From contig NZ_CP067124.1 in NCBI RefSeq assembly GCF_028553725.1, positions 248,001 to 312,000 of the forward strand: DNA of 64,000 bases. The letters run 5' to 3'. A program made the translations under genes and the position numbers. The notes under the pieces were generated by a model, which had not been told where the DNA came from, made no database searches, and saw nothing but the letters and a program-made list of their open reading frames with translations. This DNA is from Paracoccus alcaliphilus (GTDB lineage: Bacteria; Pseudomonadota; Alphaproteobacteria; Rhodobacterales; Rhodobacteraceae). Each line of letters begins with the position of its first letter. Position 1 is the stretch's first letter. Below are positions 1 to 64,000 of the stretch, one piece after another.

Positions 1-796
1 GTTGTTCGGCATGGCCTTGCGGCAGACGACCGGGTTCGTCGAGAGCTTGCTGCAGCTGGTCGGCCTGAACTGGGCAGTGCCGGATTTCAGCACGCTGTCC
101 CGCCGTCAGAAGACCCTCGCCGTGAACATCCCGTATCGTGGTTCCAAAGGGCCGTTGCACCTGCTGATAGACAGCACCGGCATCAAGGTCGAGGGCGAAG
201 GCGAGTGGCATGCGCGCAAGCACGGTGGCCCGAAGCGGCGTGTCTGGCGCAAGATTCATCTCGGGATCGACGAGCAAACGCTGGAGGTCAGGGCTGTCGA
301 GGTCACCGGGAGCCACATCGGTGATGCGCCCGTTCTGCCCGATCTTCTCAGTCAAATCCCGGAGGACCAGGAGATCGGCAGCGTCACCGCCGACGGCGCT
401 TACGACACGCGCAAATGCCACGATGCGATCGCCGACCGCAGCGCTCATGCCGTCATCCCGCCCCGCAAGAACGCGAAGCCCTGGAAAGCTATCACAGCCG
501 GAGCCATGGCCCGAAACGAAGCCCTTCGCGCCGCGAAATATCTGGGGCGCACCCTCTGGCGACGATGGAGCGGATATCACCGCCGAAGCCGCATCGAAAC
601 AAAGATGCATTGTGTGAAACTGCTGGGCCAGCGCCTCATGGCGCGGGACTTCGACCGCCAGGTCGCCGAACTCCAGGTCCGTATCGCTGTCCTGAACGGT
701 TACACCGCGCTCGGCATACCCGTCACGGAAGCTGTGGGATAAGTCCGTCCGGGGAAGGGGGAACCTCGGCCATCACCCGATTTGTGCAACAGAGTC
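1..796 (+). mobile_element. IS5-family insertion sequence, left part outside the window
   Basis: The element enters from the left edge, so its left end is not visible. Its right end is placed near 796, where the strand reads TTTGTGCAACAGAGTC. This resembles the TTGTGCAACAACGCC ends of the other IS903-type copies at 3378 and 6720. It abuts a fragment of an asparagine-synthase-like gene. The exact terminal base is uncertain by a few positions. Confidence 0.75.
2..742 (+). CDS. IS5-family (IS903 group) transposase, 5' end cut by the window
   Basis: This is a DDE transposase that would cut and paste its own element. About 246 residues are visible and the N-terminus lies left of the window. The catalytic aspartates are seen in LLIDSTGIKVEGEGEWHAR and in the TADGAYDTRKCHD segment, and the glutamate in RRSRIETKMHC. 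The order and spacing match the IS903 type. The reading frame is open to the left edge, so the apparent TTG at position 2 is not a real start. It is related to, but clearly different from, the copies at 2333-3312 and 5734-6666. Confidence 0.85.
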   Translation: MFGMALRQTTGFVESLLQLVGLNWAVPDFSTLSRRQKTLAVNIPYRGSKGPLHLLIDSTGIKVEGEGEWHARKHGGPKRRVWRKIHLGIDEQTLEVRAVEVTGSHIGDAPVLPDLLSQIPEDQEIGSVTADGAYDTRKCHDAIADRSAHAVIPPRKNAKPWKAITAGAMARNEALRAAKYLGRTLWRRWSGYHRRSRIETKMHCVKLLGQRLMARDFDRQVAELQVRIAVLNGYTALGIPVTEAVG

Positions 797-1231
797 TCGC
801 CAAGTGCTCAACACCGGCCCGCCTGGCGAGCTCCGAAGCCACCGCTGCGTCCCGGATGGTGCCTCCTTCCTTGCTGACATAGGTGTAAACGCCAAATTCC
901 CGACCGCTTTGCGAGGCAAGGGTGAACATCACCCGACTATCCAGTCCCGCAGTCATCGCAAGTCGAAACGGCCTGCCTGCATTGCGTATGGATTGTATGA
1001 CCCAACTTGACACGTCGCGGGCGGCGCTCTCCGCAGTTTGTGCTGGGATTGCATGCCGCGGCCAATACCTTTCGACCTTGCAGTTCGCGATCATCGTATT
1101 CGCAGTCAGTATCTTGACTCCGACATACGGTGTTCCGTTTCCTGGGAATCCATAACGAAACGGAAGGTCGGACTCTAGCTCCTCACCTTTCAATAGCCCG
1201 GCGTGGGATGCTATCGCAGACATATCGGATT
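797..1231 (-). pseudogene. Internal fragment of an asparagine-synthase-like (PP-loop ATP pyrophosphatase) gene
   Basis: About 145 residues read continuously on the minus strand between two IS5-type elements. The segment RPFRLAMTAGLDSRVMFTL carries a PP-loop-like TAGLDSR signature. It is preceded by a RYWPRH stretch like the linker of asparagine-synthase domains. Such proteins adenylate a carboxylate for amidation and are common in surface-polysaccharide loci. Both ends are IS sequence: the start of the open frame at 1280 lies in an IS5 tail and the stop at 723 in the other IS. It is therefore a dead internal piece. The family call rests on the motif and general look only. Confidence 0.5.
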
Positions 1232-1293
1232 GGCGTTGTTGCGCAACTATCGCTTGAGGCGTGACTGCCCCTTCCCCCACTCAACTCAGGCTA

Positions 1294-2347
1294 AAGCATT
1301 TCTGTTTTAACCTGCGACATATCCTGCGGCCTTGAAGTAGTTCCAACATTCGCCGGGATCGAAGAGATCACAGACTTCGCCGATGGCCTTGAAGACGTCG
1401 GTAAATGTTCTTGCCCCGATCCTGCGCAGGTGCGCCTTGAGTTTTGCGAATGCCATTTCGATGGGGTTCAGGTCCGGCGAATATGGCGGCAGATAGAGAA
1501 ACCAGCAGCGATGGGCACGCAGAGCCTCAGCAGCCTGCTTGTTGTGGTGGGTGGCAAGGTTGTCGAGGATCACCACGGTTCCCGGCTCGATCTCCGGGAT
1601 CAGGACCTCGCGAACCCAGGCTGCGAAGGCGGGGCCGTCCATTGCGCCCCGGATGCACCAGGGCGCAATCAGGGCATCCGGTGTGAGCCCGGCGATCAGG
1701 GTCTGTGTTCCCCAGCTGCCGAAGGGCGCATCCATGGTCAGGCGTGTGCCGCGCAGGGCACGACCCCGCAGACGGGTGAGATTGGTCTTCACCGAGGTCT
1801 CGTCTATGAAAACCACGCGTTCCGGCCGATCCGCGATGGCTGGCAAGCGATGCTCGAACCAGTCGGTTCGCCGCTGTCTTACCCTGGCACCACGGCGTTC
1901 GGCGGCCACCAGCGACTTTTTTTATAGGTGAACCCAAGCCGCGACAGCAGACTGGCAATGGACGAGTGATGGACACGAACGCCTTCCGCTGCGACCAGCG
2001 CGTCCCTGAGTTCGAACAGCGTGATGTCGGGATCCTGTGCGAGCAGTTCCTCGAAAAAGGCCCGGTGCGGGGCAAGCTTTCCATGCCCTTTGGGACGTCC
2101 CTGGGGCAATGGTTCGGCATGCCCCCTGGTCCTGATCGCCCGGCCCCAACGTGCTCCGGTCGCCGGCGAGAGTTTCAGCCGCAGCGCCGCCGCCCGACCG
2201 CTTAAACCTTCCTCGATATATCGCTGAAACCGCGTCCGGAGCGCCGACGGCAATGGTGCTGACATGATCTATCCTCCCAGACAGAAGGGAATCACGATCC
2301 GCGCTGCGACGGAACCCCAAACGATTCAGGGTTCAGTAGAAATGCTT
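1294..2347 (-). mobile_element. IS630-family insertion sequence
   Basis: The inverted ends are AAGCATTTCT at 1294 and AGAAATGCTT ending at 2347. A TA dinucleotide flanks each side (1292-1293 and 2348-2349), as expected for IS630/Tc1-mariner elements that duplicate TA. The element is inserted in the 3' end of an IS5 transposase gene. It contains two overlapping frames that together make one transposase. Confidence 0.88.
1307..2265 (-). CDS. IS630-family transposase made by a -1 frameshift
   Basis: The upstream frame (2265 to about 1917) encodes an N-terminal helix-turn-helix region of roughly 115 residues, ending FTYKKS. The downstream frame (to 1307) carries the DDE domain, with D in VVFIDETSVKTN, D in VVILDNLATHHN and E in PYSPDLNPIEMAFAKLK. 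The frames join at a run of seven A (plus strand T7 at 1917-1923). A -1 slip there gives FTYKKKSLVAAERRG, the expected continuous family sequence, and a protein of about 319 residues, normal for the family. Programmed frameshifting is known in several IS families. A simple sequencing slip in the homopolymer is the alternative. Confidence 0.8.
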
Positions 2348-3312
2348 TAGGCGGACGATGTCGGCTTTGCCGAGGGCGTTGAAGCGGTTCATGAGTGCGA
2401 CGCGGATGTGGACTTCGGCGGTCTGGCGATCCGGGTCTCTCGCCATGATGCGTTCGCCGAAGGATTTCAGGCAGCGCATCCTCGCCTCGATCCGGCTGCG
2501 GGCGTGGTATCCAGTCCAACGTTTCCAGAAAGCCCGACCGTAATGTCGGGTGGCGCGCAGGGTGTCGTTTCGGGCGCGTGCCGCCGGGCAATCTTCCTTC
2601 CACAGCCGCCCGTTCTTGCGGATCGGAATGATCGGGGTGGCCTCACGCGCGAGGATAGCGGTGTGGCAGCGGCGCGTGTCATAGGCGTCGTCGGCGGTGA
2701 CCGTGCCGATCTTCTCGTCCGCCGGGATCTGGTCGAGTAGGTCGGGCAGAACGGGGCTGTCGCCGTCACGGCTAGGGGTGAATTCCACCGCGCGGATGTC
2801 GGACGTGGCCGGGTCCATCGCCAGATGCACCTTGCGCCATTGGCGCCGCCCCTGCACCCCGTGCTTGCGCGCCTGCCATTCGCCGTCGCCGAGGAACTTG
2901 ATGCCCGTGCTGTCGACCAGCAGGTTGAGCGGCCCGTCGGCGCGGCGATAGGGGATCTGCACGGCCAGGGTCTTCTGTCGGCGGCACAGCGTGAAAAAGT
3001 CAGGCACCGGCCAGTCCAGCCCCGCCAGCTTCAGCAGGCTCGCCACCATCCCGCCTCGCCAAGGTTCCTCGAACCAGTGGCGGAACCTGGCTCGATCTGG
3101 CGAAGCGGCAGCTTGAACAGGACCTTGATCGACAGGCAGAACTGTATCGCCGCATCGGAAAACACCGCTGGCCTCCCAGGCCTCCCATCACGCGGCGCAA
3201 GCCAGGTCATGTCCGTGTCCACCCAGATCAGCAGCGACCCCCGCTTGCGCAGCGATGCGTTGTAGCTGGACCAGTTCGTCGTGCGATAGCGGGCGGGTGA
3301 TGGCTTGCTCAT
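2333..3312 (-). pseudogene. IS5-family (IS903-type) transposase, broken by a small hairpin insertion and an IS630
   Basis: The N-terminal part runs from ATG at 3312 (MSKPSPARYRTTNW) to LPLRQ. The rest resumes in another frame at about 3049 (MVASLLKLAGLDW) and keeps the DDE residues, in LLVDSTGIKFLGDGEW and in RSRIEARMRCLKSFGERI. Compared with the intact copy at 5734, about 38 extra bases lie between LRQ and GMVAS. These contain the hairpin at 3058-3091. The C-terminus is cut off by the IS630 at 2348. The gene cannot give an active transposase. Confidence 0.85.
3058..3091 (-). repeat. Small hairpin insertion A (13-nt conserved loop)
   Basis: On the minus (gene sense) strand the arms are GCCAGGTTCC and GGAACCTTGGC, ten pairs with one bulged T. 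They enclose the loop GCCACTGGTTCGA. The hairpin lies in the extra bases that break the IS5 transposase frame. The same loop (12 of 13 bases) sits in an unrelated stem at 4700-4731 in another transposase gene. Its nature is unknown. Confidence 0.6.
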
Positions 3313-3445
3313 GCAGCGCGTCTAACGGCATGGATTCGCAAAGTGAATCACTTGCCGTCAGGCTTGTGCAACAACGCCGAGCGACAGGCATCGGTGTTCA
3401 GGTAGTCTCCACGCGCGAGACGGCGCCCGGAGCCGCTTATCGGGC

Positions 3446-3615
3446 TCATGCTGGTAGCAGCCGAGGCAGTCTGGCGAGGTTGTTGGCGGCCATCGTCAGG
3501 ATGAAGCGAGAACGCATCCGCTCGACGCCACGATAGACGGTTTGGACCATGCCGCCGACAGTCTTGGCCCAACCGAACGCCTCTTCGATCCGTTTGCGGC
3601 GCTTTATGGAAAGGC
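3446..3615 (-). pseudogene. C-terminal remnant of a different IS5-family transposase
   Basis: About 55 residues end at the stop at 3446. They include RRKRIEEAFGWAKTVGGM and RMRSRFILTMAANNLARL, the typical C-terminal glutamate-containing block of an IS5-family subgroup. The upstream coding part is missing: beyond about 3615 the sequence belongs to a sugar isomerase gene on the other strand. This scar marks the end that truncated that gene. Confidence 0.7.
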
Positions 3616-4201
3616 GGTGATGGACGATTTTCACGCCTCGATCGACATGGCGGCGGAACTGGGCGCGCCGGTCCTGACCATCGTCACCGGCGGGGTTCAG
3701 TCCGGAACGCGCGGCGTCACCGACAGCCTGCGCCTGGTGACCGACCGTGTGGCCGAGGCCGCCCCCTACGCCGCCTCGCGCGGCGTCAGGCTGGCGCTCG
3801 AGCCGCTGAACCCGGTCTATGGCGGCGACCGCTCCTGCCTGACCACCCTGCGCGACGCGCTGGACATCTGCGATGCCGTCGGCGCGCCCAATCTCGGCGT
3901 GGCGGTCGATGTCTATCATGTCTGGTGGGACACCGACCTGCCGCGCCAGCTGGCCCGCGCGGGCGACCGTATCCTCGGCTATCATCTCTGCGACTGGCTG
4001 GCCGATACCTCGGATGTGCTGCTGGATCGCGGCATGATGGGCGACGGCGTAGCCGATCTGAAGGCCATCCGCTCCGCGGTCGAGGCGGCGGGCTATGAAG
4101 GTCTCTGCGAGGTCGAAATCTTCTCGGCAAACAATTGGTGGAAGCGCGATCCGGCCGAGGTGCTGGATATGATTGTCATGCGTTTTCGGTCAGTTTGCTG
4201 A
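3616..4201 (+). pseudogene. Sugar phosphate isomerase/epimerase (xylose-isomerase-like TIM barrel), N-terminus lost
   Basis: About 195 residues of a TIM-barrel protein of the xylose isomerase-like superfamily remain. They include LALEPLNPVYGGDRSC (metal-ligand glutamate), NLGVAVDVYHVWWD (metal-site aspartate and histidine), GYHLCDW and LCEVEIFS. The family normally has about 270-290 residues, so the first third is gone, replaced by the IS5 scar ending near 3615. The apparent ATG at 3542 lies in IS sequence. The C-terminus (VMRFRSVC) looks natural. A further gene with a good ribosome site starts 19 bases downstream, so this was probably part of a sugar-catabolic operon. Confidence 0.75.
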
Positions 4202-4210
4202 TCTGTAACT

Positions 4211-4231
4211 GGAGGAAATCATGAGTCGACT
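4211..4231 (+). pseudogene. First codons of the next operon gene, cut by an IS
   Basis: A strong Shine-Dalgarno (GGAGG at 4211-4215) precedes ATG at 4221, followed by only AGT CGA CTC before the left end of the IS at about 4231. This was the start of the gene after the sugar isomerase. The rest is not in the window. Confidence 0.45.
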
Positions 4232-4699
4232 CTGACCAACGCGGAACGCGTTGATATTGCGTGATCATCCTGCGGTTTTGTTGGTGTTTTCTTGCAGGAT
4301 TTTGTAATCTTGACGCAGAAACCCTGCAATTTGTGATCGCCAATGAAGCCCCATTTCCGGACCGCCGAACAGGATGATCTTCTGCGCCCCAGGCTGGTGG
4401 ATATGATCGATCCGCGCCACGAGTTGGTGAAGCTCGCGGCGCTGATCGACTGGGAGTTCTTCGAGCGGGAATGGGCCGGGTTCTTCCCCTCGGCGACGGG
4501 GCGCCCGGCGACTTCTCCGCGTCTGATCGCCGGGCTGATGTATCTGCAGCATGCGTTCAAGCTGTCGGACGAGGCGGTGGTCGCCCGTTGGGTCGAGAAC
4601 CCCTACTACCAGCATTTCACCGGCGAGACCTTCTTTCAGCATCGCCCGCCTATTGATCCGTCATCGCTGGTGCGCTGGCGCAAGAGGATCGGTGAGTGA

Positions 4700-4731
4700 G
4701 GCGTGAGCCGCCACTGGTTCAAGGCCACGCC
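4700..4731 (+). repeat. Small hairpin insertion B (13-nt conserved loop)
   Basis: The arms GGCGTGAGCC and GGCCACGCC form nine pairs with one bulged A around the loop GCCACTGGTTCAA. The hairpin lies in about 35 extra bases between codons for RIGE and VEWLL, and it shifts the frame. The loop matches the one at 3058-3091 in 12 of 13 bases, while the stem is unrelated. Confidence 0.6.
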
Positions 4732-5666
4732 GAACGCGTGGAATGGCTGTTGACCAAGACGATCGAGGCTGGCCGCAGTTCCGGGACGATCACCGACAAG
4801 GTCCTGAAACGGGTGGTGGTCGATACGACGGTCATGGAAAAGAACATCGCCCATCCGACGGACGCCCGGCTCTACGAGCGGGCCCGCGCCCTGCTGGTTG
4901 GTCTGGCGAAGAGGGCCGGGATCGAACTGCGCCAGAGCTATGCCCGTCTTGCACCGCGGCTGGCGATCCAGGTCGGGCGCTACGCCCATGCCCGCCAGTT
5001 CAAACGCATGCGCAAGGCGCTGCGCCAACTCAAGGGCCATGTCGGCCGGGTGCGTCGCGATCTGCGCCGGCACCTGCAGGACATCCCGCAAAGCCCCCTG
5101 CGCGAGAGGGTTGTGGACGCCCTCTGGCTGGTCGGCCGCCTGCTGGAACAGGGACCAAAGAGCCGCGACAAGGTCTATTCCCTGCACGAGCCCGAGGTCG
5201 ATTGCATCTCCAAAGGCAAGGCACGGGTGCGATACGAGTTTGGCACCAAGGTCAGCCTCGCCACGACCCTTGTCGGCGGCCTCATAGTTGGCGCCCGCAG
5301 CTTTCCCGGCAATCCCCATGACGGCCACACCCTGGCACCGGCCCTCGAACAGGTCGAAATTCTGACCGATACGAGGCCCACACTCGCCCTGGTCGACCGC
5401 GGCTATCGCGGGCATGGCATCGAGACCACCCGCGTCCTGATCAGCGGCCAGCGGCGCGGTATCACCCCGGCGCTGGCGAAGCTCCTCAAACGGCGCAGCG
5501 CCATCGAGCCCGAGATCGGCCACATGAAATCAGACGGCAGATTGACCAGATGCCCCCTGAAGGGCAGGATCGGCGATGCCATCTTCGCCGTGCTCTGCGC
5601 CTGCGGCCACAACATCCGAAAGATCCTCGCCCATATCAGGGCTCTTTGGGCCTTCGTCATCCGCTT

Positions 5667-6720
5667 GGCGTTGTTGCAGAACTCCGTTTTCTGAGGGATT
5701 CACACTGCGAATCCAGTGGGCTAAGGGGCGAGTATGAGCAAGCCTGAGCCGACCCGCTACCGCACGATGAACTGGAAGTCCTACAACGATGCCTTGAAGC
5801 GGCGCGGGTCCCTTCTGATCTGGCTGGACAAGGACATGGTTTGGCGCGCACCCAAATCCGGATGCAATGGTCGGCCGCCGGTCTTCTCTGATGCCGCGAT
5901 CCAGTTCTGCTTGATGGTGAAGGTTCTGTTCGGCCTGCCTCTGCGGCAAACGACAGGGATGGTGGCGAGCATCCTTTCGATGGCCGGGCTCGACTGGCGG
6001 GTGCCCGATTTCTCGACCCTGAGCCGCAGGCAGAAGCGCATCACGGTTCAGATCACGAGCCGCCGTGCGCCGGGGCCGCTGAACCTGCTGGTGGACAGCA
6101 CCGGGATCAAGTTTCTTGGTGATGGGGAATGGCTTGCCCGCAAGCATGGCCCGCATCGCCGACGCCAATATCGTAAGGTTCATCTGGCGATGGACACGGC
6201 TACAGGTGACATCCGCGCCGTCGAATTCACCTCAAGCCGTGAAGGCGACAGCCCTGTTCTGCCCGACCTGCTCAACCAGATCCCAGAGGATGAACAGATC
6301 GGCACCGTCACCGGCGACGGTGCCTTTGACACCCGACGCTGCCACACCGCGATCCTGGATCGAGGCGGCACCGCCATCATCCCGATCCGGAGGAATGGCC
6401 GTCTCTGGAAGGAGGATTGCCCCGCAGCCAGGGCGCGCAACGAGATCCTCCGGGCAACCCAGCGCTTGGGCAGGGCCATATGGAAGCGCTGGTCAGGTTA
6501 TCACGTCCGAAGCAGGATCGAGGCAAGGATGCGCTGCCTCAAGGCCTTCGGTGAACGCATCTCATCACGAGACCCGGACCGCCAGACCGCCGAAATCCAT
6601 ATCCGCATCGCCCTCATGAACCGCTTCAATGCCCTCGGATCCGCCGAGATCAAACGCGTGGCATGAACTCAACGCGGAAAGGGAAAACTGCGCTCACACA
6701 CTGACTTCTGCAACAACGCC
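5667..6720 (+). mobile_element. Intact IS5-family element, IS903 group, with 9-bp target duplication
   Basis: The ends are GGCGTTGTTGCAGAA at 5667 and its inverted copy TTCTGCAACAACGCC ending at 6720. The direct repeat CATCCGCTT flanks the element at 5658-5666 and 6721-6729. A 9-bp duplication is the hallmark of the IS903 group of IS5. The element is 1,054 bp and carries one uninterrupted transposase gene, so it may still move. Confidence 0.93.
5734..6666 (+). CDS. IS5-family (IS903 group) transposase, intact
   Basis: 310 residues, the usual length for IS903-type transposases. The N-terminus MSKPEPTRYRTMNWKSYN and the block LPLRQTTGMVASILSMAG match the family pattern. Catalytic D residues lie in NLLVDSTGIKFLGDGEW (about 118) and in GDGAFDTRRCH (about 199), and E in YHVRSRIEARMRC (about 268). 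The gene fills a complete element with inverted ends and a 9-bp duplication. It serves as the intact reference that shows where the copy at 2333-3312 is broken. Confidence 0.93.
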   Translation: MSKPEPTRYRTMNWKSYNDALKRRGSLLIWLDKDMVWRAPKSGCNGRPPVFSDAAIQFCLMVKVLFGLPLRQTTGMVASILSMAGLDWRVPDFSTLSRRQKRITVQITSRRAPGPLNLLVDSTGIKFLGDGEWLARKHGPHRRRQYRKVHLAMDTATGDIRAVEFTSSREGDSPVLPDLLNQIPEDEQIGTVTGDGAFDTRRCHTAILDRGGTAIIPIRRNGRLWKEDCPAARARNEILRATQRLGRAIWKRWSGYHVRSRIEARMRCLKAFGERISSRDPDRQTAEIHIRIALMNRFNALGSAEIKRVA

Positions 6721-6801
6721 CATCCGCTTCATCCTCGGCATCATCGTGGTCGTTAACAGACCACTTCAGATGCAGGGCGCGGCATAACCGCGTTGTTCAG
6801 A

Positions 6802-7066
6802 ACCGACGATGTAGCCGGTTTCCGCCGATTTTTCTGTTCGAGCGCAAGTGCTGCAAGCAGACGGGGGAATCGATGTGCCAGAACCGCCCAACTGACGCTT
6901 GGGCGTCATTCTCAAAGTGCGGCGCCACGATCCTTTTTTCTGATCGCCACCTCGCAACATTCGCGGGGGATGGCGATCATGATTTCTGGCATTGTCGTCG
7001 ATGCAACGACCCGGAATGGCAGTCGCTCTCGCCTCTTGATGCCTTGCGCGATCTGGCGAAACGGCC
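6802..7066. other. Short region between IS end and prophage tail genes
   Basis: No convincing conserved gene is seen. A plus-strand frame at 6873-7070 would encode 65 residues with a HCRRC motif and ends at the tail-gene stop. It has no clear ribosome site, so it is not called as a gene. No copy of the tRNA-Arg 3' end (a possible left prophage attachment site) was found here. Confidence 0.4.
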
Positions 7067-7825
7067 TTAGCTGATCCCGTATTTGCCCAGCAGGAATGCC
7101 TCCATGCGGCGTCGATAACCGGCATTCTCGGCCAGCCCGAGATCGGTCGCGAGAACGCCGCTCATGCCAATATTTATGCGGGAGGCATAGTGCCAATACC
7201 ATTGTCCTGCCGCCGTGCCATCTGTCATCCGCGCGTCAATATTTCCACGGGCGACCTCCTCTCCATCCAGCCAGATGCTGGCACCGTGGGCGGAGCCGCA
7301 GAACATGACCAGTGCCGGACGCCCCACCAAGCTGCCGCTGGGTAGAGCATAGGTCAGCAAGATATTATCGGACCCAGAGACCCCGCCGCTTCAGATCGTG
7401 AGGGCGGTGGCCGTGTTATTCAGTCCCATCCGCACCGACTTTCTTGTCGGGTCGGCCTGATCGGTTACGGAGCGGGCCAGAAGCTTGTCGCCAGCACTCT
7501 CCGTGACCTCCACCACCGCAAATACAGTCCAGAAGGGCCGGGGAAATTGGCTGGAGGGCAACATCCGTCTGGGGGTCCCGTCCGGAATGCTAAATGCAGG
7601 CTGTCCGTTGATGACCCCATATGACAGCGATGCGCTATCGATCGGCACAACGCTATTAGCCCGCGTCCGATCCAGCGTCGATCCGCCAGACGGATAGTCG
7701 GGATCGGTGAAGATTTCCCATCCGGGAACACCGCCCATGGCGGCACCCTCGGGCGTGCGGGTGATCTGCGGCAAGGCGGCATCAGGTGCGATGGCGATTC
7801 CGGGGTGATTGATGATAGGGCGCAT
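7067..7825 (-). pseudogene. Phage tail-associated protein interrupted by an in-frame TGA
   Basis: A frame from ATG at 7825 encodes 144 residues (MRPIINHPGIAIAPD to NTATALTI) and stops at TGA, 7391-7393. The same frame continues without shift (SGGVSGSDNILLTYALPSG) to a TAA at 7067, ending YRRRMEAFLLGKYGIS. This ending is typical of concanavalin-like phage decoration or tail proteins. A single substitution therefore splits a protein of about 251 residues. It lies directly downstream of the large SGNH tail gene (10 bases apart). Function unknown; the structural role is inferred from position. Confidence 0.6.
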
Positions 7826-7835
7826 GCACTGATCC

Positions 7836-10058
7836 TCAGTTTACGGTGACGGTGATATCTTGATGGCAGGCCCAATTGCGGAGTGGCCGGCCGTCAAAGA
7901 GTGAAATGTCGGGCGCAGAGTCGCGGACATTTCCGCGCGGAATGGTCGCTTCTTCGCGGGGTGTGCCGTCATGCCCCAGCGAGGCATAAAGCACCTGCTC
8001 GGATGTCCCGCTCGGAGCCGACGCCAGAGTCAGCGTGATCTGGGCCGGGCCGGTGACAGCGGCGCTGGCGATCGCGATCGACCCGGTGCTGTCCTGATAG
8101 CGAAATCCTGCCACGTCCCGCTCTGGCACGGTCACAGTGTCGATGACCAGCGGCGCGACCGGCACCTCGTAATCGATCACGACGCTGGTGCCGGTGCGCG
8201 TGGCGGACAGCATCTGCGTGATCGATGATTTGCCTTGCGAGGACCACAGCACCTGCCGCCATGCGCGGGCCAGATACTCGCCAGACACAAAATATCCCGG
8301 CCCGGTCATATGAACGAAATCGGTGTGGTAGAGGTCAGCGAACGGATAATCCGGGCCGCAGAGATTAATGTGCGGATTGGCATTATGTGCATCCAGCATG
8401 CGGCGAGAAGCATTCCCCGGACCGGAAAAGCTGCTGGTCTGTGCCACAACGAATTTGACCGTCGCATCCTGACCGGTGATCGCTTTGACATCGTCATCAA
8501 CATCAGACTGCCATTCGGTCAGCATCTGGTCATAGATATTGCTGGTCGCGTCACCCTCTCCGTGCCTGACCACGCATCCGTCCACTATGACCCGCCATCC
8601 CTGCGCCTCGGCAAGCGCCTGTGCGCGCTGGAGCGCCAGCAGCATATTGGTGTAGGTCTGGGTGCCCTTTTTCAGACTATTGTAAGGGGTCCCGCCCATC
8701 GCTGCGGTAAAGGCGAGCATGCGGTGCCGCGCATTCAGCGCCTTGGCCTGCGCCTGCAAAGCCCGACAAAGCGCCTCTATCGGCGTCTCGCCCCGCGATC
8801 CAGCACCTTGCCCGACACGAGCAACAAGCGGCTCGAAGCCGATCAGGTCATCGGGATCGAGCGCCGGTGCGCCGTCGCCATCCGAAGTCACGAGACCCAT
8901 GCGCACATCCGACAGCCCGTCACCGCGCCTGAACATCATCACCCAGTCCGGCCAATTCTGCTCGGTCGAAACCAGAGACGATGCCGAGGTCGAGCCGACC
9001 ATCAGAGACTGACCGAGGCCGATCATGACATGCAGAACCTGCTGTTGATCGGGCACCAACAGCCCGGCGCCAGCAGCCACCACCCGAGACGGACCAAGCG
9101 CCGGCCAGTCGATGATCGCACGCACTGATGCAGGCGATCCACCGTCAAGGGCCAGCGCCTGATAGCTGCCAAGGGGCGCCGCAACCTCATCCGTCGCACC
9201 CACGGCTCGCAGGTCGGTGCCATCGACATAGCCGATCAGGGGGCTGCCAGCAGACGGGCCACCGCTGCCGATGGGATTTCCGTCTGCGTCGATCAGCATC
9301 AGCGCCCGATCACCCGCCGCCAGCACATAGGACCAATCATCGGCATAGCCGTGAAATTCGGAATCGACCGCCGGAACAACCTGACCCGTGCCATCGACGC
9401 GGATCAGGGTGTTGTCGCCAGTGGTCAGCGCCGCCTGCCACCCCTCATCGTAGCCGTGAAATTCGGCTTCGCCCGGCAGCAGAAACCGAGCGTCCTGATC
9501 GACCAGCGCGTAGGCCTCGCCGTTGATCATCAGCGGAGTGAATTGCCGATCTTCCGGGCCACTGTGAAACTCTGCGTCTTGCATGGCCCCGACGGTTGCC
9601 AGTTCGATGGACGCTTCGTCCCCTTCGACACGGGATTGCGCTTCCGCATCAAGACCAAGCGCCAGAGCGTCATCCGCAGCCTCCCGCTGAGCCGCTTCGG
9701 CGGTCAGTTCGGCAACGTCCGCCTTGTCATCGAGCAAAGCAGCACTCGGCACCCGCAGCATCACCCCCCAGCGAGGCGCGGTCGCGAACAGTGGATCATC
9801 TGCGGTCAGTCCCGGCGCACGATAGACGATGTAATCGCCCTCGCGTGTGGCGATCATGCCCAGAGTGTTGGGCAATGCAGCCTGCCCGGCGCTGACGGCG
9901 GCGGCGCGGGTGTGGAAGGATTTGGCGGTATTGGTCTGAAACGCATCATACACTTCATCCACAAACGCCTGAACCGCCGCTTCCAGCGCCTGTTCGGTCG
10001 AATACTGGTTCGGTGCCGAGCCATAGGTCGGCAGATTGAAGGTGGCCGGTGCGGGCAT
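7836..10058 (-). CDS. Phage tail protein with C-terminal SGNH/sialate-esterase-like hydrolase domain
   Basis: 740 residues. The N-terminal part (MPAPATFNLPTYGSAPNQYS) resembles tail-fibre attachment regions. Around residues 180-270 there is a duplicated EFHGYxxxW motif (AEFHGYDEGWQAAL and SEFHGYADDWSYVL). From about 340 a hydrolase domain shows IGLGQSLMVGST (block I serine), MGGTPYNSL (glycine block), RHGEGDA, and TDFVHMTGPGYF (catalytic D and H). This is the SGNH order, close to sialate O-acetylesterase-type domains. Such enzymes on tails usually deacetylate host surface polysaccharide during adsorption. It sits next to the tail-tip gene, 15 bases downstream of it, so they were co-transcribed. 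Confidence 0.75.
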   Translation of the reverse strand: MPAPATFNLPTYGSAPNQYSTEQALEAAVQAFVDEVYDAFQTNTAKSFHTRAAAVSAGQAALPNTLGMIATREGDYIVYRAPGLTADDPLFATAPRWGVMLRVPSAALLDDKADVAELTAEAAQREAADDALALGLDAEAQSRVEGDEASIELATVGAMQDAEFHSGPEDRQFTPLMINGEAYALVDQDARFLLPGEAEFHGYDEGWQAALTTGDNTLIRVDGTGQVVPAVDSEFHGYADDWSYVLAAGDRALMLIDADGNPIGSGGPSAGSPLIGYVDGTDLRAVGATDEVAAPLGSYQALALDGGSPASVRAIIDWPALGPSRVVAAGAGLLVPDQQQVLHVMIGLGQSLMVGSTSASSLVSTEQNWPDWVMMFRRGDGLSDVRMGLVTSDGDGAPALDPDDLIGFEPLVARVGQGAGSRGETPIEALCRALQAQAKALNARHRMLAFTAAMGGTPYNSLKKGTQTYTNMLLALQRAQALAEAQGWRVIVDGCVVRHGEGDATSNIYDQMLTEWQSDVDDDVKAITGQDATVKFVVAQTSSFSGPGNASRRMLDAHNANPHINLCGPDYPFADLYHTDFVHMTGPGYFVSGEYLARAWRQVLWSSQGKSSITQMLSATRTGTSVVIDYEVPVAPLVIDTVTVPERDVAGFRYQDSTGSIAIASAAVTGPAQITLTLASAPSGTSEQVLYASLGHDGTPREEATIPRGNVRDSAPDISLFDGRPLRNWACHQDITVTVN

Positions 10059-10073
10059 GTGTCCCTCTCGATG

Positions 10074-12272
10074 TCAGGCTGTGGTTGCGCTGGCGCTGTC
10101 GGTGAAACCGGACAGGTTCCCAAACTGGTCGCGAGCGCGCGCGAAATAGTATCGGGTGGTGGCGCTGCTCAGACCGGTTTCGGACCGCGTGACCGACACG
10201 GATGCGCCGGCGGCAACGGTCCAGAGCAGCTCGGCCGTCAGTGAAGTGTTCACGTCATTGCCGTAGATCAGCAGATGCCGGGCGTTGTTGTCGCTGGCCT
10301 GGGTGGTGGTGATATTGATCCGGTTTGCACTCTGGGCTGTGGCCGTGATCGCGGCAGGGACGGCAACCGCGGACGATGGTCCTGCCGCGATTATCGGATC
10401 TGATGTGATCCAGTCGGATTCGCCATAGATGCCGATCGAGCGCACCCGGATCTGGTATTCAGCGCCGATCACCACGAACTGCAGCGGGACCGTAAACACG
10501 CCCAGTTCGTCCGCCGCATCCAGCGGCAGCTTGCCACCGGGCCGGATTGCAAGCGTGAAGTTCAGCAGGCTATGCTCGATCCATTCATACTCATAGCCAG
10601 TGACCGATGCCGAGGTAGATCCGTTCCACGCCGCGATCACACCCGGAATGACCGTGTCGCCGCTTTGCTGAGCCGCAGCCGTGCCAGTCGTCATCACGAT
10701 CGCTGGTGGTGGCTGGACGCGACCAATGCCACCATCGAAAGCGCCCGGCATGACATCCTGTTCATCCGTGGCCGGGTTCCAGGCAAAGACCGCGTCCGAG
10801 CTTTCGGCCAATGTCACCGGCAGGCGGATGGTGATCGATTCATCATCGTTGATGCCTGCGGTCGGGGCGATACTCTCGACTTCGTATTTCCCCTGCCACG
10901 ATCCATAGGGCGCGCCCAGATCAACGTCGCAGACAGATCCGGCCACCAGATCGAAGCAATCGGGGAACAGCTCGCCGCTGATCCTGCGCTGCAACCGGCT
11001 GCGTTCCACCGCAATCTTTGCCAAGCGCCCGGCCTGCCGGTAATCGGTCACGAAATCCAGATCGAGTTGCAGGCGCTTGGCCACGCCGCCATCGGCAGCC
11101 TGTGCGCCCGGCACGACATAGACCGGGGTCTCGGCGCTTTCATAGGCGCGGTCGGGGGCCGGATAGCGGGCGACAGCCTCGGTATAGAGGTCATCCGATG
11201 ATCCCCAGCGCACCAGATCCAGCGGCTGGCCATCGGTGAAATCGGTGATCGTCCTGACACTGGCGCGAGGCGTGGCCGGGATGATGCCCAGCCTGCCGCC
11301 GATCCGGGTCAGACGCGATCCGCCCGCTGCCAACAGTGGCTCCAGCTGATCCTCCAGCTCGGCGCCGTCGCTGAACACCAGCACCCCGTCGCAGCGATAA
11401 CACGGGATGGTGCCGCCGACCTTGACCGGCACGGTCTGATCCGCAACATCCGCCGCCCAGGAAAATGTGTCGAGACGCAGATAGCGATCATCATAGGGCC
11501 GCACCGGGTTGTTGCGCAGCGCATCCAGAACGATCAGCGCCTGATTGCGCGAGAAACTGGCCGCCCCGCCGCTGCGCGGATCCTCGACCAGCGACCAGTT
11601 GCCATCGACGTTCAGTTCGGGCGGGCTGGCAGGCCAGCGTTCCCGCGCGCTTTCGTCGGGGCCGAATTCCAGCCGCGCCCAAAGAACCGTGCGGCCCCGC
11701 CATGCATCCGAGGCAGTGAAATACCCATCCGTTTCACTGACGATCCGCGCCGGGCATGTGGTCTGGTCACCCCTGCCGATCCAATAGGTGGCATGGGAGG
11801 CGAAACCACCGGGCCAGCTGAAGGGCGAATTGGTTGCCCGTGCCCCGCCATTCACCCCGAAATCGAACTCATTGCCGTCTTTCTCGACCTGCCGCTTGTC
11901 GAAGAGGACGGTGAACGGCCCCGCCGATGGCCGACTGTTCAGCAGGTAGCAGATATAGAGCACACGCCCGACCACCTTGAAGCCGACCGGCGTGCCGGGT
12001 GCCCAGGTCTTGCCATAGACAAAGCGATAGGCGGGCAGCGATGTCGGGCGGGTCAGTTCGGCCCGGACGGCCTCTTGCTTTGGTTTGCCGCGCAGCTTCT
12101 GGGCAATCAGGTTGATGCCGACCGAGATCGCCATGGTGACCACGCCCGCGACAACGGCAAAGGCGGCGGTCCCGGCGCTGAGACCGATCGCGGAAGCGAC
12201 CCAGACGCCGACCGGTGCCGCCTCGGCCGGTTCGGCCATGGAAAAGCCGACCAGCGCAGTGGTGATCATCAG
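10074..12272 (-). pseudogene. Phage tail-tip / host-specificity protein, 5' end split by IS4
   Basis: About 732 residues follow the IS junction. An N-terminal membrane-active stretch (PVGVWVASAIGLSAGTAA) precedes the tail-component region (YRFVYGKTWAPGTPVGFKVVG). The C-terminus carries a fibronectin-III-like domain (ITATAQSANRINITTTQ to YYFARARDQFGNLSG). The IS50-like element at 12273-13808 interrupts codon 7 or so. Without it the gene starts at ATG 13831 as MRKLLMITTALVGFS, overlapping the stop of the gene before it (ATGCGTAA). The long frame to 12449 is a chimera whose first about 55 residues come from antisense IS sequence. A start at the IS edge (MGNCKLMITTA) might allow some expression. 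Confidence 0.72.
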
Positions 12273-13808
12273 CTTGCAGTTACCCATATGTCTCGGATGA
12301 TGGTGTTTCGGCGATGCGAGCGCCTTCGACAAGATCGGCGAGGCGGGAGAGGCCGCGCCATATGACGGTGGTTCCTGGTGGCGCATCGGAGGTCCGATCG
12401 AGATAGCCGCCGAGCCGCGCGACGAGTCTGACATAGAAATCGAGGTCACGCGGAAGCTTTTGCTTGCTCTCGGGCGCTGTGCGCTCGAGCAGTTGGCGTT
12501 CGGCGTCGGTGAAGACGGCAGCAGGCGATGCTTTCGGCACCTCTCGGCCGAGCATCGTCATCCATGACACGCGCCAGGACACGACGCAGCACAACGCGAT
12601 ACAGTTTGCCAGTCGATCAGCCGTGGCCAGGCGCAGCTCTTCGATCCGGCACCCGGTCTTCAGGGTCCGGAAGAATGTCTCGATCTTCCAGCGCAGCGCA
12701 TACCATTGGAGCTTGTGGATTGCGTCCGCGTGGGTCGCCACCGGCAAGTTCGTGATCAGCTTCCAGAAGACGGGCACCCGGCCTTCCGGCGGGTCAAGCT
12801 CCTCGGCATGGATGATCTGAAGATTCTGATGCCGGTATTTCCGCTGCTTTCCGATCGGCGGGCGGACCGTCATTGTAGCGTGCCGGACCGAGAGCACGGC
12901 GCAATGATCCTTGCCCTGCGCATCGCGGAACCGGACCTCGTGGGTGCCGCTGGACTGCACCTCTGCCATCACCTTGGCAATGGTCGTGCCGCCATCCTCC
13001 GCCAGACGGTCGACGCAGCTGCGGACGAGGAACCCGGTCCCGAGTTCTTCGGACAGGCAGTAGAGTTCGTATATGTCGCTTTCCCGATCACCGATATGCA
13101 CGCAGCGCTCTGGCACCCCTGTCAGTTCGGTGGACAGGCGCAGATTGTCGAGCCAGCGCATGCTTTCCTTCTGTTCGATCGGCACCCGGGTCGGATTGAT
13201 CTTCCGTTTAAGAGCGGCGGTTCCCTTGAACTTGCTGCGCGACCAGAACTTGGCCGCCGTCAGGCCGAGCGGCAGCCCATCCGGCGTGATGGCCATGCTG
13301 GCATGCATCAAAAGCCCGCAGACCGCATGTTTCTGATAGCGACCTTCCTTCAGTTTGCGTCCAGTCGACACCGTCGTGAACCCCACCTTCTCCGGAGCCG
13401 AACGCTTGAAGGAGAATTCCGTGGTGTCCTGCAGGATCAGGATGGGACCATCGGTTGCCCGGATGCGCAGGGCAGAGGCAGCGAAATGGCCCTCGAGGAT
13501 CTTGTCCTCGCTGACATTGCCGTTAGCAAAGAAGCGGTAGGCGGCCTTGGTATTCGACCAGTCCTGGAATGCCGTCGGCAGCGATTTTCCCGGCCGTTCC
13601 CCGAGGGCCTCGAGCATTGCCTCAAGCCGCCTGTTCAGCCTGACATCTCCCAGATCGCATCCGGCCGTTTCCGTTTCCACCCAACTCTGTCCCATGTCTG
13701 CACCTCAATTATTCGGTGCCACATGACGAATCATGATCGCTTGTGCTCAGGCAAGGCCAAGTCTGGTGGGTGAATCAATTCGCCGCACCACTTGTGGGTA
13801 ACTGCAAG
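12273..13808 (-). mobile_element. IS4-family (IS50-like) insertion sequence with 19-bp ends and 9-bp target duplication
   Basis: The ends are CTTGCAGTTACCCATATGT (12273-12291) and, inverted, CTTGCAGTTACCCACAAGT (13790-13808), identical at 17 of 19 positions. GATCATCAG is repeated directly at 12264-12272 and 13809-13817. The 19-bp ends finishing in CACAAGT and the 9-bp duplication closely recall IS50 of Tn5. The total length is 1,536 bp with one transposase gene. It splits the start of the prophage tail-tip gene. Confidence 0.95.
12280..13695 (-). CDS. IS4-family transposase (Tn5/IS50-like)
   Basis: 471 residues, close to the 476 of Tn5 transposase. The DDE residues are visible: D in ILILQDTTEFSF (about 109), D in VHIGDRESDIYELY (about 197), and E in the YREK-type motif LRWKIETFFRTLKTGCRIEE (about 330). 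The N-terminus (ETAGCDLGDVRLNRRLEAML) matches the Tn5-type DNA-binding segment. The stop codon lies within the left terminal repeat. The gene is complete and the element has perfect target duplications, so it may be active. Confidence 0.92.
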   Translation of the reverse strand: MGQSWVETETAGCDLGDVRLNRRLEAMLEALGERPGKSLPTAFQDWSNTKAAYRFFANGNVSEDKILEGHFAASALRIRATDGPILILQDTTEFSFKRSAPEKVGFTTVSTGRKLKEGRYQKHAVCGLLMHASMAITPDGLPLGLTAAKFWSRSKFKGTAALKRKINPTRVPIEQKESMRWLDNLRLSTELTGVPERCVHIGDRESDIYELYCLSEELGTGFLVRSCVDRLAEDGGTTIAKVMAEVQSSGTHEVRFRDAQGKDHCAVLSVRHATMTVRPPIGKQRKYRHQNLQIIHAEELDPPEGRVPVFWKLITNLPVATHADAIHKLQWYALRWKIETFFRTLKTGCRIEELRLATADRLANCIALCCVVSWRVSWMTMLGREVPKASPAAVFTDAERQLLERTAPESKQKLPRDLDFYVRLVARLGGYLDRTSDAPPGTTVIWRGLSRLADLVEGARIAETPSSETYG

Positions 13809-13821
13809 GATCATCAGCAGT

Positions 13822-14172
13822 TTACGCATGCCAGCCCTTGTCGGCGCATCGCAGGATCGCGAAGCCGTTTGGTGATTTTCCGGCCCAGAAGCCCGGCTCA
13901 ATACAGATCAGGATCGACGGGCGCCCCGATGGTGCGGAAGGCGTGACGATCGCCAGCCCGCCGACGGCGTGGCCTTCCCGCAGGCCCGCACGGCGGGTCA
14001 GATCATCTGCCAGCGCGGCAAGACCACCGGGACGGGCCATCAGCTGCGCGGCCTCGCGCGCGCCGTGATAGCCGCGCACCGGCGCCATGGGATCGAATCC
14101 CCACAGCGCCGCGAACACATCACATGCGGCGGTGCAGCAGTCGCACCGCCCCCATTCGAACGGGCGCGACAT
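13822..14172 (-). CDS. Phage tail-assembly protein, DUF6950-like
   Basis: 116 residues beginning MSRPFEWGRCDCCTAACDVFAALWGFDP. A short protein with a WGxCDC start in this tail position resembles the DUF6950 family and occupies the slot used by NlpC/P60-type tail peptidases. No complete Cys-His catalytic set is evident. Its stop overlaps the original ATG of the tail-tip gene (ATGCGTAA at 13824-13831). The IS66 element lies 13 bases upstream of this start. Across the insertion the frame reads MSEVE|RVMSRPFEW, so the original start may have been 8 codons earlier and the present ATG a fallback. Confidence 0.6.
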   Translation of the reverse strand: MSRPFEWGRCDCCTAACDVFAALWGFDPMAPVRGYHGAREAAQLMARPGGLAALADDLTRRAGLREGHAVGGLAIVTPSAPSGRPSILICIEPGFWAGKSPNGFAILRCADKGWHA

Positions 14173-14205
14173 GACGCGTTCGACCGTAAGCGCGACGTTG
14201 CGGCC

Positions 14206-15771
14206 CTATGCTGCGAGGCTTGACGGCTGGTTGAAGCGCCATGGCATGAGGTCTTCGATACCGCTTTGTGGGTGACCGTCGAGGATGGCGCGCAGTGTGG
14301 CGGCGAGATGGTCGACCGGGTTCACGTCGGACATCTTGCAGGTAGCGACCAGCGAGGCGAGCATAGCCCAGTTTTCGGCGCCGACTTCATTCCCGGCGAA
14401 GAGTGCATTTTTTCTTGTCAGGGCAATCGGCCTGATCTGGTTCTCGACCGGGTTGGTGTCGAGTTCCAGCATGCCGTGCTCGAGGAAGCGGATCAGTCCG
14501 GGCCAGTGCGCGAGGGAGTAGCGGATGTCTTCGGCAAGCTGGGATTTCTGCGGTATGCGCGAGAGTTGGGCTTCCAGCCAGGGTTTCAGCGCCGCGATGA
14601 TCGGGGCCGAATGCTCACGCCGGGCAGCAAGGCGCATAGCGGCCTCCTTGCTCCGCACGGACTTCTCGATCTGATAAAGCAGCGCGATCTGGCGCAGCAT
14701 TTCCTCGGCAATGGGTGAACCATCGCTCTCGAAGCGCTTTACGAAGCGGCGGCGGACATGGGTCCAGCAATAGACCAGTTGCCACGGGCCATTGTCGCGC
14801 GCGATCTCGGTCATCGCGTTGTAGGACTGGTAGGCGTCGCATTGCAGGAAGCGGCCGTGGTATCCGGCGAGGAAGTTCAGCGGATGCGCCTTACCCCGGC
14901 CAGGGGCATAGTGGAAGAGCACGATGGGTGGGCCAGCCCCGCCATGGCCGCGATCATCGGATACGACGGCCCAGAAGAATCCGCTCTTGGTGCGTTTCAG
15001 GCCCGGTTCCAGCACCGGCGCGCGGGTTTCATCCACGAAGATGCGGTCTGCGCCACGCAGATGGGCACGCATCTGGTTGATGACGGGCATCAGGTGGAAA
15101 CAGGCGCGCCCGACCCAGTTGCCGAGTGTGCCGCGGTCCAGATCGATCCCTTGCCGCTTGAAGATCTCGGCCTGCCGATAAAACGGCAGGTGGTCACCGA
15201 ACTTCGAGACGATAATCCAGGCGATGAAGAGTTCCGTGGGCAGCCCGCCGGGCACGACATGCTCGGGGGCATGGGCCTGCGCGACAGCTTGCGAGCAACG
15301 GCGGCAGGCGTATTTCGGGCGCCGCGTGACCAGCACCCGGAACTGGGCGGGGATCACGTCGAGACGTTCGGACACGTCTTCCCCGATCCTGGACATCTCG
15401 CCGCAACCGCAGGGACAGAGCGTGCTGGCAGGCTCGATCACGCGCTCAACCCGAGGCAGATGGGACGGCAGATGCCCGCGGTTGCGCTTGGGCTTGCGGG
15501 GTGTTTCCCCGCGCGCCCGCTGCATCGCCGCTTCGGCCTTTTCTTGTGCTGCCTCGAGCACACCTTGAGCAAATTCGGCATCTTCCAGGGGCAGGTTGAA
15601 CTGGTCGGGCGAGAGCTTTTCGGAGCGCTTGCCGAATTTCTCGCGCTGCGCCGCGTGCAGGATATCCTGCAGCCGCCGATTGGCCTCTTGCGTCTCGGCC
15701 AGCGTCGCCTCCACCTCGGCGAGGCGGGCCTTCAGCAGGGCGTTTTCGCGCGCAAGATCAGCTGTTTCCAT
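14206..15771 (-). CDS. tnpC: IS66 family transposase TnpC
   Basis: 521 residues from ATG 15771 (METADLARENALLKARL). The longer frame to 15891 overlaps tnpB and is not needed. The N-terminal leucine-zipper-like coiled coil (about 5-55) is followed by a zinc-finger region with CPCGCGEM and CRRCSQ. Then comes the DDE core with IFVDETRAPVLEPG, LQCDAYQSYNAM and CWTHVRRRFVKRF. The C-terminus VNPVDHLAATLRAILDGHP and LMPWRFNQ is typical. It works with TnpA and TnpB encoded just upstream. Confidence 0.93.
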   Translation of the reverse strand: METADLARENALLKARLAEVEATLAETQEANRRLQDILHAAQREKFGKRSEKLSPDQFNLPLEDAEFAQGVLEAAQEKAEAAMQRARGETPRKPKRNRGHLPSHLPRVERVIEPASTLCPCGCGEMSRIGEDVSERLDVIPAQFRVLVTRRPKYACRRCSQAVAQAHAPEHVVPGGLPTELFIAWIIVSKFGDHLPFYRQAEIFKRQGIDLDRGTLGNWVGRACFHLMPVINQMRAHLRGADRIFVDETRAPVLEPGLKRTKSGFFWAVVSDDRGHGGAGPPIVLFHYAPGRGKAHPLNFLAGYHGRFLQCDAYQSYNAMTEIARDNGPWQLVYCWTHVRRRFVKRFESDGSPIAEEMLRQIALLYQIEKSVRSKEAAMRLAARREHSAPIIAALKPWLEAQLSRIPQKSQLAEDIRYSLAHWPGLIRFLEHGMLELDTNPVENQIRPIALTRKNALFAGNEVGAENWAMLASLVATCKMSDVNPVDHLAATLRAILDGHPQSGIEDLMPWRFNQPSSLAA

Positions 15772-15839
15772 GGCGGGAAGTGAATCACAGGATGCCCTTG
15801 CAGGCCAGCAAAAACAGGCGTTTCGACGCAGCCTGCCAG

Positions 15840-16196
15840 TCACCCCGCCGCCAGCGGGCGCCGCGCCCGTTCGGGTCGGACCAGCCGCCAATCCACGCCC
15901 TCAAACAGCGCTGCAAACTGCGCTCCGGACATGCGCATGACCCCGTCGCGCACCTGTGGCCAGACGAACTTGCCGCCCTCGAGCCGCTTGTGAACCAGCA
16001 CCATCCCGGTCTGATCCCAGATCAAGAGCTTGATCCGATCCGCCCGCTTCGCTCGGAACACAAAGGCGGCTCCGCAGAACGGGTCCATCCCGAACATCTC
16101 CTGCACCGCCAGTGCCAGACCGTCGATCCCCTTGCGAAAGTCGACAGGCCGGGTCGCCACGAAGACCTTCACCGGGCCGCCCTGGCCGAACATCAC
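15840..16196 (-). CDS. tnpB: IS66 family accessory protein TnpB
   Basis: 118 residues with the diagnostic motif KVFVATRPVDFRKGIDGLAL and the stretch IKLLIWDQTGMVLVHKRLEGG. This is the IS66 Orf2 protein, required for transposition but of unclear biochemical role, and not related to the RNA-guided nuclease of the same name. Its ATG overlaps the tnpA stop, showing translational coupling. Confidence 0.93.
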   Translation of the reverse strand: MMFGQGGPVKVFVATRPVDFRKGIDGLALAVQEMFGMDPFCGAAFVFRAKRADRIKLLIWDQTGMVLVHKRLEGGKFVWPQVRDGVMRMSGAQFAALFEGVDWRLVRPERARRPLAAG

Positions 16197-16609
16197 GACG
16201 CCGCTGCCCGTGCCGCGCGGATTGCCCGGGTCAGTTGGCCCTCGTCGACACCAGGACCCGCGCGGATGACGATGTCGCCCACCACGATTTCGAGATCAGA
16301 CCCGGGGACGGCCGCCGAAGCCTCAGTCGCGCTGTCATCAACCACCAGTTCCGCGAAGAACGGCAAGGCCGCCACGCTTTCGGGCACCACCAAATTACCT
16401 TTGCGTATCTGCTTGCGCCAATCGTAAATCTGCCAGCGGGTCGTGCCGTGCTTGCGCGCAGTATCTGCGACCGTCACCCCGGGCATCATGCTCTCCGCCG
16501 CGATCCGCGCCCGCTCTGCCTTCGTCCGCCGCCGACGACCGCTTGGCCCCCCGATCACCTCAAGCCGCGAGACCCCGACGCCTATAGAGCCGTCCAATTG
16601 GACGCCCAT
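16193..16609 (-). CDS. tnpA: IS66 family accessory protein TnpA
   Basis: 138 residues from ATG 16609, preceded by GGAGAGAG at a suitable distance. The longer frame to 16633 uses a TTG. The segment RRRTKAERARIAAESMMPGV followed by TVADTARKHGTTRWQIYDWRKQIR is the usual helix-turn-helix of IS66 Orf1, likely binding the element ends. It overlaps tnpB by four bases. Confidence 0.88.
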   Translation of the reverse strand: MGVQLDGSIGVGVSRLEVIGGPSGRRRRTKAERARIAAESMMPGVTVADTARKHGTTRWQIYDWRKQIRKGNLVVPESVAALPFFAELVVDDSATEASAAVPGSDLEIVVGDIVIRAGPGVDEGQLTRAIRAARAAAS

Positions 16610-16814
16610 TTTGCCGTCTCTCTCCAAATCCAAAACCTCCGCCGCACATGTGCGTGGAGAATGAAGGCATCAACTCAAAAATGGCAGGAGGGGATCGGCG
16701 TCGCGCTTACGTTCGACCTCGGACATGACGTGAGCCGGAGTTTTCGCCAAGCTGCGCTCCAAATAACAAGGCCCCGAAGCCTGCCCGAATGAGCCTGCCG
16801 CGGAGCCAATGAAG

Positions 16815-16839
16815 AAGGCCGGAGCTTTGCCCCGGCCTT
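16815..16839 (-). terminator. Hairpin terminator after the Hint-domain gene
   Basis: AAGGCCGG (16815-16822) pairs with CCGGCCTT (16832-16839) around a 9-base loop. It lies about 30 bases past the minus-strand stop of the Hint protein and is followed by CTTCATT. It probably ends transcription of that gene. Confidence 0.55.
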
Positions 16840-16868
16840 GTATTTGTCGTTGATCTAATCGCTCTGGA

Positions 16869-18119
16869 TCAGTTGACCACAGCCTGTTTGTTCTGCATCA
16901 GCCGCATTGACAGTTTGCGTGCCTGCCTACCCGAAGGAATGGTCCGCGCCGCCTCTGCAATTGCGCCAACTTCTTCAAGCATGGGGAACAACTCAAGGAT
17001 TTCTGCGCGGGCGGCCTCGCCAACCGCTTCAAGAGCTTGTGGGCCCGTGAACAGGCTTTCGGTTTCGGCACCGTTCGATACGATCACCTGGTGCTTGTCG
17101 AACAGAATGTGGACATATTCCACAGACGCCACGCCGTCGTCATAATCGATACCATCCAGCTGCAACAGCTGCTTGGCAGCGACCAGAACCTCGACCGTTC
17201 CAAACATACGCTGCGCAATGCGCGAGCGGACCAGAATGCGGTGCTGTGGTGAAACGAGCAGGTCAGAACTCGGAACATCCTCGCCCAATGCGCCTGCCTT
17301 GATCCGGATCGGGCGAAGGTTCGGTTTGCGGCTCAACGTGACGGCGGGGATTCTGGCAGTGCCGATCCATCGGATCGGTTGGTAGCCTTCATCCTTGGTC
17401 AACACCATGTCCCCGATCTCGAGATCCTCGACTGCAACCGGCCCGTTCTGCGTTTCGATCATCGTGCCTGCGGCAAAGCAGGTAAACTGACCTTCCGGAA
17501 TGTCGAAAGTTCCGTCGGGATTGTAGGACATGTTCTGGATGGCGGCATCCAGGGTGCTCTGAACGGCATTCATGGCCAAATCAGTGATCTGGTTTGTGAG
17601 AGCGCCGATCAAGGGAATATCTCCGATGGTGTCGGCCAATGCATCTTCCAACCCTGAAATCGGCACAGTGATCGTTGGAGCGTTCAGCCCAAGCAGGCTG
17701 AAGTCAACCGTGACACTGAGGTGATCTTCGTCCAGCGGTTCGTCGGAAACAAAATATACGTTTCCCTCGGCATCGGACATGATGCTGCCGGTCACGGGAT
17801 TCAGCGTAACGTTCAAAGAGCCAAAATCTGCGGGGATGGGAGGAAAAAGCGGGTTGGTAAGTGTTACCCCTGCATTCGCATTCGACGTCGTCGCCTCTCC
17901 ACCGTAGGTCAGGTTCTGTAGGGGGTTCTCGTTTTCGTCGAGTAGCGAAACGCCCTCCCCACGCTCCAAAGTATCGTCGCCACCGACCCCAACATCGAAG
18001 AAGCTGAATTCTGTCGAATCTGGCAATGTGTTCAACACGGTATTTTCACCAATCGAAAGTATTGGCGTGTCCAGATCCAGATCAAGCAGGGAGTCAGGTA
18101 GGGTAGTAAAGTAGGGCAT
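16869..18119 (-). CDS. Hint-domain protein of the Hedgehog/intein type (cargo gene in the prophage)
   Basis: 416 residues. The N-terminal half (1-215) is acidic and rich in T, N, D and L (LDLDLDTPILSIGENTVL), with no family recognised. From about 216 a Hint domain begins TCFAAGTMIETQNGPVAVEDL, with the splice-type cysteine, then DMVLTKDEGYQPIRWIG and SPQHRILVRS. Hint domains of this kind in Rhodobacteraceae cleave or process their host protein next to the cysteine. The gene has its own terminator and a 225-bp AT-richer upstream region. It sits between two tail genes and is less GC-rich than its neighbours, so it looks like an inserted cargo gene. Its job is unknown. Confidence 0.75.
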   Translation of the reverse strand: MPYFTTLPDSLLDLDLDTPILSIGENTVLNTLPDSTEFSFFDVGVGGDDTLERGEGVSLLDENENPLQNLTYGGEATTSNANAGVTLTNPLFPPIPADFGSLNVTLNPVTGSIMSDAEGNVYFVSDEPLDEDHLSVTVDFSLLGLNAPTITVPISGLEDALADTIGDIPLIGALTNQITDLAMNAVQSTLDAAIQNMSYNPDGTFDIPEGQFTCFAAGTMIETQNGPVAVEDLEIGDMVLTKDEGYQPIRWIGTARIPAVTLSRKPNLRPIRIKAGALGEDVPSSDLLVSPQHRILVRSRIAQRMFGTVEVLVAAKQLLQLDGIDYDDGVASVEYVHILFDKHQVIVSNGAETESLFTGPQALEAVGEAARAEILELFPMLEEVGAIAEAARTIPSGRQARKLSMRLMQNKQAVVN

Positions 18120-18344
18120 TTTCCGTCCTTTTCAGAAGGTCGTGCAATCACGACATTTCGATGGACTCGTTACCGCAAACAGGCGCAAAATCGCTTATGC
18201 GCTCAGGCAAGAAGACGCCTAAATCAAACATTTGCAACCATTAGTTGCGCAACGTCACTCTTTTTAGTTGGTTTTCCTGTCAATCTTTGCTGATTCCGGT
18301 GTTCGCAAGAACCTGCCTCGTCAACCTTAGGTAGATTTTTCCGC
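18120..18344. promoter_or_regulatory. AT-richer upstream region of the Hint gene
   Basis: This 225-base stretch is visibly less GC-rich than the surroundings, with runs such as CTCTTTTTAGTTGG and an inverted motif TTAGTTGCGCAACG. It separates the DUF2163-like tail gene from the Hint gene, so an independent promoter reading leftward is likely. No precise -35/-10 could be fixed. Confidence 0.35.
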
Positions 18345-18938
18345 TCACGGCTCTGGCCAGTAGGTCTTTTCTGCCAGCGACTGGGCGAACATCAGGTGGC
18401 GCCCGGCGGTGTCGGCCGGGTATTGCCGCGACTGATCCTCATGGCTGTGGGCAATGGCGGCCATCGAGCGATAGGAGGGACCGGTGGTGACGGTGACCCG
18501 CAGCCCGAACATGGTGACCGGCTGGCCGTTTTCGTCGGTGACCTCGACCGTCATGCCAAGCCCGTCTGCCGTACCGGTGGACACCTCGACCGCGCCGATC
18601 AGGCTGTTGCCGCCGCGCTCAGACACCTCGCCCATGTAGATCGAGGCATCGGCGCCCTTGATGGCGGTATCGGTATAGGCCTCAAGATCAGGGAAATCCG
18701 TGACCAGCATCATGGTGAACTCGGTCGGAATACCCGCGGCGGCCTCCTCGGGCACATCCACCGATCCGAACTTGCCGACGCCCAGCCAGGTCTGTCCGTC
18801 CCAACTGATATTGCCACGGCCGCTATGGGCACGCAGCGGCGCGCCGGGCCAGTCGATATAAGCCAGAACCACCGGGTGGAAATATCCGCCCGAAATGGCG
18901 GTCATCAGGGCGGGCGGAACGTCTCGGGTCAGTTCCAT
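18345..18938 (-). CDS. Phage tail protein, DUF2163-like
   Basis: 197 residues from ATG 18938 (MELTRDVPPALMTAISGG). The start at 18998 would add 20 residues inside the preceding gene. The sequence HPVVLAYIDWPGAPLRAHSG, ISWDGQTWLGVGKFGS and the C-terminal RSMAAIAHSHEDQSRQYPAD with FAQSLAEKTYWP fit a tail/baseplate-hub protein of the DUF2163 type. The gene overlaps the end of its upstream neighbour, so the two are translated together. Confidence 0.6.
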   Translation of the reverse strand: MELTRDVPPALMTAISGGYFHPVVLAYIDWPGAPLRAHSGRGNISWDGQTWLGVGKFGSVDVPEEAAAGIPTEFTMMLVTDFPDLEAYTDTAIKGADASIYMGEVSERGGNSLIGAVEVSTGTADGLGMTVEVTDENGQPVTMFGLRVTVTTGPSYRSMAAIAHSHEDQSRQYPADTAGRHLMFAQSLAEKTYWPEP

Positions 18939-19714
18939 GTGTTCGGCCTTTCGCTGAGACCGCCGACCTCTTCGGCAAAGACCTCGCGGAAATTCCACGT
19001 ATAGGACCAGTCGCCCGAGATCGGCTGGACGGCGCGCGGCAGCGCACCATCGACCCGGAACACCGCCTCATCCTGACCTGCCATGCTGATGCGCCCATTC
19101 GATATCGACGGCATGCGATCCAGCTTCAGGGCCACTTCGCCAGCCGCATTGGTCACCGCCTCACGCATCAGCCGGGCCACTTCGCTGACCGAATCGTCGG
19201 CCAGATCATGGATCCGGATAAAGTCACCCGGCGCACCGACGCGCGTCCGGGCAGGCAGCCCCCAAGCCGGAAGCGTGGTCCATGCTCCGGACGCCGAAGG
19301 AACGCCCCCGCGCACGACGATGCCGCTATACCAGCGCAGAGGGTTGGGCCCCGGGCCAACCTGCCATGCCAGAGGGTTCGGGCCGCTGCCTGCCCGCCAC
19401 GCAAGTGGCATGGAATTCATCGTCGCGCCCCGCCGCGCCAATTCATCCAGCCACCAGTTGATCGGCGAGGATTGCAGCCGGACGGCGTGGATGCCTCCGT
19501 CGAGAAGCTGTTTCAGCATCTCGCAATAGCCCGCGCCCATGCGCCCGGCGGCCAGCGCCGACACCGTGATCGTGGCGACCCGACGCCTCGGTTGCGAGGC
19601 CTGCATCTGATCCCGCCCGGTCAGTGCCGAACGCAGCCGGGCCACCGGAGCGATATGGGTCCATTCCGCCCCGACGACGCCGACCGGGGGCCAAGGATAG
19701 ACGAATATCGCCAT
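18929..19714 (-). CDS. Phage tail-module protein of unknown family
   Basis: 261 residues (MAIFVYPWPPVGVVGAEWTH). A duplicated motif appears near 125-150 (GSGPNPLAWQV and GPGPNPLRWYS). The C-terminus reads VFRVDGALPRAVQPISGDW. Its ATG overlaps the stop of the truncated gene before it, and its own end overlaps the DUF2163-like gene, so it belongs to the tail operon. I do not recognise the family. A structural tail role is inferred only from position. Confidence 0.55.
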   Translation of the reverse strand: MAIFVYPWPPVGVVGAEWTHIAPVARLRSALTGRDQMQASQPRRRVATITVSALAAGRMGAGYCEMLKQLLDGGIHAVRLQSSPINWWLDELARRGATMNSMPLAWRAGSGPNPLAWQVGPGPNPLRWYSGIVVRGGVPSASGAWTTLPAWGLPARTRVGAPGDFIRIHDLADDSVSEVARLMREAVTNAAGEVALKLDRMPSISNGRISMAGQDEAVFRVDGALPRAVQPISGDWSYTWNFREVFAEEVGGLSERPNTWN

Positions 19715-19901
19715 CAGAGACGCCCCCCGAAAGACTTGGTCTGGCGCATGGCCCGACCGGCACCCGCGACCGAATCCCTGACGATGGTCTGACGCGCCGA
19801 CGACACAACGTTGCCCGCGATGTCATACATGGTCGCGGTCAGGTCCCCGGTCGATTGGTCGAAGCCGATCGACATATGGCCGTCACCCGTCCAGCTGGTG
19901 C
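19714..19901 (-). pseudogene. C-terminal fragment of a phage tail-module gene
   Basis: An open frame without a start reads TSWTGDGHMSIGFDQSTGDL to AMRQTKSFGGRL and stops at 19714-19716, overlapping the next ATG. Only about 60 residues are left. At 19901 the sequence changes to a gene on the other strand, so the N-terminal part and everything upstream in the tail operon were deleted. Confidence 0.5.
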
Positions 19902-20069
19902 TACCTAATGCGCTGGAAGCTGGACTTCACCGGCGAGGGAAGCCCACCGCAGCGCAATGCATGGTTCATCTGGGACCGGCGCGATCCGCGCGGGCGAACA
20001 CAGGGCAAGGCAGACCCGGATTTCCGGTGGATGGACAGGATCGATGCACGACAGGAGGTGATGTTCTGA
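19902..20069 (+). pseudogene. C-terminal fragment of a phage gene, possibly a DNA methyltransferase
   Basis: A plus-strand frame without a start reads YLMRWKLDFTGEGSPPQRN, then AWFIWDRRDPRGRTQG, and ends EVMF at TGA 20067-20069. The style (GSPPQRNxWFIWD) resembles the C-terminal tail of phage adenine methyltransferase-like proteins. This identification is tentative. The stop overlaps the ATG of the next gene (TGATG), so it was part of the integration-module operon. Confidence 0.4.
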
Positions 20070-20344
20070 TGGGCAAGCCAGCAAGTGACAGGACCTTCGA
20101 TGCCGTGGCAGCCTACGGCTCCGAACACTGGATTGCTGCTCGTTTTGGTCGATCCCACGATTGGCTGAAGCGCGAGCGGCAGCGCCTCGAGGCCGAGGGC
20201 TTTCCGCCGCGCGACCCCCTTACAGGGTTTACGCTGAAAGCGGATGTTGATGCATGGCTTGCCAAGCGTCGGCGCGTTGCCGACCCTGCCGGTCGTCAGG
20301 ATTTCCCTGACAGAATCGGCGGGGTCAATCTCGCCAAGCTTTAG
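20069..20344 (+). CDS. Small HTH DNA-binding protein, excisionase-like
   Basis: 91 residues from ATG 20069 (MGKPASDRTFDAVAAYGSEH). The segment WIAARFGRSHDWLKRERQRL followed by GFPPRDPLTGFTLKADVDAWL matches the winged-helix pattern of MerR/excisionase-like phage proteins. It sits 11 bases upstream of the integrase, the usual place of an xis gene, and overlaps the stop of the fragment before it. A role in directing excision is inferred from context. Confidence 0.6.
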   Translation: MGKPASDRTFDAVAAYGSEHWIAARFGRSHDWLKRERQRLEAEGFPPRDPLTGFTLKADVDAWLAKRRRVADPAGRQDFPDRIGGVNLAKL

Positions 20345-20355
20345 GAGGAACCGCG

Positions 20356-21549
20356 ATGGACTATCGCCCTGCCCTCTGGGACGGCAGCGATCCGCTGTAC
20401 GCCCCAAACACAGCCAGAACCAAGGACTGGCTATACTGGAAGCCCACCAAAAAATTCGTGGATGCGGGCTTTCCGAAAACCCCAAGGCGGCTGCCGGGCC
20501 GTATCGGCGATGACAACGGTGAGATGCGCGCTCAACTCGCGCGAGAATACACGCGGGAAATGCTGCGCTGATTCGACAACGCAGAACCCAAGATCGAGCC
20601 GGGCACCTGGAAACACCTGATCGCGGCATATCTTACCGACGATTTCAGCCCGTTTCAGGACCTGAAGGAGAACACCAAGGTAGAATACCGCCGCAACATG
20701 ACGCGCTGGGAAGAAGCGATCGGCACAGCCATGGTCCGCGATGGCACGCTGCCCGAGATCAAGGGCTGGCAGCGCGCCATGGCAACCAACGGCCGATCTA
20801 CCGCCTATCAGAAGCGGCAGTTCACGGCGCTTCGCATCCTGATCAGCTATGGCGTGTCCGTTCATTTCGAGGGCGCAAAAGCAGTTGAGGATGTGCTGCG
20901 GAAGATCCGCGTGAAGGGCGTTCGCGCTAGGGCCGTCTCGCCGACCGAGGCGCAGATCACGGCCATTATCGCAGCCGCCGACGACGCCATGGATCATATG
21001 TTCGCCCTCGGCCTGTCGCTTCAGTGGTGGCTGACCTTGCGGGCGGTCGATGTGCGTGGTCAATGGCTGGCCGGGGATGTCGGCGGCATCAGGAAGAACG
21101 GCAAGTATTGGGCCGATGGCCTCACGTGGGACATGATCGACCGCGATCTGACCGTTCTGCGCAAGACGCCATCGAAGACCGAGGAGACCCTTCCCGACGA
21201 GCTGGTCTACGACCTGATGCTGGTCCCGGATCTCCGCAGGCGCCTGGCCGAGATCCCCAATGGAAGCCGGGTCGGGCCGGTGATCGTGCAGAGGAATGGC
21301 GTCCCCTATTCGAAGCGGAGATGGGCAACGCTGTTCGCGCGCTATCGGAAGGCGGCGCAGGTTCCAGATCATATCTGGTGCATGGACACTCGGGCGGGTG
21401 CGATCAACCACGCCAAGCGCGCTGGGGCGTCCCACATCGAGCTGCAGCACCAAGCGAACCATGCGCAGGCCTCGACCACGGATCGCTATATCCGCGAACG
21501 CAGCGAATCGGTGAACAAGGTGATCCAGCTGCGCACGAGAACTGGTTGA
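20356..21549 (+). pseudogene. int: Phage tyrosine integrase with an in-frame TGA
   Basis: A strong AGGAGG precedes ATG 20356 (MDYRPALWDGSDPLY). The frame stops at TGA 20569-20571 after REMLR, then continues in the same frame (FDNAEPKIEPGTWKHLIAAY) to 21549, about 396 codons in all. The C-terminal catalytic domain shows an arginine in WWLTLRAVDVRG, a second in MDTRAGAINHAKRAG, and the tyrosine in TTDRYIRERSE. A tryptophan codon TGG changed to TGA is the simplest reading. A restart at ATG 20698 would give 283 residues lacking the arm-binding part. The gene points to the adjacent tRNA-Arg, its likely attachment site. Confidence 0.8.
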
Positions 21550-21625
21550 GAACAGATGAATCAACCGGCGTTTCAACCGCGTCTCAACCGCCCCGAAGGG
21601 CACTTGTCTAAGTATCTGGAAAATA

Positions 21626-21702
21626 TGGCGGACCCGGAGCGATTCGAACGCCCGACCCCCAGATTCGTAGTCTGGTGCTCTATCCAGCTGAGCTACGGGT
21701 CC
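21626..21702 (-). tRNA. tRNA-Arg(ACG)
   Basis: 77 bases including an encoded CCA. The acceptor arms GGACCCG and CGGGTCC pair, and the anticodon stem CCAGA/TCTGG encloses CTACGAA with anticodon ACG. The T-loop is GTTCGAATC. Its 3' end faces the phage integrase 76 bases away, so it is the likely prophage attachment site. Confidence 0.95.
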
Positions 21703-21763
21703 GTCGTAGGGCGGTGATCTATCCCTCTGCCTCGGGGGATGCAAGAGGGGATCGAGAAAAAAT

Positions 21764-23185
21764 TCAGCGTGCCGCCGCGCCGTGGCGCAGGGGCATGATG
21801 CCGATGTCGCGCGGCAGGTGGATCATGAACTCGCTGCCCTCCTCGTCGCTGCGCAGCAGCTCCAGCCGGCCGCCATGGGCGCGGATCAGGTCGGCGGCGA
21901 TGGACAGGCCCAGACCGGTGCCGCCCTTGCGGACGCTGCCGGTGAAGGGCTGGAACAGGTATTCGCGCGCCTTCTCGGGCAGGCCGGGGCCGGTATCGCC
22001 GACGCGCAGCCACCATTCACTGTCGGTTTCGCCTGCACCGATCTCGACCGTGCCGGGCTGGCCGGTGCCCTCGATCGCCTGCCTGGCATTGCGCGACAGG
22101 TTGGACAGCACCCGATACAGCTGGTCGCGATCGGCGCGGATGGTCAGGCTGGGCGGGATGTCGGTCAGGAACTCGACCCGGCCTGCGGCCTCTCCGGCAA
22201 GGGTTTCGGCCTCGATCACCTCGGTCACCAGTTGCGACAGGTTGAAGCGTGACAGAAGCGGCGCCGGTTCCTCGGCCTTGCCGAAGGCCAGCGTGGTTTC
22301 GCACAGATTGACCGCACGGCTGATCGAGTTGACCAGCTTTGGCGCGGCGCGGCGCACCTTGGGATCGGCGCTGTCCTCAAGCCGGTCGGCAAAGATCTGC
22401 GCCGTGGTCAGGATATTGCGCAGATCGTGGCTGATCTTGGCCACCGCCTGCCCCAGCTGGGCCATACGCTCCTTCTGCTTCAGCGAGGACGTGACGGTCT
22501 TCTGCATCGCCTCCAGCGCGGACTCGGCCTCGCGCAGTTCGGCCAGCCGCGCATCGGGGGTGATGATATGGCGCACATCGTCGGGCGATTTGGCATAGGC
22601 GGTGACATTGCTGATGACCCGGCGGATCGGCACCAGAATCAGCCGCTGCGCCGCAAGGTTCAGAAGGGTGGCGGTCAGGATCGCGAATGTCGCCGACAGC
22701 ACCAGCAGGCGCAGCGCGAATTCGATCATGGCATCGCGCAGGGGTTCGGTCGGCATGGTGATCTCGATCAGCTGCCCGGCCTGATTGACCGGCGCCCCGA
22801 TCACCCGGATCACCCGGTTTTCACTGTCCGCCAGCGTCCACAGCGCATCGCGGATGGCGCCGGGCATCCCGTCTTCGCGCAGGTCATGGGTCGCCGCGAC
22901 CGGGCCGGGAATGGGCGAGGACAGCACCAGCTGCCGGATATCGTTCCGCCGCAGGACGACGTTGAAGACCCCCGCATTCTGCAGCAGTTCCGATTCCAGA
23001 TCGCTGGCCAGCGAATCATCCGTTGCCAGCAGCGCCAGCGAGGCGATCTGCCCCCGCTCCAGCCGGGTTTCCAGATAGTCCAGCCGAAAGCTTGCCAGGG
23101 CCGGAAGCAGGATGAACAGTTCGGCCAGCAGGACAAATATGATCGTCACCGCCGCGAATCGGCCGGAAATCGTGTTCAGTCGCAT
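21764..23185 (-). CDS. Membrane sensor histidine kinase
   Basis: 473 residues. There are two membrane segments, near 10-32 (AAVTIIFVLLAELFILLPAL) and near 155-180, with a periplasmic sensor region between and a linker after. The phospho-acceptor motif is KISHDLRNILTTAQ (about 250). The ATPase domain shows the N box LSNLSRNARQAIEG, the G1 box GDTGPGLPEKA, and GGTGLGLSIAADL. It would autophosphorylate and pass phosphate to a response regulator, but no regulator gene is adjacent. It is transcribed away from rpmH. The signal it senses cannot be told. Confidence 0.88.
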   Translation of the reverse strand: MRLNTISGRFAAVTIIFVLLAELFILLPALASFRLDYLETRLERGQIASLALLATDDSLASDLESELLQNAGVFNVVLRRNDIRQLVLSSPIPGPVAATHDLREDGMPGAIRDALWTLADSENRVIRVIGAPVNQAGQLIEITMPTEPLRDAMIEFALRLLVLSATFAILTATLLNLAAQRLILVPIRRVISNVTAYAKSPDDVRHIITPDARLAELREAESALEAMQKTVTSSLKQKERMAQLGQAVAKISHDLRNILTTAQIFADRLEDSADPKVRRAAPKLVNSISRAVNLCETTLAFGKAEEPAPLLSRFNLSQLVTEVIEAETLAGEAAGRVEFLTDIPPSLTIRADRDQLYRVLSNLSRNARQAIEGTGQPGTVEIGAGETDSEWWLRVGDTGPGLPEKAREYLFQPFTGSVRKGGTGLGLSIAADLIRAHGGRLELLRSDEEGSEFMIHLPRDIGIMPLRHGAAAR

Positions 23186-23453
23186 GTCGCCCCGGTTGTG
23201 ACGTCCTTTGGCCAGCTTTTCAGCCCCGAACTGCTGGATTGCACATCAAACGAATGTGATCGCACGGAAGTTCCCCTGTCTTTGCCCCTCTGCACGCCGT
23301 AAAGGAAATTCCATCCATTGCAGGTTGACGGCAAGGCCGGTCTGCACTATCCAGCCGACTTCAAATAACCGGCGTGCATGCGCGCAGGATGGGACGAGCT
23401 GTCCGATTCTGTGCCTTTTCGCCAACCGCAAGCTATCACCCGGAGACCTGACC

Positions 23454-23588
23454 ATGAAGCGCACTTTCCAACCCTCGAACCTTGTTCGTGCGCGCCGTCA
23501 CGGCTTTCGTGCCCGCATGGCCACCAAAGGCGGCCAGCGCGTGCTGAACGCCCGCCGCGCCAAGGGCCGCAAACGTCTGTCGGCCTGA
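23454..23588 (+). CDS. rpmH: Ribosomal protein bL34
   Basis: 44 residues ([20 protein letters not shown] to AKGRKRLSA), the normal length and sequence of bL34, a small basic protein of the large subunit. It starts the conserved rpmH-rnpA-yidD order. A 268-base gap to the divergent kinase gene holds its promoter region, which could not be resolved further. Confidence 0.98.
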
Positions 23589-23680
23589 CCCCATCGGGCA
23601 GGGAAACCTGCCGATTCAAGGCTTTCGTGATGCCGTCATCGTCCCATCCCAATGCTGAACGCCAGCCGGGGGATGCGGTC

Positions 23681-24058
23681 ATGACGGCGTTTGTCGTGGA
23701 AGATCCGGCCGGGCGAGAGAAGGCACACCCCCTGCCCGTCCTGCGCAAGCGCGCCGATTTCCTCGCCGCTGCCCGTGCGCGCCGTCAGGGAACCGCGGGC
23801 TTTCTGTTGCAGGCCCGCAACCGGGGCGACGATGGCCCGGCGCGTGTCGGCTTTACCTGCTCGAAAAAATTGGGCAATGCCGTCGCCCGCAACCGCGCCA
23901 AGCGCCGGCTGCGCGAGGTGGCAAGGCTGGGTCTGCCCGGACTTGCGCGCGCCGGTTGGGATTACGTCCTGATCGGGCGGCCACAAGCCACGGCCGGCCG
24001 CGATTTCGCCGATCTGTGCAACGATCTGGCCTTTGCCCTGCGCAAGGTTCATAAATGA
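23681..24058 (+). CDS. rnpA: Ribonuclease P protein component
   Basis: 125 residues from ATG 23681, chosen because a GGGGG stretch lies just upstream. An in-frame ATG at 23630 would add 17 residues. The protein binds the RNase P RNA and helps cut tRNA 5' leaders. [18 protein letters not shown] and the signature [20 protein letters not shown] (the RNR motif) are present, then LREVARL. It follows rpmH by 92 bases and its stop overlaps the yidD start (ATGA), as is common. Confidence 0.95.
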
Positions 24059-24300
24059 GCCCGCTGGCGCATCTGTTGGCGCTGCCGGTCCGCGGCTATC
24101 GGCTGCTCTTTTCGCCCTGGGTGGGGCATGGCTGCCGGTTCCAGCCGACCTGTTCCGCCTATGCGCTGGAGGCGTTGGAGCGTCATGGCGCGTTTCGCGG
24201 CGGCTGGCTGGTGCTGCGGCGGATCGGGCGCTGTCATCCCTGGGGCGGGCACGGCTTCGACCCCGTTCCCGATAACAAGCAGCCGGACAAGACCCGCTGA
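24055..24300 (+). CDS. yidD: Membrane protein insertion efficiency factor YidD
   Basis: 81 residues. The family pattern is clear: [21 protein letters not shown] with [12 protein letters not shown], and [15 protein letters not shown]. YidD is a small amphipathic inner-membrane-associated protein thought to aid YidC-dependent insertion. It overlaps rnpA by four bases. Here yidC itself is 2.4 kb away, separated by ttcA and an EAL gene. Confidence 0.95.
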
Positions 24301-24312
24301 AGGACCCCCGCG

Positions 24313-25188
24313 ATGCTGGACGATACCGACGATACCGAGATCCACCCGCTGTTTGCGGGCGCCCCTTCCTCGACCGAGTTCCGCAAGCTGCGCAAGCGTC
24401 TGGTCCGCGAGACCCGCGCCGCGATCGAGGATTACGGCATGATCCGGCCCGGCGATCGCTGGCTGGTCTGCCTGTCGGGTGGCAAGGACAGCTATACCCT
24501 GCTGGCGGTGCTGCACGAGCTGCAATGGCGCGGCTTGCTGCCGGTCGATCTGCTGGCCTGCAATCTGGATCAGGGCCAGCCGGGTTTTCCCGCGACGGTC
24601 CTGCCGGAATTCCTGAAACGGCGCGGGGTCAGGCACCGGATCGAATATCAGGACACCTATTCCATCGTGAAGGAAAAGGTGCCGCAGGGCCGGACCTATT
24701 GCGCGCTGTGTTCGCGGCTGCGGCGCGGCAACCTGTATCGGATCGCGCGCGAGGAAGGCTGTTCCGCCGTGGTTCTGGGGCATCACCGCGACGATATTCT
24801 GGAAACATTTTTCATGAATCTGTTTCACGGCGGACGTCTGGCAACGATGCCGCCCAAGCTGTTGAATGAAGAGGGTGATCTGACCGTGTTGCGGCCGCTG
24901 TCCTACGTCGCCGAGGCCGATTGCGACCGTTTCGCCCGCGCCATGATGTATCCGATCATTCCCTGCGACCTGTGCGGCAGCCAGGAGGGTTTGCAGCGTG
25001 TGCAGGTCAAGAAGCTGCTGGATGAATGGGAATCGCGCAGCCCCGGCCGCCGTCAGGTCATGTTCCGGGCGCTGATGAATGTGCGGCCCTCGCATCTGCT
25101 GGACCCGAAGCTGTTCGATTTCAGCCAGCTTTTCCCCGATGATTCAAATGCCACCGAAATTCCTCGCCTGCGGCCTCAGGAACATTAA
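24313..25188 (+). CDS. ttcA: tRNA 2-thiocytidine(32) synthetase TtcA
   Basis: 291 residues. It thiolates cytidine 32 of certain tRNAs using ATP and an iron-sulfur cluster. The PP-loop is [15 protein letters not shown] (about 58), and the conserved cysteines are in [11 protein letters not shown] and [32 protein letters not shown] is a strong family block. It begins 12 bases after yidD, likely in the same transcript. Confidence 0.93.
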
Positions 25189-25247
25189 CCTAACATAAGG
25201 CTTTCGGCGCTAATCCTTGTCAGGTGATTCCATGACGGGGACATGCT

Positions 25248-26537
25248 GTGACTGACACATCGCATTCGCGCTGGCGGACCTTCTGGGACCGTATTCTGCC
25301 CTCTCGCCACAGCGAAGGGTGCAATACCGTGCTGCTGCTGCGGGTCGAAAACCTGATGCTGCTGGCCAACCGGCTGGGACAGGCCGGGCTGACACAGCTG
25401 TTGATGCAGGTCCTGATGCGGTTCGGCGGGGGGATCCGTCAGCAGGATGCCATCCGGATCGTCGGACAGGGGCAGTTCTGCATCACCATATCCGACCGGT
25501 CAGAGACCGAGGCGATGCGTATCGCCTTGCGATTGCAGGATCAGGGCCAGCAGCCTGTGGGCGTGGCCGGGCATCAGGCCCATCCCGTGCTGACCGGGGT
25601 GCTGATCCGTGACGGTGAGGCGGCGTCCGAGGACATGATCCAATGCGCCCACCAGCGGCTGTCGATGCTGCCCGCCGACCGGCTTGGCCGCATCAGCCTG
25701 TTCGATCTCTACTCCGCCGCCCCTGACAGCCACCTGCCCGCAACGGTGGCGCAGGCCGCGTCAGAGGGTCAGATCACCGCACTCTTCCAGCCGCAAATCT
25801 GCTGCGATTCCGGGCGCGTGACGGGGTTCGAGGCTTTGGCACGCTGGAATCACCCCACGCGCGGGCTGTTGAACCCCGCAGCCTTCATGCCGGGAATGTC
25901 CCCGGCAGATCATGGCGCGCTGTCGCTGTGCATCCTGCGCCAGTCGTTGACGGCGCTGAAACGCTGGGATCAGGCCGGGCACAGCGTCCCGACCGTCTCG
26001 CTCAACATCTCGGATTGCGAGCTTTCCGATCCGGATTTCGCCTCGGCCATCCTTTGGGAGCTGGACCGACAGGATCTGCTGCCCTCGCGGCTGGTGCTGG
26101 AGGTGCTGGAAACGGTCGGCCCGATCAACTGCTCGGATCAGGCGCGGCGCAATCTGGCCCGGCTGTCGCAATCCGGCTGCCATCTGGATCTGGACGATTT
26201 CGGCACCGGCTATGCCAGCCTCGACGCCATCCGCCAGTTCGGCGTCCACCGCATCAAGATCGACCGCAGCTTCGTGACCGCCTGCGATCACGATCCGGCC
26301 CAACAACGCATGGTGCTGGCCATTCTTGCGCTGGCCGACAGGCTGGGCATCGCTACGCTGGCCGAAGGCGTCGAAACGAAAGAGGAACATTCCTTTCTGG
26401 CCCAGATCGGCTGCGATCAGGTGCAGGGCTTTGCCATTGCCCGCCCGATGCCGTTCAGCGACACGCTTGGCTTTCTGGAAAACCACGAACGCCACATCGG
26501 ACCGATATTGCCCCTTGCGCGCAAAGGGACGGGCTGA
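25248..26537 (+). CDS. EAL-domain cyclic di-GMP phosphodiesterase with degenerate N-terminal domain
   Basis: 429 residues from a GTG start. The C-terminal EAL domain (about 170-420) keeps its catalytic set: FEALARWNHPTRGL, LNISDCELSDP, LDDFGTGYASLDAI, HRIKIDRSFV and LAEGVETKEEHS. It can therefore be expected to hydrolyse c-di-GMP. The N-terminal 150 residues have a GGDEF-like fold pattern, but the signature position reads VGQGQFCIT, so cyclase activity is not expected; the domain may bind GTP or regulate. No signal peptide or membrane segment is seen. It lies alone between ttcA and yidC. Confidence 0.88.
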   Translation: MTDTSHSRWRTFWDRILPSRHSEGCNTVLLLRVENLMLLANRLGQAGLTQLLMQVLMRFGGGIRQQDAIRIVGQGQFCITISDRSETEAMRIALRLQDQGQQPVGVAGHQAHPVLTGVLIRDGEAASEDMIQCAHQRLSMLPADRLGRISLFDLYSAAPDSHLPATVAQAASEGQITALFQPQICCDSGRVTGFEALARWNHPTRGLLNPAAFMPGMSPADHGALSLCILRQSLTALKRWDQAGHSVPTVSLNISDCELSDPDFASAILWELDRQDLLPSRLVLEVLETVGPINCSDQARRNLARLSQSGCHLDLDDFGTGYASLDAIRQFGVHRIKIDRSFVTACDHDPAQQRMVLAILALADRLGIATLAEGVETKEEHSFLAQIGCDQVQGFAIARPMPFSDTLGFLENHERHIGPILPLARKGTG

Positions 26538-26675
26538 CACCGTCGGCCCTGCCGAAACAGGTCGGATTCGTAAAAACCCCTTGTGCCGGGGCCGATCGGG
26601 GGCAAATCCGCTTGACCTTTGATGGCCCCTTCTGTTGAACCGGCGCGACTGACGCGGAAGCACGGTGGAAACGGA

Positions 26676-28529
26676 ATGAACGACAACAACCGCAATCTCA
26701 TCCTGGCGACGGTGCTGTCGTTTCTGGTGATCCTGGTCTGGTACACCGTATTCGCACCGGAACCGGTCGAGCAACGGCCCGATCAGCCCGCGATCACCCA
26801 GACCGAGGACGGGGCCGCCGTCCCGCCCGGCACCGCAACCAATGGCGGCGCGGATCTGGGCGACAGCGAGGCCGAGACCCCGCGTGCCGCCCGCGTCAAC
26901 ATCGAATCGCCGTCGCTGGCGGGGTCGATCTCGCTGGCCGGTGGGCGGATCGACGATCTGCAACTGACGCAATACAAGGAAACCCTCGACGCCGGTTCGT
27001 CCGCCGTGCGGCTTCTGGCGCCCTCTTCCGCCACCGCCGAACCCGCAATCGACAGCGCCGGGTCGAAACCCTATTATGCGGTCTATGGCTGGACGCCCGG
27101 TGCCGGTGTCGATCCGTCGCTGGTGCCCGGCCCCTCGACCCTCTGGACGCTTGAATCGGGCGAAACCCTTGCGCCGGGCCAGCCGGTCACGCTGATCTGG
27201 GACAACGGCGCCGGTCAGGTCTTCCGCCGCACCTTCGAGCTGGACGAGCATTACCTGTTCACCGTCTCGCAAAGCGTGTCCAACAATTCCGACGCCCCCT
27301 TCGTCGCAGCCCCCTATGGCATCATCGCCCGTCATGGCCAGCCCGACACGCAGAACTTCTTTGTGCTGCATGAAGGCGCCGTCGGTATGCAGGATGGTCA
27401 ACTGGTCGAGCTGAAATACAAGAAGATCGCCGATCTGGACCCCGTGGACCGCGAAGGCCGCGCCGAGATCCTGAATATCGACGCCAATGGCTGGATCGGA
27501 TTTACCGATAAATACTGGATGACGACGCTGGCACCCGCGCCCGGTCAGGCCTTTACCGCCGTTATCAAATACGCCGACAGTGCCGACATCTATCAGACCG
27601 AGGCGCGTTATCCGATGCAGACCGTGCCCGCGGGCGGCGAGCATACATCCAGCGGCTATCTGTTCGCCGGCGCCAAGGTGTGGGAGGTCATCAACGACTA
27701 TCAGGAGGCCCCCGGCATCCAGCGATTCGTCGATTCGATCGACTGGGGCTGGTTCCATTTCCTGACCAAACCGATCTTCCGCCTGCTGCACTGGCTGCAT
27801 GGCATGATCGGCAATATGGGCTGGTCGATCATCGCGCTGACCTTCATTCTCAAGCTGCTGGTCTTCCCGCTGGCACGCAAATCCTACATCTCGATGGCCA
27901 AGATGAAGGAATTGCAGCCGCAGATGGAGCAGTTGAAAGAGCGTACCGGCGACGACCGCGCAAAGTTCCAGAAAGAGATGATGGAACTGTACAAGCGCGA
28001 GAAGGTGAACCCCGCCGCCGGCTGTCTGCCAGTGCTGCTGCAAATCCCGATCTTCTTTGCCCTGTACAAGGTGATCTTCGTCACCATCGAATTGCGACAC
28101 GCGCCCTGGGTCGGCTGGATCCGCGACCTTGCCGCGCCCGACCCCTCCAGCCTGCTGAACCTGTTCGGGCTGCTGCCATTCGCCGCGCCGGCGCAGGGCA
28201 CGCTGCTGCATTCGCTGTCGCTGCCGGTTCTGGCCATCGCCCTGGGCATCAGCATGTGGGTGCAGCAAAAGCTGAACCCGGCGCCCACCGATCCGGCACA
28301 GAAGATGATCTTCGCCTGGATGCCGTGGATCTTCATGTTCATGCTGGGCGGTTTCGCCTCGGGGCTGGTGCTGTACTGGATCACCAACAACGTGATCACC
28401 ATCGGCCAGCAATATACGATCATGTCGATGCACGGCCACCGGCCCGACCTGTTCGGCAATATCCGGTCCTCGCTGCCCGCCCGTTCGCGCAAATCCGCAC
28501 AGGACAAGGGCGAGGGTAAGGGCAAGTGA
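26676..28529 (+). CDS. yidC: Membrane protein insertase YidC
   Basis: 617 residues from ATG 26676 (MNDNNRNLILATVLSFLVIL); the frame from 26619 is longer but lacks support. It has an N-terminal membrane anchor, a large periplasmic domain (about 60-370), and the conserved five-segment insertase core. That core includes MGWSIIALTFILKLLVFPLA, the cytoplasmic KMKELQPQMEQLKER loop, and PAAGCLPVLLQIPIFFALYK. It inserts inner-membrane proteins alone or with SecYEG. Its stop overlaps the GTG of the MOSC gene. Confidence 0.97.
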   Translation: MNDNNRNLILATVLSFLVILVWYTVFAPEPVEQRPDQPAITQTEDGAAVPPGTATNGGADLGDSEAETPRAARVNIESPSLAGSISLAGGRIDDLQLTQYKETLDAGSSAVRLLAPSSATAEPAIDSAGSKPYYAVYGWTPGAGVDPSLVPGPSTLWTLESGETLAPGQPVTLIWDNGAGQVFRRTFELDEHYLFTVSQSVSNNSDAPFVAAPYGIIARHGQPDTQNFFVLHEGAVGMQDGQLVELKYKKIADLDPVDREGRAEILNIDANGWIGFTDKYWMTTLAPAPGQAFTAVIKYADSADIYQTEARYPMQTVPAGGEHTSSGYLFAGAKVWEVINDYQEAPGIQRFVDSIDWGWFHFLTKPIFRLLHWLHGMIGNMGWSIIALTFILKLLVFPLARKSYISMAKMKELQPQMEQLKERTGDDRAKFQKEMMELYKREKVNPAAGCLPVLLQIPIFFALYKVIFVTIELRHAPWVGWIRDLAAPDPSSLLNLFGLLPFAAPAQGTLLHSLSLPVLAIALGISMWVQQKLNPAPTDPAQKMIFAWMPWIFMFMLGGFASGLVLYWITNNVITIGQQYTIMSMHGHRPDLFGNIRSSLPARSRKSAQDKGEGKGK

Positions 28530-29269
28530 CCGCCACGCTGGCCCATATCCACCGCCACCCGATCAAGTCGATCGGGGGCGAGGGGCTGGCCAGCGTCACG
28601 CTGTCCCCCGGTCGCCGCCTGCCCGGCGATCGCGAATGGGCCGTCCTGACCGAAACCGGAGAGCGTCACGCCACGGATCCGCAACGCTGGCTGCCCAAAA
28701 CATGTTTCCTGCGCGGCGTCGCCTCATTCCCGCTTCAGGCGGTCAGCGGCGGCTGGCAGGGTGACCGGATCGTGCTGAGCCATCCCGACCGGCCCGAACT
28801 GTCATTCGACCCGCAAAGCGACGGCGATGCGCTGCTGGACTGGCTGCGCCCGCTGTGGCCCGCCGATGCGCCCGCGCCCACGCGCCTGCTGCATGGCGCG
28901 GCGATCTGGACCGACCAGAAATGGCCCTGGCTGTCGATCCTGTCGCTGAACAGCCTGGCCGATCTGGAACAGCGCAGCGGCCAAAGCCTCGGCCTCGACC
29001 GCTGGCGCGGCAATCTGTGGATCGACGGCTGGGAACCTTTTGCCGAGCGTGATCTGATCGGCCACACCTTCCATATCGGCCCGGTCGAGCTGCGCGTCAC
29101 CGACCATATCGGCCGTTGCGAGGCGACCAGCGCCAATACCGGCAGCGGTCAGCGCGACATCGACATGCTGGACACGCTGAAACGGCATTACGGCGATACC
29201 AATTTCGGCATCTTCGCCGAAGTGGTCACCGGCGGCGCCATCACCATCGGAGACAAGGTGCAATCATGA
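28526..29269 (+). CDS. MOSC-domain protein
   Basis: 247 residues from GTG 28526, overlapping yidC by four bases. The N-terminal part (HIHRHPIKSIGGEGLASVTL) is the MOSC N-terminal barrel, and the C-terminal region contains RWRGNLWIDGWEPFAERDLI and RCEATSANTGSGQRD, where the conserved cysteine sits. MOSC proteins bind sulfur or molybdenum-cofactor-type ligands and some reduce N-hydroxylated compounds. The substrate here is unknown. Its stop overlaps the engB start. Confidence 0.88.
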   Translation: MTATLAHIHRHPIKSIGGEGLASVTLSPGRRLPGDREWAVLTETGERHATDPQRWLPKTCFLRGVASFPLQAVSGGWQGDRIVLSHPDRPELSFDPQSDGDALLDWLRPLWPADAPAPTRLLHGAAIWTDQKWPWLSILSLNSLADLEQRSGQSLGLDRWRGNLWIDGWEPFAERDLIGHTFHIGPVELRVTDHIGRCEATSANTGSGQRDIDMLDTLKRHYGDTNFGIFAEVVTGGAITIGDKVQS

Positions 29270-29916
29270 AGGTCGCCTTCCCCACTGCCCCCGATCCCGA
29301 CCCCGATACCGCCGAGGCCGCGCGCCAGCTGTTCGCCGGGCCGGTCGATTTCGTCAAGGGCGTGGTCGCCATGGACGGCCTGCCCGGCGCCGACCGCCCC
29401 GAGGTCTGTTTCGCGGGTCGCAGCAATGTCGGAAAGTCAAGCCTTATCAACGCTCTAACCGGTCGTAAGGGGCTGGCCCGCGCATCGAACACGCCGGGCC
29501 GCACGCAGGAAATCAACTATTTCGCGCTTGGCGATCAGGCCTATCTGGTCGATCTGCCCGGCTATGGTTTCGCCAAGGCGCCGGTCGCCGTGGTGGCGAA
29601 ATGGCAGGCGCTGCTGAAATCCTATCTGGCCGGGCGCCAGACCCTGCGCCGCGCCTTCTGCCTGATTGATTCGCGCCACGGCGTCAAACCCGTGGACCAC
29701 GAGATCATGACGCTGCTGGACCGCTCTGCCGTGCCGTTCCAGGTGGTCATGACCAAGGCCGACAAGCTGGGCCCCAACGCGATGCAGCCCGTTCTGGCGC
29801 AGGTCGAGACCGAATTGCAGAAGCACCCCGCCGCCTTTCCGCAGCTGATCGTCACTTCTTCGGACAAGGGTCAGGGTATCGCCACCCTGCGCGCGATCAT
29901 CGCCAATCTCGACTGA
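29266..29916 (+). CDS. engB: Ribosome biogenesis GTPase EngB (YsxC/YihA)
   Basis: 216 residues from ATG 29266 (overlap ATGA with the MOSC gene). The GTPase motifs are G1 [17 protein letters not shown], the G2/G3 region [12 protein letters not shown] and [13 protein letters not shown], and G4 VMTKADK. It is needed for large-subunit assembly. It closes the yidC-MOSC-engB transcript. Confidence 0.95.
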
Positions 29917-29992
29917 CGGCGGCTGGACGCTGCCACGCACCGGCTCTAGGGTCGCCATGTCGCATAAGGGCCTCAACATGAGAAAGCAGAAG

Positions 29993-30892
29993 ATGAACCG
30001 GGACTGGATCGCCACCGCTCGTACCCTGTCGGAAGCCCTGCCCTATCTGCAACGCTATTCCGATGCGGTCGTCGTGGTCAAATTCGGCGGCAACGCGATG
30101 GGCGATGACGAGGCGATGGCCGAATTCGCCCGCGACCTCGTGCTGATGAAACAGGTCGGCATGAACCCCATCGTCTGCCACGGCGGCGGCCCGATGATCA
30201 ACGAGATGCTGGCCAAACTGGGCATCGAAAGCACATTCGTGCGCGGCAAACGGGTGACCACCAAGGAAACCGTCGAAGTGGTCGAGATGGTGCTGTCCGG
30301 TCTTGTCAACAAGCGCATCGTGCAGGCCATCAACGACGCGGGCGGGCGCGCGGTCGGCATCAGCGGCAAGGACGACGACATGATGGTGTGCGAGGCCGAC
30401 GACCCCGAACTGGGCTTTGTCGGCCGCCCCGTTGAAATGAACGTCCAGATCATCCGCGACCTCTACGGCGCCGGCATGATCCCGGTCATCGCCCCGGTCG
30501 CGACGGGGATGGCGGATAACGAGACCTTCAACGTCAATGGCGACACCGCCGCCGGCGCCATCGCCGGCGCGCTGCAGGCCGACCGGTTGCTGCTGCTGAC
30601 CGATGTCGCCGGTGTCAAGGACGCCTCGGGCGAGGTGCTGACCCAGCTTCACCCCGGTCAGGTCCGCTCGATGATCGCCGACGGCACCATCGCGGGCGGC
30701 ATGATCCCCAAGACCGAAACCGCCCTGAAGGCGATCGACGAAGGCGTCCGCGCCGTGGTCATCCTCGACGGTCGTGTGCCCCATGCCTGCCTGCTGGAAC
30801 TGTTCACCGAACACGGCGCGGGCAGCCTGATCCGCTCGACCGAACCGCGCGTGAAACCCCACGGATTGCGTCAGGGCGAAACCGGCCTCTAG
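29993..30892 (+). CDS. argB: Acetylglutamate kinase
   Basis: 299 residues from ATG 29993 ([20 protein letters not shown]), where the homologous part begins; upstream in-frame ATGs at 29957 and 29978 are alternatives. It phosphorylates N-acetylglutamate, the second step of arginine synthesis. [13 protein letters not shown] is the phosphate-binding lysine block, [15 protein letters not shown] the substrate loop, and [20 protein letters not shown] the nucleotide region. It sits 76 bases after engB. Confidence 0.96.
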
Positions 30893-30988
30893 GACAGATC
30901 GTCCAGCGGCGATCCAAGGGTGCTTGCCCTTATGGCAGGCGCTGTGGCAGGCTTCCGCCAACCGGCTTGGCAAATAGGGCAAACCCAC

Positions 30989-31507
30989 ATGACCCCACTC
31001 GGACATCGCCGCCTGATCCTGACCCGTCATGCCAAATCGGCATGGGACGATCCGACGCTGGCAGATCACGACCGCCCGCTGAACGCGCGCGGCCGCCGCG
31101 CGGCACGAGAGCTGGGAGACTGGATGGCATCGCGCGGCTATGAACCCGAAGAAGTGCTGTGCTCTTCCTCGCGCCGCACGCAGGAAACATGGGCGATGGT
31201 CGCCGGCGCCCCGCTCGAGGTGCGCCCGCTGCTGCGGCTGGAACCCGGCCTCTATCACGCCAGCCCGGAAAAGATGCTGATGATCCTGAAAACGGCCTCG
31301 CATCCGACGGTGATGATGCTGGGCCACAATCCGGGCATCGCCGAATTCGCGGCGATGCTGCCCGCGCGCGTGCCGCTCGACCCCGATTTCCGCCGCTATC
31401 CCACCGCCGCCACACTGGTCGTGGACTTTCAGGTGGACAACTGGTCCCAGATCGCACCGGGCCTTGGCAGCGTGATGGATTTCGTCCGCATCGACGGCCG
31501 GGACTAG
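30989..31507 (+). CDS. SixA-like histidine phosphatase family protein
   Basis: 172 residues from ATG 30989 (MTPLGHRRLILTRHAKSAWD); the longer frame from 30920 is unlikely. The RHA(K) active-site motif LILTRHAKSAWDD and the second histidine in VMMLGHNPGIAEF define the branch with short SixA-like members. It may remove phosphate from phosphohistidine proteins or small substrates. It faces the aap operon, with a terminator hairpin between. Confidence 0.88.
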   Translation: MTPLGHRRLILTRHAKSAWDDPTLADHDRPLNARGRRAARELGDWMASRGYEPEEVLCSSSRRTQETWAMVAGAPLEVRPLLRLEPGLYHASPEKMLMILKTASHPTVMMLGHNPGIAEFAAMLPARVPLDPDFRRYPTAATLVVDFQVDNWSQIAPGLGSVMDFVRIDGRD

Positions 31508-31543
31508 ATCCCCTCGCACTCCTTTCAAATACCTCGCGGGGGT

Positions 31544-31564
31544 CCGGGGGCGCGAAGCCCCCGG
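31544..31564. terminator. Hairpin between convergent genes
   Basis: CCGGGGGC (31544-31551) and GCCCCCGG (31557-31564) enclose GCGAA. It lies between the stops of the histidine phosphatase and the ABC ATPase, so it can end transcription from either side. T-tracts are weak. Confidence 0.5.
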
Positions 31565-31574
31565 GGTTTGCCGC

Positions 31575-32363
31575 TCAATGCCCCAGAATCTGGCTGAGAA
31601 ACAGCTTGGTCCGCTCGGATCGCGGGTTGTGAAAGAAATCGTGCGGGTTGTTCTGCTCGACGATCTGGCCCTGATCCATGAAGATCACCCGGTTCGCCAC
31701 CGCCTGCGCGAATCCCATCTCGTGGGTCACGCACAGCATGGTCATCCCTTCTTCGGCCAGCTCGATCATCGTATCCAGCACTTCCTTGATCATCTCGGGG
31801 TCCAGCGCCGAGGTCGGCTCGTCGAACAGCATGATCCGGGGCTGCATGCACAGTGACCGCGCGATGGCGACGCGTTGCTGCTGACCGCCTGACAGCTGGC
31901 CGGGATATTTCAGCGCCTGATCGGGGATCTTGACCTTCTCCAGATAGCGCATCGCCGTCGCCTCGGCCTGCTTCCTCGGGATCTTGCGCACCCAGATCGG
32001 CGCCAGCGTGCAGTTTTCCAGCACAGTCAGATGCGGGAACAGGTTGAAATGCTGAAACACCATCCCGACTTCCGAGCGGACCTTGTCGATATTCTTGATA
32101 TCGCTGGTCAGTTCCACACCATCGACGACGATCCGCCCGGCCTGATGCTCTTCCAGCCGGTTGATGCAGCGGATCAGCGTCGATTTCCCCGATCCCGAAG
32201 GACCGGCGATCACGATCCGCTCTCCGCGATGCACGGTCAGGTCGATGTCGCGCAGCACGTGAAAGGTGCCATACCACTTGTTCATCTTGTGGATCTCGAT
32301 CGCCACCTCGTCGCTGATCTGCATCTGACTGCGGTCGATCTCGCGGGTAATGGGCTCGCTCAT
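31575..32363 (-). CDS. aapP: Acidic/amide amino-acid ABC transporter ATP-binding protein
   Basis: 262 residues. The Walker A is [14 protein letters not shown], the signature [15 protein letters not shown], the Walker [16 protein letters not shown], and the switch histidine lies in CVTHEMGFA. This is the energy subunit of a polar amino-acid uptake system. It is the last gene of the aapJ-Q-M-P order, also called bztABCD in Rhodobacter for glutamate, glutamine, aspartate and asparagine. It starts 9 bases after aapM. Confidence 0.93.
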
Positions 32364-32372
32364 TACGGCCTC

Positions 32373-33827
32373 CTATCTGTGGTCACGGGCCAGCCGGCGT
32401 TCGAGATACATCGAGTATCGCGACATGCCGAAGCAGATGATGAAGAAGATCACGCCGACGAAGATATAGGGCTCCCAATAGATGCCCTTCCAGGACACAC
32501 TGGCGCGAACCGCGTCGGACATGGATTTCAGCGGATCATAGAGGCCGACGAAGGTCACCAGCGTCGTATCCTTGAACATGCCGATGAAGGTCGAGACGAT
32601 GCCCGGAATGCTGATCTTCAGCGCCTGCGGCAGGATGATCAGCCGCTGCGCCTTCCAGTAATCCAGCCCCAGCGAATCGGCCGCCTCGTATTGCCCGCGC
32701 GGCAACGCGGCCAGCCCGCCCCGGATCACCTCGGCCATATAGGCGGCGGCAAAGATCGTCACCATGATGATGACCCGCAGGATGATGTCGAAATTCGTCC
32801 CCGGCGGCAGAAAATAGTTCAGCAGCAAGGACGCCACGAACAGCAGCGTGATCAGCGGCACACCACGGATGAACTCGATGAACATCACCGCCAGCGACTT
32901 GACAAGGAACATGTCCGAACGCCGCGCCAGCGCCAGAATGATCCCCAGAGGCAGCGACATGGCGATGCCCGCCAGCCCGATGGTGATCGACAGAAGAAAG
33001 CCGCCGAACTGGTCCGAACGCACGAAGGGAATGGCGAAGGACAGCAGGTTTTCGGCATCCCGCGCTGCGCGGGCGCTGTAGAGCAACCACCAGCCGAAGG
33101 TCACCACCGCGCCCGCCACCGGCGCCAGCAGCGGGATGAAACGGGCCACCAGCCGCCAAGCCAACAGGCCCAGCAACGGCCCGGCCAGCGCCATGATCGG
33201 CGACCACAGCGAACCGCCCCACAAAAACCAGACCCCAAGGAAGGGATACAGCACCGAGAAGATCAGCAGCCAGCTGACATTGCGCTCGGATATCAACAGC
33301 CCGCCCAGAAACACGACGGCGGCAAAGATCATCCATGCGCCCGGCGCGTTCAGCCGCAGCATCATCCACAGGGTCAGCACCGTGGTGACGATCAGCACCG
33401 TGCGGCGGATCTTTTGTGATTCGGAAAACAGCACCGGCGCCAGCGCCACGAACAGCAACCCGAAACCCATCGTCGGGCGCCAGTACAGCGCAGGTGGATA
33501 GAAGCCGAACATATACTGGTTCCAGCGTTCGCGGATAACGGCGAAACAGGCGCCGCGCTGACCCTCGCCCCAGGTTTCGGCGATGATCTGGCGGCATTGG
33601 CTGAGGCTGTCGGCATTCCAGACACTGTGACTGAACCAATCCCCGAAATGGCGCAGCATGAACCAGACGATGGCCAGCGCCAGCAGGGTCAGCACGGTAT
33701 TGACCGGCCCCGAGAACAGGTTTTCGCGCAGCCATTTCACCACCCCGGCTTCGGCGATGGGGGGTGGCGCGGGCGGCAGCATGGTGTCGCGGACAAAGGC
33801 GACGGTTTGGGCATGGGTCTCGCTCAT
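32373..33827 (-). CDS. aapM: Amino-acid ABC transporter permease (AapM/BztC type)
   Basis: 484 residues, long for a permease, as is typical for this family. About eight or more membrane segments are visible; examples are VNTVLTLLALAIVWFMLRHF and ITIGLAGIAMSLPLGIILAL. The EAA-type loop reads EVIRGGLAALPRGQYEAADS. It pairs with AapQ to form the channel and begins a single base from the aapQ stop. Confidence 0.92.
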   Translation of the reverse strand: MSETHAQTVAFVRDTMLPPAPPPIAEAGVVKWLRENLFSGPVNTVLTLLALAIVWFMLRHFGDWFSHSVWNADSLSQCRQIIAETWGEGQRGACFAVIRERWNQYMFGFYPPALYWRPTMGFGLLFVALAPVLFSESQKIRRTVLIVTTVLTLWMMLRLNAPGAWMIFAAVVFLGGLLISERNVSWLLIFSVLYPFLGVWFLWGGSLWSPIMALAGPLLGLLAWRLVARFIPLLAPVAGAVVTFGWWLLYSARAARDAENLLSFAIPFVRSDQFGGFLLSITIGLAGIAMSLPLGIILALARRSDMFLVKSLAVMFIEFIRGVPLITLLFVASLLLNYFLPPGTNFDIILRVIIMVTIFAAAYMAEVIRGGLAALPRGQYEAADSLGLDYWKAQRLIILPQALKISIPGIVSTFIGMFKDTTLVTFVGLYDPLKSMSDAVRASVSWKGIYWEPYIFVGVIFFIICFGMSRYSMYLERRLARDHR

Positions 33828-33828
33828 C

Positions 33829-35085
33829 TCACCGCTCCTTCAGCTTGACGCGCGCATTGAAGATGTTCATCCCGGCCGAGATCAGCAGGCTGAGCACCAG
33901 ATAGATGCCCATCATCAGCACGATGGCCTCCAGCTCTCGTCCGGTCTGGTTCAGCGTCGTGCCGCCAAGCGTGCCGCGCAGGTCCATATAGCCCACCGCG
34001 ATCGCCAAAGAGCTGTTCTTGGTCAGGTTCAGATATTGCGAGATCAGCGGCGGAATGATCACCCGCAGCGCCTGTGGCAGAATCACCAGCGACATGGTGC
34101 GGCGGGGGCGCAGGCCAAGCGCGAATGCGGCCTCGCTCTGACCGTGGCTGACGGCCAGAATCCCGGCGCGGACGATCTCGGCGATGAAGGCGCCGGTATA
34201 TAATGTCAGCGCCAGCCAAAGCGCCACGAATGAGTTCTGCACATTGACGCCGCCGGTAAAGTTGAAGCCTTGCAACGATGGCGGCTCAAGATGCAGGCCG
34301 AACCAGAAGATCAGCAGCAGCGACGGCAGCACCATCACCGCAAGGTTCTTCCACCACGTTTTCGGACGCAGGCCGGTGCGGTCCTGCACCGCCTGCGCGT
34401 GTTTCAGGATCGCACGGCGGATGAACCAGCCGCCCACCAGCACGACGACAAAGGCGATGGTGGCCCAGCTGATGGTGATCCGCGCGCCCAGATCCAGCAC
34501 CCCGGGATCGTTGGTCATGCCCAGGCCCGGGATCGCGGTATAGCGGTTGGTCAGCGCCACATTGTCGAAAAAGATCATCGAGGCGGCGGGATCGTCGCCG
34601 CGATAGGCGTTGGGCGGCGGCATGACCTCGGTAAAGACCGCATAGAGGATCAGGATCCACAGCAGCAGCGGCACATTGCGGAACGCCTCGACATAGACGG
34701 TCATCAGCCGCGCGAACAGCCAGTTCTTCGACAGCCGCGCGACGCCGACGGCAACGCCCAGAAAGGTCGCCGCGACGCAGCCCAGAACGGAAATGATGAT
34801 GGTGTTCAGCAGGCCGACAAAGGTGGCCCGCAAATGGGTGTCGTCGGATGTATAGGGTATCGCGGTCTGCGGAATGTCATAGCCCGCGCGCTGGAAAAGA
34901 AAGCCGAAATTGAAATCCTTGCCAAGAACCGCAAGGTTCCGGATGGTGTTGTTCACCAGCCACCATGCTGCGGCCATGACCAGAATGAACACGATGACCT
35001 GAAATGTCAGCGACCGGTATCGACGGTCATAGATCAGCATGCTCAGACGGAACGGTGGGTCCACCGATGCCGTGACATCTGTCAT
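33829..35085 (-). CDS. aapQ: Amino-acid ABC transporter permease (AapQ/BztB type)
   Basis: 418 residues. Hydrophobic segments include FQVIVFILVMAAAWWLVNNT and LLNTIIISVLGCVAATFLGV. The EAA loop reads IVRAGILAVSHGQSEAAFAL, followed by GLRPRRTMSLVILPQALRVI. It lies 154 bases downstream of aapJ, the gap usual where the binding-protein gene is expressed more strongly than the rest. Confidence 0.93.
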   Translation of the reverse strand: MTDVTASVDPPFRLSMLIYDRRYRSLTFQVIVFILVMAAAWWLVNNTIRNLAVLGKDFNFGFLFQRAGYDIPQTAIPYTSDDTHLRATFVGLLNTIIISVLGCVAATFLGVAVGVARLSKNWLFARLMTVYVEAFRNVPLLLWILILYAVFTEVMPPPNAYRGDDPAASMIFFDNVALTNRYTAIPGLGMTNDPGVLDLGARITISWATIAFVVVLVGGWFIRRAILKHAQAVQDRTGLRPKTWWKNLAVMVLPSLLLIFWFGLHLEPPSLQGFNFTGGVNVQNSFVALWLALTLYTGAFIAEIVRAGILAVSHGQSEAAFALGLRPRRTMSLVILPQALRVIIPPLISQYLNLTKNSSLAIAVGYMDLRGTLGGTTLNQTGRELEAIVLMMGIYLVLSLLISAGMNIFNARVKLKER

Positions 35086-35134
35086 TGTTTTTCCCCTGTT
35101 GTCGCCTGTGTTTCAGCCCTCTGGGAGGAAGGCC

Positions 35135-35246
35135 CGGCTTTTTATCTTTGGACCGAAGGCAGGGCGGCGCCGCGCCTTCGGCAGTGTCGAGGGTTTCGGG
35201 CAGGATCACCGGCCCGATGGGATCACCGGTCCGACCGGATCACCGG
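35135..35246 (-). promoter_or_regulatory. aapJ-aapQ intergenic region with 17-base tandem repeats
   Basis: GGATCACCGG occurs three times (35203-35212, 35220-35229, 35237-35246) with an exact 17-base period; the third copy includes the aapJ stop codon. Downstream in the transcript, GC-rich inverted segments precede a stretch reading ATAAAAAGCCGGGCC. The region could limit read-through from aapJ, but no single strong terminator is evident. Confidence 0.45.
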
Positions 35247-36256
35247 AACGGCATCGCGTACATCAACCCGCCCTGCGTCCATTGCGCGTTCAGGCCACGT
35301 GCCAGCCCGATCGGGGTCTGTTCGCCGATATTGGCGGCGAAGATCTCGCCATAGTTGCCGCCGGCCAGAATGGCGCGTTTCGCCCATTCGGCATCCAGCC
35401 CGATCATCGCGCCCAGATTGTCGGTCACGCCCAGCAGGCGCTGCACTTCGGGGTTCTGCGAGGATTTGGTCAGTTCCTCGATGTTTTTCGAGGTCACGCC
35501 ATATTCCTCGGCTGCGATCAGCGCATAAAGCGTCCAGCGCACGACATCGCCCCAGTTGTTGTCGCCATGACGCACGGCGGGGCCAAGCGGCTCTTTCGAG
35601 ATGATCTCGGGCAGGATGATGTGGTTTTCGGGATCGGCGAATGCCGCACGGGTCGCCGCAAGCCCGGATGCGTCGGTCGTATAGGCATCGCAGGCCCCGG
35701 CCATGTATTGCTGTTCACCCTCGGCATTGCTGTCGATGCTGACCGGCTGATAATCCATGTTGTTGGACTTGAAGTAATCGGCCAGATTCAGCTCGGTCGT
35801 GGTGCCGGTCTGGATGCAGATCGTCGCGCCTTCCAGTTCCTTGGCCGAGGTCACGCCCAGATCCTTGCGCACCATGAAGCCCTGACCGTCATAATAATTG
35901 ACGCCCACGAAATCGAGCCTCAGATCGGTATCGCGCGAGAAGGACCAGGTCGAGTTGCGCGCCAGCAGATCGACCTCGCCCGAGGACAGCGCGGTAAAGC
36001 GCGTCTGACCGGTGGTCGGCACGAATTTCACCTTGGTCGCATCACCCAGAACGGCGGCCGCCACGGCCTTGCAGATCGCGACATCGAAGCCCGTCCAGTT
36101 GCCATTGGCATCGGGCGCGGAAAAGCCGACAAGGCCGGTATTGACGCCGCAGTTCAGCTCTCCCCGAGCCTTCACATCGTCCAGCGTGTCGGCCATACCC
36201 ATCCCCGCCACCAGACTGGCGGCAATGGCGGTGCCCAGAAATACCGAGTGGTTCAT
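35240..36256 (-). CDS. aapJ: Periplasmic amino-acid-binding protein (AapJ/BztA type)
   Basis: 338 residues from ATG 36256, preceded by GAGGT; the frame to 36394 is too long. The signal peptide is MNHSVFLGTAIAASLVAGMG, cut near MADTLDDVK. The family features are LNCGVNTGLVGFSAPDANGN, WTGFDVAICKAVAAAVL, and RNSTWSFSRDTDLRLDF. It captures acidic amino acids or their amides in the periplasm and delivers them to AapQMP. Confidence 0.94.
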   Translation of the reverse strand: MNHSVFLGTAIAASLVAGMGMADTLDDVKARGELNCGVNTGLVGFSAPDANGNWTGFDVAICKAVAAAVLGDATKVKFVPTTGQTRFTALSSGEVDLLARNSTWSFSRDTDLRLDFVGVNYYDGQGFMVRKDLGVTSAKELEGATICIQTGTTTELNLADYFKSNNMDYQPVSIDSNAEGEQQYMAGACDAYTTDASGLAATRAAFADPENHIILPEIISKEPLGPAVRHGDNNWGDVVRWTLYALIAAEEYGVTSKNIEELTKSSQNPEVQRLLGVTDNLGAMIGLDAEWAKRAILAGGNYGEIFAANIGEQTPIGLARGLNAQWTQGGLMYAMPFR

Positions 36257-36424
36257 ATCTACCTCATTGTTGGATCGCCGGTCCGGTTGCCGAAACCGGC
36301 GCATCAGGGCAATGCTCCCGCCCCGTTCAGGTCGGACCTGCCTGTTTGGGGTTGCGGGTCCAATAGGCAACAATGTGCCGATCGCCCCTGACACGTCAAG
36401 TAAAAGCCCGGCAACGGTGGTCGT

Positions 36425-37138
36425 TCAACCGGCGCGCGACAGGCTGCGGAACCGCGCCGCGGTCAGCATGGCATGGCGGCGATTCGCGGCGGCCTCTTCA
36501 GCCTCTTCGTCGCTGCCCCAGCGTTCGGCCTGGAATGTCTCGTCGATGCGCGACAGCCGGAAGGCCTCGTCCGCGTCGATGCGCTGATGCAGGACGGCCA
36601 GCCCGATGACCAACGATCCGGGCAATGTCACAAGGTCATGCAGCGCGGTCAGCGCGAATTCGTCCAGCCCGTCCAGATGGCCGCGCAGCCGCGCCAGCAC
36701 CGCCGGATCCTGCGCCACGGGCAGGATGCCGTGGGTGATCCGCAACGGCGCCTGCAAGCCCGTCGCGGCCCAGTCGATCAGCGGATCCCAGGCTTCGGCC
36801 TGACGTTGCACCAGTTCCTCGGGCTGCTCTGCCCGATAGGACAGCAGGTCGGTGCCGCCATATTCGGCCAGCATGTCGGCCACGGCGGCAGTATTGGGAC
36901 GCACCCTTTCGATGGCCGAGTTCGCGGCCCGGGTCAGCGGCATCGCGCCGGGGTCGATCACATCCGCCTGCGCATCCCATTCGGCGCCGATGGCGCTGGC
37001 AAGGGCCTCGGTTGGCAGGATCAGCGGTTGCTTGCCGGGCGTGCGCAGGGGGCGGTCGTCCAGCACGACCTCCCACCCCTCGGCCGTTCTGCGGATCGAG
37101 GCCAGTTTCCAGAAACGCCGGGCCTTCCATTCGCTCAT
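36425..37138 (-). CDS. ATP12-family F1-ATPase assembly chaperone
   Basis: 237 residues from ATG 37138 (MSEWKARRFWKLASIRRTAE). The pattern WEVVLDDRPLRTPGKQPL, ALASAIGAEWDAQ, LTRAANSAIERV and DLLSYRAEQPEELVQRQ is typical of ATP12, which in mitochondria and alphaproteobacteria helps assemble the alpha subunit of ATP synthase. It overlaps the HAD gene by four bases and ends the rarA-crcB-rluA-HAD-ATP12 string. Confidence 0.92.
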   Translation of the reverse strand: MSEWKARRFWKLASIRRTAEGWEVVLDDRPLRTPGKQPLILPTEALASAIGAEWDAQADVIDPGAMPLTRAANSAIERVRPNTAAVADMLAEYGGTDLLSYRAEQPEELVQRQAEAWDPLIDWAATGLQAPLRITHGILPVAQDPAVLARLRGHLDGLDEFALTALHDLVTLPGSLVIGLAVLHQRIDADEAFRLSRIDETFQAERWGSDEEAEEAAANRRHAMLTAARFRSLSRAG

Positions 37139-37791
37139 TGCGCCCACTCCTCGAGCGCGCGGGTCAGCGCGGGAAAATCGCCCGCCACCAGCGACGCCCC
37201 GGCGTCCGTCAGGATCTGCGGCGGGTGATAGCCCCAACCGACGCCGAAACCAGCCATGCCCGCCGCCTGCGCCATCTCGATGTCAAAGCTCGTGTCGCCG
37301 ATCATTACCGCGTCCCGCGCGTCGATCCCGGTCTGCGACAGGATGCGTTGCAACATCGACGGATGCGGCTTGGACGGATGTTCATCCGCGGTCTGCGTGC
37401 AGATGAACCGGCCTTGCAAGCCATGCGCCGCGATCATCGCATCCAGCCCGCGCCGTGCCTTGCCGGTGGCGATGCTCAGCAGCCAGTCGTCGCGCCGGGC
37501 CAGCGCGTCCAGACACTCCAGCGCGCCCTGATACAGCGGCGAATGCCCCGCCGTCCGCGCCGCGATGAAGGCCGCGCGATAGCCTGCGACGATGCTGTCC
37601 TGCTCGACCGCGCCAAGCGCCGGGGCCAGCCGCGCCACAGCGACGGGCAGCGACAAGCCGACAATGGACAGGATCGCCTCTCGTTCCGGCGCGGACTGCC
37701 CCGCCGCGTCAAAGGCCTGCACCATAGAGGCGCAGATCATGTTCTGGCTGTCGATCAGCGTGCCATCGACATCGAAAACGATCAGTTTCAT
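37135..37791 (-). CDS. HAD-family phosphatase (phosphoglycolate-phosphatase-like)
   Basis: 218 residues. Motif I is LIVFDVDGTLIDSQNMI with the nucleophile aspartate, motif II LLSIATGKARRGLD, and motif IV AVMIGDTSFDIEMAQAAGM. This is the Gph/PGP-like group acting on small phosphate esters; the exact substrate is unknown. It overlaps its neighbours on both sides by four bases. Confidence 0.9.
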   Translation of the reverse strand: MKLIVFDVDGTLIDSQNMICASMVQAFDAAGQSAPEREAILSIVGLSLPVAVARLAPALGAVEQDSIVAGYRAAFIAARTAGHSPLYQGALECLDALARRDDWLLSIATGKARRGLDAMIAAHGLQGRFICTQTADEHPSKPHPSMLQRILSQTGIDARDAVMIGDTSFDIEMAQAAGMAGFGVGWGYHPPQILTDAGASLVAGDFPALTRALEEWAQ

Positions 37792-38837
37792 TCAGTCTCC
37801 GCAAAGGGATCGTCGGGCACGTCGTTCTCGTGCCAGCCAAGCGATTGCCATGTGCGCCGCATGTGATCGGGCAAGGGCGCGGTCAGGGTGACGCGCTTTT
37901 TGGTGATCGGGTGATCGAAGGACAGGCTGCGAGCGTGCAGATGCAGCTTGCGGCTGATCTCTCCGCCCAGCTGCGCGCCCCAGCCATCGCCAAGGTTTTC
38001 CTGACCCGAGCCACCATATTTGCCGTCGCCCACGATCGGGTGGCCCATCTCGGCCATATGGGCGCGCAGCTGATGGGTGCGGCCGGTGATCGGCACCAGC
38101 GCGCACCAGCTGGCCCGCGTTCCCAGCGCGTCCAGCACCGCGTAATCGGTGGTCGCGCGCTTGGCGCCCTCGGTCCTGTCGATGTCGCGCGGGTGGACGG
38201 CCAGCATCTTCTCGCCCTCGCCGCCCCGCCCGTGACCCGGTGCCTTGACCAGACCAAAGCGGATCGTGCCCATGCGCGGATTGGGCACGCCGGCGACGGC
38301 GGCCCAATAGATCTTGCGGGTGGCGCGGGACCGGAACGCCTCGGACAGGGCGCGCGCGATGCGGTCGGTACGGGCCAGCAGCAGCACGCCAGAGGTGTCC
38401 TTGTCCAGCCGATGAACCAGCTTGGGCCGATCCTTGAAACCGAATTTCAGCGCCTCGGCCAGCCCATCGACATGGCGGTTGCCCTGCCCGCTGCCGCCCT
38501 GCGACGGCAGACCCGGCGGCTTGTTCAGCGCGATGATATGTTCGTCCCGCCACAGCACCGCGCGCTGGATCATCTGCTGATCGCTCTCGGCGATGCGCGG
38601 ACGGGGCGCCTGCGCCGTGGCGGGGGTGGCGTCGGGCAAGGGCGGCACGCGCACTTCCTGCCCCGCCTCGATCCGGGTCGCGGGTTTGACCCGGCCACCA
38701 TTGATGCGCAACTGCCCGGTGCGGCACAGCTTTTCCACCGCGCCCTGCGTCAGTTGCGGGAAACGCTTCTTCAGCCAGCGATCAAGGCGCTGCTCGCCCT
38801 CGTCCATGCCGATGACGATCACCTGAACGCCGCTCAT
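37788..38837 (-). CDS. RluA-family 23S rRNA pseudouridine synthase
   Basis: 349 residues from ATG 38837, overlapping the crcB stop (ATGA). An N-terminal S4 RNA-binding domain (QRLDRWLKKRFPQLTQGAVE) precedes the catalytic domain with LVHRLDKDTSGVLLLARTD (catalytic aspartate) and ITGRTHQLRAHMAEMGHPI. It is probably RluC-like and would isomerise uridines in 23S rRNA. The exact target cannot be read from sequence. Confidence 0.92.
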   Translation of the reverse strand: MSGVQVIVIGMDEGEQRLDRWLKKRFPQLTQGAVEKLCRTGQLRINGGRVKPATRIEAGQEVRVPPLPDATPATAQAPRPRIAESDQQMIQRAVLWRDEHIIALNKPPGLPSQGGSGQGNRHVDGLAEALKFGFKDRPKLVHRLDKDTSGVLLLARTDRIARALSEAFRSRATRKIYWAAVAGVPNPRMGTIRFGLVKAPGHGRGGEGEKMLAVHPRDIDRTEGAKRATTDYAVLDALGTRASWCALVPITGRTHQLRAHMAEMGHPIVGDGKYGGSGQENLGDGWGAQLGGEISRKLHLHARSLSFDHPITKKRVTLTAPLPDHMRRTWQSLGWHENDVPDDPFAETE

Positions 38838-39208
38838 GCCCATATCCCCCTGCCGATGATCAGTCCCGCCCCGACGGCCAGCAGGCACAGCAGGACCGAC
38901 CCCAGAACATAGATCCCCGCAGCCCCCGGCTGGCCCTGTTCCCACAGCGTTGCGGCATCCAGCGAAAAGGCCGAAAACGTGGTAAACCCGCCAAGGACGC
39001 CGGTCGCCAGCAGCGGCGCATAGGCATGACCCCAGCGCAGCGCCATCAGCGCGGTCAGCAGCCCCATCAGGAAACTGCCCGCCACATTGACGGCCATCGT
39101 CGCCACCGGAAAGCCCGAAGCGCCCACCGGCATCGCCCGATAGACCGCATAGCGCGCAACCGAGCCGAACGCCCCGCCAATCGCCACCTGAAGGAATGGA
39201 TTCATCAT
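38834..39208 (-). CDS. crcB: Fluoride channel CrcB/Fluc
   Basis: 124 residues with four hydrophobic segments. Typical motifs are AIGGAFGSVARYAVYR, VNVAGSFLMGLLTAL and TTFSAFSLDAATLWEQG, containing the pore asparagine and phenylalanines. It exports fluoride as a dual-topology dimer. It begins 31 bases after rarA. No fluoride riboswitch was recognised upstream. Confidence 0.93.
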   Translation of the reverse strand: MMNPFLQVAIGGAFGSVARYAVYRAMPVGASGFPVATMAVNVAGSFLMGLLTALMALRWGHAYAPLLATGVLGGFTTFSAFSLDAATLWEQGQPGAAGIYVLGSVLLCLLAVGAGLIIGRGIWA

Positions 39209-39239
39209 GGCGCGTAACTGTGGCGCGGCGGGCGCAAAG

Positions 39240-40556
39240 TCAACCGCCGCGCTTCAGACGTTGTGCCACGAACCAGTCGAGGCGCTTCTTCAATTCCCGC
39301 TCAAAGCCACGCTCGACGGGGACATACAGAACCGGACGCTTCATGCCCTCGGGGAAATAGTTCTGGCCGCTGAACCCGTCCTCGGCATCGTGGTCATAGG
39401 CATAGCCCGCGCCATAGCCCTGCTCCTTCATCATCTTCGTCGGCGCGTTCAGGATATGGGCGGGCGGCATCAGGCTGCCGGTGCGCCGCGCCTCGGCCCG
39501 CGCGCCCTTATAGGCGACGTAACCCGCGTTCGATTTTGGCGCCAGCGCCAGATAGATCACCGCCTGCGCCAGCGCCAGTTCCCCCTCGGGGCTGCCAAGG
39601 CGCTCATACATCGCCCAGGCATCCAGACAATGACGCTGCGCGCCCGGGTCGGCCAGCCCGATATCCTCAACGGCCATGCGGGTGATGCGCCGCGCCAGAT
39701 AGCGCGGATCCTCGCCCCCCTCCAGCATCCGTCCAAACCAGTAAAGCGCCGCGTCTGGGTCGCTGCCGCGCACCGATTTGTGCAAGGCCGAGATCAGGTT
39801 GTAATGCTCATCCCCCGACTTGTCGTATTTCGCCGCCCTGCGCATCAGGCGCTGCGCCATGGCCTGCGCGTCGATGGGCGCATCGGTTTTCCACGCCGCC
39901 ACCTGCTCGATCAGGTTCAGCGCCGCGCGGCCGTCGCCATCGGCCATCTCCAGCAGCGCCTCTCGTGCCTGCGCGGTCAGCGGCAGCTTGCGGCCTAGTT
40001 CGCGCTCGGCCCGCTGCGCCAGCAGTTCCAGATCCGTCAGCCCCAGCCGCTGCAACACGATAACCTGCGCGCGCGACATCAGCGCGGCGTTCAACTCGAA
40101 TGACGGATTTTCGGTCGTGGCGCCGACCAGCAGGATGGTGCCATCCTCCATATGCGGCAGGAAACCGTCCTGCTGCGCCTTGTTGAAACGGTGGATCTCA
40201 TCGACGAACAGCAGCGTCCCGCGCCCCTGCTGGCGGCGCAGCTTTGCGGCCTCGAACACCTTGCGCAGCTCCGGCACGCCGGTGAAGATCGCGCTGATCT
40301 GCACGAAGGCCAGATCGGTCTCATCCGCCAGCAGCCGGGCGATGGTGGTCTTGCCCACACCGGGCGGCCCCCACAGGATCAGCGAGGACAGGCTGCCCGC
40401 CGCCAGCATCGAGCCAAGCGGGCCGTCCTGTCCCAGAATCGCCTCTTGCCCGATCACATCGCCAAGCGATGCGGGGCGGATACGGTCGGCCAGAGGCCTC
40501 GTCGCGGGACGAGGCGCCGGTTCGTTTGCGGGGCTGGTATCGAACAGATCTGCCAT
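39240..40556 (-). CDS. rarA: Replication-associated recombination protein RarA (MgsA)
   Basis: 438 residues. This is a clamp-loader-like AAA+ ATPase acting at stalled forks. It shows RPASLGDVIGQEAILG, the Walker A WGPPGVGKTTIARLLA, the Walker B LLFVDEIHRFNKAQQD, sensor 1 LVGATTENPSFELN, and the C-terminal tetramerisation region with VAYKGARAEARRTG. It starts the five-gene minus-strand string. Confidence 0.94.
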   Translation of the reverse strand: MADLFDTSPANEPAPRPATRPLADRIRPASLGDVIGQEAILGQDGPLGSMLAAGSLSSLILWGPPGVGKTTIARLLADETDLAFVQISAIFTGVPELRKVFEAAKLRRQQGRGTLLFVDEIHRFNKAQQDGFLPHMEDGTILLVGATTENPSFELNAALMSRAQVIVLQRLGLTDLELLAQRAERELGRKLPLTAQAREALLEMADGDGRAALNLIEQVAAWKTDAPIDAQAMAQRLMRRAAKYDKSGDEHYNLISALHKSVRGSDPDAALYWFGRMLEGGEDPRYLARRITRMAVEDIGLADPGAQRHCLDAWAMYERLGSPEGELALAQAVIYLALAPKSNAGYVAYKGARAEARRTGSLMPPAHILNAPTKMMKEQGYGAGYAYDHDAEDGFSGQNYFPEGMKRPVLYVPVERGFERELKKRLDWFVAQRLKRGG

Positions 40557-40616
40557 GACAACGCCATTCTAGGCGCAGCACGGCAGGCCGAACAGCCCCG
40601 AAGCGGTCATTGCGAC

Positions 40617-41207
40617 TTAATGCAGCTTGTCCGCCAGATTGATCGAAACGCACTGGAAATTGCCGTCATCGATCCACATGACCCGGCCGATCGCCTCGGC
40701 ATGCAGACCACAGCGGCCATACCAGCGCGGCCATGTCGCCCCGGTCAGCGCAATCAGCCTGGTGGCGCCCAGTTCGCGTGCAGCGCCCGTCATCGCCTCG
40801 ACCATCTTGAAATGCACCTTGCGGCGAACCGATTGCGGCACGGCGTGGTTCACGAAAACCCGCGAACATTCCCAGACCCCTTCATCCACCGGCGCCTCTT
40901 CATACAGCAGGTCCTGCGGGATCGACCCGCCCAGAACCCCCCGCTGCGCGTCGCGGATCATATAGCTGTAGAGCCCGCATTTCGCGGTGGTGGGCGTCAG
41001 CCGGAACCCGGCCAGAACCTCTCCGACCTCGTGGATCGCGATCCAGCGGCTTTGCGGCGTGTCGTACTGGTCGAACTCCATATCCTCGGATTCGGGCAGG
41101 TCCCAGTTTTTCTGGACGATGAAGCTTTGCTTCCGGGCCCGGAACAGATTGGCGAACAGCTCTCCGTGGTTATGTAGGTTCGCGAATGAAAGGGTCGTGG
41201 TCTGCAT
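40617..41207 (-). CDS. luxI: LuxI-family acyl-homoserine-lactone synthase
   Basis: 196 residues. It makes an AHL signal from S-adenosylmethionine and an acyl carrier. The conserved N-terminal residues appear as RARKQSFIVQKNWDLP and MEFDQYDTPQSRW, and the core motif as WECSRVFVNHAV with catalytic glutamate and arginine. A good ribosome site (AGGAGTAAAG) lies upstream. It is 65 bases downstream of the luxR gene on the same strand. The acyl chain length cannot be told. Confidence 0.92.
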   Translation of the reverse strand: MQTTTLSFANLHNHGELFANLFRARKQSFIVQKNWDLPESEDMEFDQYDTPQSRWIAIHEVGEVLAGFRLTPTTAKCGLYSYMIRDAQRGVLGGSIPQDLLYEEAPVDEGVWECSRVFVNHAVPQSVRRKVHFKMVEAMTGAARELGATRLIALTGATWPRWYGRCGLHAEAIGRVMWIDDGNFQCVSINLADKLH

Positions 41208-41272
41208 GTTACTTTACTCCTGGGGTGTGAGGTGACCCCTCACTGCCTCACGGACCCCTTGGGCGATGCCTC

Positions 41273-41890
41273 CTACAACAGACGATATTCCTTGGCCCTC
41301 TGCAGCGCCTCGGCGGTGGTTCGGGCCATCAGCCTTTCCCGGACCGATATCAGTCTTGCCTTGAACGCGCTTTCGGTAATGCCAAGTTTGGCCGCTGCCG
41401 CTGCATGACGATCGCCCTCCGCGATGCACCGAAGGGCTTCTTTCTGAGCCTTTGTCAGGCTCGTCGGCGGCTCCGTGATTTCGTGAAGCCGACGAACTGT
41501 GGTCGAGATCTCTTCGATCTCGGCATCCTCGAACTCGCGATCGGCACGCGCACAGCTGACGATCGAGCGGGAATTGATCGGACCGTAGGACACGGTCAGC
41601 CCGAAGGTCAGGCCGTGATTGGCTGCCTCCTTCAGAATGTTGAACGGATCGGGAATAGGCAGCGCGGACCAGCGGCAGGCCCCAGTGGTCGAAAAGCCCC
41701 AGGCGATCGTCGGATCGCGGAGAGCATAGCCATTGTTCGAATAATGTTCCGCCCATTCTTCGGGATAAGTCTGAAATTGCATGAGCGGCGCGGCAAAACG
41801 GATGTGCAGACCGACGAAATAGCCGGCCGACGCAACCTTGCTCAGCTTCCGCAACCCGGCATTTACATCTGCGCGTGAGGACATGATCAT
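41273..41890 (-). CDS. luxR: LuxR-family autoinducer-responsive regulator
   Basis: 205 residues (or 203 from the second ATG at 41884). The N-terminal autoinducer-binding domain has the pattern FQTYPEEWAEHYSNNGYALR with DPTIAWGF. The C-terminal helix-turn-helix reads LTKAQKEALRCIAEGDRHAA with ITESAFKARLISVRERL. With the adjacent luxI it forms a quorum-sensing pair, luxR being first in the transcript. Whether it activates or represses is unknown. Confidence 0.9.
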   Translation of the reverse strand: MIMSSRADVNAGLRKLSKVASAGYFVGLHIRFAAPLMQFQTYPEEWAEHYSNNGYALRDPTIAWGFSTTGACRWSALPIPDPFNILKEAANHGLTFGLTVSYGPINSRSIVSCARADREFEDAEIEEISTTVRRLHEITEPPTSLTKAQKEALRCIAEGDRHAAAAAKLGITESAFKARLISVRERLMARTTAEALQRAKEYRLL

Positions 41891-42155
41891 TTATACAAAT
41901 TGTTTAAGGTACCATCGCCGCTAAAATAGTAGTCGCATGATTTACTTGCCAGACCGTTAACGTCTGGGGGAAGTTTTATTCCTGCGGCGGGAAAGCGCCG
42001 ACAGGGGGTATGTGCAACCGGTAATGGTAAAGAAAACAACAGGGTTCAGCTCTCTATCCGCAGATTCGAGCAGACAAATGGATGTCGGCCGGCCACGCCC
42101 AAAATCCCGCGACAATCCGTCATCGCCCCAAAATGCCTGTTTCCGAACGGAAAAT
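41891..42155. promoter_or_regulatory. AT-rich intergenic region upstream of luxR
   Basis: No gene is seen here. The region is AT-richer than its surroundings and contains a near-perfect 19-base dyad (41949-41967) with arms CCAGAC/GTCTGG around CGTTAAC, about 60 bases upstream of the luxR start. Sizes of 18-20 bases with dyad symmetry are typical of LuxR-type boxes. It is therefore a candidate operator for autoregulation. Confidence 0.4.
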
Positions 42156-42180
42156 CCCCGCAATCCAGTGAATTGCGGGG
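42156..42180 (-). terminator. Terminator of the alpha (rplQ) operon
   Basis: CCCCGCAAT (42156-42164) and ATTGCGGGG (42172-42180) form a nine-pair stem with a 7-base loop. Reading the minus strand it is followed by ATTTTCC. It lies 27 bases past the rplQ stop, a clear end of the ribosomal supercluster. Confidence 0.85.
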
Positions 42181-42207
42181 ACGGTGATTCGGTAGGCGCG
42201 GCGTCGA

Positions 42208-42633
42208 TCAGTCCTGATCTGCGTTCTCGGCCTCATCTTCCAGGCGGGCGCGGTCGGCAGCGCCCTTGGCGGCGGGATCGCGATCGACCAGTTCGATGAT
42301 CGCCATCGGGGCCATATCACCATAGCGGAAGCCGGCCTTCAGGATACGGACATATCCGCCCTGACGTTCCTTGTAACGCTCGCCCAGAACGCCGAACAGT
42401 TTGGCAACGTGCAGGTCCTGCTTCAGTTGGGCATCGGCCTGACGGCGCGCATGCAGATCGCCGCGCTTGGCCAGCGTGATCAGCTTTTCAACGATCGGGC
42501 GCAGTTCCTTGGCCTTGGGCAGGGTCGTCTTGATCTGCTCATGCTCGATCAGAGAGCCGGCCATATTGGCGAACAGCGCCTTGCGGTGTTCGTGGGTGCG
42601 GTTGAGGCGGCGATAGCCACGGGCGTGACGCAT
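42208..42633 (-). CDS. rplQ: Ribosomal protein bL17
   Basis: 141 residues from ATG 42633 ([20 protein letters not shown]). The segment [20 protein letters not shown] is characteristic. It is the last gene of the cluster, after rpoA, and has a short acidic C-terminal tail ([13 protein letters not shown]). Confidence 0.97.
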
Positions 42634-42747
42634 GATGATTCTCCGTTTACGTCTTTTGCTTTGTCCGGCGGCCCATGCGTGCGGGCCACTCTCCTTGGGG
42701 CGGAATGCCCGGATGACAGGGAGGGTCACCCCTCCCCGCCTGTCAGA

Positions 42748-43764
42748 TCAGAACTGGTCGTCGAAACGCTTGGCCAGATCCTCGATGTTTTCCGGCGGCC
42801 AGTCGACGACATCCATGCCCAGATGCAGACCCATGCCCGACAGCACTTCCTTGATCTCGTTCAAGGACTTGCGGCCGAAGTTCGGGGTCCGCAGCATCTC
42901 GGCCTCGGTCTTCTGGATCAGATCGCCGATATAGACGATGTTGTCGTTCTTCAGGCAGTTGGCCGAACGGACCGACAGCTCCAGTTCGTCCACCTTCTTC
43001 AGCAGACGCGGGTCGAATTCCAGACCATCGTCGCTGTCCTGACGGTTGGCCGATTCCGGCTCGTCGAAGTTCACGAAGACCGACAGCTGGTCCTGAACGA
43101 TGCGCGCGGCATAAGCCACGGCGTCTTCCGGGGTCAGCGAACCGTCGGTTTCGATCTTCATCGTCAGCTTGTCATAGTCCAGCACCTGACCTTCGCGGGT
43201 CGGCGTGACCTCATAGCTGACGCGCTTGACCGGCGAGAAGATCGCGTCGATCGGGATCAGCCCGATGGGCGCATCCTCGGGACGGTTCTTGTCGGCGGCG
43301 ACATAGCCCTTGCCCGTGGCGACGGTCAATTCCATGCTCAGATCCGCACCGTCATCCAGATGGCAGATGACGTGATCGCGGTTCAGCACGGTGATGCCCG
43401 CGGTTTCCTGAATGTCGCTGGCCTTCACCTCGCCCGGACCTTTCGCGGTCAGGGCCAGACGTTTCGGGCCTTCGACGTCCATTTTCAGCGTGACGCCCTT
43501 GAGGTTCAGCACGATGTCGGTCACATCCTCGCGGACGCCCGCCACGCTGCTGAATTCGTGCAGCACGTTGTCGATCTGCACCGAAGTGATGGCGCCGCCC
43601 TGCAACGAGGACATCAGCACCCGGCGCAGCGCATTGCCGAGCGTCAGGCCAAAGCCCCGCTCCAGCGGTTCGGCGACCAGCGTCGCGGTGCGGGTGGCAT
43701 CCGCGCCCGGCTTGACGACCAGCTGGGTAGGCTTGATAAGCTCGGCCCAGTTCTTGTGGATCAT
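42748..43764 (-). CDS. rpoA: RNA polymerase alpha subunit
   Basis: 338 residues. The N-terminal assembly domain shows [20 protein letters not shown] and [16 protein letters not shown]. The C-terminal DNA- and activator-binding domain shows [20 protein letters not shown] and [15 protein letters not shown]. It follows rpsK by 115 bases and precedes rplQ, the usual alpha-operon order. Confidence 0.98.
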
Positions 43765-43879
43765 GGGTTTGCCTCCATACTTGTCCCCGACCCATGACCA
43801 GGCCGGAAACGCCCGAGGTTGAAAGCGAAAAACCCGAACCGCGCAAACGGGTGCGCGATCCGGTCAATCTGGACTGAAA

Positions 43880-44269
43880 TCAGACCCGGCGGCGTTTCGG
43901 CGGGCGGCAGCCGTTATGGGCGATCGGGGTCACGTCGCGGATGGCGGTGATGTTGAAACCAACAGCCGCCAGCGCACGCAGCGCCGATTCACGGCCCGAA
44001 CCCGGGCCCTGCACTTCGACTTCCAGCGTTTTCACGCCATGTTCCTGTGCCTTGCGACCCGCATCCTCGGCGGCCATCTGCGCGGCATAGGGGGTCGATT
44101 TGCGCGAACCCTTGAAGCCCATCGTTCCCGCCGACGACCAGGCAATCGCATTGCCCTGCACATCGGAGATCAGGATCTTGGTGTTGTTGAAGCTCGAATT
44201 CACATGAGCAACGCCAGTGGCGATGTTCTTGCGCTCTTTACGCTTCATGCGGGTCTTGTCGCGTGCCAT
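43880..44269 (-). CDS. rpsK: Ribosomal protein uS11
   Basis: 129 residues with [20 protein letters not shown] and [20 protein letters not shown], ending [13 protein letters not shown] platform protein of the small subunit. It lies 12 bases after rpsM. Confidence 0.98.
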
Positions 44270-44281
44270 GTCCGTTCCCCC

Positions 44282-44650
44282 TTATTTCTTCTTGCCGGCG
44301 ATAGGCTTCGCCGGGCCCTTGCGGGTGCGGGCATTGGTGTGGGTGCGCTGACCGCGGACCGGCAGGCCGCGACGGTGACGCAGACCGCGATAGGAACCCA
44401 GATCCATCATCCGCTTGATGTTCATCTGGGCTTCGCGGCGCAGATCGCCCTCGACGGTCAGATTTGCATCGATATATTCGCGGATCTGCAGGATTTCGGC
44501 ATCCGACAGATCATTGACGCGACGGGCGCGGTCGATACCGGCGGCCTCGCAGATCTGTTCGGCGAACATCGGGCCGATTCCGTGGATATAGGTCAGTGCG
44601 ATGGGGACACGCTTCCCCGTCGGAATGTTGACGCCAGCAATACGAGCCAC
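44282..44650 (-). CDS. rpsM: Ribosomal protein uS13
   Basis: 122 residues ([20 protein letters not shown]). [20 protein letters not shown] is the conserved C-terminal tRNA-contacting block. There is no rpmJ gene between secY/adk and rpsM here, as is usual in alphaproteobacteria. Confidence 0.98.
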
Positions 44651-44706
44651 GCGCTTTCCTTTTCAGTTGCGGTTCCGTAGCACCGGAACCTTTTTTCACA
44701 ACGCAA

Positions 44707-44760
44707 GGCCCGAAAGCCATGCCTTCGGGCCATTCGATGGGCCACCCGATTCTGCGGGTG
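44707..44760 (-). promoter_or_regulatory. Two hairpins between adk and rpsM
   Basis: CACCCGC..GCGGGTG-type pairing at 44743-44760 is followed by GGCCCGAA (44707-44714) with TTCGGGCC (44724-44731). In the direction of transcription the second hairpin is followed, after about 10 bases, by a run of A. The 205-base gap may hold an attenuator or a separate promoter for rpsM-rpsK-rpoA-rplQ. Confidence 0.4.
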
Positions 44761-44855
44761 ATTCTCTTACGAGATGTCGTGACTTAAAGGTCAACCCCGC
44801 CATGGTCAAGGGGCGGGGTCACAATCTTTTCATCAGCGGGAACCGGTGCCAGCGG

Positions 44856-45503
44856 TCAGCCGTCCAGCGCCTTGGAAATCTCGGCGGAAACCTCGTCCAT
44901 CTCGGCCAGGCCATCGACGGAAACCAGCTGATCCTTGGCGTAATAATAGCCGATCAGCGGCGAGGTCTTCTTGTAATATTCCAGCAGACGGGTCTTGAGG
45001 CTGTCCTCGTTGTCATCCGCCCGCCGCTTCAGATCGGTCGAGCCACAGACATCGCAGGTGCCGGCGACCTTGGTCGGGCGGGTCTCGTCGTGATAGACCT
45101 CGCCGCAATTGCCGCAGGTAAAGCGACCGGTGATGCGGCGCACCAGCGCCTCGTCATCGACCTGCATCTCGATCACCGAATCAAGGCCCTGCCCGGTTTC
45201 GTCCAGCAGTTTCCCCAGCGCGTCGGCCTGCGCCAGCGTGCGCGGGAAACCGTCGAAGATGAAGCCCTTGCCGCCCTCGGCCAGCTTTTCGCGGATCAGG
45301 CCGATCACGATCTCATCGGTCACCAGCTGGCCGCGATCCATGACTTCGGCCACGCGCTTGCCCATCTCTGTCCCAGAAGTGCGGGCCGCGCGCAGCATGT
45401 CGCCGGTGGACAGCTGCACCATGCCGCGTTCTTCGACCAGACGGCGTGCCTGCGTACCTTTACCGGCACCCGGAGGCCCGAGCAAAATGATATTGATCGT
45501 CAT
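44856..45503 (-). CDS. adk: Adenylate kinase, zinc-lid form
   Basis: 215 residues from ATG 45503 ([20 protein letters not shown]); the frame to 45611 overlaps secY and is not real. The P-loop is [14 protein letters not shown], the AMP site [14 protein letters not shown], and the lid has a four-cysteine zinc site ([12 protein letters not shown] and [11 protein letters not shown]). It balances adenine nucleotides. Its place between secY and rpsM is the standard spc-alpha order. Confidence 0.97.
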
Positions 45504-45537
45504 CTTCTGTCCCCTTCGGCTGGCCTTTTCGGCCGGT

Positions 45538-46908
45538 TCAGCGACGCGTCGGAGCGCGACGAGGTTTGGTCGAACCCGCTTTGCGTTTACCACGCAGTTG
45601 CGATTTCTCAATCAGGCCTTCGTACTGGTGGGCCAGCAGATGGCTTTGAACCTGATTGATCGTGTCCATCGTCACCGACACAACGATCAGCACCGAAGTG
45701 CCGCCGAAATAGAAGGGCACAGACCACTGGCTACGCAGGATTTCAGGCAACAGGCAGACGGCGGTCAGATAGGCCGAGCCGATCACCAGAACACGGTTGA
45801 CCACATAATCCAGATAGTCCTGCGTCCGCTGGCCGGGACGGACCCCTGGAATGAAGCCGCCCTGATTCTTCAGGTTCTCGGCCACTTCCTCGGTCTTGAA
45901 GGACACGTTCTGGGTATAGAAATAGGTGAAAAAGATGATCATCGCCGCGAAGAACAGCAGATAGAGCGGCTGTCCCGGGCCGAAATAGGCCAGCAGCAGC
46001 GACATGGCCGGACCGCTTTCCTGGCCCGAGAAGGTCGAGATCGTCACCGGCAGCAGCAGCAGCGAACTGGCGAAGATCGCGGGAATGACGCCCGCCGGGT
46101 TGACCTTGATCGGCAGGTGGCTGGACTGGCCGTCATAGACCTTCATGCCAACCTGACGCCGCGGATACTGGATGCGGATCTTGCGCAGCGCCCGCTCCAT
46201 GAAGACGACAAAGCCGATCACCACCACAACCATCAGGATCACGCCCAGAATCACCGGGGTCGAGATCGCGCCCGAACGGCCCTGCGCAAAGAAGGCGGCC
46301 AGTGCGGCGGGAATCTCGGCGATGATGCCGACGAAGATGATCAAAGAGATACCGTTGCCGATGCCGCGCGCGGTGATCTGCTCACCCAGCCACATCAGGA
46401 ACATGGTGCCGCCGACCAGCGTGATGACGACCGACGCCTGGAAGAACAGCCCCGGTTCATGCGCCAGCCCGCCCGCCTCAAGGCTGCGGGCAAGGCCGTA
46501 AGCCTGAAACAGCGCCAGCGCGACCGTGCCATAGCGCGTATATTGGTTGATCTTCTTGCGCCCGGACTCGCCCTCTTTCTTGATCGCCTCCAGCGAAGGC
46601 ACCATGGATGCCATCAACTGCACGATGATCGAGGCCGAGATATAGGGCATGATCCCCAGCGCGAAGACGCCCATCCGTCCCAGCGCGCCGCCGGTGAACA
46701 TCGACAGGATGCCGCCGATGCCCGACTGCGCCTGGTCCATGAAGTTGCGCAGCGCGATGCCGTCGATTCCCGGCACGGGAATATATGTGCCAAGGCGATA
46801 TATGATCAGCAGGCCGATCGTGAACCAGATGCGCTGGCGAAGTTCCGTGGCCTTGCCCAGAGCCCCCCAGGAGAGGTTCGCGGCCATCTGTTCTGCGGCT
46901 GACGCCAT
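45538..46908 (-). CDS. secY: Protein translocase subunit SecY
   Basis: 456 residues with ten membrane segments. Characteristic parts are [20 protein letters not shown] with PGID, the [20 protein letters not shown] block, and [20 protein letters not shown] in the cytoplasmic loop that binds the ribosome and SecA. It is the channel of the Sec translocon and lies 108 bases after rplO. Confidence 0.97.
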
Positions 46909-47016
46909 GTTTATCCGTCCCGTGTCATGACAGCGCCGCCGACCCGTTTCCGGGGACCGGCGGCGCCTGGAAAACCTTGTTGCTATCTATGGGGCGCGCT
47001 GACCCCATTCAACAGC

Positions 47017-47493
47017 TTATTCGGCCGCCACGGCTGCCGCCGCCAGCGTCACCTTGCCGCCGGCTTTCTCGACCGCCTCGACAGCGGCTTTCGACGCGCC
47101 GGTCACGGCGATGTTCAGCTTGGCGCTCAGTTCGCCCTTGGCCAGCAGGCGCACGCCGTCCAGCTTGCGGCGCACCAGACCCGAAGCGACCAGCGCATCC
47201 TCGGTCACGTCGGCGCTGGCGTCGATCTTGCCCGCATCGATAAAGCCTTGCAGCTGGCCCAGATTGATGACGGCGAATTCCAGCCGGTTCGGCTTGCTGA
47301 AGCCGCGCTTCGGCAGGCGCCGGTACAGCGGCATCTGGCCGCCTTCGTAACCGTTCAGCGCGACGCCCGAACGCGATTTCTGGCCCTTGATACCACGGCC
47401 GGCGGTCTTGCCCTTGCCCGAACCGGGACCACGCGCGACGCGCTTTTTCTTGCGGTTCGCGCCTTCGTTGTCGCGAATTTCATGCAGTTTCAT
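47017..47493 (-). CDS. rplO: Ribosomal protein uL15
   Basis: 158 residues from ATG 47493 ([20 protein letters not shown]). The basic, glycine-rich N-terminal part [20 protein letters not shown] is diagnostic. In most bacteria it directly follows rpmD; here about 3 kb of other genes lie between. Confidence 0.96.
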
Positions 47494-47630
47494 ATCGCTT
47501 CTCCTTGCCGGACGCGCCCCCGAAGCGAAACAGGACGGCCACGGCGTTTCTTGATTGTGAGTCGGTGCCATCACGGGCACCCGGCGCGTATAAACGGAAC
47601 CGCCGGTCCGGGCAAGTCCCGCCCGCGTGC

Positions 47631-48800
47631 CTATTTGTCACGCAGACTTTGGCGTGCAAGGGCGGCGATCAGGTCGGTCTGCGTCACCACGCCGACGATG
47701 CGCGACCCCTCCAGCACCGGAACCGCATCCATCCCGCTGGTCGCCAGTTGTGGCAGAACGGCGGCGATGGGCGTCTGCGGCGTGGTCGCCACCGGCGCGA
47801 CATCCATGATCGCCGAGGCGACCATGCCATTGCCCTTCGGGGCCCGCAGCCGGGCGCGGATCTGCCGCAACAGCGACCCTTCGGCGGGCCTTTCCTTGCC
47901 AAAAGCCGCGCCGATCATATGCAGCTGAAAGATCACGCCCAGAAACTGATCGTCCCGACCCACCACCGGCAACGAGGTAAAGCCGTGCCGCATGAACAGT
48001 TCCGCCACCTTGTCTGCGGGCATGTCGGGCGGCACAGTCACCAGATCGCGCGACATGATGTCACCCACCTGTTGCGGTCCGTCCAGATGGCCCGCCGCCT
48101 GCATCTCGGCCGCCGCGATCAGCCGCGCCAGATCCTCGACCCCAAGGTTCAGCGACTGGCGATAGCGCGACAGGATCCCCGACAGTTCCTCTTCGCTGAG
48201 GCCCAGACGCTCGGTCGCGACCGGGTCCAGCGTACCGTTGGGGTTCACTTCGCCGAACTGCCGCAGGGGATAGCGTCGCCCGGTCAGCCAGGCATAGAGG
48301 ATCCCGGTCAGCACCAGCGCCAGCGTGCCCGCCGCCACCGGCATCAGCGCGAAGCCGAAACCATAGGGCAGGATGTTCTCGGCCCCCAGCGCGACCGTCA
48401 TCGCCACCGCGCCGCCGGGCGGATGGGTCGCGCGCAACAGCGCCATCGCCATGATCGCCAGGGCCACGGCCAGAGGGATGCTCAGCAACGGTTCCGACAC
48501 CATCTTGCAGGCGGCAATCGCGGCCAGCGCCGAAGCGGCATTCCCGACAATGGCGGGCCATGGTTGCGCCAGCGGGCTGTTCGGCGCTGCAAAGATCAGC
48601 ACCGAAGTCGCCCCGAACGGCGCCACCAGATAGATCACCAGCCATTTCTCGGGCGACAGCAGCAACGCCAGCCCCGCCGTCACCGCCAGACCGATGGCCG
48701 CGCCTAGCCCGGCGCGGATCGCCTCGCGCGGCGGAACGGCGGCCACGGGCCCCAATGCACGCAGCCGCAGATGGCCGGACAGATCGGCAATGTTTCGCAT
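47631..48800 (-). CDS. HPP-family membrane protein with two CBS domains
   Basis: 389 residues. The N-terminal half has about four to five membrane segments and the family motif [20 protein letters not shown]. The C-terminal half has a CBS pair ([20 protein letters not shown], and [20 protein letters not shown] with [14 protein letters not shown]). HPP proteins are integral membrane proteins, some linked to nitrite transport. CBS domains usually sense adenine nucleotides. Its role here is unknown. It lies on the ribosomal strand, 137 bases upstream of rplO. Confidence 0.88.
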
Positions 48801-48988
48801 TCGTCCCTCGTGCGGCTGCTGCCTGTTCGCTAGGCGGTTGTGCCTAAATTTGCAACATCGGCCATGGGCGATCCGCCATCATCCGACTTCTGGCGGATGC
48901 CGCACATCACCCGAACCGGACAAGCGGATGTGAATTGCCGATTTACGGCACGGGTCTATGACGGCGGCAGACAGCGACGGATCGTGCC

Positions 48989-49594
48989 ATGCCCCTTGTT
49001 CTTCTTCTGCTGATTGCCGTTCTGCTGGGCACGCCCCCGGCGCAGGCGGCCAGCTTCTGTTCCGCCCGGATCAGCGGGCAGGATGTCGTGCTGGCCTATG
49101 ACCGGGACGAGCCGGGCCTGCGGGATCACTTCACCCGGCGCGAGATCCTGTCCTCGACCTGGGGGCGCGGCACTTGCCCCAGCTATGTGGTGCTGCGCAG
49201 CCTGACGCCCGAGCTGACCGACGATCAGCGCGGCCCCTTCTGCCTGCGCCACGATGCCGACAGCGATTCGATCATCGGACATGATCTGGGGCGGCGGGAT
49301 GCCAATGGCCATTGCGTCCAGCCCGCGAAAACCGTCTGCCAGCGCGTGAACCAGACCAGGGATGCCGCCGTTGCGATCAGCGGCGCGGCGGCCCGGGGCG
49401 CGGTCAGCGGCGCCCGCGCGCTGCCCGACGGGTCCGGCGCGGTGATCCTCAGCGGCTCGAAAGGGTATATTTCGGGCGCGCTGTCCTCTATCGGCGGGGC
49501 GGCGGCGGGGCTGGCCTCGTCCCCGGCCATCGTGGCGGGCGCGGCGGTGACGGTGGTCGCGGTCGGTGGCGCGGTCTATGCCTGCCGAGACTGA
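48989..49594 (+). CDS. Secreted protein of unknown function
   Basis: 201 residues. A clear signal peptide (MPLVLLLLIAVLLGTPPAQA) is followed by ASFCSARISGQD. Cysteines at several spaced positions (SFCSARI, GTCPSYV, PFCLRHD, HCVQPAKTVCQRV) suggest disulfides. The C-terminal 70 residues are rich in glycine and alanine, with a hydrophobic stretch ending VYACRD. I do not recognise the family. It is the only plus-strand gene inside the ribosomal cluster and converges with the gene at 49605. Confidence 0.7.
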   Translation: MPLVLLLLIAVLLGTPPAQAASFCSARISGQDVVLAYDRDEPGLRDHFTRREILSSTWGRGTCPSYVVLRSLTPELTDDQRGPFCLRHDADSDSIIGHDLGRRDANGHCVQPAKTVCQRVNQTRDAAVAISGAAARGAVSGARALPDGSGAVILSGSKGYISGALSSIGGAAAGLASSPAIVAGAAVTVVAVGGAVYACRD

Positions 49595-49604
49595 GCCCGC
49601 CGCA

Positions 49605-50312
49605 TCAGAACGCGAACCATGTTCCGGCGCGCAGGGCGTATTCGCCCTCTCCGGCGACGGGGGCGATGACACCAAGCTCCAGCTTGACCGGGCCGCCGAT
49701 GTCGCGAACGATCGAAGCGCCCAGCTTGGCTGAAAACGCCATGTCCTGCCGATCCTCCAGCCGCAACTGATTGATCAGCATCATCTTTGGCGTTGCATTC
49801 CAGCCAAGCGTCACATCGGCCTTGGCGGTGTATTCCGGCGTCAGATAGCCATATTCGACCACGGTCATTCCCTGTCGCAGGATAACGCTCTCGGTCTCTG
49901 CGGTGACTTTCAGCCGGGCCTCGACAGAGATCCAGCCACCGCCCGGCAGCCGGTCCAGCCCCCTGCCCCATGCCACGCCGACCTGCCCCAGGGGCACCAG
50001 TTCGCCGTCGCGCTCGATCACGCCCACACCTGAGGACACCGTCCAGCGATTCGCCCCGGTGCCATCATCCAGCGCACGTTGCAGCCACAGAAGCGCGCTG
50101 ACCTCTCCGGCACTGGCATGGCCCAGTTCCAGCCCCAGCGTGCTGCGCGCACTCAACCCGTATTCGCCATAAAGCCCGGTATAGGAATTGCCGTCGCGGT
50201 CATGTTCAGTCGAAATCGACAGGAACACGGTCTTTTCCTGCCGCGGCCACGGGCCGGCCAGAGCAGCCCCGGCCTGCAAAAGCAAAAGGCAACTGACCCA
50301 TATACGCAGCAC
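49605..50312 (-). CDS. Probable outer-membrane beta-barrel protein
   Basis: 235 residues. The signal peptide MLRIWVSCLLLLQAGAALA precedes alternating amphipathic strands (TVFLSISTEHDRDGNSYTGL, WISVEARLKVTAETESVILR). The protein ends in the aromatic TWFAF, as outer-membrane barrels do. Its stop lies 10 bases from the stop of the convergent secreted-protein gene. Function unknown. Confidence 0.65.
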   Translation of the reverse strand: MLRIWVSCLLLLQAGAALAGPWPRQEKTVFLSISTEHDRDGNSYTGLYGEYGLSARSTLGLELGHASAGEVSALLWLQRALDDGTGANRWTVSSGVGVIERDGELVPLGQVGVAWGRGLDRLPGGGWISVEARLKVTAETESVILRQGMTVVEYGYLTPEYTAKADVTLGWNATPKMMLINQLRLEDRQDMAFSAKLGASIVRDIGGPVKLELGVIAPVAGEGEYALRAGTWFAF

Positions 50313-50417
50313 AAGCGCACCCCTTACACAACAGAGTCATTCACCCTGAAGTATAATTGATCGCCATCAACACATCCAGAAATAAGCGCGGGGGACCCGG
50401 GCGTCAGCGCAAAACAA

Positions 50418-50444
50418 AACGCCCCGGAACAGGTCCGGGGCGTT
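50418..50444 (-). terminator. Terminator after rpmD
   Basis: AACGCCCCGGA (50418-50428) pairs perfectly with TCCGGGGCGTT (50434-50444) around ACAGG. Reading the minus strand it is followed by TTGTTTTGC. It lies just past rpmD and would end the S10-spc transcript before rplO-secY. Confidence 0.85.
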
Positions 50445-50469
50445 TATATCTGTGTGAAACGGCCTGAAT

Positions 50470-50655
50470 TCAGGCGCGTTCTTCGATGATTTCAACCAGA
50501 TGCGGGATCTTGGCGACCATGCCGCGGATCGCGGGCGTGTCTTCCAGTTCCCGCGTGCGGTGCATCTTGTTCAGACCCAGACCTTTCAGCGTCGCGCGCT
50601 GGTCGGCGGGGCGCCGGATCGGAGAACCGATCTGCTTGACAACGATCGTAGCCAT
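50470..50655 (-). CDS. rpmD: Ribosomal protein uL30
   Basis: 61 residues ([20 protein letters not shown]), with [20 protein letters not shown]. Last gene before the strong terminator at 50418-50444. Confidence 0.97.
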
Positions 50656-50667
50656 TCTTGCCTCTCC

Positions 50668-51246
50668 TTACGCTTCGACAGCGGCTTCGGCCGGCTTTTC
50701 GGCAGAATTCGTGGACGAGGGCAGGATATCCGCCACCTTCTTGCCGCGACGCTGCGCGACAGCACGGGGGCTGGCGCCGCTTTTCAGACCGTCAAGCGTG
50801 GCACGGATCATGTTATAGGGGTTTTGCGACCCCAACGATTTGGCCACGACGTCCTGAACGCCCAGCATCTCGAACACGGCACGCATCGGACCGCCGGCGA
50901 TGATCCCGGTACCCGGAACGGCGGTGCGCATCACCACCTTGCCAGCGCCGTGACGGCCCTCGACATCATGGTGCAGCGTGCGACCATCGCGCAGCGGCAC
51001 GCGGACCATGCTGCGCTTGGCCTGCTCGGTCGCCTTGCGGATCGCCTCGGGGACCTCTTTGGCCTTGCCCTTGCCGAAGCCCACGCGGCCCCGCTGGTCG
51101 CCGACAACGACCAGAGCGGCAAAGCCGAAGCGCTTGCCGCCCTTGACGGTTTTCGACACGCGGTTGATCGCGACCAGGCGATCGGCAAATTCCGGGGTTT
51201 CGTCACGGTCTTCGCGACGGCCCCGACGGTTATCACGTTCTGCCAT
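50668..51246 (-). CDS. rpsE: Ribosomal protein uS5
   Basis: 192 residues, with an arginine-rich N-terminus ([13 protein letters not shown]). The double-stranded-RNA-binding block is [20 protein letters not shown], followed by [20 protein letters not shown]. It acts in decoding accuracy on the small subunit. It follows rplR by 104 bases, a slightly wide gap. Confidence 0.98.
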
Positions 51247-51350
51247 AAGGCATTCCTTATACGCTGGCGCACATCCCGCGCCGTTGAATCCAATCCAGGT
51301 GGGCCGGTCGCCCCCGGATCATCGGGGTGGCGTGACCGCCACCCGCAGCA

Positions 51351-51710
51351 TCAGAACTTCAGACCACCTTCGCGGGCGGCGTCGGCCAGTGCCTTGATCT
51401 TGCCGTGGAACAGGAAACCGCCACGGTCGAAGACGACTTCTTCCACACCGGCTTTCTTCGCACGTTCCGCAATCGCGGCGCCGATTTTCGCGGCGGCCTC
51501 GACATTGTTCTTGCCGACCAGACCAAAATCCTTCTCCAGCGTGCTGGCCGAAGCCAGGGTCACGCCCTTCAGGTCGTCGATGACCTGAACCGAAAGGTTC
51601 TTGGACGAACGGTGAACCGACATCCGCGGACGGCCATTGGCCATCGCCCGCAGTTTGTTCCGCACGCGCAGGCGGCGCTTCTGGAACAGCTCTTGCTTTT
51701 TCAGTGCCAT
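51351..51710 (-). CDS. rplR: Ribosomal protein uL18
   Basis: 119 residues. [20 protein letters not shown] and [20 protein letters not shown] are characteristic. It binds 5S rRNA together with uL5. Confidence 0.97.
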
Positions 51711-51722
51711 TTCATGCGCCCC

Positions 51723-52256
51723 TTACTTCTTCTTGCCTTCCTTGCGGAAGACGAACTCACCCTTGTAGCGGATGCCCTTGCCTTTATAGGGCTCGGGGCG
51801 GCGCCACTCGCGGATATTCGCAGCCACCTGACCAACAATCTGCTGGTCGATGCCTTCCACAACGATTTCGGTCTGCTTGGGCGCCGTGATCGTGACACCT
51901 TCCGGCGTCTCGAAGTTCACGTCGTGGCTATAGCCCAGTTGCAGCTTCAGGGTCTTGCCCTGCATCTGCGCGCGGTAACCCACGCCCTGGATCTCCAGCT
52001 CGCGCTTGAAGCCTTCCGACACGCCGACGGTCAGGTTCTCCACCATCGAGCGGGTCATGCCCCATTGCTGACGCGCACGTTTCGACAGACCACGCGGCTT
52101 GACACTGATGGCGCCGTCTTCCAGCACCAGATCAATATCGTCGGTCGCGGTAAAGCTGCGGGTGCCTTTCGGCCCCTTCACTTCGATGGTCTGGCCCTTG
52201 ATTTCGGCCGTCACGCCCTTGGGCAGTTCGACCGGTTTTTTACCAATCCGAGACAT
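51723..52256 (-). CDS. rplF: Ribosomal protein uL6
   Basis: 177 residues ([20 protein letters not shown]). The C-terminal motif [20 protein letters not shown] is diagnostic. Spaced 12 bases on either side from rpsH and rplR. Confidence 0.98.
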
Positions 52257-52268
52257 CTGCTGCCCTCC

Positions 52269-52667
52269 TTAGAACACGGTGCAGAGGACTTCGCCGCCGA
52301 CATTGGCATTGCGAGCCGCTGCATCCGACATCACGCCTTTCGGCGTCGAGACGATCGAAACGCCCAGACCCTGACGGACCTGCGGGATCTCCCGCGCGCC
52401 GGCGTAAACGCGGCGACCGGGTTTCGACACGCGCGACAGCTCACGGATAACCGGAGTGCCGTCGTGATACTTCAGACCGATTTCCAGCTCTTTATGGCCG
52501 GCATCGGTGGTCACTTCCTCATAGCCACGGATGTAGCCTTCGGATTTCAGCACATCCAGCACCCAGGCACGCAGCTTGGAGGCGGGGGTGCGGACGGTCG
52601 ATTTGCCACGCATCTGCGCGTTGCGGATGCGGGTCAGCATATCGCCGAGAGGATCGTTCATCGACAT
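52269..52667 (-). CDS. rpsH: Ribosomal protein uS8
   Basis: 132 residues ([20 protein letters not shown]). It ends with [20 protein letters not shown] and [11 protein letters not shown], the classic C-terminus. In E. coli this protein represses the spc operon; a comparable control site was not looked for successfully here. Confidence 0.98.
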
Positions 52668-52676
52668 ATTGCCCCC

Positions 52677-52982
52677 TTACCAGCTCGATTTGACCATGCC
52701 GGGGATCTGACCGAACGAGCCAAGCTCGCGCAGCATGATCCGCGACAGTTTCAGTTTGCGGTAATACGCATGCGGACGACCGGTCAGTTGGCACCGGTTG
52801 TGCAGACGCGTTTCCGACGAATTGCGCGGCAGTTCGGCCAGCTTCAGCGTGGCCTTGAAGCGCTCTTCCATCGGCAGGGACTGGTCCTTGATGATCTCGT
52901 TCAGCGCGGCACGCTTCTCGGCGTATTTCGCGACCAGACGTTCGCGCTTCTTCTCGCGCTCGACCATGGATTTCTTAGCCAT
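52677..52982 (-). CDS. rpsN: Ribosomal protein uS14, zinc-free form
   Basis: 101 residues ([20 protein letters not shown]) with [14 protein letters not shown] sequence ([20 protein letters not shown]). The length and the absence of a CxxC pair identify the long, zinc-independent form. Confidence 0.97.
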
Positions 52983-53001
52983 ATCTTCTTTCCCTCCGCG
53001 A

Positions 53002-53562
53002 TCAGCTGTTGAAGGGCATGTTGAATTGCTTCAACAGCGCTTTCGCTTCCGCGTCGGTCGGCGCGGTGGTGCAGATGATGATGTCCATCCCCAGAACTTC
53101 GTCGACCTTGTCGAAGTTGATTTCCGGGAACACGATATGTTCTTTCAGGCCCATGGCATAATTGCCGCGACCATCGAACGATGTGCCCTTGACGCCGCGG
53201 AAGTCGCGGACGCGGGGCAGCGCGATGTTGATCAGGCGATCCAGGAATTCATACATCCGGTTGCCGCGCAGGGTCACCTTGGCACCCAGCGGCATTTCCT
53301 CGCGGACGCGGAAACCTGCGATCGAGTTCTTGGCCTTGGTGATGACAGCCTTCTGACCGGCGATCAGGGACAGCTCTTCGGCGCCCTGTTTCACCTTCTT
53401 GGTGTCCTTCACCGCCTCGCCGATGCCCATGTTCAGGACGATCTTGTCCAGACGCGGGATCTGCATGTCGTTCTTGTAACCGAACTCTTCCTTCAGAGCG
53501 GCACGGAACTGTTCGCGATAGGCCAGCTTCAGGCGCGGCGTGTATTTGCTTGCGTCCAGCAT
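53002..53562 (-). CDS. rplE: Ribosomal protein uL5
   Basis: 186 residues. [20 protein letters not shown] and [20 protein letters not shown] are family blocks. It binds 5S rRNA at the central protuberance. Its ATG overlaps the rplX stop (TGATG). Confidence 0.98.
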
Positions 53563-53867
53563 CAGATCACGTCTCCCGTGGTCTTGGCGAAACGGACCTT
53601 CTTGCCGTCTTCCTCGCGGAAGCCGACGCGGGTCGCTTTGCCGTCCTTGTCCATCAGCGCCAGGTTCGACAGGTCGATCGGCATCGCCTTCGGCACCCGG
53701 CCGCCCTGAGAATTCTGGGTCTGGCGCTGGTGACGGATAGAAATGTTGATGCCGTCAACGATGGCTTTGTTGTCCTTGGGCATGACAGCGGTGATTTCGC
53801 CCTGCTTGCCCTTGTCCTTGCCGGCCAGCACGACGACCTTGTCGCCCTTTTTCAGCTTGGCAGCCAT
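53562..53867 (-). CDS. rplX: Ribosomal protein uL24
   Basis: 101 residues from ATG 53867 ([20 protein letters not shown]); the frame to 54176 runs through rplN and is not real. The KOW motif [18 protein letters not shown] and [20 protein letters not shown] are present. It starts at the last base of the rplN stop. Confidence 0.97.
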
Positions 53868-54235
53868 TACAGCACCTCCGGCGCAAGCGAGATGATCTTC
53901 ATGAAGTTCTTGGCACGCAGCTCGCGCACGACCGGCCCGAAGATACGGGTGCCGACCGGTTCGCCCTGGTTGTTCAGGATGACGGCGGCGTTGCGGTCGA
54001 AGCGGATCGAGGTGCCGTCCTCGCGCTTCACTTCTTTCGCGGTGCGGACGACGACGGCCTTGCGGACATCGCCTTTCTTGACCCGGCCCCGCGGGATGGC
54101 TTCCTTGACGGAAACGACAATGATGTCGCCCACCGACGCATAGCGACGGTGCGAACCACCCAGGACCTTGATGCACTGAACCCGGCGAGCGCCGGAGTTG
54201 TCAGCAACATCCAGATTGGTCTGCATCTGGATCAT
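53867..54235 (-). CDS. rplN: Ribosomal protein uL14
   Basis: 122 residues ([20 protein letters not shown]), with [20 protein letters not shown] and [20 protein letters not shown]. First gene of the classical spc segment, 78 bases after rpsQ. Confidence 0.98.
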
Positions 54236-54313
54236 TTGGTTTCTCCCGACCTTTGGGGACCGGCCTTATTCCGGCCCCAGGGTTTCGATCATTTCTGATC
54301 TGTGATGATGGAC

Positions 54314-54559
54314 TTATGCGGTAGCCGCTTCGTCCGTCAGGACAGTCCAGCGTTTGGTCTTCGAGATCGGCGCGCATTCGATGATGCGAACGGTATCGCC
54401 AACCTTGAAGCGGTTCTCTGCATCGTGCGCCCGGTATTTCTTGGACGAACGGACAGTCTTGTGCAGCAGCGGGTGCTTGAAGCGGCGCTCGACCAGAACG
54501 GTAACGGTTTGTTCGTTCTTGTCGCTGGTCACGCGGCCTTGCAGGATGCGTTTAGGCAT
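54314..54559 (-). CDS. rpsQ: Ribosomal protein uS17
   Basis: 81 residues ([20 protein letters not shown]), with [20 protein letters not shown]. Last gene of the classical S10 segment, 12 bases after rpmC. Confidence 0.97.
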
Positions 54560-54571
54560 GGGCCGGTCTCC

Positions 54572-54778
54572 TTAGTTCGAGGCCGCGGCTTCCGCCGCTT
54601 TCTGGTTCAGAATCGTTTTCACACGCGCCACATCGCGGCGCACGGCGCGCATGCGGGCGGTGTTCTCAAGCTGGCCGGTGGCCTGCTGGAAACGCAGGTT
54701 GAAGGCTTCTTTCTTCAGCGCGACAAGCTGATCCTTCAGCTGATCGGGCGTTTTCGACGCGAAATCTTGCGCAGCCAT
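54572..54778 (-). CDS. rpmC: Ribosomal protein uL29
   Basis: 68 residues from ATG 54778 ([20 protein letters not shown]), with [20 protein letters not shown]. The start at 54961 would run through a terminator-like hairpin and is rejected. An unusual 207-base gap separates it from rplP. Confidence 0.95.
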
Positions 54779-54925
54779 TGCGCTGGTCCTTTCCAACATC
54801 ACCGGAGAGCCCCTGACACGCAGGGCCACCCTGATTCCCGGTGGAGTTTCGTGATGAAGGCCTGCGCATACAGCCAGACCCCGTTTCATGCAAGCCCTTT
54901 CCCGGCGTTTCACCGGAAAAAGACA

Positions 54926-54951
54926 AACCCCGCCGTTGTCCCGGCGGGGTT
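54926..54951 (-). terminator. Terminator-like hairpin between rplP and rpmC
   Basis: AACCCCGCCG (54926-54935) pairs with CGGCGGGGTT (54942-54951) around a 6-base loop. In the direction of transcription it is followed by TGTCTTTTTCC. It has the form of an intrinsic terminator but lies inside the S10 operon, so it may be an attenuator. Confidence 0.7.
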
Positions 54952-54985
54952 CTGGGTTCATGGAACGCGCCTCGGCGCGCCCCGA

Positions 54986-55399
54986 TCACCAATCTTCGCG
55001 AGCAACGATGCGGGTCAGCACCGGCAGCTTCTGCGCGCCAAGGCGCAGGGCTTCGCGGGCGATCTCGTCGGCCACGCCGTCGATCTCGAACATGATCCGG
55101 CCGGGATGGACGCGGGCGGCCCAGAAATCGACCGAGCCCTTGCCCTTACCCATCCGCACTTCGGTCGGCTTGCCCGTGACCGGAACGTCCGGGAAGATCC
55201 GGATCCAGACCCGGCCCTGACGTTTCATGTGACGGGTGATCGCGCGGCGGGCCGCTTCGATCTGGCGGGCGGTCACACGCTCGGGCTCGGTCGCCTTCAG
55301 GGCGTAAGAGCCGAAGTTCAGATCGAACCCGCCCTTCGCCTGACCGTGAATCCGGCCCTTGTGCTGTTTGCGGAACTTTGTCCGTTTTGGTTGCAGCAT
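54986..55399 (-). CDS. rplP: Ribosomal protein uL16
   Basis: 137 residues ([20 protein letters not shown]), with [26 protein letters not shown] sequence and [20 protein letters not shown]. It contacts tRNA at the A and P sites. Confidence 0.98.
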
Positions 55400-55412
55400 C
55401 TTGTTCTACTCC

Positions 55413-56123
55413 TCAGCGCGCGTCGCGACGCGGGCCACGCGGCGCCGGCCCTTCCTGGGCCTCGGCTGCGCGACGGTCGCGGGCTTGCGGATCATGTTCC
55501 ATGATCTCGCCCTTGAAGATCCAGACCTTCACACCGATGATCCCGTAAGGGGTCGTGGCTTCGGCCAGCGCATAGTCGATATCGGCCCGCAGCGTATGCA
55601 GCGGCACACGGCCTTCGCGATACCACTCGGTCCGGGCGATCTCGGCACCGCCAAGACGGCCACCGACATTCACGCGGATCCCCAGCGCACCCATGCGCAT
55701 CGCGTTCTGGACCGAGCGCTTCATGGCGCGGCGGAACGAGACACGACGCTCGAGCTGCTGGGCGATCGATTCGGCGACCAGCGCCGCGTCGACTTCGGGC
55801 TTGCGAACTTCGACGATGTTCAGGTGCAGCTCGGAACCGGTCAGATTGGCCAGTTTGGTGCGCAGCACCTCGATATCGGCGCCCTTCTTGCCGATGATCA
55901 CGCCCGGACGCGCCGCATGAATGGTCACGCGGCATTTCTTGTGCGGCCGTTCGATGATGACGCGGCTGATACCGGCCTGCTTGGCTTCCTTCTTGATGAA
56001 GTCCCGGATCTTCAGGTCTTCAAGCAGCAGATTGCCATAGTCCTTGTCATCGGCATACCAGCGGCTGTCCCAGGTGCGGTTGACCTGCAGGCGCATGCCG
56101 ATCGGATTGACCTTCTGACCCAT
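55413..56123 (-). CDS. rpsC: Ribosomal protein uS3
   Basis: 236 residues ([20 protein letters not shown]). The KH motif region [20 protein letters not shown] and [20 protein letters not shown] are present. It forms part of the mRNA entry site. It overlaps rplV by one base. Confidence 0.98.
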
Positions 56124-56503
56124 TACGCTTGCTCCTCGACTTGGCGCACCTTGATGGTGATTTCCGAAAACGGCTTCATGATCTTGCCATAGCGGCCACG
56201 CGCCCGCGGACGGCCACGCTTCATCACCAGGTTCTTGCCGACCCAGGCTTCGGCGACGATCAGGTTATCGACGTCAAGGCCGTGGTTGTTTTCGGCATTC
56301 GCGATTGCCGATTGCAGGCATTTCTTCACATCGCCGGCCACACGCTTGTGCGAGAAGGTCAGATCGGCCAGCGCGCGATCGACTTTCTTGCCGCGGATCA
56401 AAGCTGCCACGAGGTTCAGCTTCTGCGGCGAGGTGCGAAGCATCTTGATCTTCGCGAAGGCCTCGTTCTCCGCCACGCGGCGCGGATTTTGTTCCTTACC
56501 CAT
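56123..56503 (-). CDS. rplV: Ribosomal protein uL22
   Basis: 126 residues. [20 protein letters not shown] and the exit-tunnel loop region [20 protein letters not shown] are characteristic. Confidence 0.98.
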
Positions 56504-56508
56504 GACGA

Positions 56509-56787
56509 TTACTTCCTCTTGGCTTTCTTGTCCGCCGCGTGACCGTAATAGGTCCGGGTGGGCGAATATTCACCGAATTTCTGACCGATCATCTCTTCGG
56601 TGACGTTCACGGGGATATGCTTGTGCCCGTTATAGACGCCGAAGGTCAGGCCGACGAATTGCGGCAGGATGGTCGAACGACGCGACCAGATCTTGATGAC
56701 GTCGGATCTTCCCGACTCGCGGGCCTTTTCCGCCTTCTTGAGCACATAGGCATCAACAAAGGGGCCCTTCCAAACAGAACGTGCCAT
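56509..56787 (-). CDS. rpsS: Ribosomal protein uS19
   Basis: 92 residues ([20 protein letters not shown]), with [20 protein letters not shown] and [20 protein letters not shown]. Confidence 0.98.
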
Positions 56788-56790
56788 GGA

Positions 56791-57630
56791 TTAACGCCCC
56801 TTCTTCTTCGCGTGACGCGAACGCAGGATATATTTGTCGGTCGCCTTGTTGCTGCGGGTCCGCTTGCCCTTGGTGTCCTTACCCCAGGGCGTGACCGGCG
56901 TGCGGCCACCGGACGTGCGGCCCTCACCACCACCATGCGGGTGGTCGATCGGGTTCATGGCAACACCGCGAACGCTGGGACGGATGCCCTTGTGGCGGTT
57001 GCGGCCAGCCTTGCCGAAGTCCTGGTTCGAATGGTCGGCATTCGACACGGCACCGATGGTGGCCATGCATTCCTGACGCACCAGCCGCAATTCGCCCGAG
57101 GACAGGCGGATCTGGGCATAGCCGCCGTCGCGGCCGACGAACTGGGCATAGGTGCCAGCCGAACGCGCGATCTGGCCGCCCTTGCCGGGCTTCAGTTCGA
57201 CGTTGTGGACGATGGTGCCGATCGGCATGCCGCTGAAGGGCATGGCGTTACCGGGCTTCACATCGACGCGGCTGCCGGCGACGACCTTGTCGCCCACGGC
57301 CAGACGCTGCGGCGCCAGGATATAGGCGCGCTCGCCATCTTCATAATTGATCAGCGCGATGAAGGCGGTCCGGTTGGGATCGTATTCGATCCGCTCGACC
57401 ACCGCGGTCACGTCGAACTTGTTGCGCTTGAAATCGACGATGCGATACAGGCGCTTCGCCCCGCCGCCAATGCGGCGCATGGTGATCCGTCCGGTGTTGT
57501 TCCGGCCGCCGCTTTTGGTCAAACCTTGCGTAAGGGATTTGACCGGGCGACCTTTCCAAAGCTCCGAACGGTCGATCAGAACCAGCCCGCGCTGGCCAGG
57601 CGTCGTCGGCTTATACGACTTCAATGCCAT
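56791..57630 (-). CDS. rplB: Ribosomal protein uL2
   Basis: 279 residues ([20 protein letters not shown]). The C-terminal block [20 protein letters not shown] includes the histidine near the peptidyl-transferase centre. It starts 3 bases before rpsS ends its own leader, with a 96-base gap to rplW upstream. Confidence 0.98.
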
Positions 57631-57684
57631 CTTTCTGTCTTCCGTTGCTTTGGACCGAGGTGGTCCGTTTCTTCCAAAAGATCA

Positions 57685-57709
57685 GCGGCCCCGGGATACC
57701 CGGAGCCGC
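57685..57709 (-). promoter_or_regulatory. Hairpin between rplW and rplB
   Basis: GCGGCCCCGGG (57685-57695) pairs with CCCGGAGCCGC (57699-57709) with one mismatch and a 3-base loop. Reading the minus strand it is followed by TGATCTTTTGG. It resembles an attenuator in the 96-base gap. Confidence 0.45.
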
Positions 57710-57726
57710 AGATTCGTGACCTGCTA

Positions 57727-58023
57727 TCAGAGTCCGGTGGACACGTCGATAGTGTTCCCCTCCTCAAGGGTCACATAGGCCTTCTTCACGTCGCTGCGGC
57801 GGCCCAGCTGGCCCCGGAAGCGTTTCTGCTTGCCCTTGGTGATGGTGGTGTTCACCGCCTTCACCTTGACACCGAACAGGGCCTCGACCGCTTCCTTGAT
57901 CTGCGGTTTGGTCGAATCCTTGGCCACCTGAAAGACCACGCCGTTGTTTTCCGACGTCATGGTGGCTTTTTCGGTGATGACCGGCTTGACGATCACGTCG
58001 TAATGTTCAGCTTTCGCGCTCAT
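57727..58023 (-). CDS. rplW: Ribosomal protein uL23
   Basis: 98 residues ([20 protein letters not shown]), with [20 protein letters not shown] and [20 protein letters not shown]. It docks SRP and trigger factor at the tunnel exit. It overlaps rplD by four bases. Confidence 0.98.
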
Positions 58024-58640
58024 TTCAGGCGAGCCTCCAGAGCTTCGACACCCGCCTTCGTGATCACCAGCGTGTCACGCTTCAGGATGTCATAGACATT
58101 GGCGCCCATCGACGGCAGGATATCCACTCCTTCGATATTGCGGGCGGCACGGGCAAAGCCCTCGTTCACATCGGCGCCGTCGATGACCAGAACGCGTTTC
58201 CAGCCATTTTCCTTGACCGCCTTGGCAACGGCCGAGGTCTTGGCATCGGCGAGGTTCAGATCCTCGACGATCACCAGTTCACCAGCGGTGGCCTTGGCCG
58301 ACAGCGCGTGTTTCAGACCCAGGGCACGGACCTTCTTGGGCAGATCGAAAGCATGCGAACGCGGGGTCGGGCCTTTATAGACGCCGCCGCTGCGGAAGAT
58401 CGGCGCCTTGCGGGAACCGTGGCGTGCGCCGCCGGTGCCTTTCTGGCGATAGATCTTCTTGGTCGAATAGCTGACTTCGGATTTCGTCAGCACCGAATGG
58501 GTGCCCTGCTGCGCCTTGGCACGCTGCCAGCGAACGACGCGCTGCAGGATGTCGCCGCGCGGCTCCAGCCCGAAGATCTCGTCGGCCAGCTCGATTTCAC
58601 CGGCCTTGCCGGCGTCCAGCTTGATCACATCGAGTTTCAT
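58020..58640 (-). CDS. rplD: Ribosomal protein uL4
   Basis: 206 residues from ATG 58640, overlapping the rplC stop (TGATG). [16 protein letters not shown] sequence appears as [20 protein letters not shown], and KALSVRR-like [19 protein letters not shown] follows. In E. coli it represses its own operon. Confidence 0.97.
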
Positions 58641-59503
58641 CACTTGTCTCCTTCGGGCGCAGCACCGCCGTCGTCAGCCTTGTCGGCCTCGATCGAGGCT
58701 TCGGCTTCCTTCAGCGCGGCTTCCTGCTCGGCGGCGGCGGCTTCTTCAGCGGCCTTGCGGGCGGCTTCTTCCTCGGCGGCGGCCTGGGCGGCAGCCTCCT
58801 CGGCCAGACGCTTCGCTTCCTGGGCTGCCGATTTCAGCGCGGCGGGATAGATCACGTTGTCAGGGGTCGGTTTCTTGACCGCATCCTTGATCGTGACCCA
58901 GCCACCTTTCGAGCCCGGAACCGAACCCTTGACCATGATCAGGCCACGGTCGGCATCGGTACGCACCACTTGCAGGTTCTGCGTGGTGATGCGTGCGGCA
59001 CCCATATGACCCGCCATCTTCTTGCCCTTGAACACCTTGCCGGGGTCCTGGCACTGGCCGGTCGAACCGTGCGAGCGGTGACTGATCGACACGCCGTGCG
59101 AGGCGCGCAGACCACCGAAGTTGTGGCGCTTCATCGCACCCGCGAAACCCTTACCGATCGAGGTGCCCGCGATATCCACGAACTGACCGGCAAAGTAATG
59201 GTCAGCGGTGATTTCCTCACCGACATTGATCAGGTTTTCTTCGGCGACGCGGAATTCCGCGATCTTGCGCTTGGGTGCAACCGACGCCTTGGCAAAGTGA
59301 CCACGCATCGCGGCGGTGGTGCGCTTGGCCTTGGCCTCTCCGGCGCCCAGCTGAACGGCGGTATAGCCGTCACGTTCGGCGGTGCGCTGATCGACGACCT
59401 GCAGGCTGTCCAGCTGCAGGACGGTGACGGGAACCTGACGGCCGTCGTCCATGAACAGACGGGTCATGCCCAGTTTCTTGGCGATAATACCAGTACGCAG
59501 CAT
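58640..59503 (-). CDS. rplC: Ribosomal protein uL3 with long Ala/Glu-rich C-terminal tail
   Basis: 287 residues from ATG 59503 ([20 protein letters not shown]). The core is normal, with [20 protein letters not shown] and [20 protein letters not shown]. After about residue 218 it adds roughly 65 residues of Ala, Glu and Lys ([20 protein letters not shown] and onward), predicted as one helix, ending in an acidic GGAAPEGDK. Typical bacterial uL3 has about 205-215 residues. In-frame ATGs at 59506 and 59533 are alternative starts. Confidence 0.96.
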
Positions 59504-59513
59504 CATCCCCTCC

Positions 59514-59822
59514 TTACACCTTGATCTCGACATCCACGCCGGCGGCGAGGTCGAGCTTCATCAGCGCGTCAACGGTCTGCGGGGTCGGATCGACGATGTC
59601 CAGCAGACGCTTGTGGGTACGGATTTCCCACTGGTCGCGCGACTTCTTGTCGATATGGGGACCGCGAAGAACGGTGAATTTCTCGATCTTGTTCGGCAGC
59701 GGAATCGGGCCGCGAACGGTCGCACCGGTACGTTTGGCCGTGTTGACGATTTCCTGGGTGCTGGCGTCCAGCACGCGGTAATCGAACGCCTTCAGCCGGA
59801 TGCGGATATTCTGGCTTTGCAT
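59514..59822 (-). CDS. rpsJ: Ribosomal protein uS10
   Basis: 102 residues from ATG 59822 ([20 protein letters not shown]), with GAGGG six bases upstream of the start; ATG 59828 is the alternative. It ends [13 protein letters not shown]. It also serves as NusE in antitermination. It heads the ribosomal cluster; the tuf/fusA genes often found upstream are not in the window. Confidence 0.98.
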
Positions 59823-59888
59823 AGTCATCCCTCTTGCGGGGAGTTCCAGTCGAGAGGCTGACCACGCACCACGCGAAGCCAGCGTCGG

Positions 59889-59929
59889 ACCGTATAAAAA
59901 CTGCAAGGCCGCCCATCTACATGGCGGCC
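59889..59929 (-). promoter_or_regulatory. Leader hairpin upstream of rpsJ
   Basis: GGCCGCC (59907-59913) and GGCGGCC (59923-59929) form a perfect stem. Reading the minus strand the hairpin is followed by TTGCAGTTTTTATACGG. It could be the terminator of a lost upstream operon or an attenuator in the S10 leader. Confidence 0.5.
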
Positions 59930-60010
59930 ACACGCAAAGCAACCGATTCGCCCTATATGAAAAGGCCGACGGCAGCGATGCCTGCGCCATACAGAGTTCA
60001 CCACCCCACG

Positions 60011-60151
60011 TCAAGCGCCCCGACGGCATCTGAACCCGCAGATGCGAACCGGTTCATTGTCACTGCCGCTGCGTCCGGGGTCCGTCGGCTTGCCCAGACA
60101 ATGTGGCTCCATCTTCGCCCACTGGGCGTCCGTCAGTACGAAGCGATCCAT
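60011..60151 (-). pseudogene. N-terminal remnant of an IS5-family transposase
   Basis: From ATG 60151 it reads MDRFVLTDAQWAKMEPHCLG with KPTDPGRSGSDN, the standard N-terminus of IS427/IS1031-type transposases. It then loses homology and stops at 60011. It is a scar between the S10 leader and the defence-like region. Confidence 0.75.
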
Positions 60152-60313
60152 CAAAAGCTTGAATCATATCCAACCGCTTTTGTGAATCCCCACAGACCTT
60201 AGACAAGGTGAACAGTGCTGGTTCTCATCAGGATCGGCACCGGCTTGCATTAAGCTTCGGCACCCAGTGCATGACCTTCGGCACCGGGAGCCACTGAAGT
60301 ACCGCTCGCAGCG

Positions 60314-60580
60314 TTAGCGAAGGCGAGAAGCGCGGAGACCCCAGCTATCGCAGCGGTTCTCGCCTTCGCGGTTACGGAAAGCATCGAAGAAGAAAGGGCG
60401 GAAGGACGAAGCCGCTCGCGCGGCATTGGCGCCTGTTGCCGGCTGCCGGTTCCAGTGCCACGGGAGCAGGTCATCGTGCTTGTTGATCTTGTAGTCCGGG
60501 ATGCGGGCGAGGGTGTCGGCGAGCCAGGCGTTGGGATCGACGGCGTTGAGCTTGGCGGTTTCGATCAGGGTGTAATCCCC
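60314..60580 (-). pseudogene. C-terminal remnant of an IS66-family TnpC
   Basis: A frame without a start reads YTLIETAKLNAVDPNAWLAD, then TLARIPDYKINKHDDLLPWH, the usual end of IS66 transposases, and runs on to a stop at 60314. It directly follows the end of the helicase fragment on the same strand, so an IS66 probably truncated that gene. It differs from the intact IS66 at 14186-16710. Confidence 0.7.
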
Positions 60581-61700
60581 TCCGGGAAGAGGGCGATGAT
60601 GCGTCGAAGCTTGGGGCGCCTGAATGGGAGACCTGAAACCACGACGTCAGCCGCAAGTTTCTTGCACAGCACGTCAAGAGTCGAACGCTCAGCAGTAGTG
60701 GGCGAGAAGCTGCCATTCTCTCCGGGCTCCATGCTGTTTAGCCGCACCAGCAGTTCCCAATCGCGAAGCGCCACCGCTGCATCGCCGCTGCCCTCAATTC
60801 CGACAACGATCCTGTGCACCGTTGCGCCGGTCCCGGTGATCTCATCCTCCACCTGAGCGACGAGAAGGGGGGCCGAAATACCGCGAGTGCGTGACAGGAA
60901 CACCTGCTGGTCCATGCTGTGTGCGATTGCACGGTCGAGCAAGGGATGGCCAACGCCAATAAGCTTGGCCAGGGCGTTATCCGCGCGCATGAAGCGATCA
61001 AAGGTCAGCGCATCATATCTATCGCGTAGCTCGACGCCTCCTCGCCATGCCTCAGGTGTGGCGACCGAAAGCCCCTCATCGCCTTTTGTCACGCGGCGGC
61101 CAGCCAGCGCCATGGCGTTGCGGAAGAAGGGCTCTAATGCCGGCAGGTCGAGTTTGGGGATTTCCGCCCCTGCCGACTGAAAGTCGTAGCGGGCGACATT
61201 CCCGAGCATGGCACGCACTGTTTCAACAGCATCACGGCCGCCAAATTGCTGCGTATTCTGGTCGAACCAGCCTGCAAGGCCGTTGCTTCTTCGTGTGGCC
61301 CCCTGTGAGTAGAGGTCATCAAAGAACTGGCTGCCGGCCATACCGATGACCAGCTGAGAAATGTCTTCTGGATCATCCATCGAGGCGGAAAGGGTCTCCT
61401 GAATCCGTGAAAGTTTCTCCTGCAGGAGAGACCAGATCCGTGCCTCCACCGTCTGCGGATTGCGCAGCAGGAAGACGCTGACGGCGCGCTTCTGACCATA
61501 GCGGTTGAGCCGGCCTACCCGTTGATGCAGTCGCATCGGATTCCATGGCATGTCGATATGGACCAGCACGGCACAGCGTTCCTGCAGGTCAATGCCTTCG
61601 CCGCCAGCCTCGGTGGAAATCAGAAAGCGGGTCCGACCGGCATTGAAATCGTCAGCAGCAACGTCGCGTGAAAGCGAGAGAACCGTTTCCATGTCGTCGG
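60565..61700 (-). pseudogene. C-terminal part of a SNF2-family helicase, possibly DrmD-like
   Basis: About 375 residues remain. Helicase motifs of the second RecA domain are clear: TRFLISTEAGGEGIDLQERC (motif V) and DMPWNPMRLHQRVGRLNRYG (motif VI with its arginines). After this comes EARIWSLLQEKLSRIQETL, then SMDDPEDISQLVIGM and about 220 residues without recognised motifs. The N-terminal half with Walker A and B is missing, replaced at about 61700 by an IS21 remnant. The C-terminus meets an IS66 scar. The layout recalls SNF2 proteins of defence systems such as DrmD of DISARM, but that assignment is tentative. Confidence 0.65.
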
Positions 61701-61790
61701 TATCCCTACCTGCCCAAGGCAACGGTCGAGAAGACCGAGGCCCGCTCCTACATGCGGCTGCTGTCTGGCGGCGCGGAGGGCGCGGCATGA
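61701..61790 (+). pseudogene. istA: IstA transposase, last 29 codons
   Basis: The frame reads YPYLPKATVEKTEARSYMRL with LSGGAEGAA and stops at 61788-61790, overlapping the istB ATG (ATGA) as in intact IS21 elements. The catalytic part is gone. Confidence 0.75.
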
Positions 61791-62542
61791 GCGATGCCCC
61801 GGAAATCCTGCTTGCCCATCACCTCAAGGCTCTCAAGCTGCCCACGTTCCTGCGCGAGCATCAGAAGCTGGCCCGGCAATGTGCGGCGGAAGGCGTGGAC
61901 CATGTCCGGTATCTCGCCCGGCTGGTCGAACTGGAACTGATCGACCGGGAGCGGCGGATGGTCGAGCGCCGCATCAAGGCCGCCAGGTTCCCGGCCGTCA
62001 AAAGCCTGGACAGCTTCGACTTCGCGGCCATTCCCAAGCTGAACAAGATGCAGGTGCTGGAACTGGCCCGCTGCGAATGGATCGAGCGGCGCGAGAACAT
62101 TATTGCCCTCGGCCCCAGTGGCACGGGCAAGACGCACATCTCGCTCGGCCTTGGTCTGGCCGCCTGCCAGAAGGGCCTGTCCGTCGGCTTCACCACCGCC
62201 GCGGCCCTGGTCAGCGAGATGATGGAAGCCCGCGATGAGCGCCGCCTGCTTCGCTTCCAGAAGCAGATGGCCGGATACAAGCTGCTCATCATCGACGAGC
62301 TCGGCTTCGTGCCCCTGTCGAAGACTGGGGCGGAACTGCTGTTCGAACTGATCTCGCAACGCTACGAGCGCGGATCGATCCTGATCACCAGCAATCTGCC
62401 CTTCGATGAATGGACCGAGACCTTCGGTTCCGAGCGCCTGACCGGCGCGCTGCTCGACCGCATCACCCATCACGTCAACATCCTCGAGATGAACGGCGAA
62501 AGCTACCGTCTCGCCCACAGTCGCGCCAGAAAGGCCGACTGA
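61787..62542 (+). CDS. istB: IS21-family helper ATPase IstB
   Basis: 251 residues from ATG 61787 (MSDAPEILLAHHLKALKLPT). It is an AAA+ ATPase related to DnaC, with Walker A IALGPSGTGKTHISLGL, Walker B LLIIDELGFVPLSKTG, and sensor ILITSNLPFDEWTETFGSER. It would help IstA choose targets. Without istA in cis it is probably inert. Confidence 0.93.
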   Translation: MSDAPEILLAHHLKALKLPTFLREHQKLARQCAAEGVDHVRYLARLVELELIDRERRMVERRIKAARFPAVKSLDSFDFAAIPKLNKMQVLELARCEWIERRENIIALGPSGTGKTHISLGLGLAACQKGLSVGFTTAAALVSEMMEARDERRLLRFQKQMAGYKLLIIDELGFVPLSKTGAELLFELISQRYERGSILITSNLPFDEWTETFGSERLTGALLDRITHHVNILEMNGESYRLAHSRARKAD

Positions 62543-62563
62543 CCCACCCTCGAAAATCGCCAA

Positions 62564-62622
62564 CGACGCCGGCACGGAACTCTGGTCGGGCTACCCCCTC
62601 CCGACGTTCCGTGCCGGCGTCG
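62564..62622. terminator. Long hairpin after istB
   Basis: CGACGCCGGCACGGAAC (62564-62580) pairs perfectly over 17 bases with 62606-62622. An inner stem GTCGGG/CCCGAC lies inside. It is a strong stem-loop without a clear T-tract. It may protect the IS from read-through. Confidence 0.6.
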
Positions 62623-62677
62623 CTAACTGGCAGACTTTTGCGCCGCCCCGTGGCAGGTTTTTACGCCGCCGTTGACA

Positions 62678-64000
62678 GGGAACAGCCAGCGGCTCTATTT
62701 TGCGCGCTGGCGGGCATCGGTTCATCCCCGCGCATGCGGGGAACAGAGTGAAAAAATCGTTGTGCTGGCCCGTGCTGACGGTTCATCCCCGCGCATGCGG
62801 GGAACAGGCTTCCTCGGCCTTACTGTCGGCAGCGACCGCCGGTTCATCCCCGCGCATGCGGGGAACAGGTCATCGACAGCGAGATCGGAACAGCGGCCTG
62901 CGGTTCATCCCCGCGCATGCGGGGAACAGTGGGCGGGGACGTCGGCTCCGGGGTCGTGTGACGGTTCATCCCCGCGCATGCGGGGAACAGGATAAGATGC
63001 TCGTGCTCAGCTACACACAGGGCGGTTCATCCCCGCGCATGCGGGGAACAGAGCGCCAGCCCGTAGGCCAGCGCGCGCTGGTACGGTTCATCCCCGCGCA
63101 TGCGGGGAACAGCCGAGGTGCGTATCATGGACCATATCTCAAGACGGTTCATCCCCGCGCATGCGGGGAACAGGACCACGGCGCTGGATAACGGCGCACT
63201 TCCAGCGGTTCATCCCCGCGCATGCGGGGAACAGTCCGGCGCGGGTGCGTCAGTCATGGCAGTTTCCGGTTCATCCCCGCGCATGCGGGGAACAGTCACC
63301 ACCAGCCGCTTTGTGCCGGTGGATGTTCGGTTCATCCCCGCGCATGCGGGGAACAGAAGGAGGTTATGTCTGACCCATCAGTTGTGAACGGTTCATCCCC
63401 GCGCATGCGGGGAACAGAGGGTGAAGTTCCAGAAGATAACATGCTACAGCGGTTCATCCCCGCGCATGCGGGGAACAGGTAGTTCACAGAACCTGTTTCA
63501 GTTGGGTAGTCGGTTCATCCCCGCGCATGCGGGGAACAGTGCTGATGGATCGCTCAATGCGACCGCTGCGGAGGTTCATCCCCGCGCATGCGGGGAACAG
63601 TTATGGCGATCCGAAGGGCCGCTAAGCGTGGCCGGTTCATCCCCGCGCATGCGGGGAACAGGGGGGCGCGCTTAGGTGGAGGCCGCACATCTTCGGTTCA
63701 TCCCCGCGCATGCGGGGAACAGGCGACCTCCGCGATTACGATTACGCCGCCAAGCGGTTCATCCCCGCGCATGCGGGGAACAGATCATGCCCTGGGCGAA
63801 CAGTCGCCCCGCCGCCGGTTCATCCCCGCGCATGCGGGGAACAGGTATCGCGCTGGTCGCGCAACGGGATCAGCTGCGGTTCATCCCCGCGCATGCGGGG
63901 AACAGTCCCTGCTGAGCTGCCGGTTGTCATTGGCGGCCGGTTCATCCCCGCGCATGCGGGGAACAGGGCGCGTCTTTACCTGCCGGGCGGTTCAGCCGCG
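62678..64000 (-). CRISPR. Type I-E CRISPR array, 21 full repeats plus a partial repeat at each end, running off the window
   Basis: Twenty-one 29-base repeats start at 62718 and then every 61 bases to 63938, giving 32-base spacers. On the plus strand each reads CGGTTCATCCCCGCG then CATGCGGGGAACAG. The complement, ending GGGGATGAACCG, matches type I-E repeats, so transcription should run on the minus strand with the leader beyond 64000. The left end is the last 8 bases of a repeat (GGGAACAG, 62678-62685) fused to the IS21 end, followed by a normal spacer at 62686-62717. The next repeat begins with CG at 63999. One repeat (63572) begins with A instead of C. No cas gene lies in the window. Confidence 0.97.

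Follow-up and report, generated by a model that had tools for sequence, protein, structure and literature searches.

How two transposase genes came to carry hairpins with nearly the same loop and unrelated stems is the question raised by this locus. The window, a stretch of 64,000 nucleotides from Paracoccus alcaliphilus (NZ_CP067124.1, positions 248,001 to 312,000), holds both hairpins (Table 1), and the original prediction described each as an insertion in a transposase gene. The two look-alike loops are present exactly as predicted, GCCACTGGTTCGA on the minus strand and GCCACTGGTTCAA on the plus strand, and the stems, read from the sequence, have one bulged base each, as claimed. The hairpins are real but larger than had been thought, as two extra outer pairs and a tandem G.A step extend them to 42 nt and 40 nt. 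By Pfam scan, both host genes encode an IS5-type transposase, and each is broken into two open frames. A scan of the window for the loop 13-mer with 2 mismatches gave 3 matches against 2.96 expected, which by itself is not above chance. A 17-mer shared by the two hairpins, CCGCCACTGGTTCRAGG, is found at 13 places in the genome and its reversed form, used as a control, at 0; the occurrences are 5 near-identical copies of IS-A and 8 copies of IS-B, of which 6 are near-identical and 2 are about 17% diverged (L005 and L009, the latter partial). The surroundings vary among the copies, and the hairpin is present in every one. We note that 77 nt around the hairpin are identical between the diverged IS-B copy L005 and L003. 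We also note that, towards the 3' end (2333-2400), the IS-A copy in the window ceases to resemble the other copies, apparently having been cut by an adjoining element. Finally, two overlapping minus-strand frames at 1307-2265 look transposase-like by eye, and a run of seven T's that adjoins their overlap may be suggestive of programmed slippage.

Table 1. Features of the two interrupted transposase genes and of an intact relative of IS-A, in window coordinates. R1 is the covariance model built from 19 hairpins that include A and B, so that both bit scores are self-included.
Feature	Position	Strand	Remarks
Hairpin element A	3054..3095	minus	42 nt, TC..GG end type; inside IS5/ISPpa4-type transposase gene; R1, 54.6 bits
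Loop of hairpin A, 13 nt	3069..3081	minus	GCCACTGGTTCGA
Interrupted IS-A transposase, 5' part	3031..3312	minus	Pfam DDE_Tnp_1_5
Interrupted IS-A transposase, 3' part	2333..3049	minus	Pfam DDE_Tnp_1
Hairpin element B	4696..4735	plus	40 nt, GT..AC end type; inside IS5-family transposase gene; R1, 61.0 bits
Loop of hairpin B, 13 nt	4710..4722	plus	GCCACTGGTTCAA
Interrupted IS-B transposase, 5' part	4343..4699	plus	DUF772; ends at TGA at hairpin base
Interrupted IS-B transposase, 3' part	4696..5694	plus	Open frame that runs out of hairpin
Intact IS5 relative of IS-A	5734..6666	plus	Homologous site without hairpin

Whether the hairpins were inserted can be read from relatives that lack them. A copy of ISPpa4 on a plasmid of Paracoccus pantotrophus (L141) is IS-A without the hairpin; aligned over 1031 columns, the two differ by 12 mismatches and 38 columns of gap. 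Recent movement would be the simplest reading of this pair. IS-B has a net 35 bases more at the hairpin than three uninterrupted IS5-family relatives (L143-L145). Measured against such homologues, the predicted net additions of 38 bases (A) and 35 bases (B) are correct, and the possibility that the bases are ordinary coding sequence is countered by homologues of both transposases that do without them. Moreover, a pattern search of this genome with up to 3 mismatches found no uninterrupted ISPpa4 junction (six places with 2 to 3 mismatches were seen) although IS-A is present in 5 copies. Thus, IS-A apparently multiplied with the insert aboard, by itself or with the help of a related intact IS. 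The ends of the intact IS at 5734-6666 look similar to those of IS-A by eye, and it is a possible related helper.

The target length that gives way to a hairpin is nearly constant. An empty homologue was available for 71 of 89 distinct sites, and at each the flanks were joined by script and aligned to the homologous sequence without the hairpin. Four target bases were replaced in 33 of the 71, five in 31, and another number in 7 (1, 1, 3, 6, 6, 6, and 6), whereas control junctions 110 nt away had zero extra bases in 59 of 69 cases. Filled and empty sequences were at least 85% identical in 12 of the 71 pairs, and the replaced length was 4 or 5 in all 12. As the junction lengths are 4 or 5 at 64 of 71 sites against the zeros of the control, we conclude that the hairpin replaces 4 to 5 target bases and that target-site duplication is absent. 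The word insertion therefore holds insofar as the hairpins are inserts, but the event is not clean, as target bases are exchanged. Among 90 sites, 61 have an A immediately left of the insert, 83 have a purine as the third base, and 73 have a G immediately to the right.

What the hairpins share is an architecture. At the base of each are two outer pairs, followed by GA facing GA; about 6 pairs form the lower stem and 3 to 4 pairs the upper stem, a bulge or internal step separates the two stems, and the 13-nt loop closes the hairpin. Among 89 stem-filtered sites, 81 have a loop that fits GCCAYYGGTYCRA, 87 are 40 to 43 nt long, and 86 and 88 have standard pairs at the two outer positions, although all sites beyond the first 19 (sets of 88, 90, and 46) were stem filtered, so that their pairing is partly circular. 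The outer ends are GT..AC in 42 of 90 sites, TC..GG in 20, AT..AT in 6, CT..AG in 5, GC..GC in 5, and others in the rest. A pyrimidine precedes the 5' GA in 84 of 89 sites, and a purine follows it in all 89. Pyrimidine-GA-purine is a stable tandem sheared G.A motif in DNA, and thus single-stranded DNA, like RNA, could adopt the fold.

Covariation was measured in the 19 hairpins that were aligned first, which were hand-picked from loop matches by loop and ends and omit L016, L034, L044, and the intergenic copies. In that alignment, 94.0% of cells were paired versus 67.9% after shuffling, and 33 cells were changed on both sides. The covariation score was 0.604 versus 0.182 for shuffles, none of 500 of which reached it, and at most 0.100 when the alignment was slid. 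Pairs with changes on both sides numbered 8, versus 5.5 in shuffles, 5 of 500 of which reached 8. Single-sequence RNA folding energies of six sequences gave competing structures and several weak z-scores (+1.21 to -3.10), and thus the case rests on covariation and not on energy. When loop-only matches were given a free-offset stem test, at least 7 consecutive pairs were found in 71 of 107, versus 37% when the arms were mixed and 18% when positions were taken at random, a weak result. The covarying stem claimed in the original prediction is borne out, as the search for further copies with a conserved loop returned dozens in which differing stems are paired. Judging from the alignments, what is conserved is the fold (outer pairs, tandem G.A, stem, and bulge) and the loop, not the letters of the stem. 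We conclude that the hairpin family is real, structurally constrained, and inserted.

Where the family resides was determined with R1, using a looser threshold for the genus than for the family and the class. R1 found 29 copies in this genome and matched 100 of the 125 Paracoccus genomes searched at E<=0.01. At E<=1e-5, it matched 75 of 295 genomes sampled evenly across the family but only 5 of 385 sampled from the class, one of them being this genome. Near-exact copies in a plasmid collection were found in 6, 7, and 10 records for three queries, all genera of which we take to belong to the Rhodobacterales (taxonomy lines confirm five of nine). Of the 23 plasmid matches, 19 lie where no feature is annotated, 3 are in unannotated records, and 1 falls on an annotated DUF1153 protein. 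Scanning named genomes with a pattern gave at least 120 stretches; of the 80 listed, the majority carry Rhodobacterales names, and several of the rest are stemless. The hairpin family is probably resident mainly in the Rhodobacteraceae mobilome. None of 11 hairpin loci matched Rfam 15 at E<=1, and at gathering thresholds only a tRNA was recognized in the window. An earlier description was not found in the open-access literature on palindromic repeats of Paracoccus or the Rhodobacteraceae, on ISPpa4, on bypassing in transposases, or on inserts with a conserved loop, including PMC3733652, PMC3281130, PMC11578231, and PMC12306157; within that literature, an undescribed miniature hairpin element, as first proposed, is the best description.

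The loop also has look-alikes. Searching the genus with the loop alone turned up tRNA-Val, a single protein motif, and numerous hairpins whose stems are unrelated, and we note that GCCACTGGTTCGA is also the variable loop and start of the T arm of tRNA-Val(GAC) in the genus (L015, L017, L026, and others). From 30 loop-matching loci we discarded 10 as tRNA-Val (6 by ARAGORN and 4 by identical sequence), 7 as a protein-coding motif, and 2 as otherwise stemless, and 11 hairpins remained. Similar hairpins with a different repeated flank lie outside the family (L297, L300, and L302/L305), one pair of them 97 nt apart.

Which genes carry the hairpins was read from their flanks. Among 83 scanned of 109 prepared flank fragments, the 23 Pfam families matched (fragments without a match being uncounted) were transposase, helper, integrase, or helix-turn-helix families, with one weak exception. 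Of 23 loci from other genera, 16 had a transposase-type domain, 2 a generic helix-turn-helix, 1 a resolvase helix-turn-helix, 1 a gene-transfer-agent TIM barrel, and 3 nothing. Among the 16, two were weak, five were recognized by HTH_21 alone, which we take to be usual in IS3 transposases, and one (L217) continues into a host-type ABC transporter domain. Likewise, for 62 fragments from 43 named-genome loci (one, L399, with hand-chosen coordinates), the 25 families listed of 31 were transposases, integrases, TniB, and recombinases, as well as one host-type oxidoreductase fragment (L337) and five generic domains. The transposases hit include the IS3, IS5, IS21, IS66, IS110, and IS256 types, and in two genera (L034 and L207) the hairpin is in the megatron/TIM-barrel gene of a gene transfer agent.

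Certain nucleotides are occupied again and again. At the LRQ site of IS5 transposases, eight branches of a FastTree tree, counted irrespective of branch support, have a hairpin at the same nucleotide, and the filled lineages have several stems and nearest relatives that are mostly empty. In that tree, the nearest row to the distant L190 is an IS-A copy; when checked individually, L231 and the IS-A copy L278 are filled, and L044 is without a hairpin there. Other IS5 positions, such as the VDSTGIK codons, are also hit repeatedly, and some insertion sites, those codons among them, are presumably at or beside catalytic residues. Two or more sites occur in 16 of 69 loci, and in one IS5 transposase (L273) a second hairpin with class-I-like ends is nested in the loop of the first.

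How the hairpins affect reading frames differs between IS and phage genes. The palindrome lies inside open reading frames, including those of IS-A, IS-B, and phage genes; the frame is kept at three distinct phage gene sites, L337 is possibly a host gene, and the frame is random in IS genes. Net length modulo 3 at 64 sites was 20, 23, and 21 for remainders 0, 1, and 2. Among 20 clearly coding-flanked sites (of 46), 13 were sense and 7 antisense; the frame was kept at 6, shifted at 12, and kept but with a stop at 2. The frame shift and sense orientation that had been predicted are thus true of A and B, but neither is general for the family. By these comparisons, the hairpin sits as a unit in place of 4 to 5 target bases and recurs at certain nucleotides; it is found in any frame and in both orientations, and IS copies with the hairpin aboard have multiplied.

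Relatives of the hairpin are also found in intergenic and viral DNA. In Paracoccus intergenic regions, a close relative has a perfect lower stem without the G.A step and sits in a terminator-like repeat (TTCTTC...CAAATA...GGGGG/CCCCC; e.g., L023, L049-L063, and L097-L132). By an ORF heuristic, 30 of 55 intergenic-type cases lie between convergent genes and 3 between divergent genes, in a list that is loosely filtered and includes a few other matches. The T-rich flank of the repeat was found in 46 copies with the hairpin and 11 without it, counted in loci that had been fetched for hairpins, and not all 11 empty copies have the full repeat. In viral contigs, a first scan gave 12 stretches: three contigs with capsid genes, four with terminase genes, four with IS256/IS3-type transposases, and one unscanned. 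The three major capsid gene contigs are identical over 1800 bases, and the terminase genes of the four contigs have the hairpin at two places. In both the capsid and the terminase genes, the hairpin is sense and in frame, and at one of the terminase places, double compensatory changes distinguish the stems of two relatives. The terminase pairs L313/L317 and L311/L315 are large-subunit genes with in-frame hairpins, one of which presumably adjoins the Walker B motif. A hairpin of the same type is conserved in five diverged viral contigs (L321, L324, L328, L329, and L330) at the overlap of two open frames, and five other matches from the second viral scan (L320, L322, L325, L327, and L331) were discarded as stemless, plain coding sequence. 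Three element queries had no match in cultured phage records.

We think it probable that A and B belong to a family of mobile hairpins of about 41 nt that lack a gene of their own and whose fold and loop are read by a trans-acting enzyme. The enzyme would recognize the folded single strand through its loop and base, and the strand would be joined into a break with a 4- to 5-nt stagger, the overhang being lost. The excess of transposases among the targets may combine target preference with survival in dispensable DNA. Some observations speak against mobility. Target duplication, a usual mark of transposition, is absent, just 12 of the 71 filled and empty pairs reach 85% identity, and the in-frame terminase hairpins with compensatory changes could reflect long residence and function rather than recent insertion. 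Mobilization by a RAYT was rejected, as the Y1 transposase family PF01797 had 0 matches in this genome, with matches in 3 of 10 genomes searched. A template-switch origin of the hairpins is also conceivable.

Whether the mobile hairpins choose their targets is less certain. Insertion might be essentially blind to gene type, with hairpins eliminated from host genes but retained in dispensable IS copies, in intergenic repeats, and in phage genes that tolerate them, and with IS copies multiplying the hairpins they carry. We consider this account, which is compatible with mobile hairpins read in trans, to have a little less than an even chance. In its favor, the three net frames are as evenly represented as they would be in the absence of selection, hairpins in phage genes are sense and keep the frame, the intergenic copies lie in a terminator-like repeat, and the fragment beside one hairpin (L337) matches a host-type oxidoreductase. 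The hairpins are nonetheless clustered within loci, and in-frame cases in host genes, which should be as tolerable as those in phage genes, are almost unseen in the scanned fragments. The crowding of hairpins within IS loci and the rarity of hits in host genes favor some targeting of transposases, whereas the random frames favor survival in dispensable DNA.

A more directed origin is unlikely: a process in Rhodobacteraceae that writes short structured inserts at preferred codons, some catalytic, of transposase and phage genes, replacing 4 to 5 bases by a new structure-read chemistry and possibly limiting transposons. We likewise doubt a targeted process against mobile DNA, in which a guide or motif directs a structured insert into conserved codons of transposase and phage genes as natural editing or silencing. 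The range of genes hit (six transposase types, phage terminase and capsid, and gene transfer agent), the repeated filling of one nucleotide in divergent IS5 genes, and the sites at or beside presumably catalytic residues are consistent with targeting, but IS-A and IS-B multiplied after gaining the insert, and the phage insertions are in frame.

Alternatively, the hairpin could be a vertically inherited RNA device, selected for translational bypassing or coupling. The 77 identical nt in IS-B copies that are otherwise about 17% diverged, the hairpin conserved at the overlap of open frames in viral contigs, and the double compensatory change between two terminase copies would all suit such a device. 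The effects on frame look random and the orientation is mixed, however, and thus a role in translation is unlikely; moreover, most filled IS5 lineages have empty nearest neighbors, and we regard the device as quite improbable. Bypass or recoding, prompted by the IS-B stop at the hairpin base and by the frame shifts, was rejected on account of the three net frames and the antisense copies, and a likeness to domain V of group II introns (GAGCC...GGTTC) was rejected because the 5' arm changes without the loop. Finally, that gene conversion or recombination among IS copies spread one ancestral insertion is very improbable, for while related IS5 genes are filled at the same site and diverged IS-B copies share 77 identical nt, one site has different stems and end types, the sites are in unrelated IS families with flanks that differ a few bases away, and the arms of hairpin B recur at several unrelated sites, for which conversion alone is insufficient.

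Mobile hairpins read in trans, the reading that we prefer, would rank at about 41 nt among the smallest known mobile units, with little fixed sequence beyond the 13-nt loop. The near-constant replacement of 4 to 5 bp points to a defined insertion chemistry, and the hairpins explain a class of frame-broken transposase genes in the Rhodobacterales. With filled and empty sites plentiful in these bacteria, some genera of which are easily grown, the movement of gene-less palindromes becomes testable, a question shared with REP-like and Rickettsia elements.

How the hairpins compare with known systems depends on the feature considered. The bypassing elements of T4 gene 60 and of yeast mitochondria are short hairpin inserts that shift or interrupt the frame of coding genes; they would be expected to be sense with a constant net frame, whereas the hairpins here are antisense in about a third of the oriented sites and fall in all three net frames. 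Integron attC sites are likewise recognized as folded strands, with conserved structure and variable sequence. By eye, however, no R and L boxes or cassettes were seen here, and target bases are lost. MITEPye1 of Paracoccus yeei is likewise non-autonomous, foldable, and at home in Paracoccus, and PMC11578231 describes it as preferentially intergenic, with IS1182-like terminal repeats and direct repeats. The hairpins, in contrast, have no target duplication. CGTC-tagged repeats and Rickettsia palindromic elements are also alphaproteobacterial palindromes with intragenic units and no known dedicated transposase, and PMC3733652 gives them loops of 4 to 5 nt and stems of 8 to 9 bp. The hairpins are set apart from them by a 13-nt loop and a tandem G.A step. 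The same source describes REPs as mainly extragenic and tagged GTAG or CGTC (PMC3733652). Neither tag was seen at the foot of the palindrome among 90 sites, where the ends are GT..AC, TC..GG, and others. REP and REPIN sequences, GTAG-tagged and paired with TnpA-REP (RAYT), resemble the hairpins as gene-less palindromes of 20 to 40 nt in many subfamilies with different stems, and the hairpins differ from them in having a conserved 13-nt loop, in residing in transposase genes, and in replacing 4 to 5 bp of their targets.
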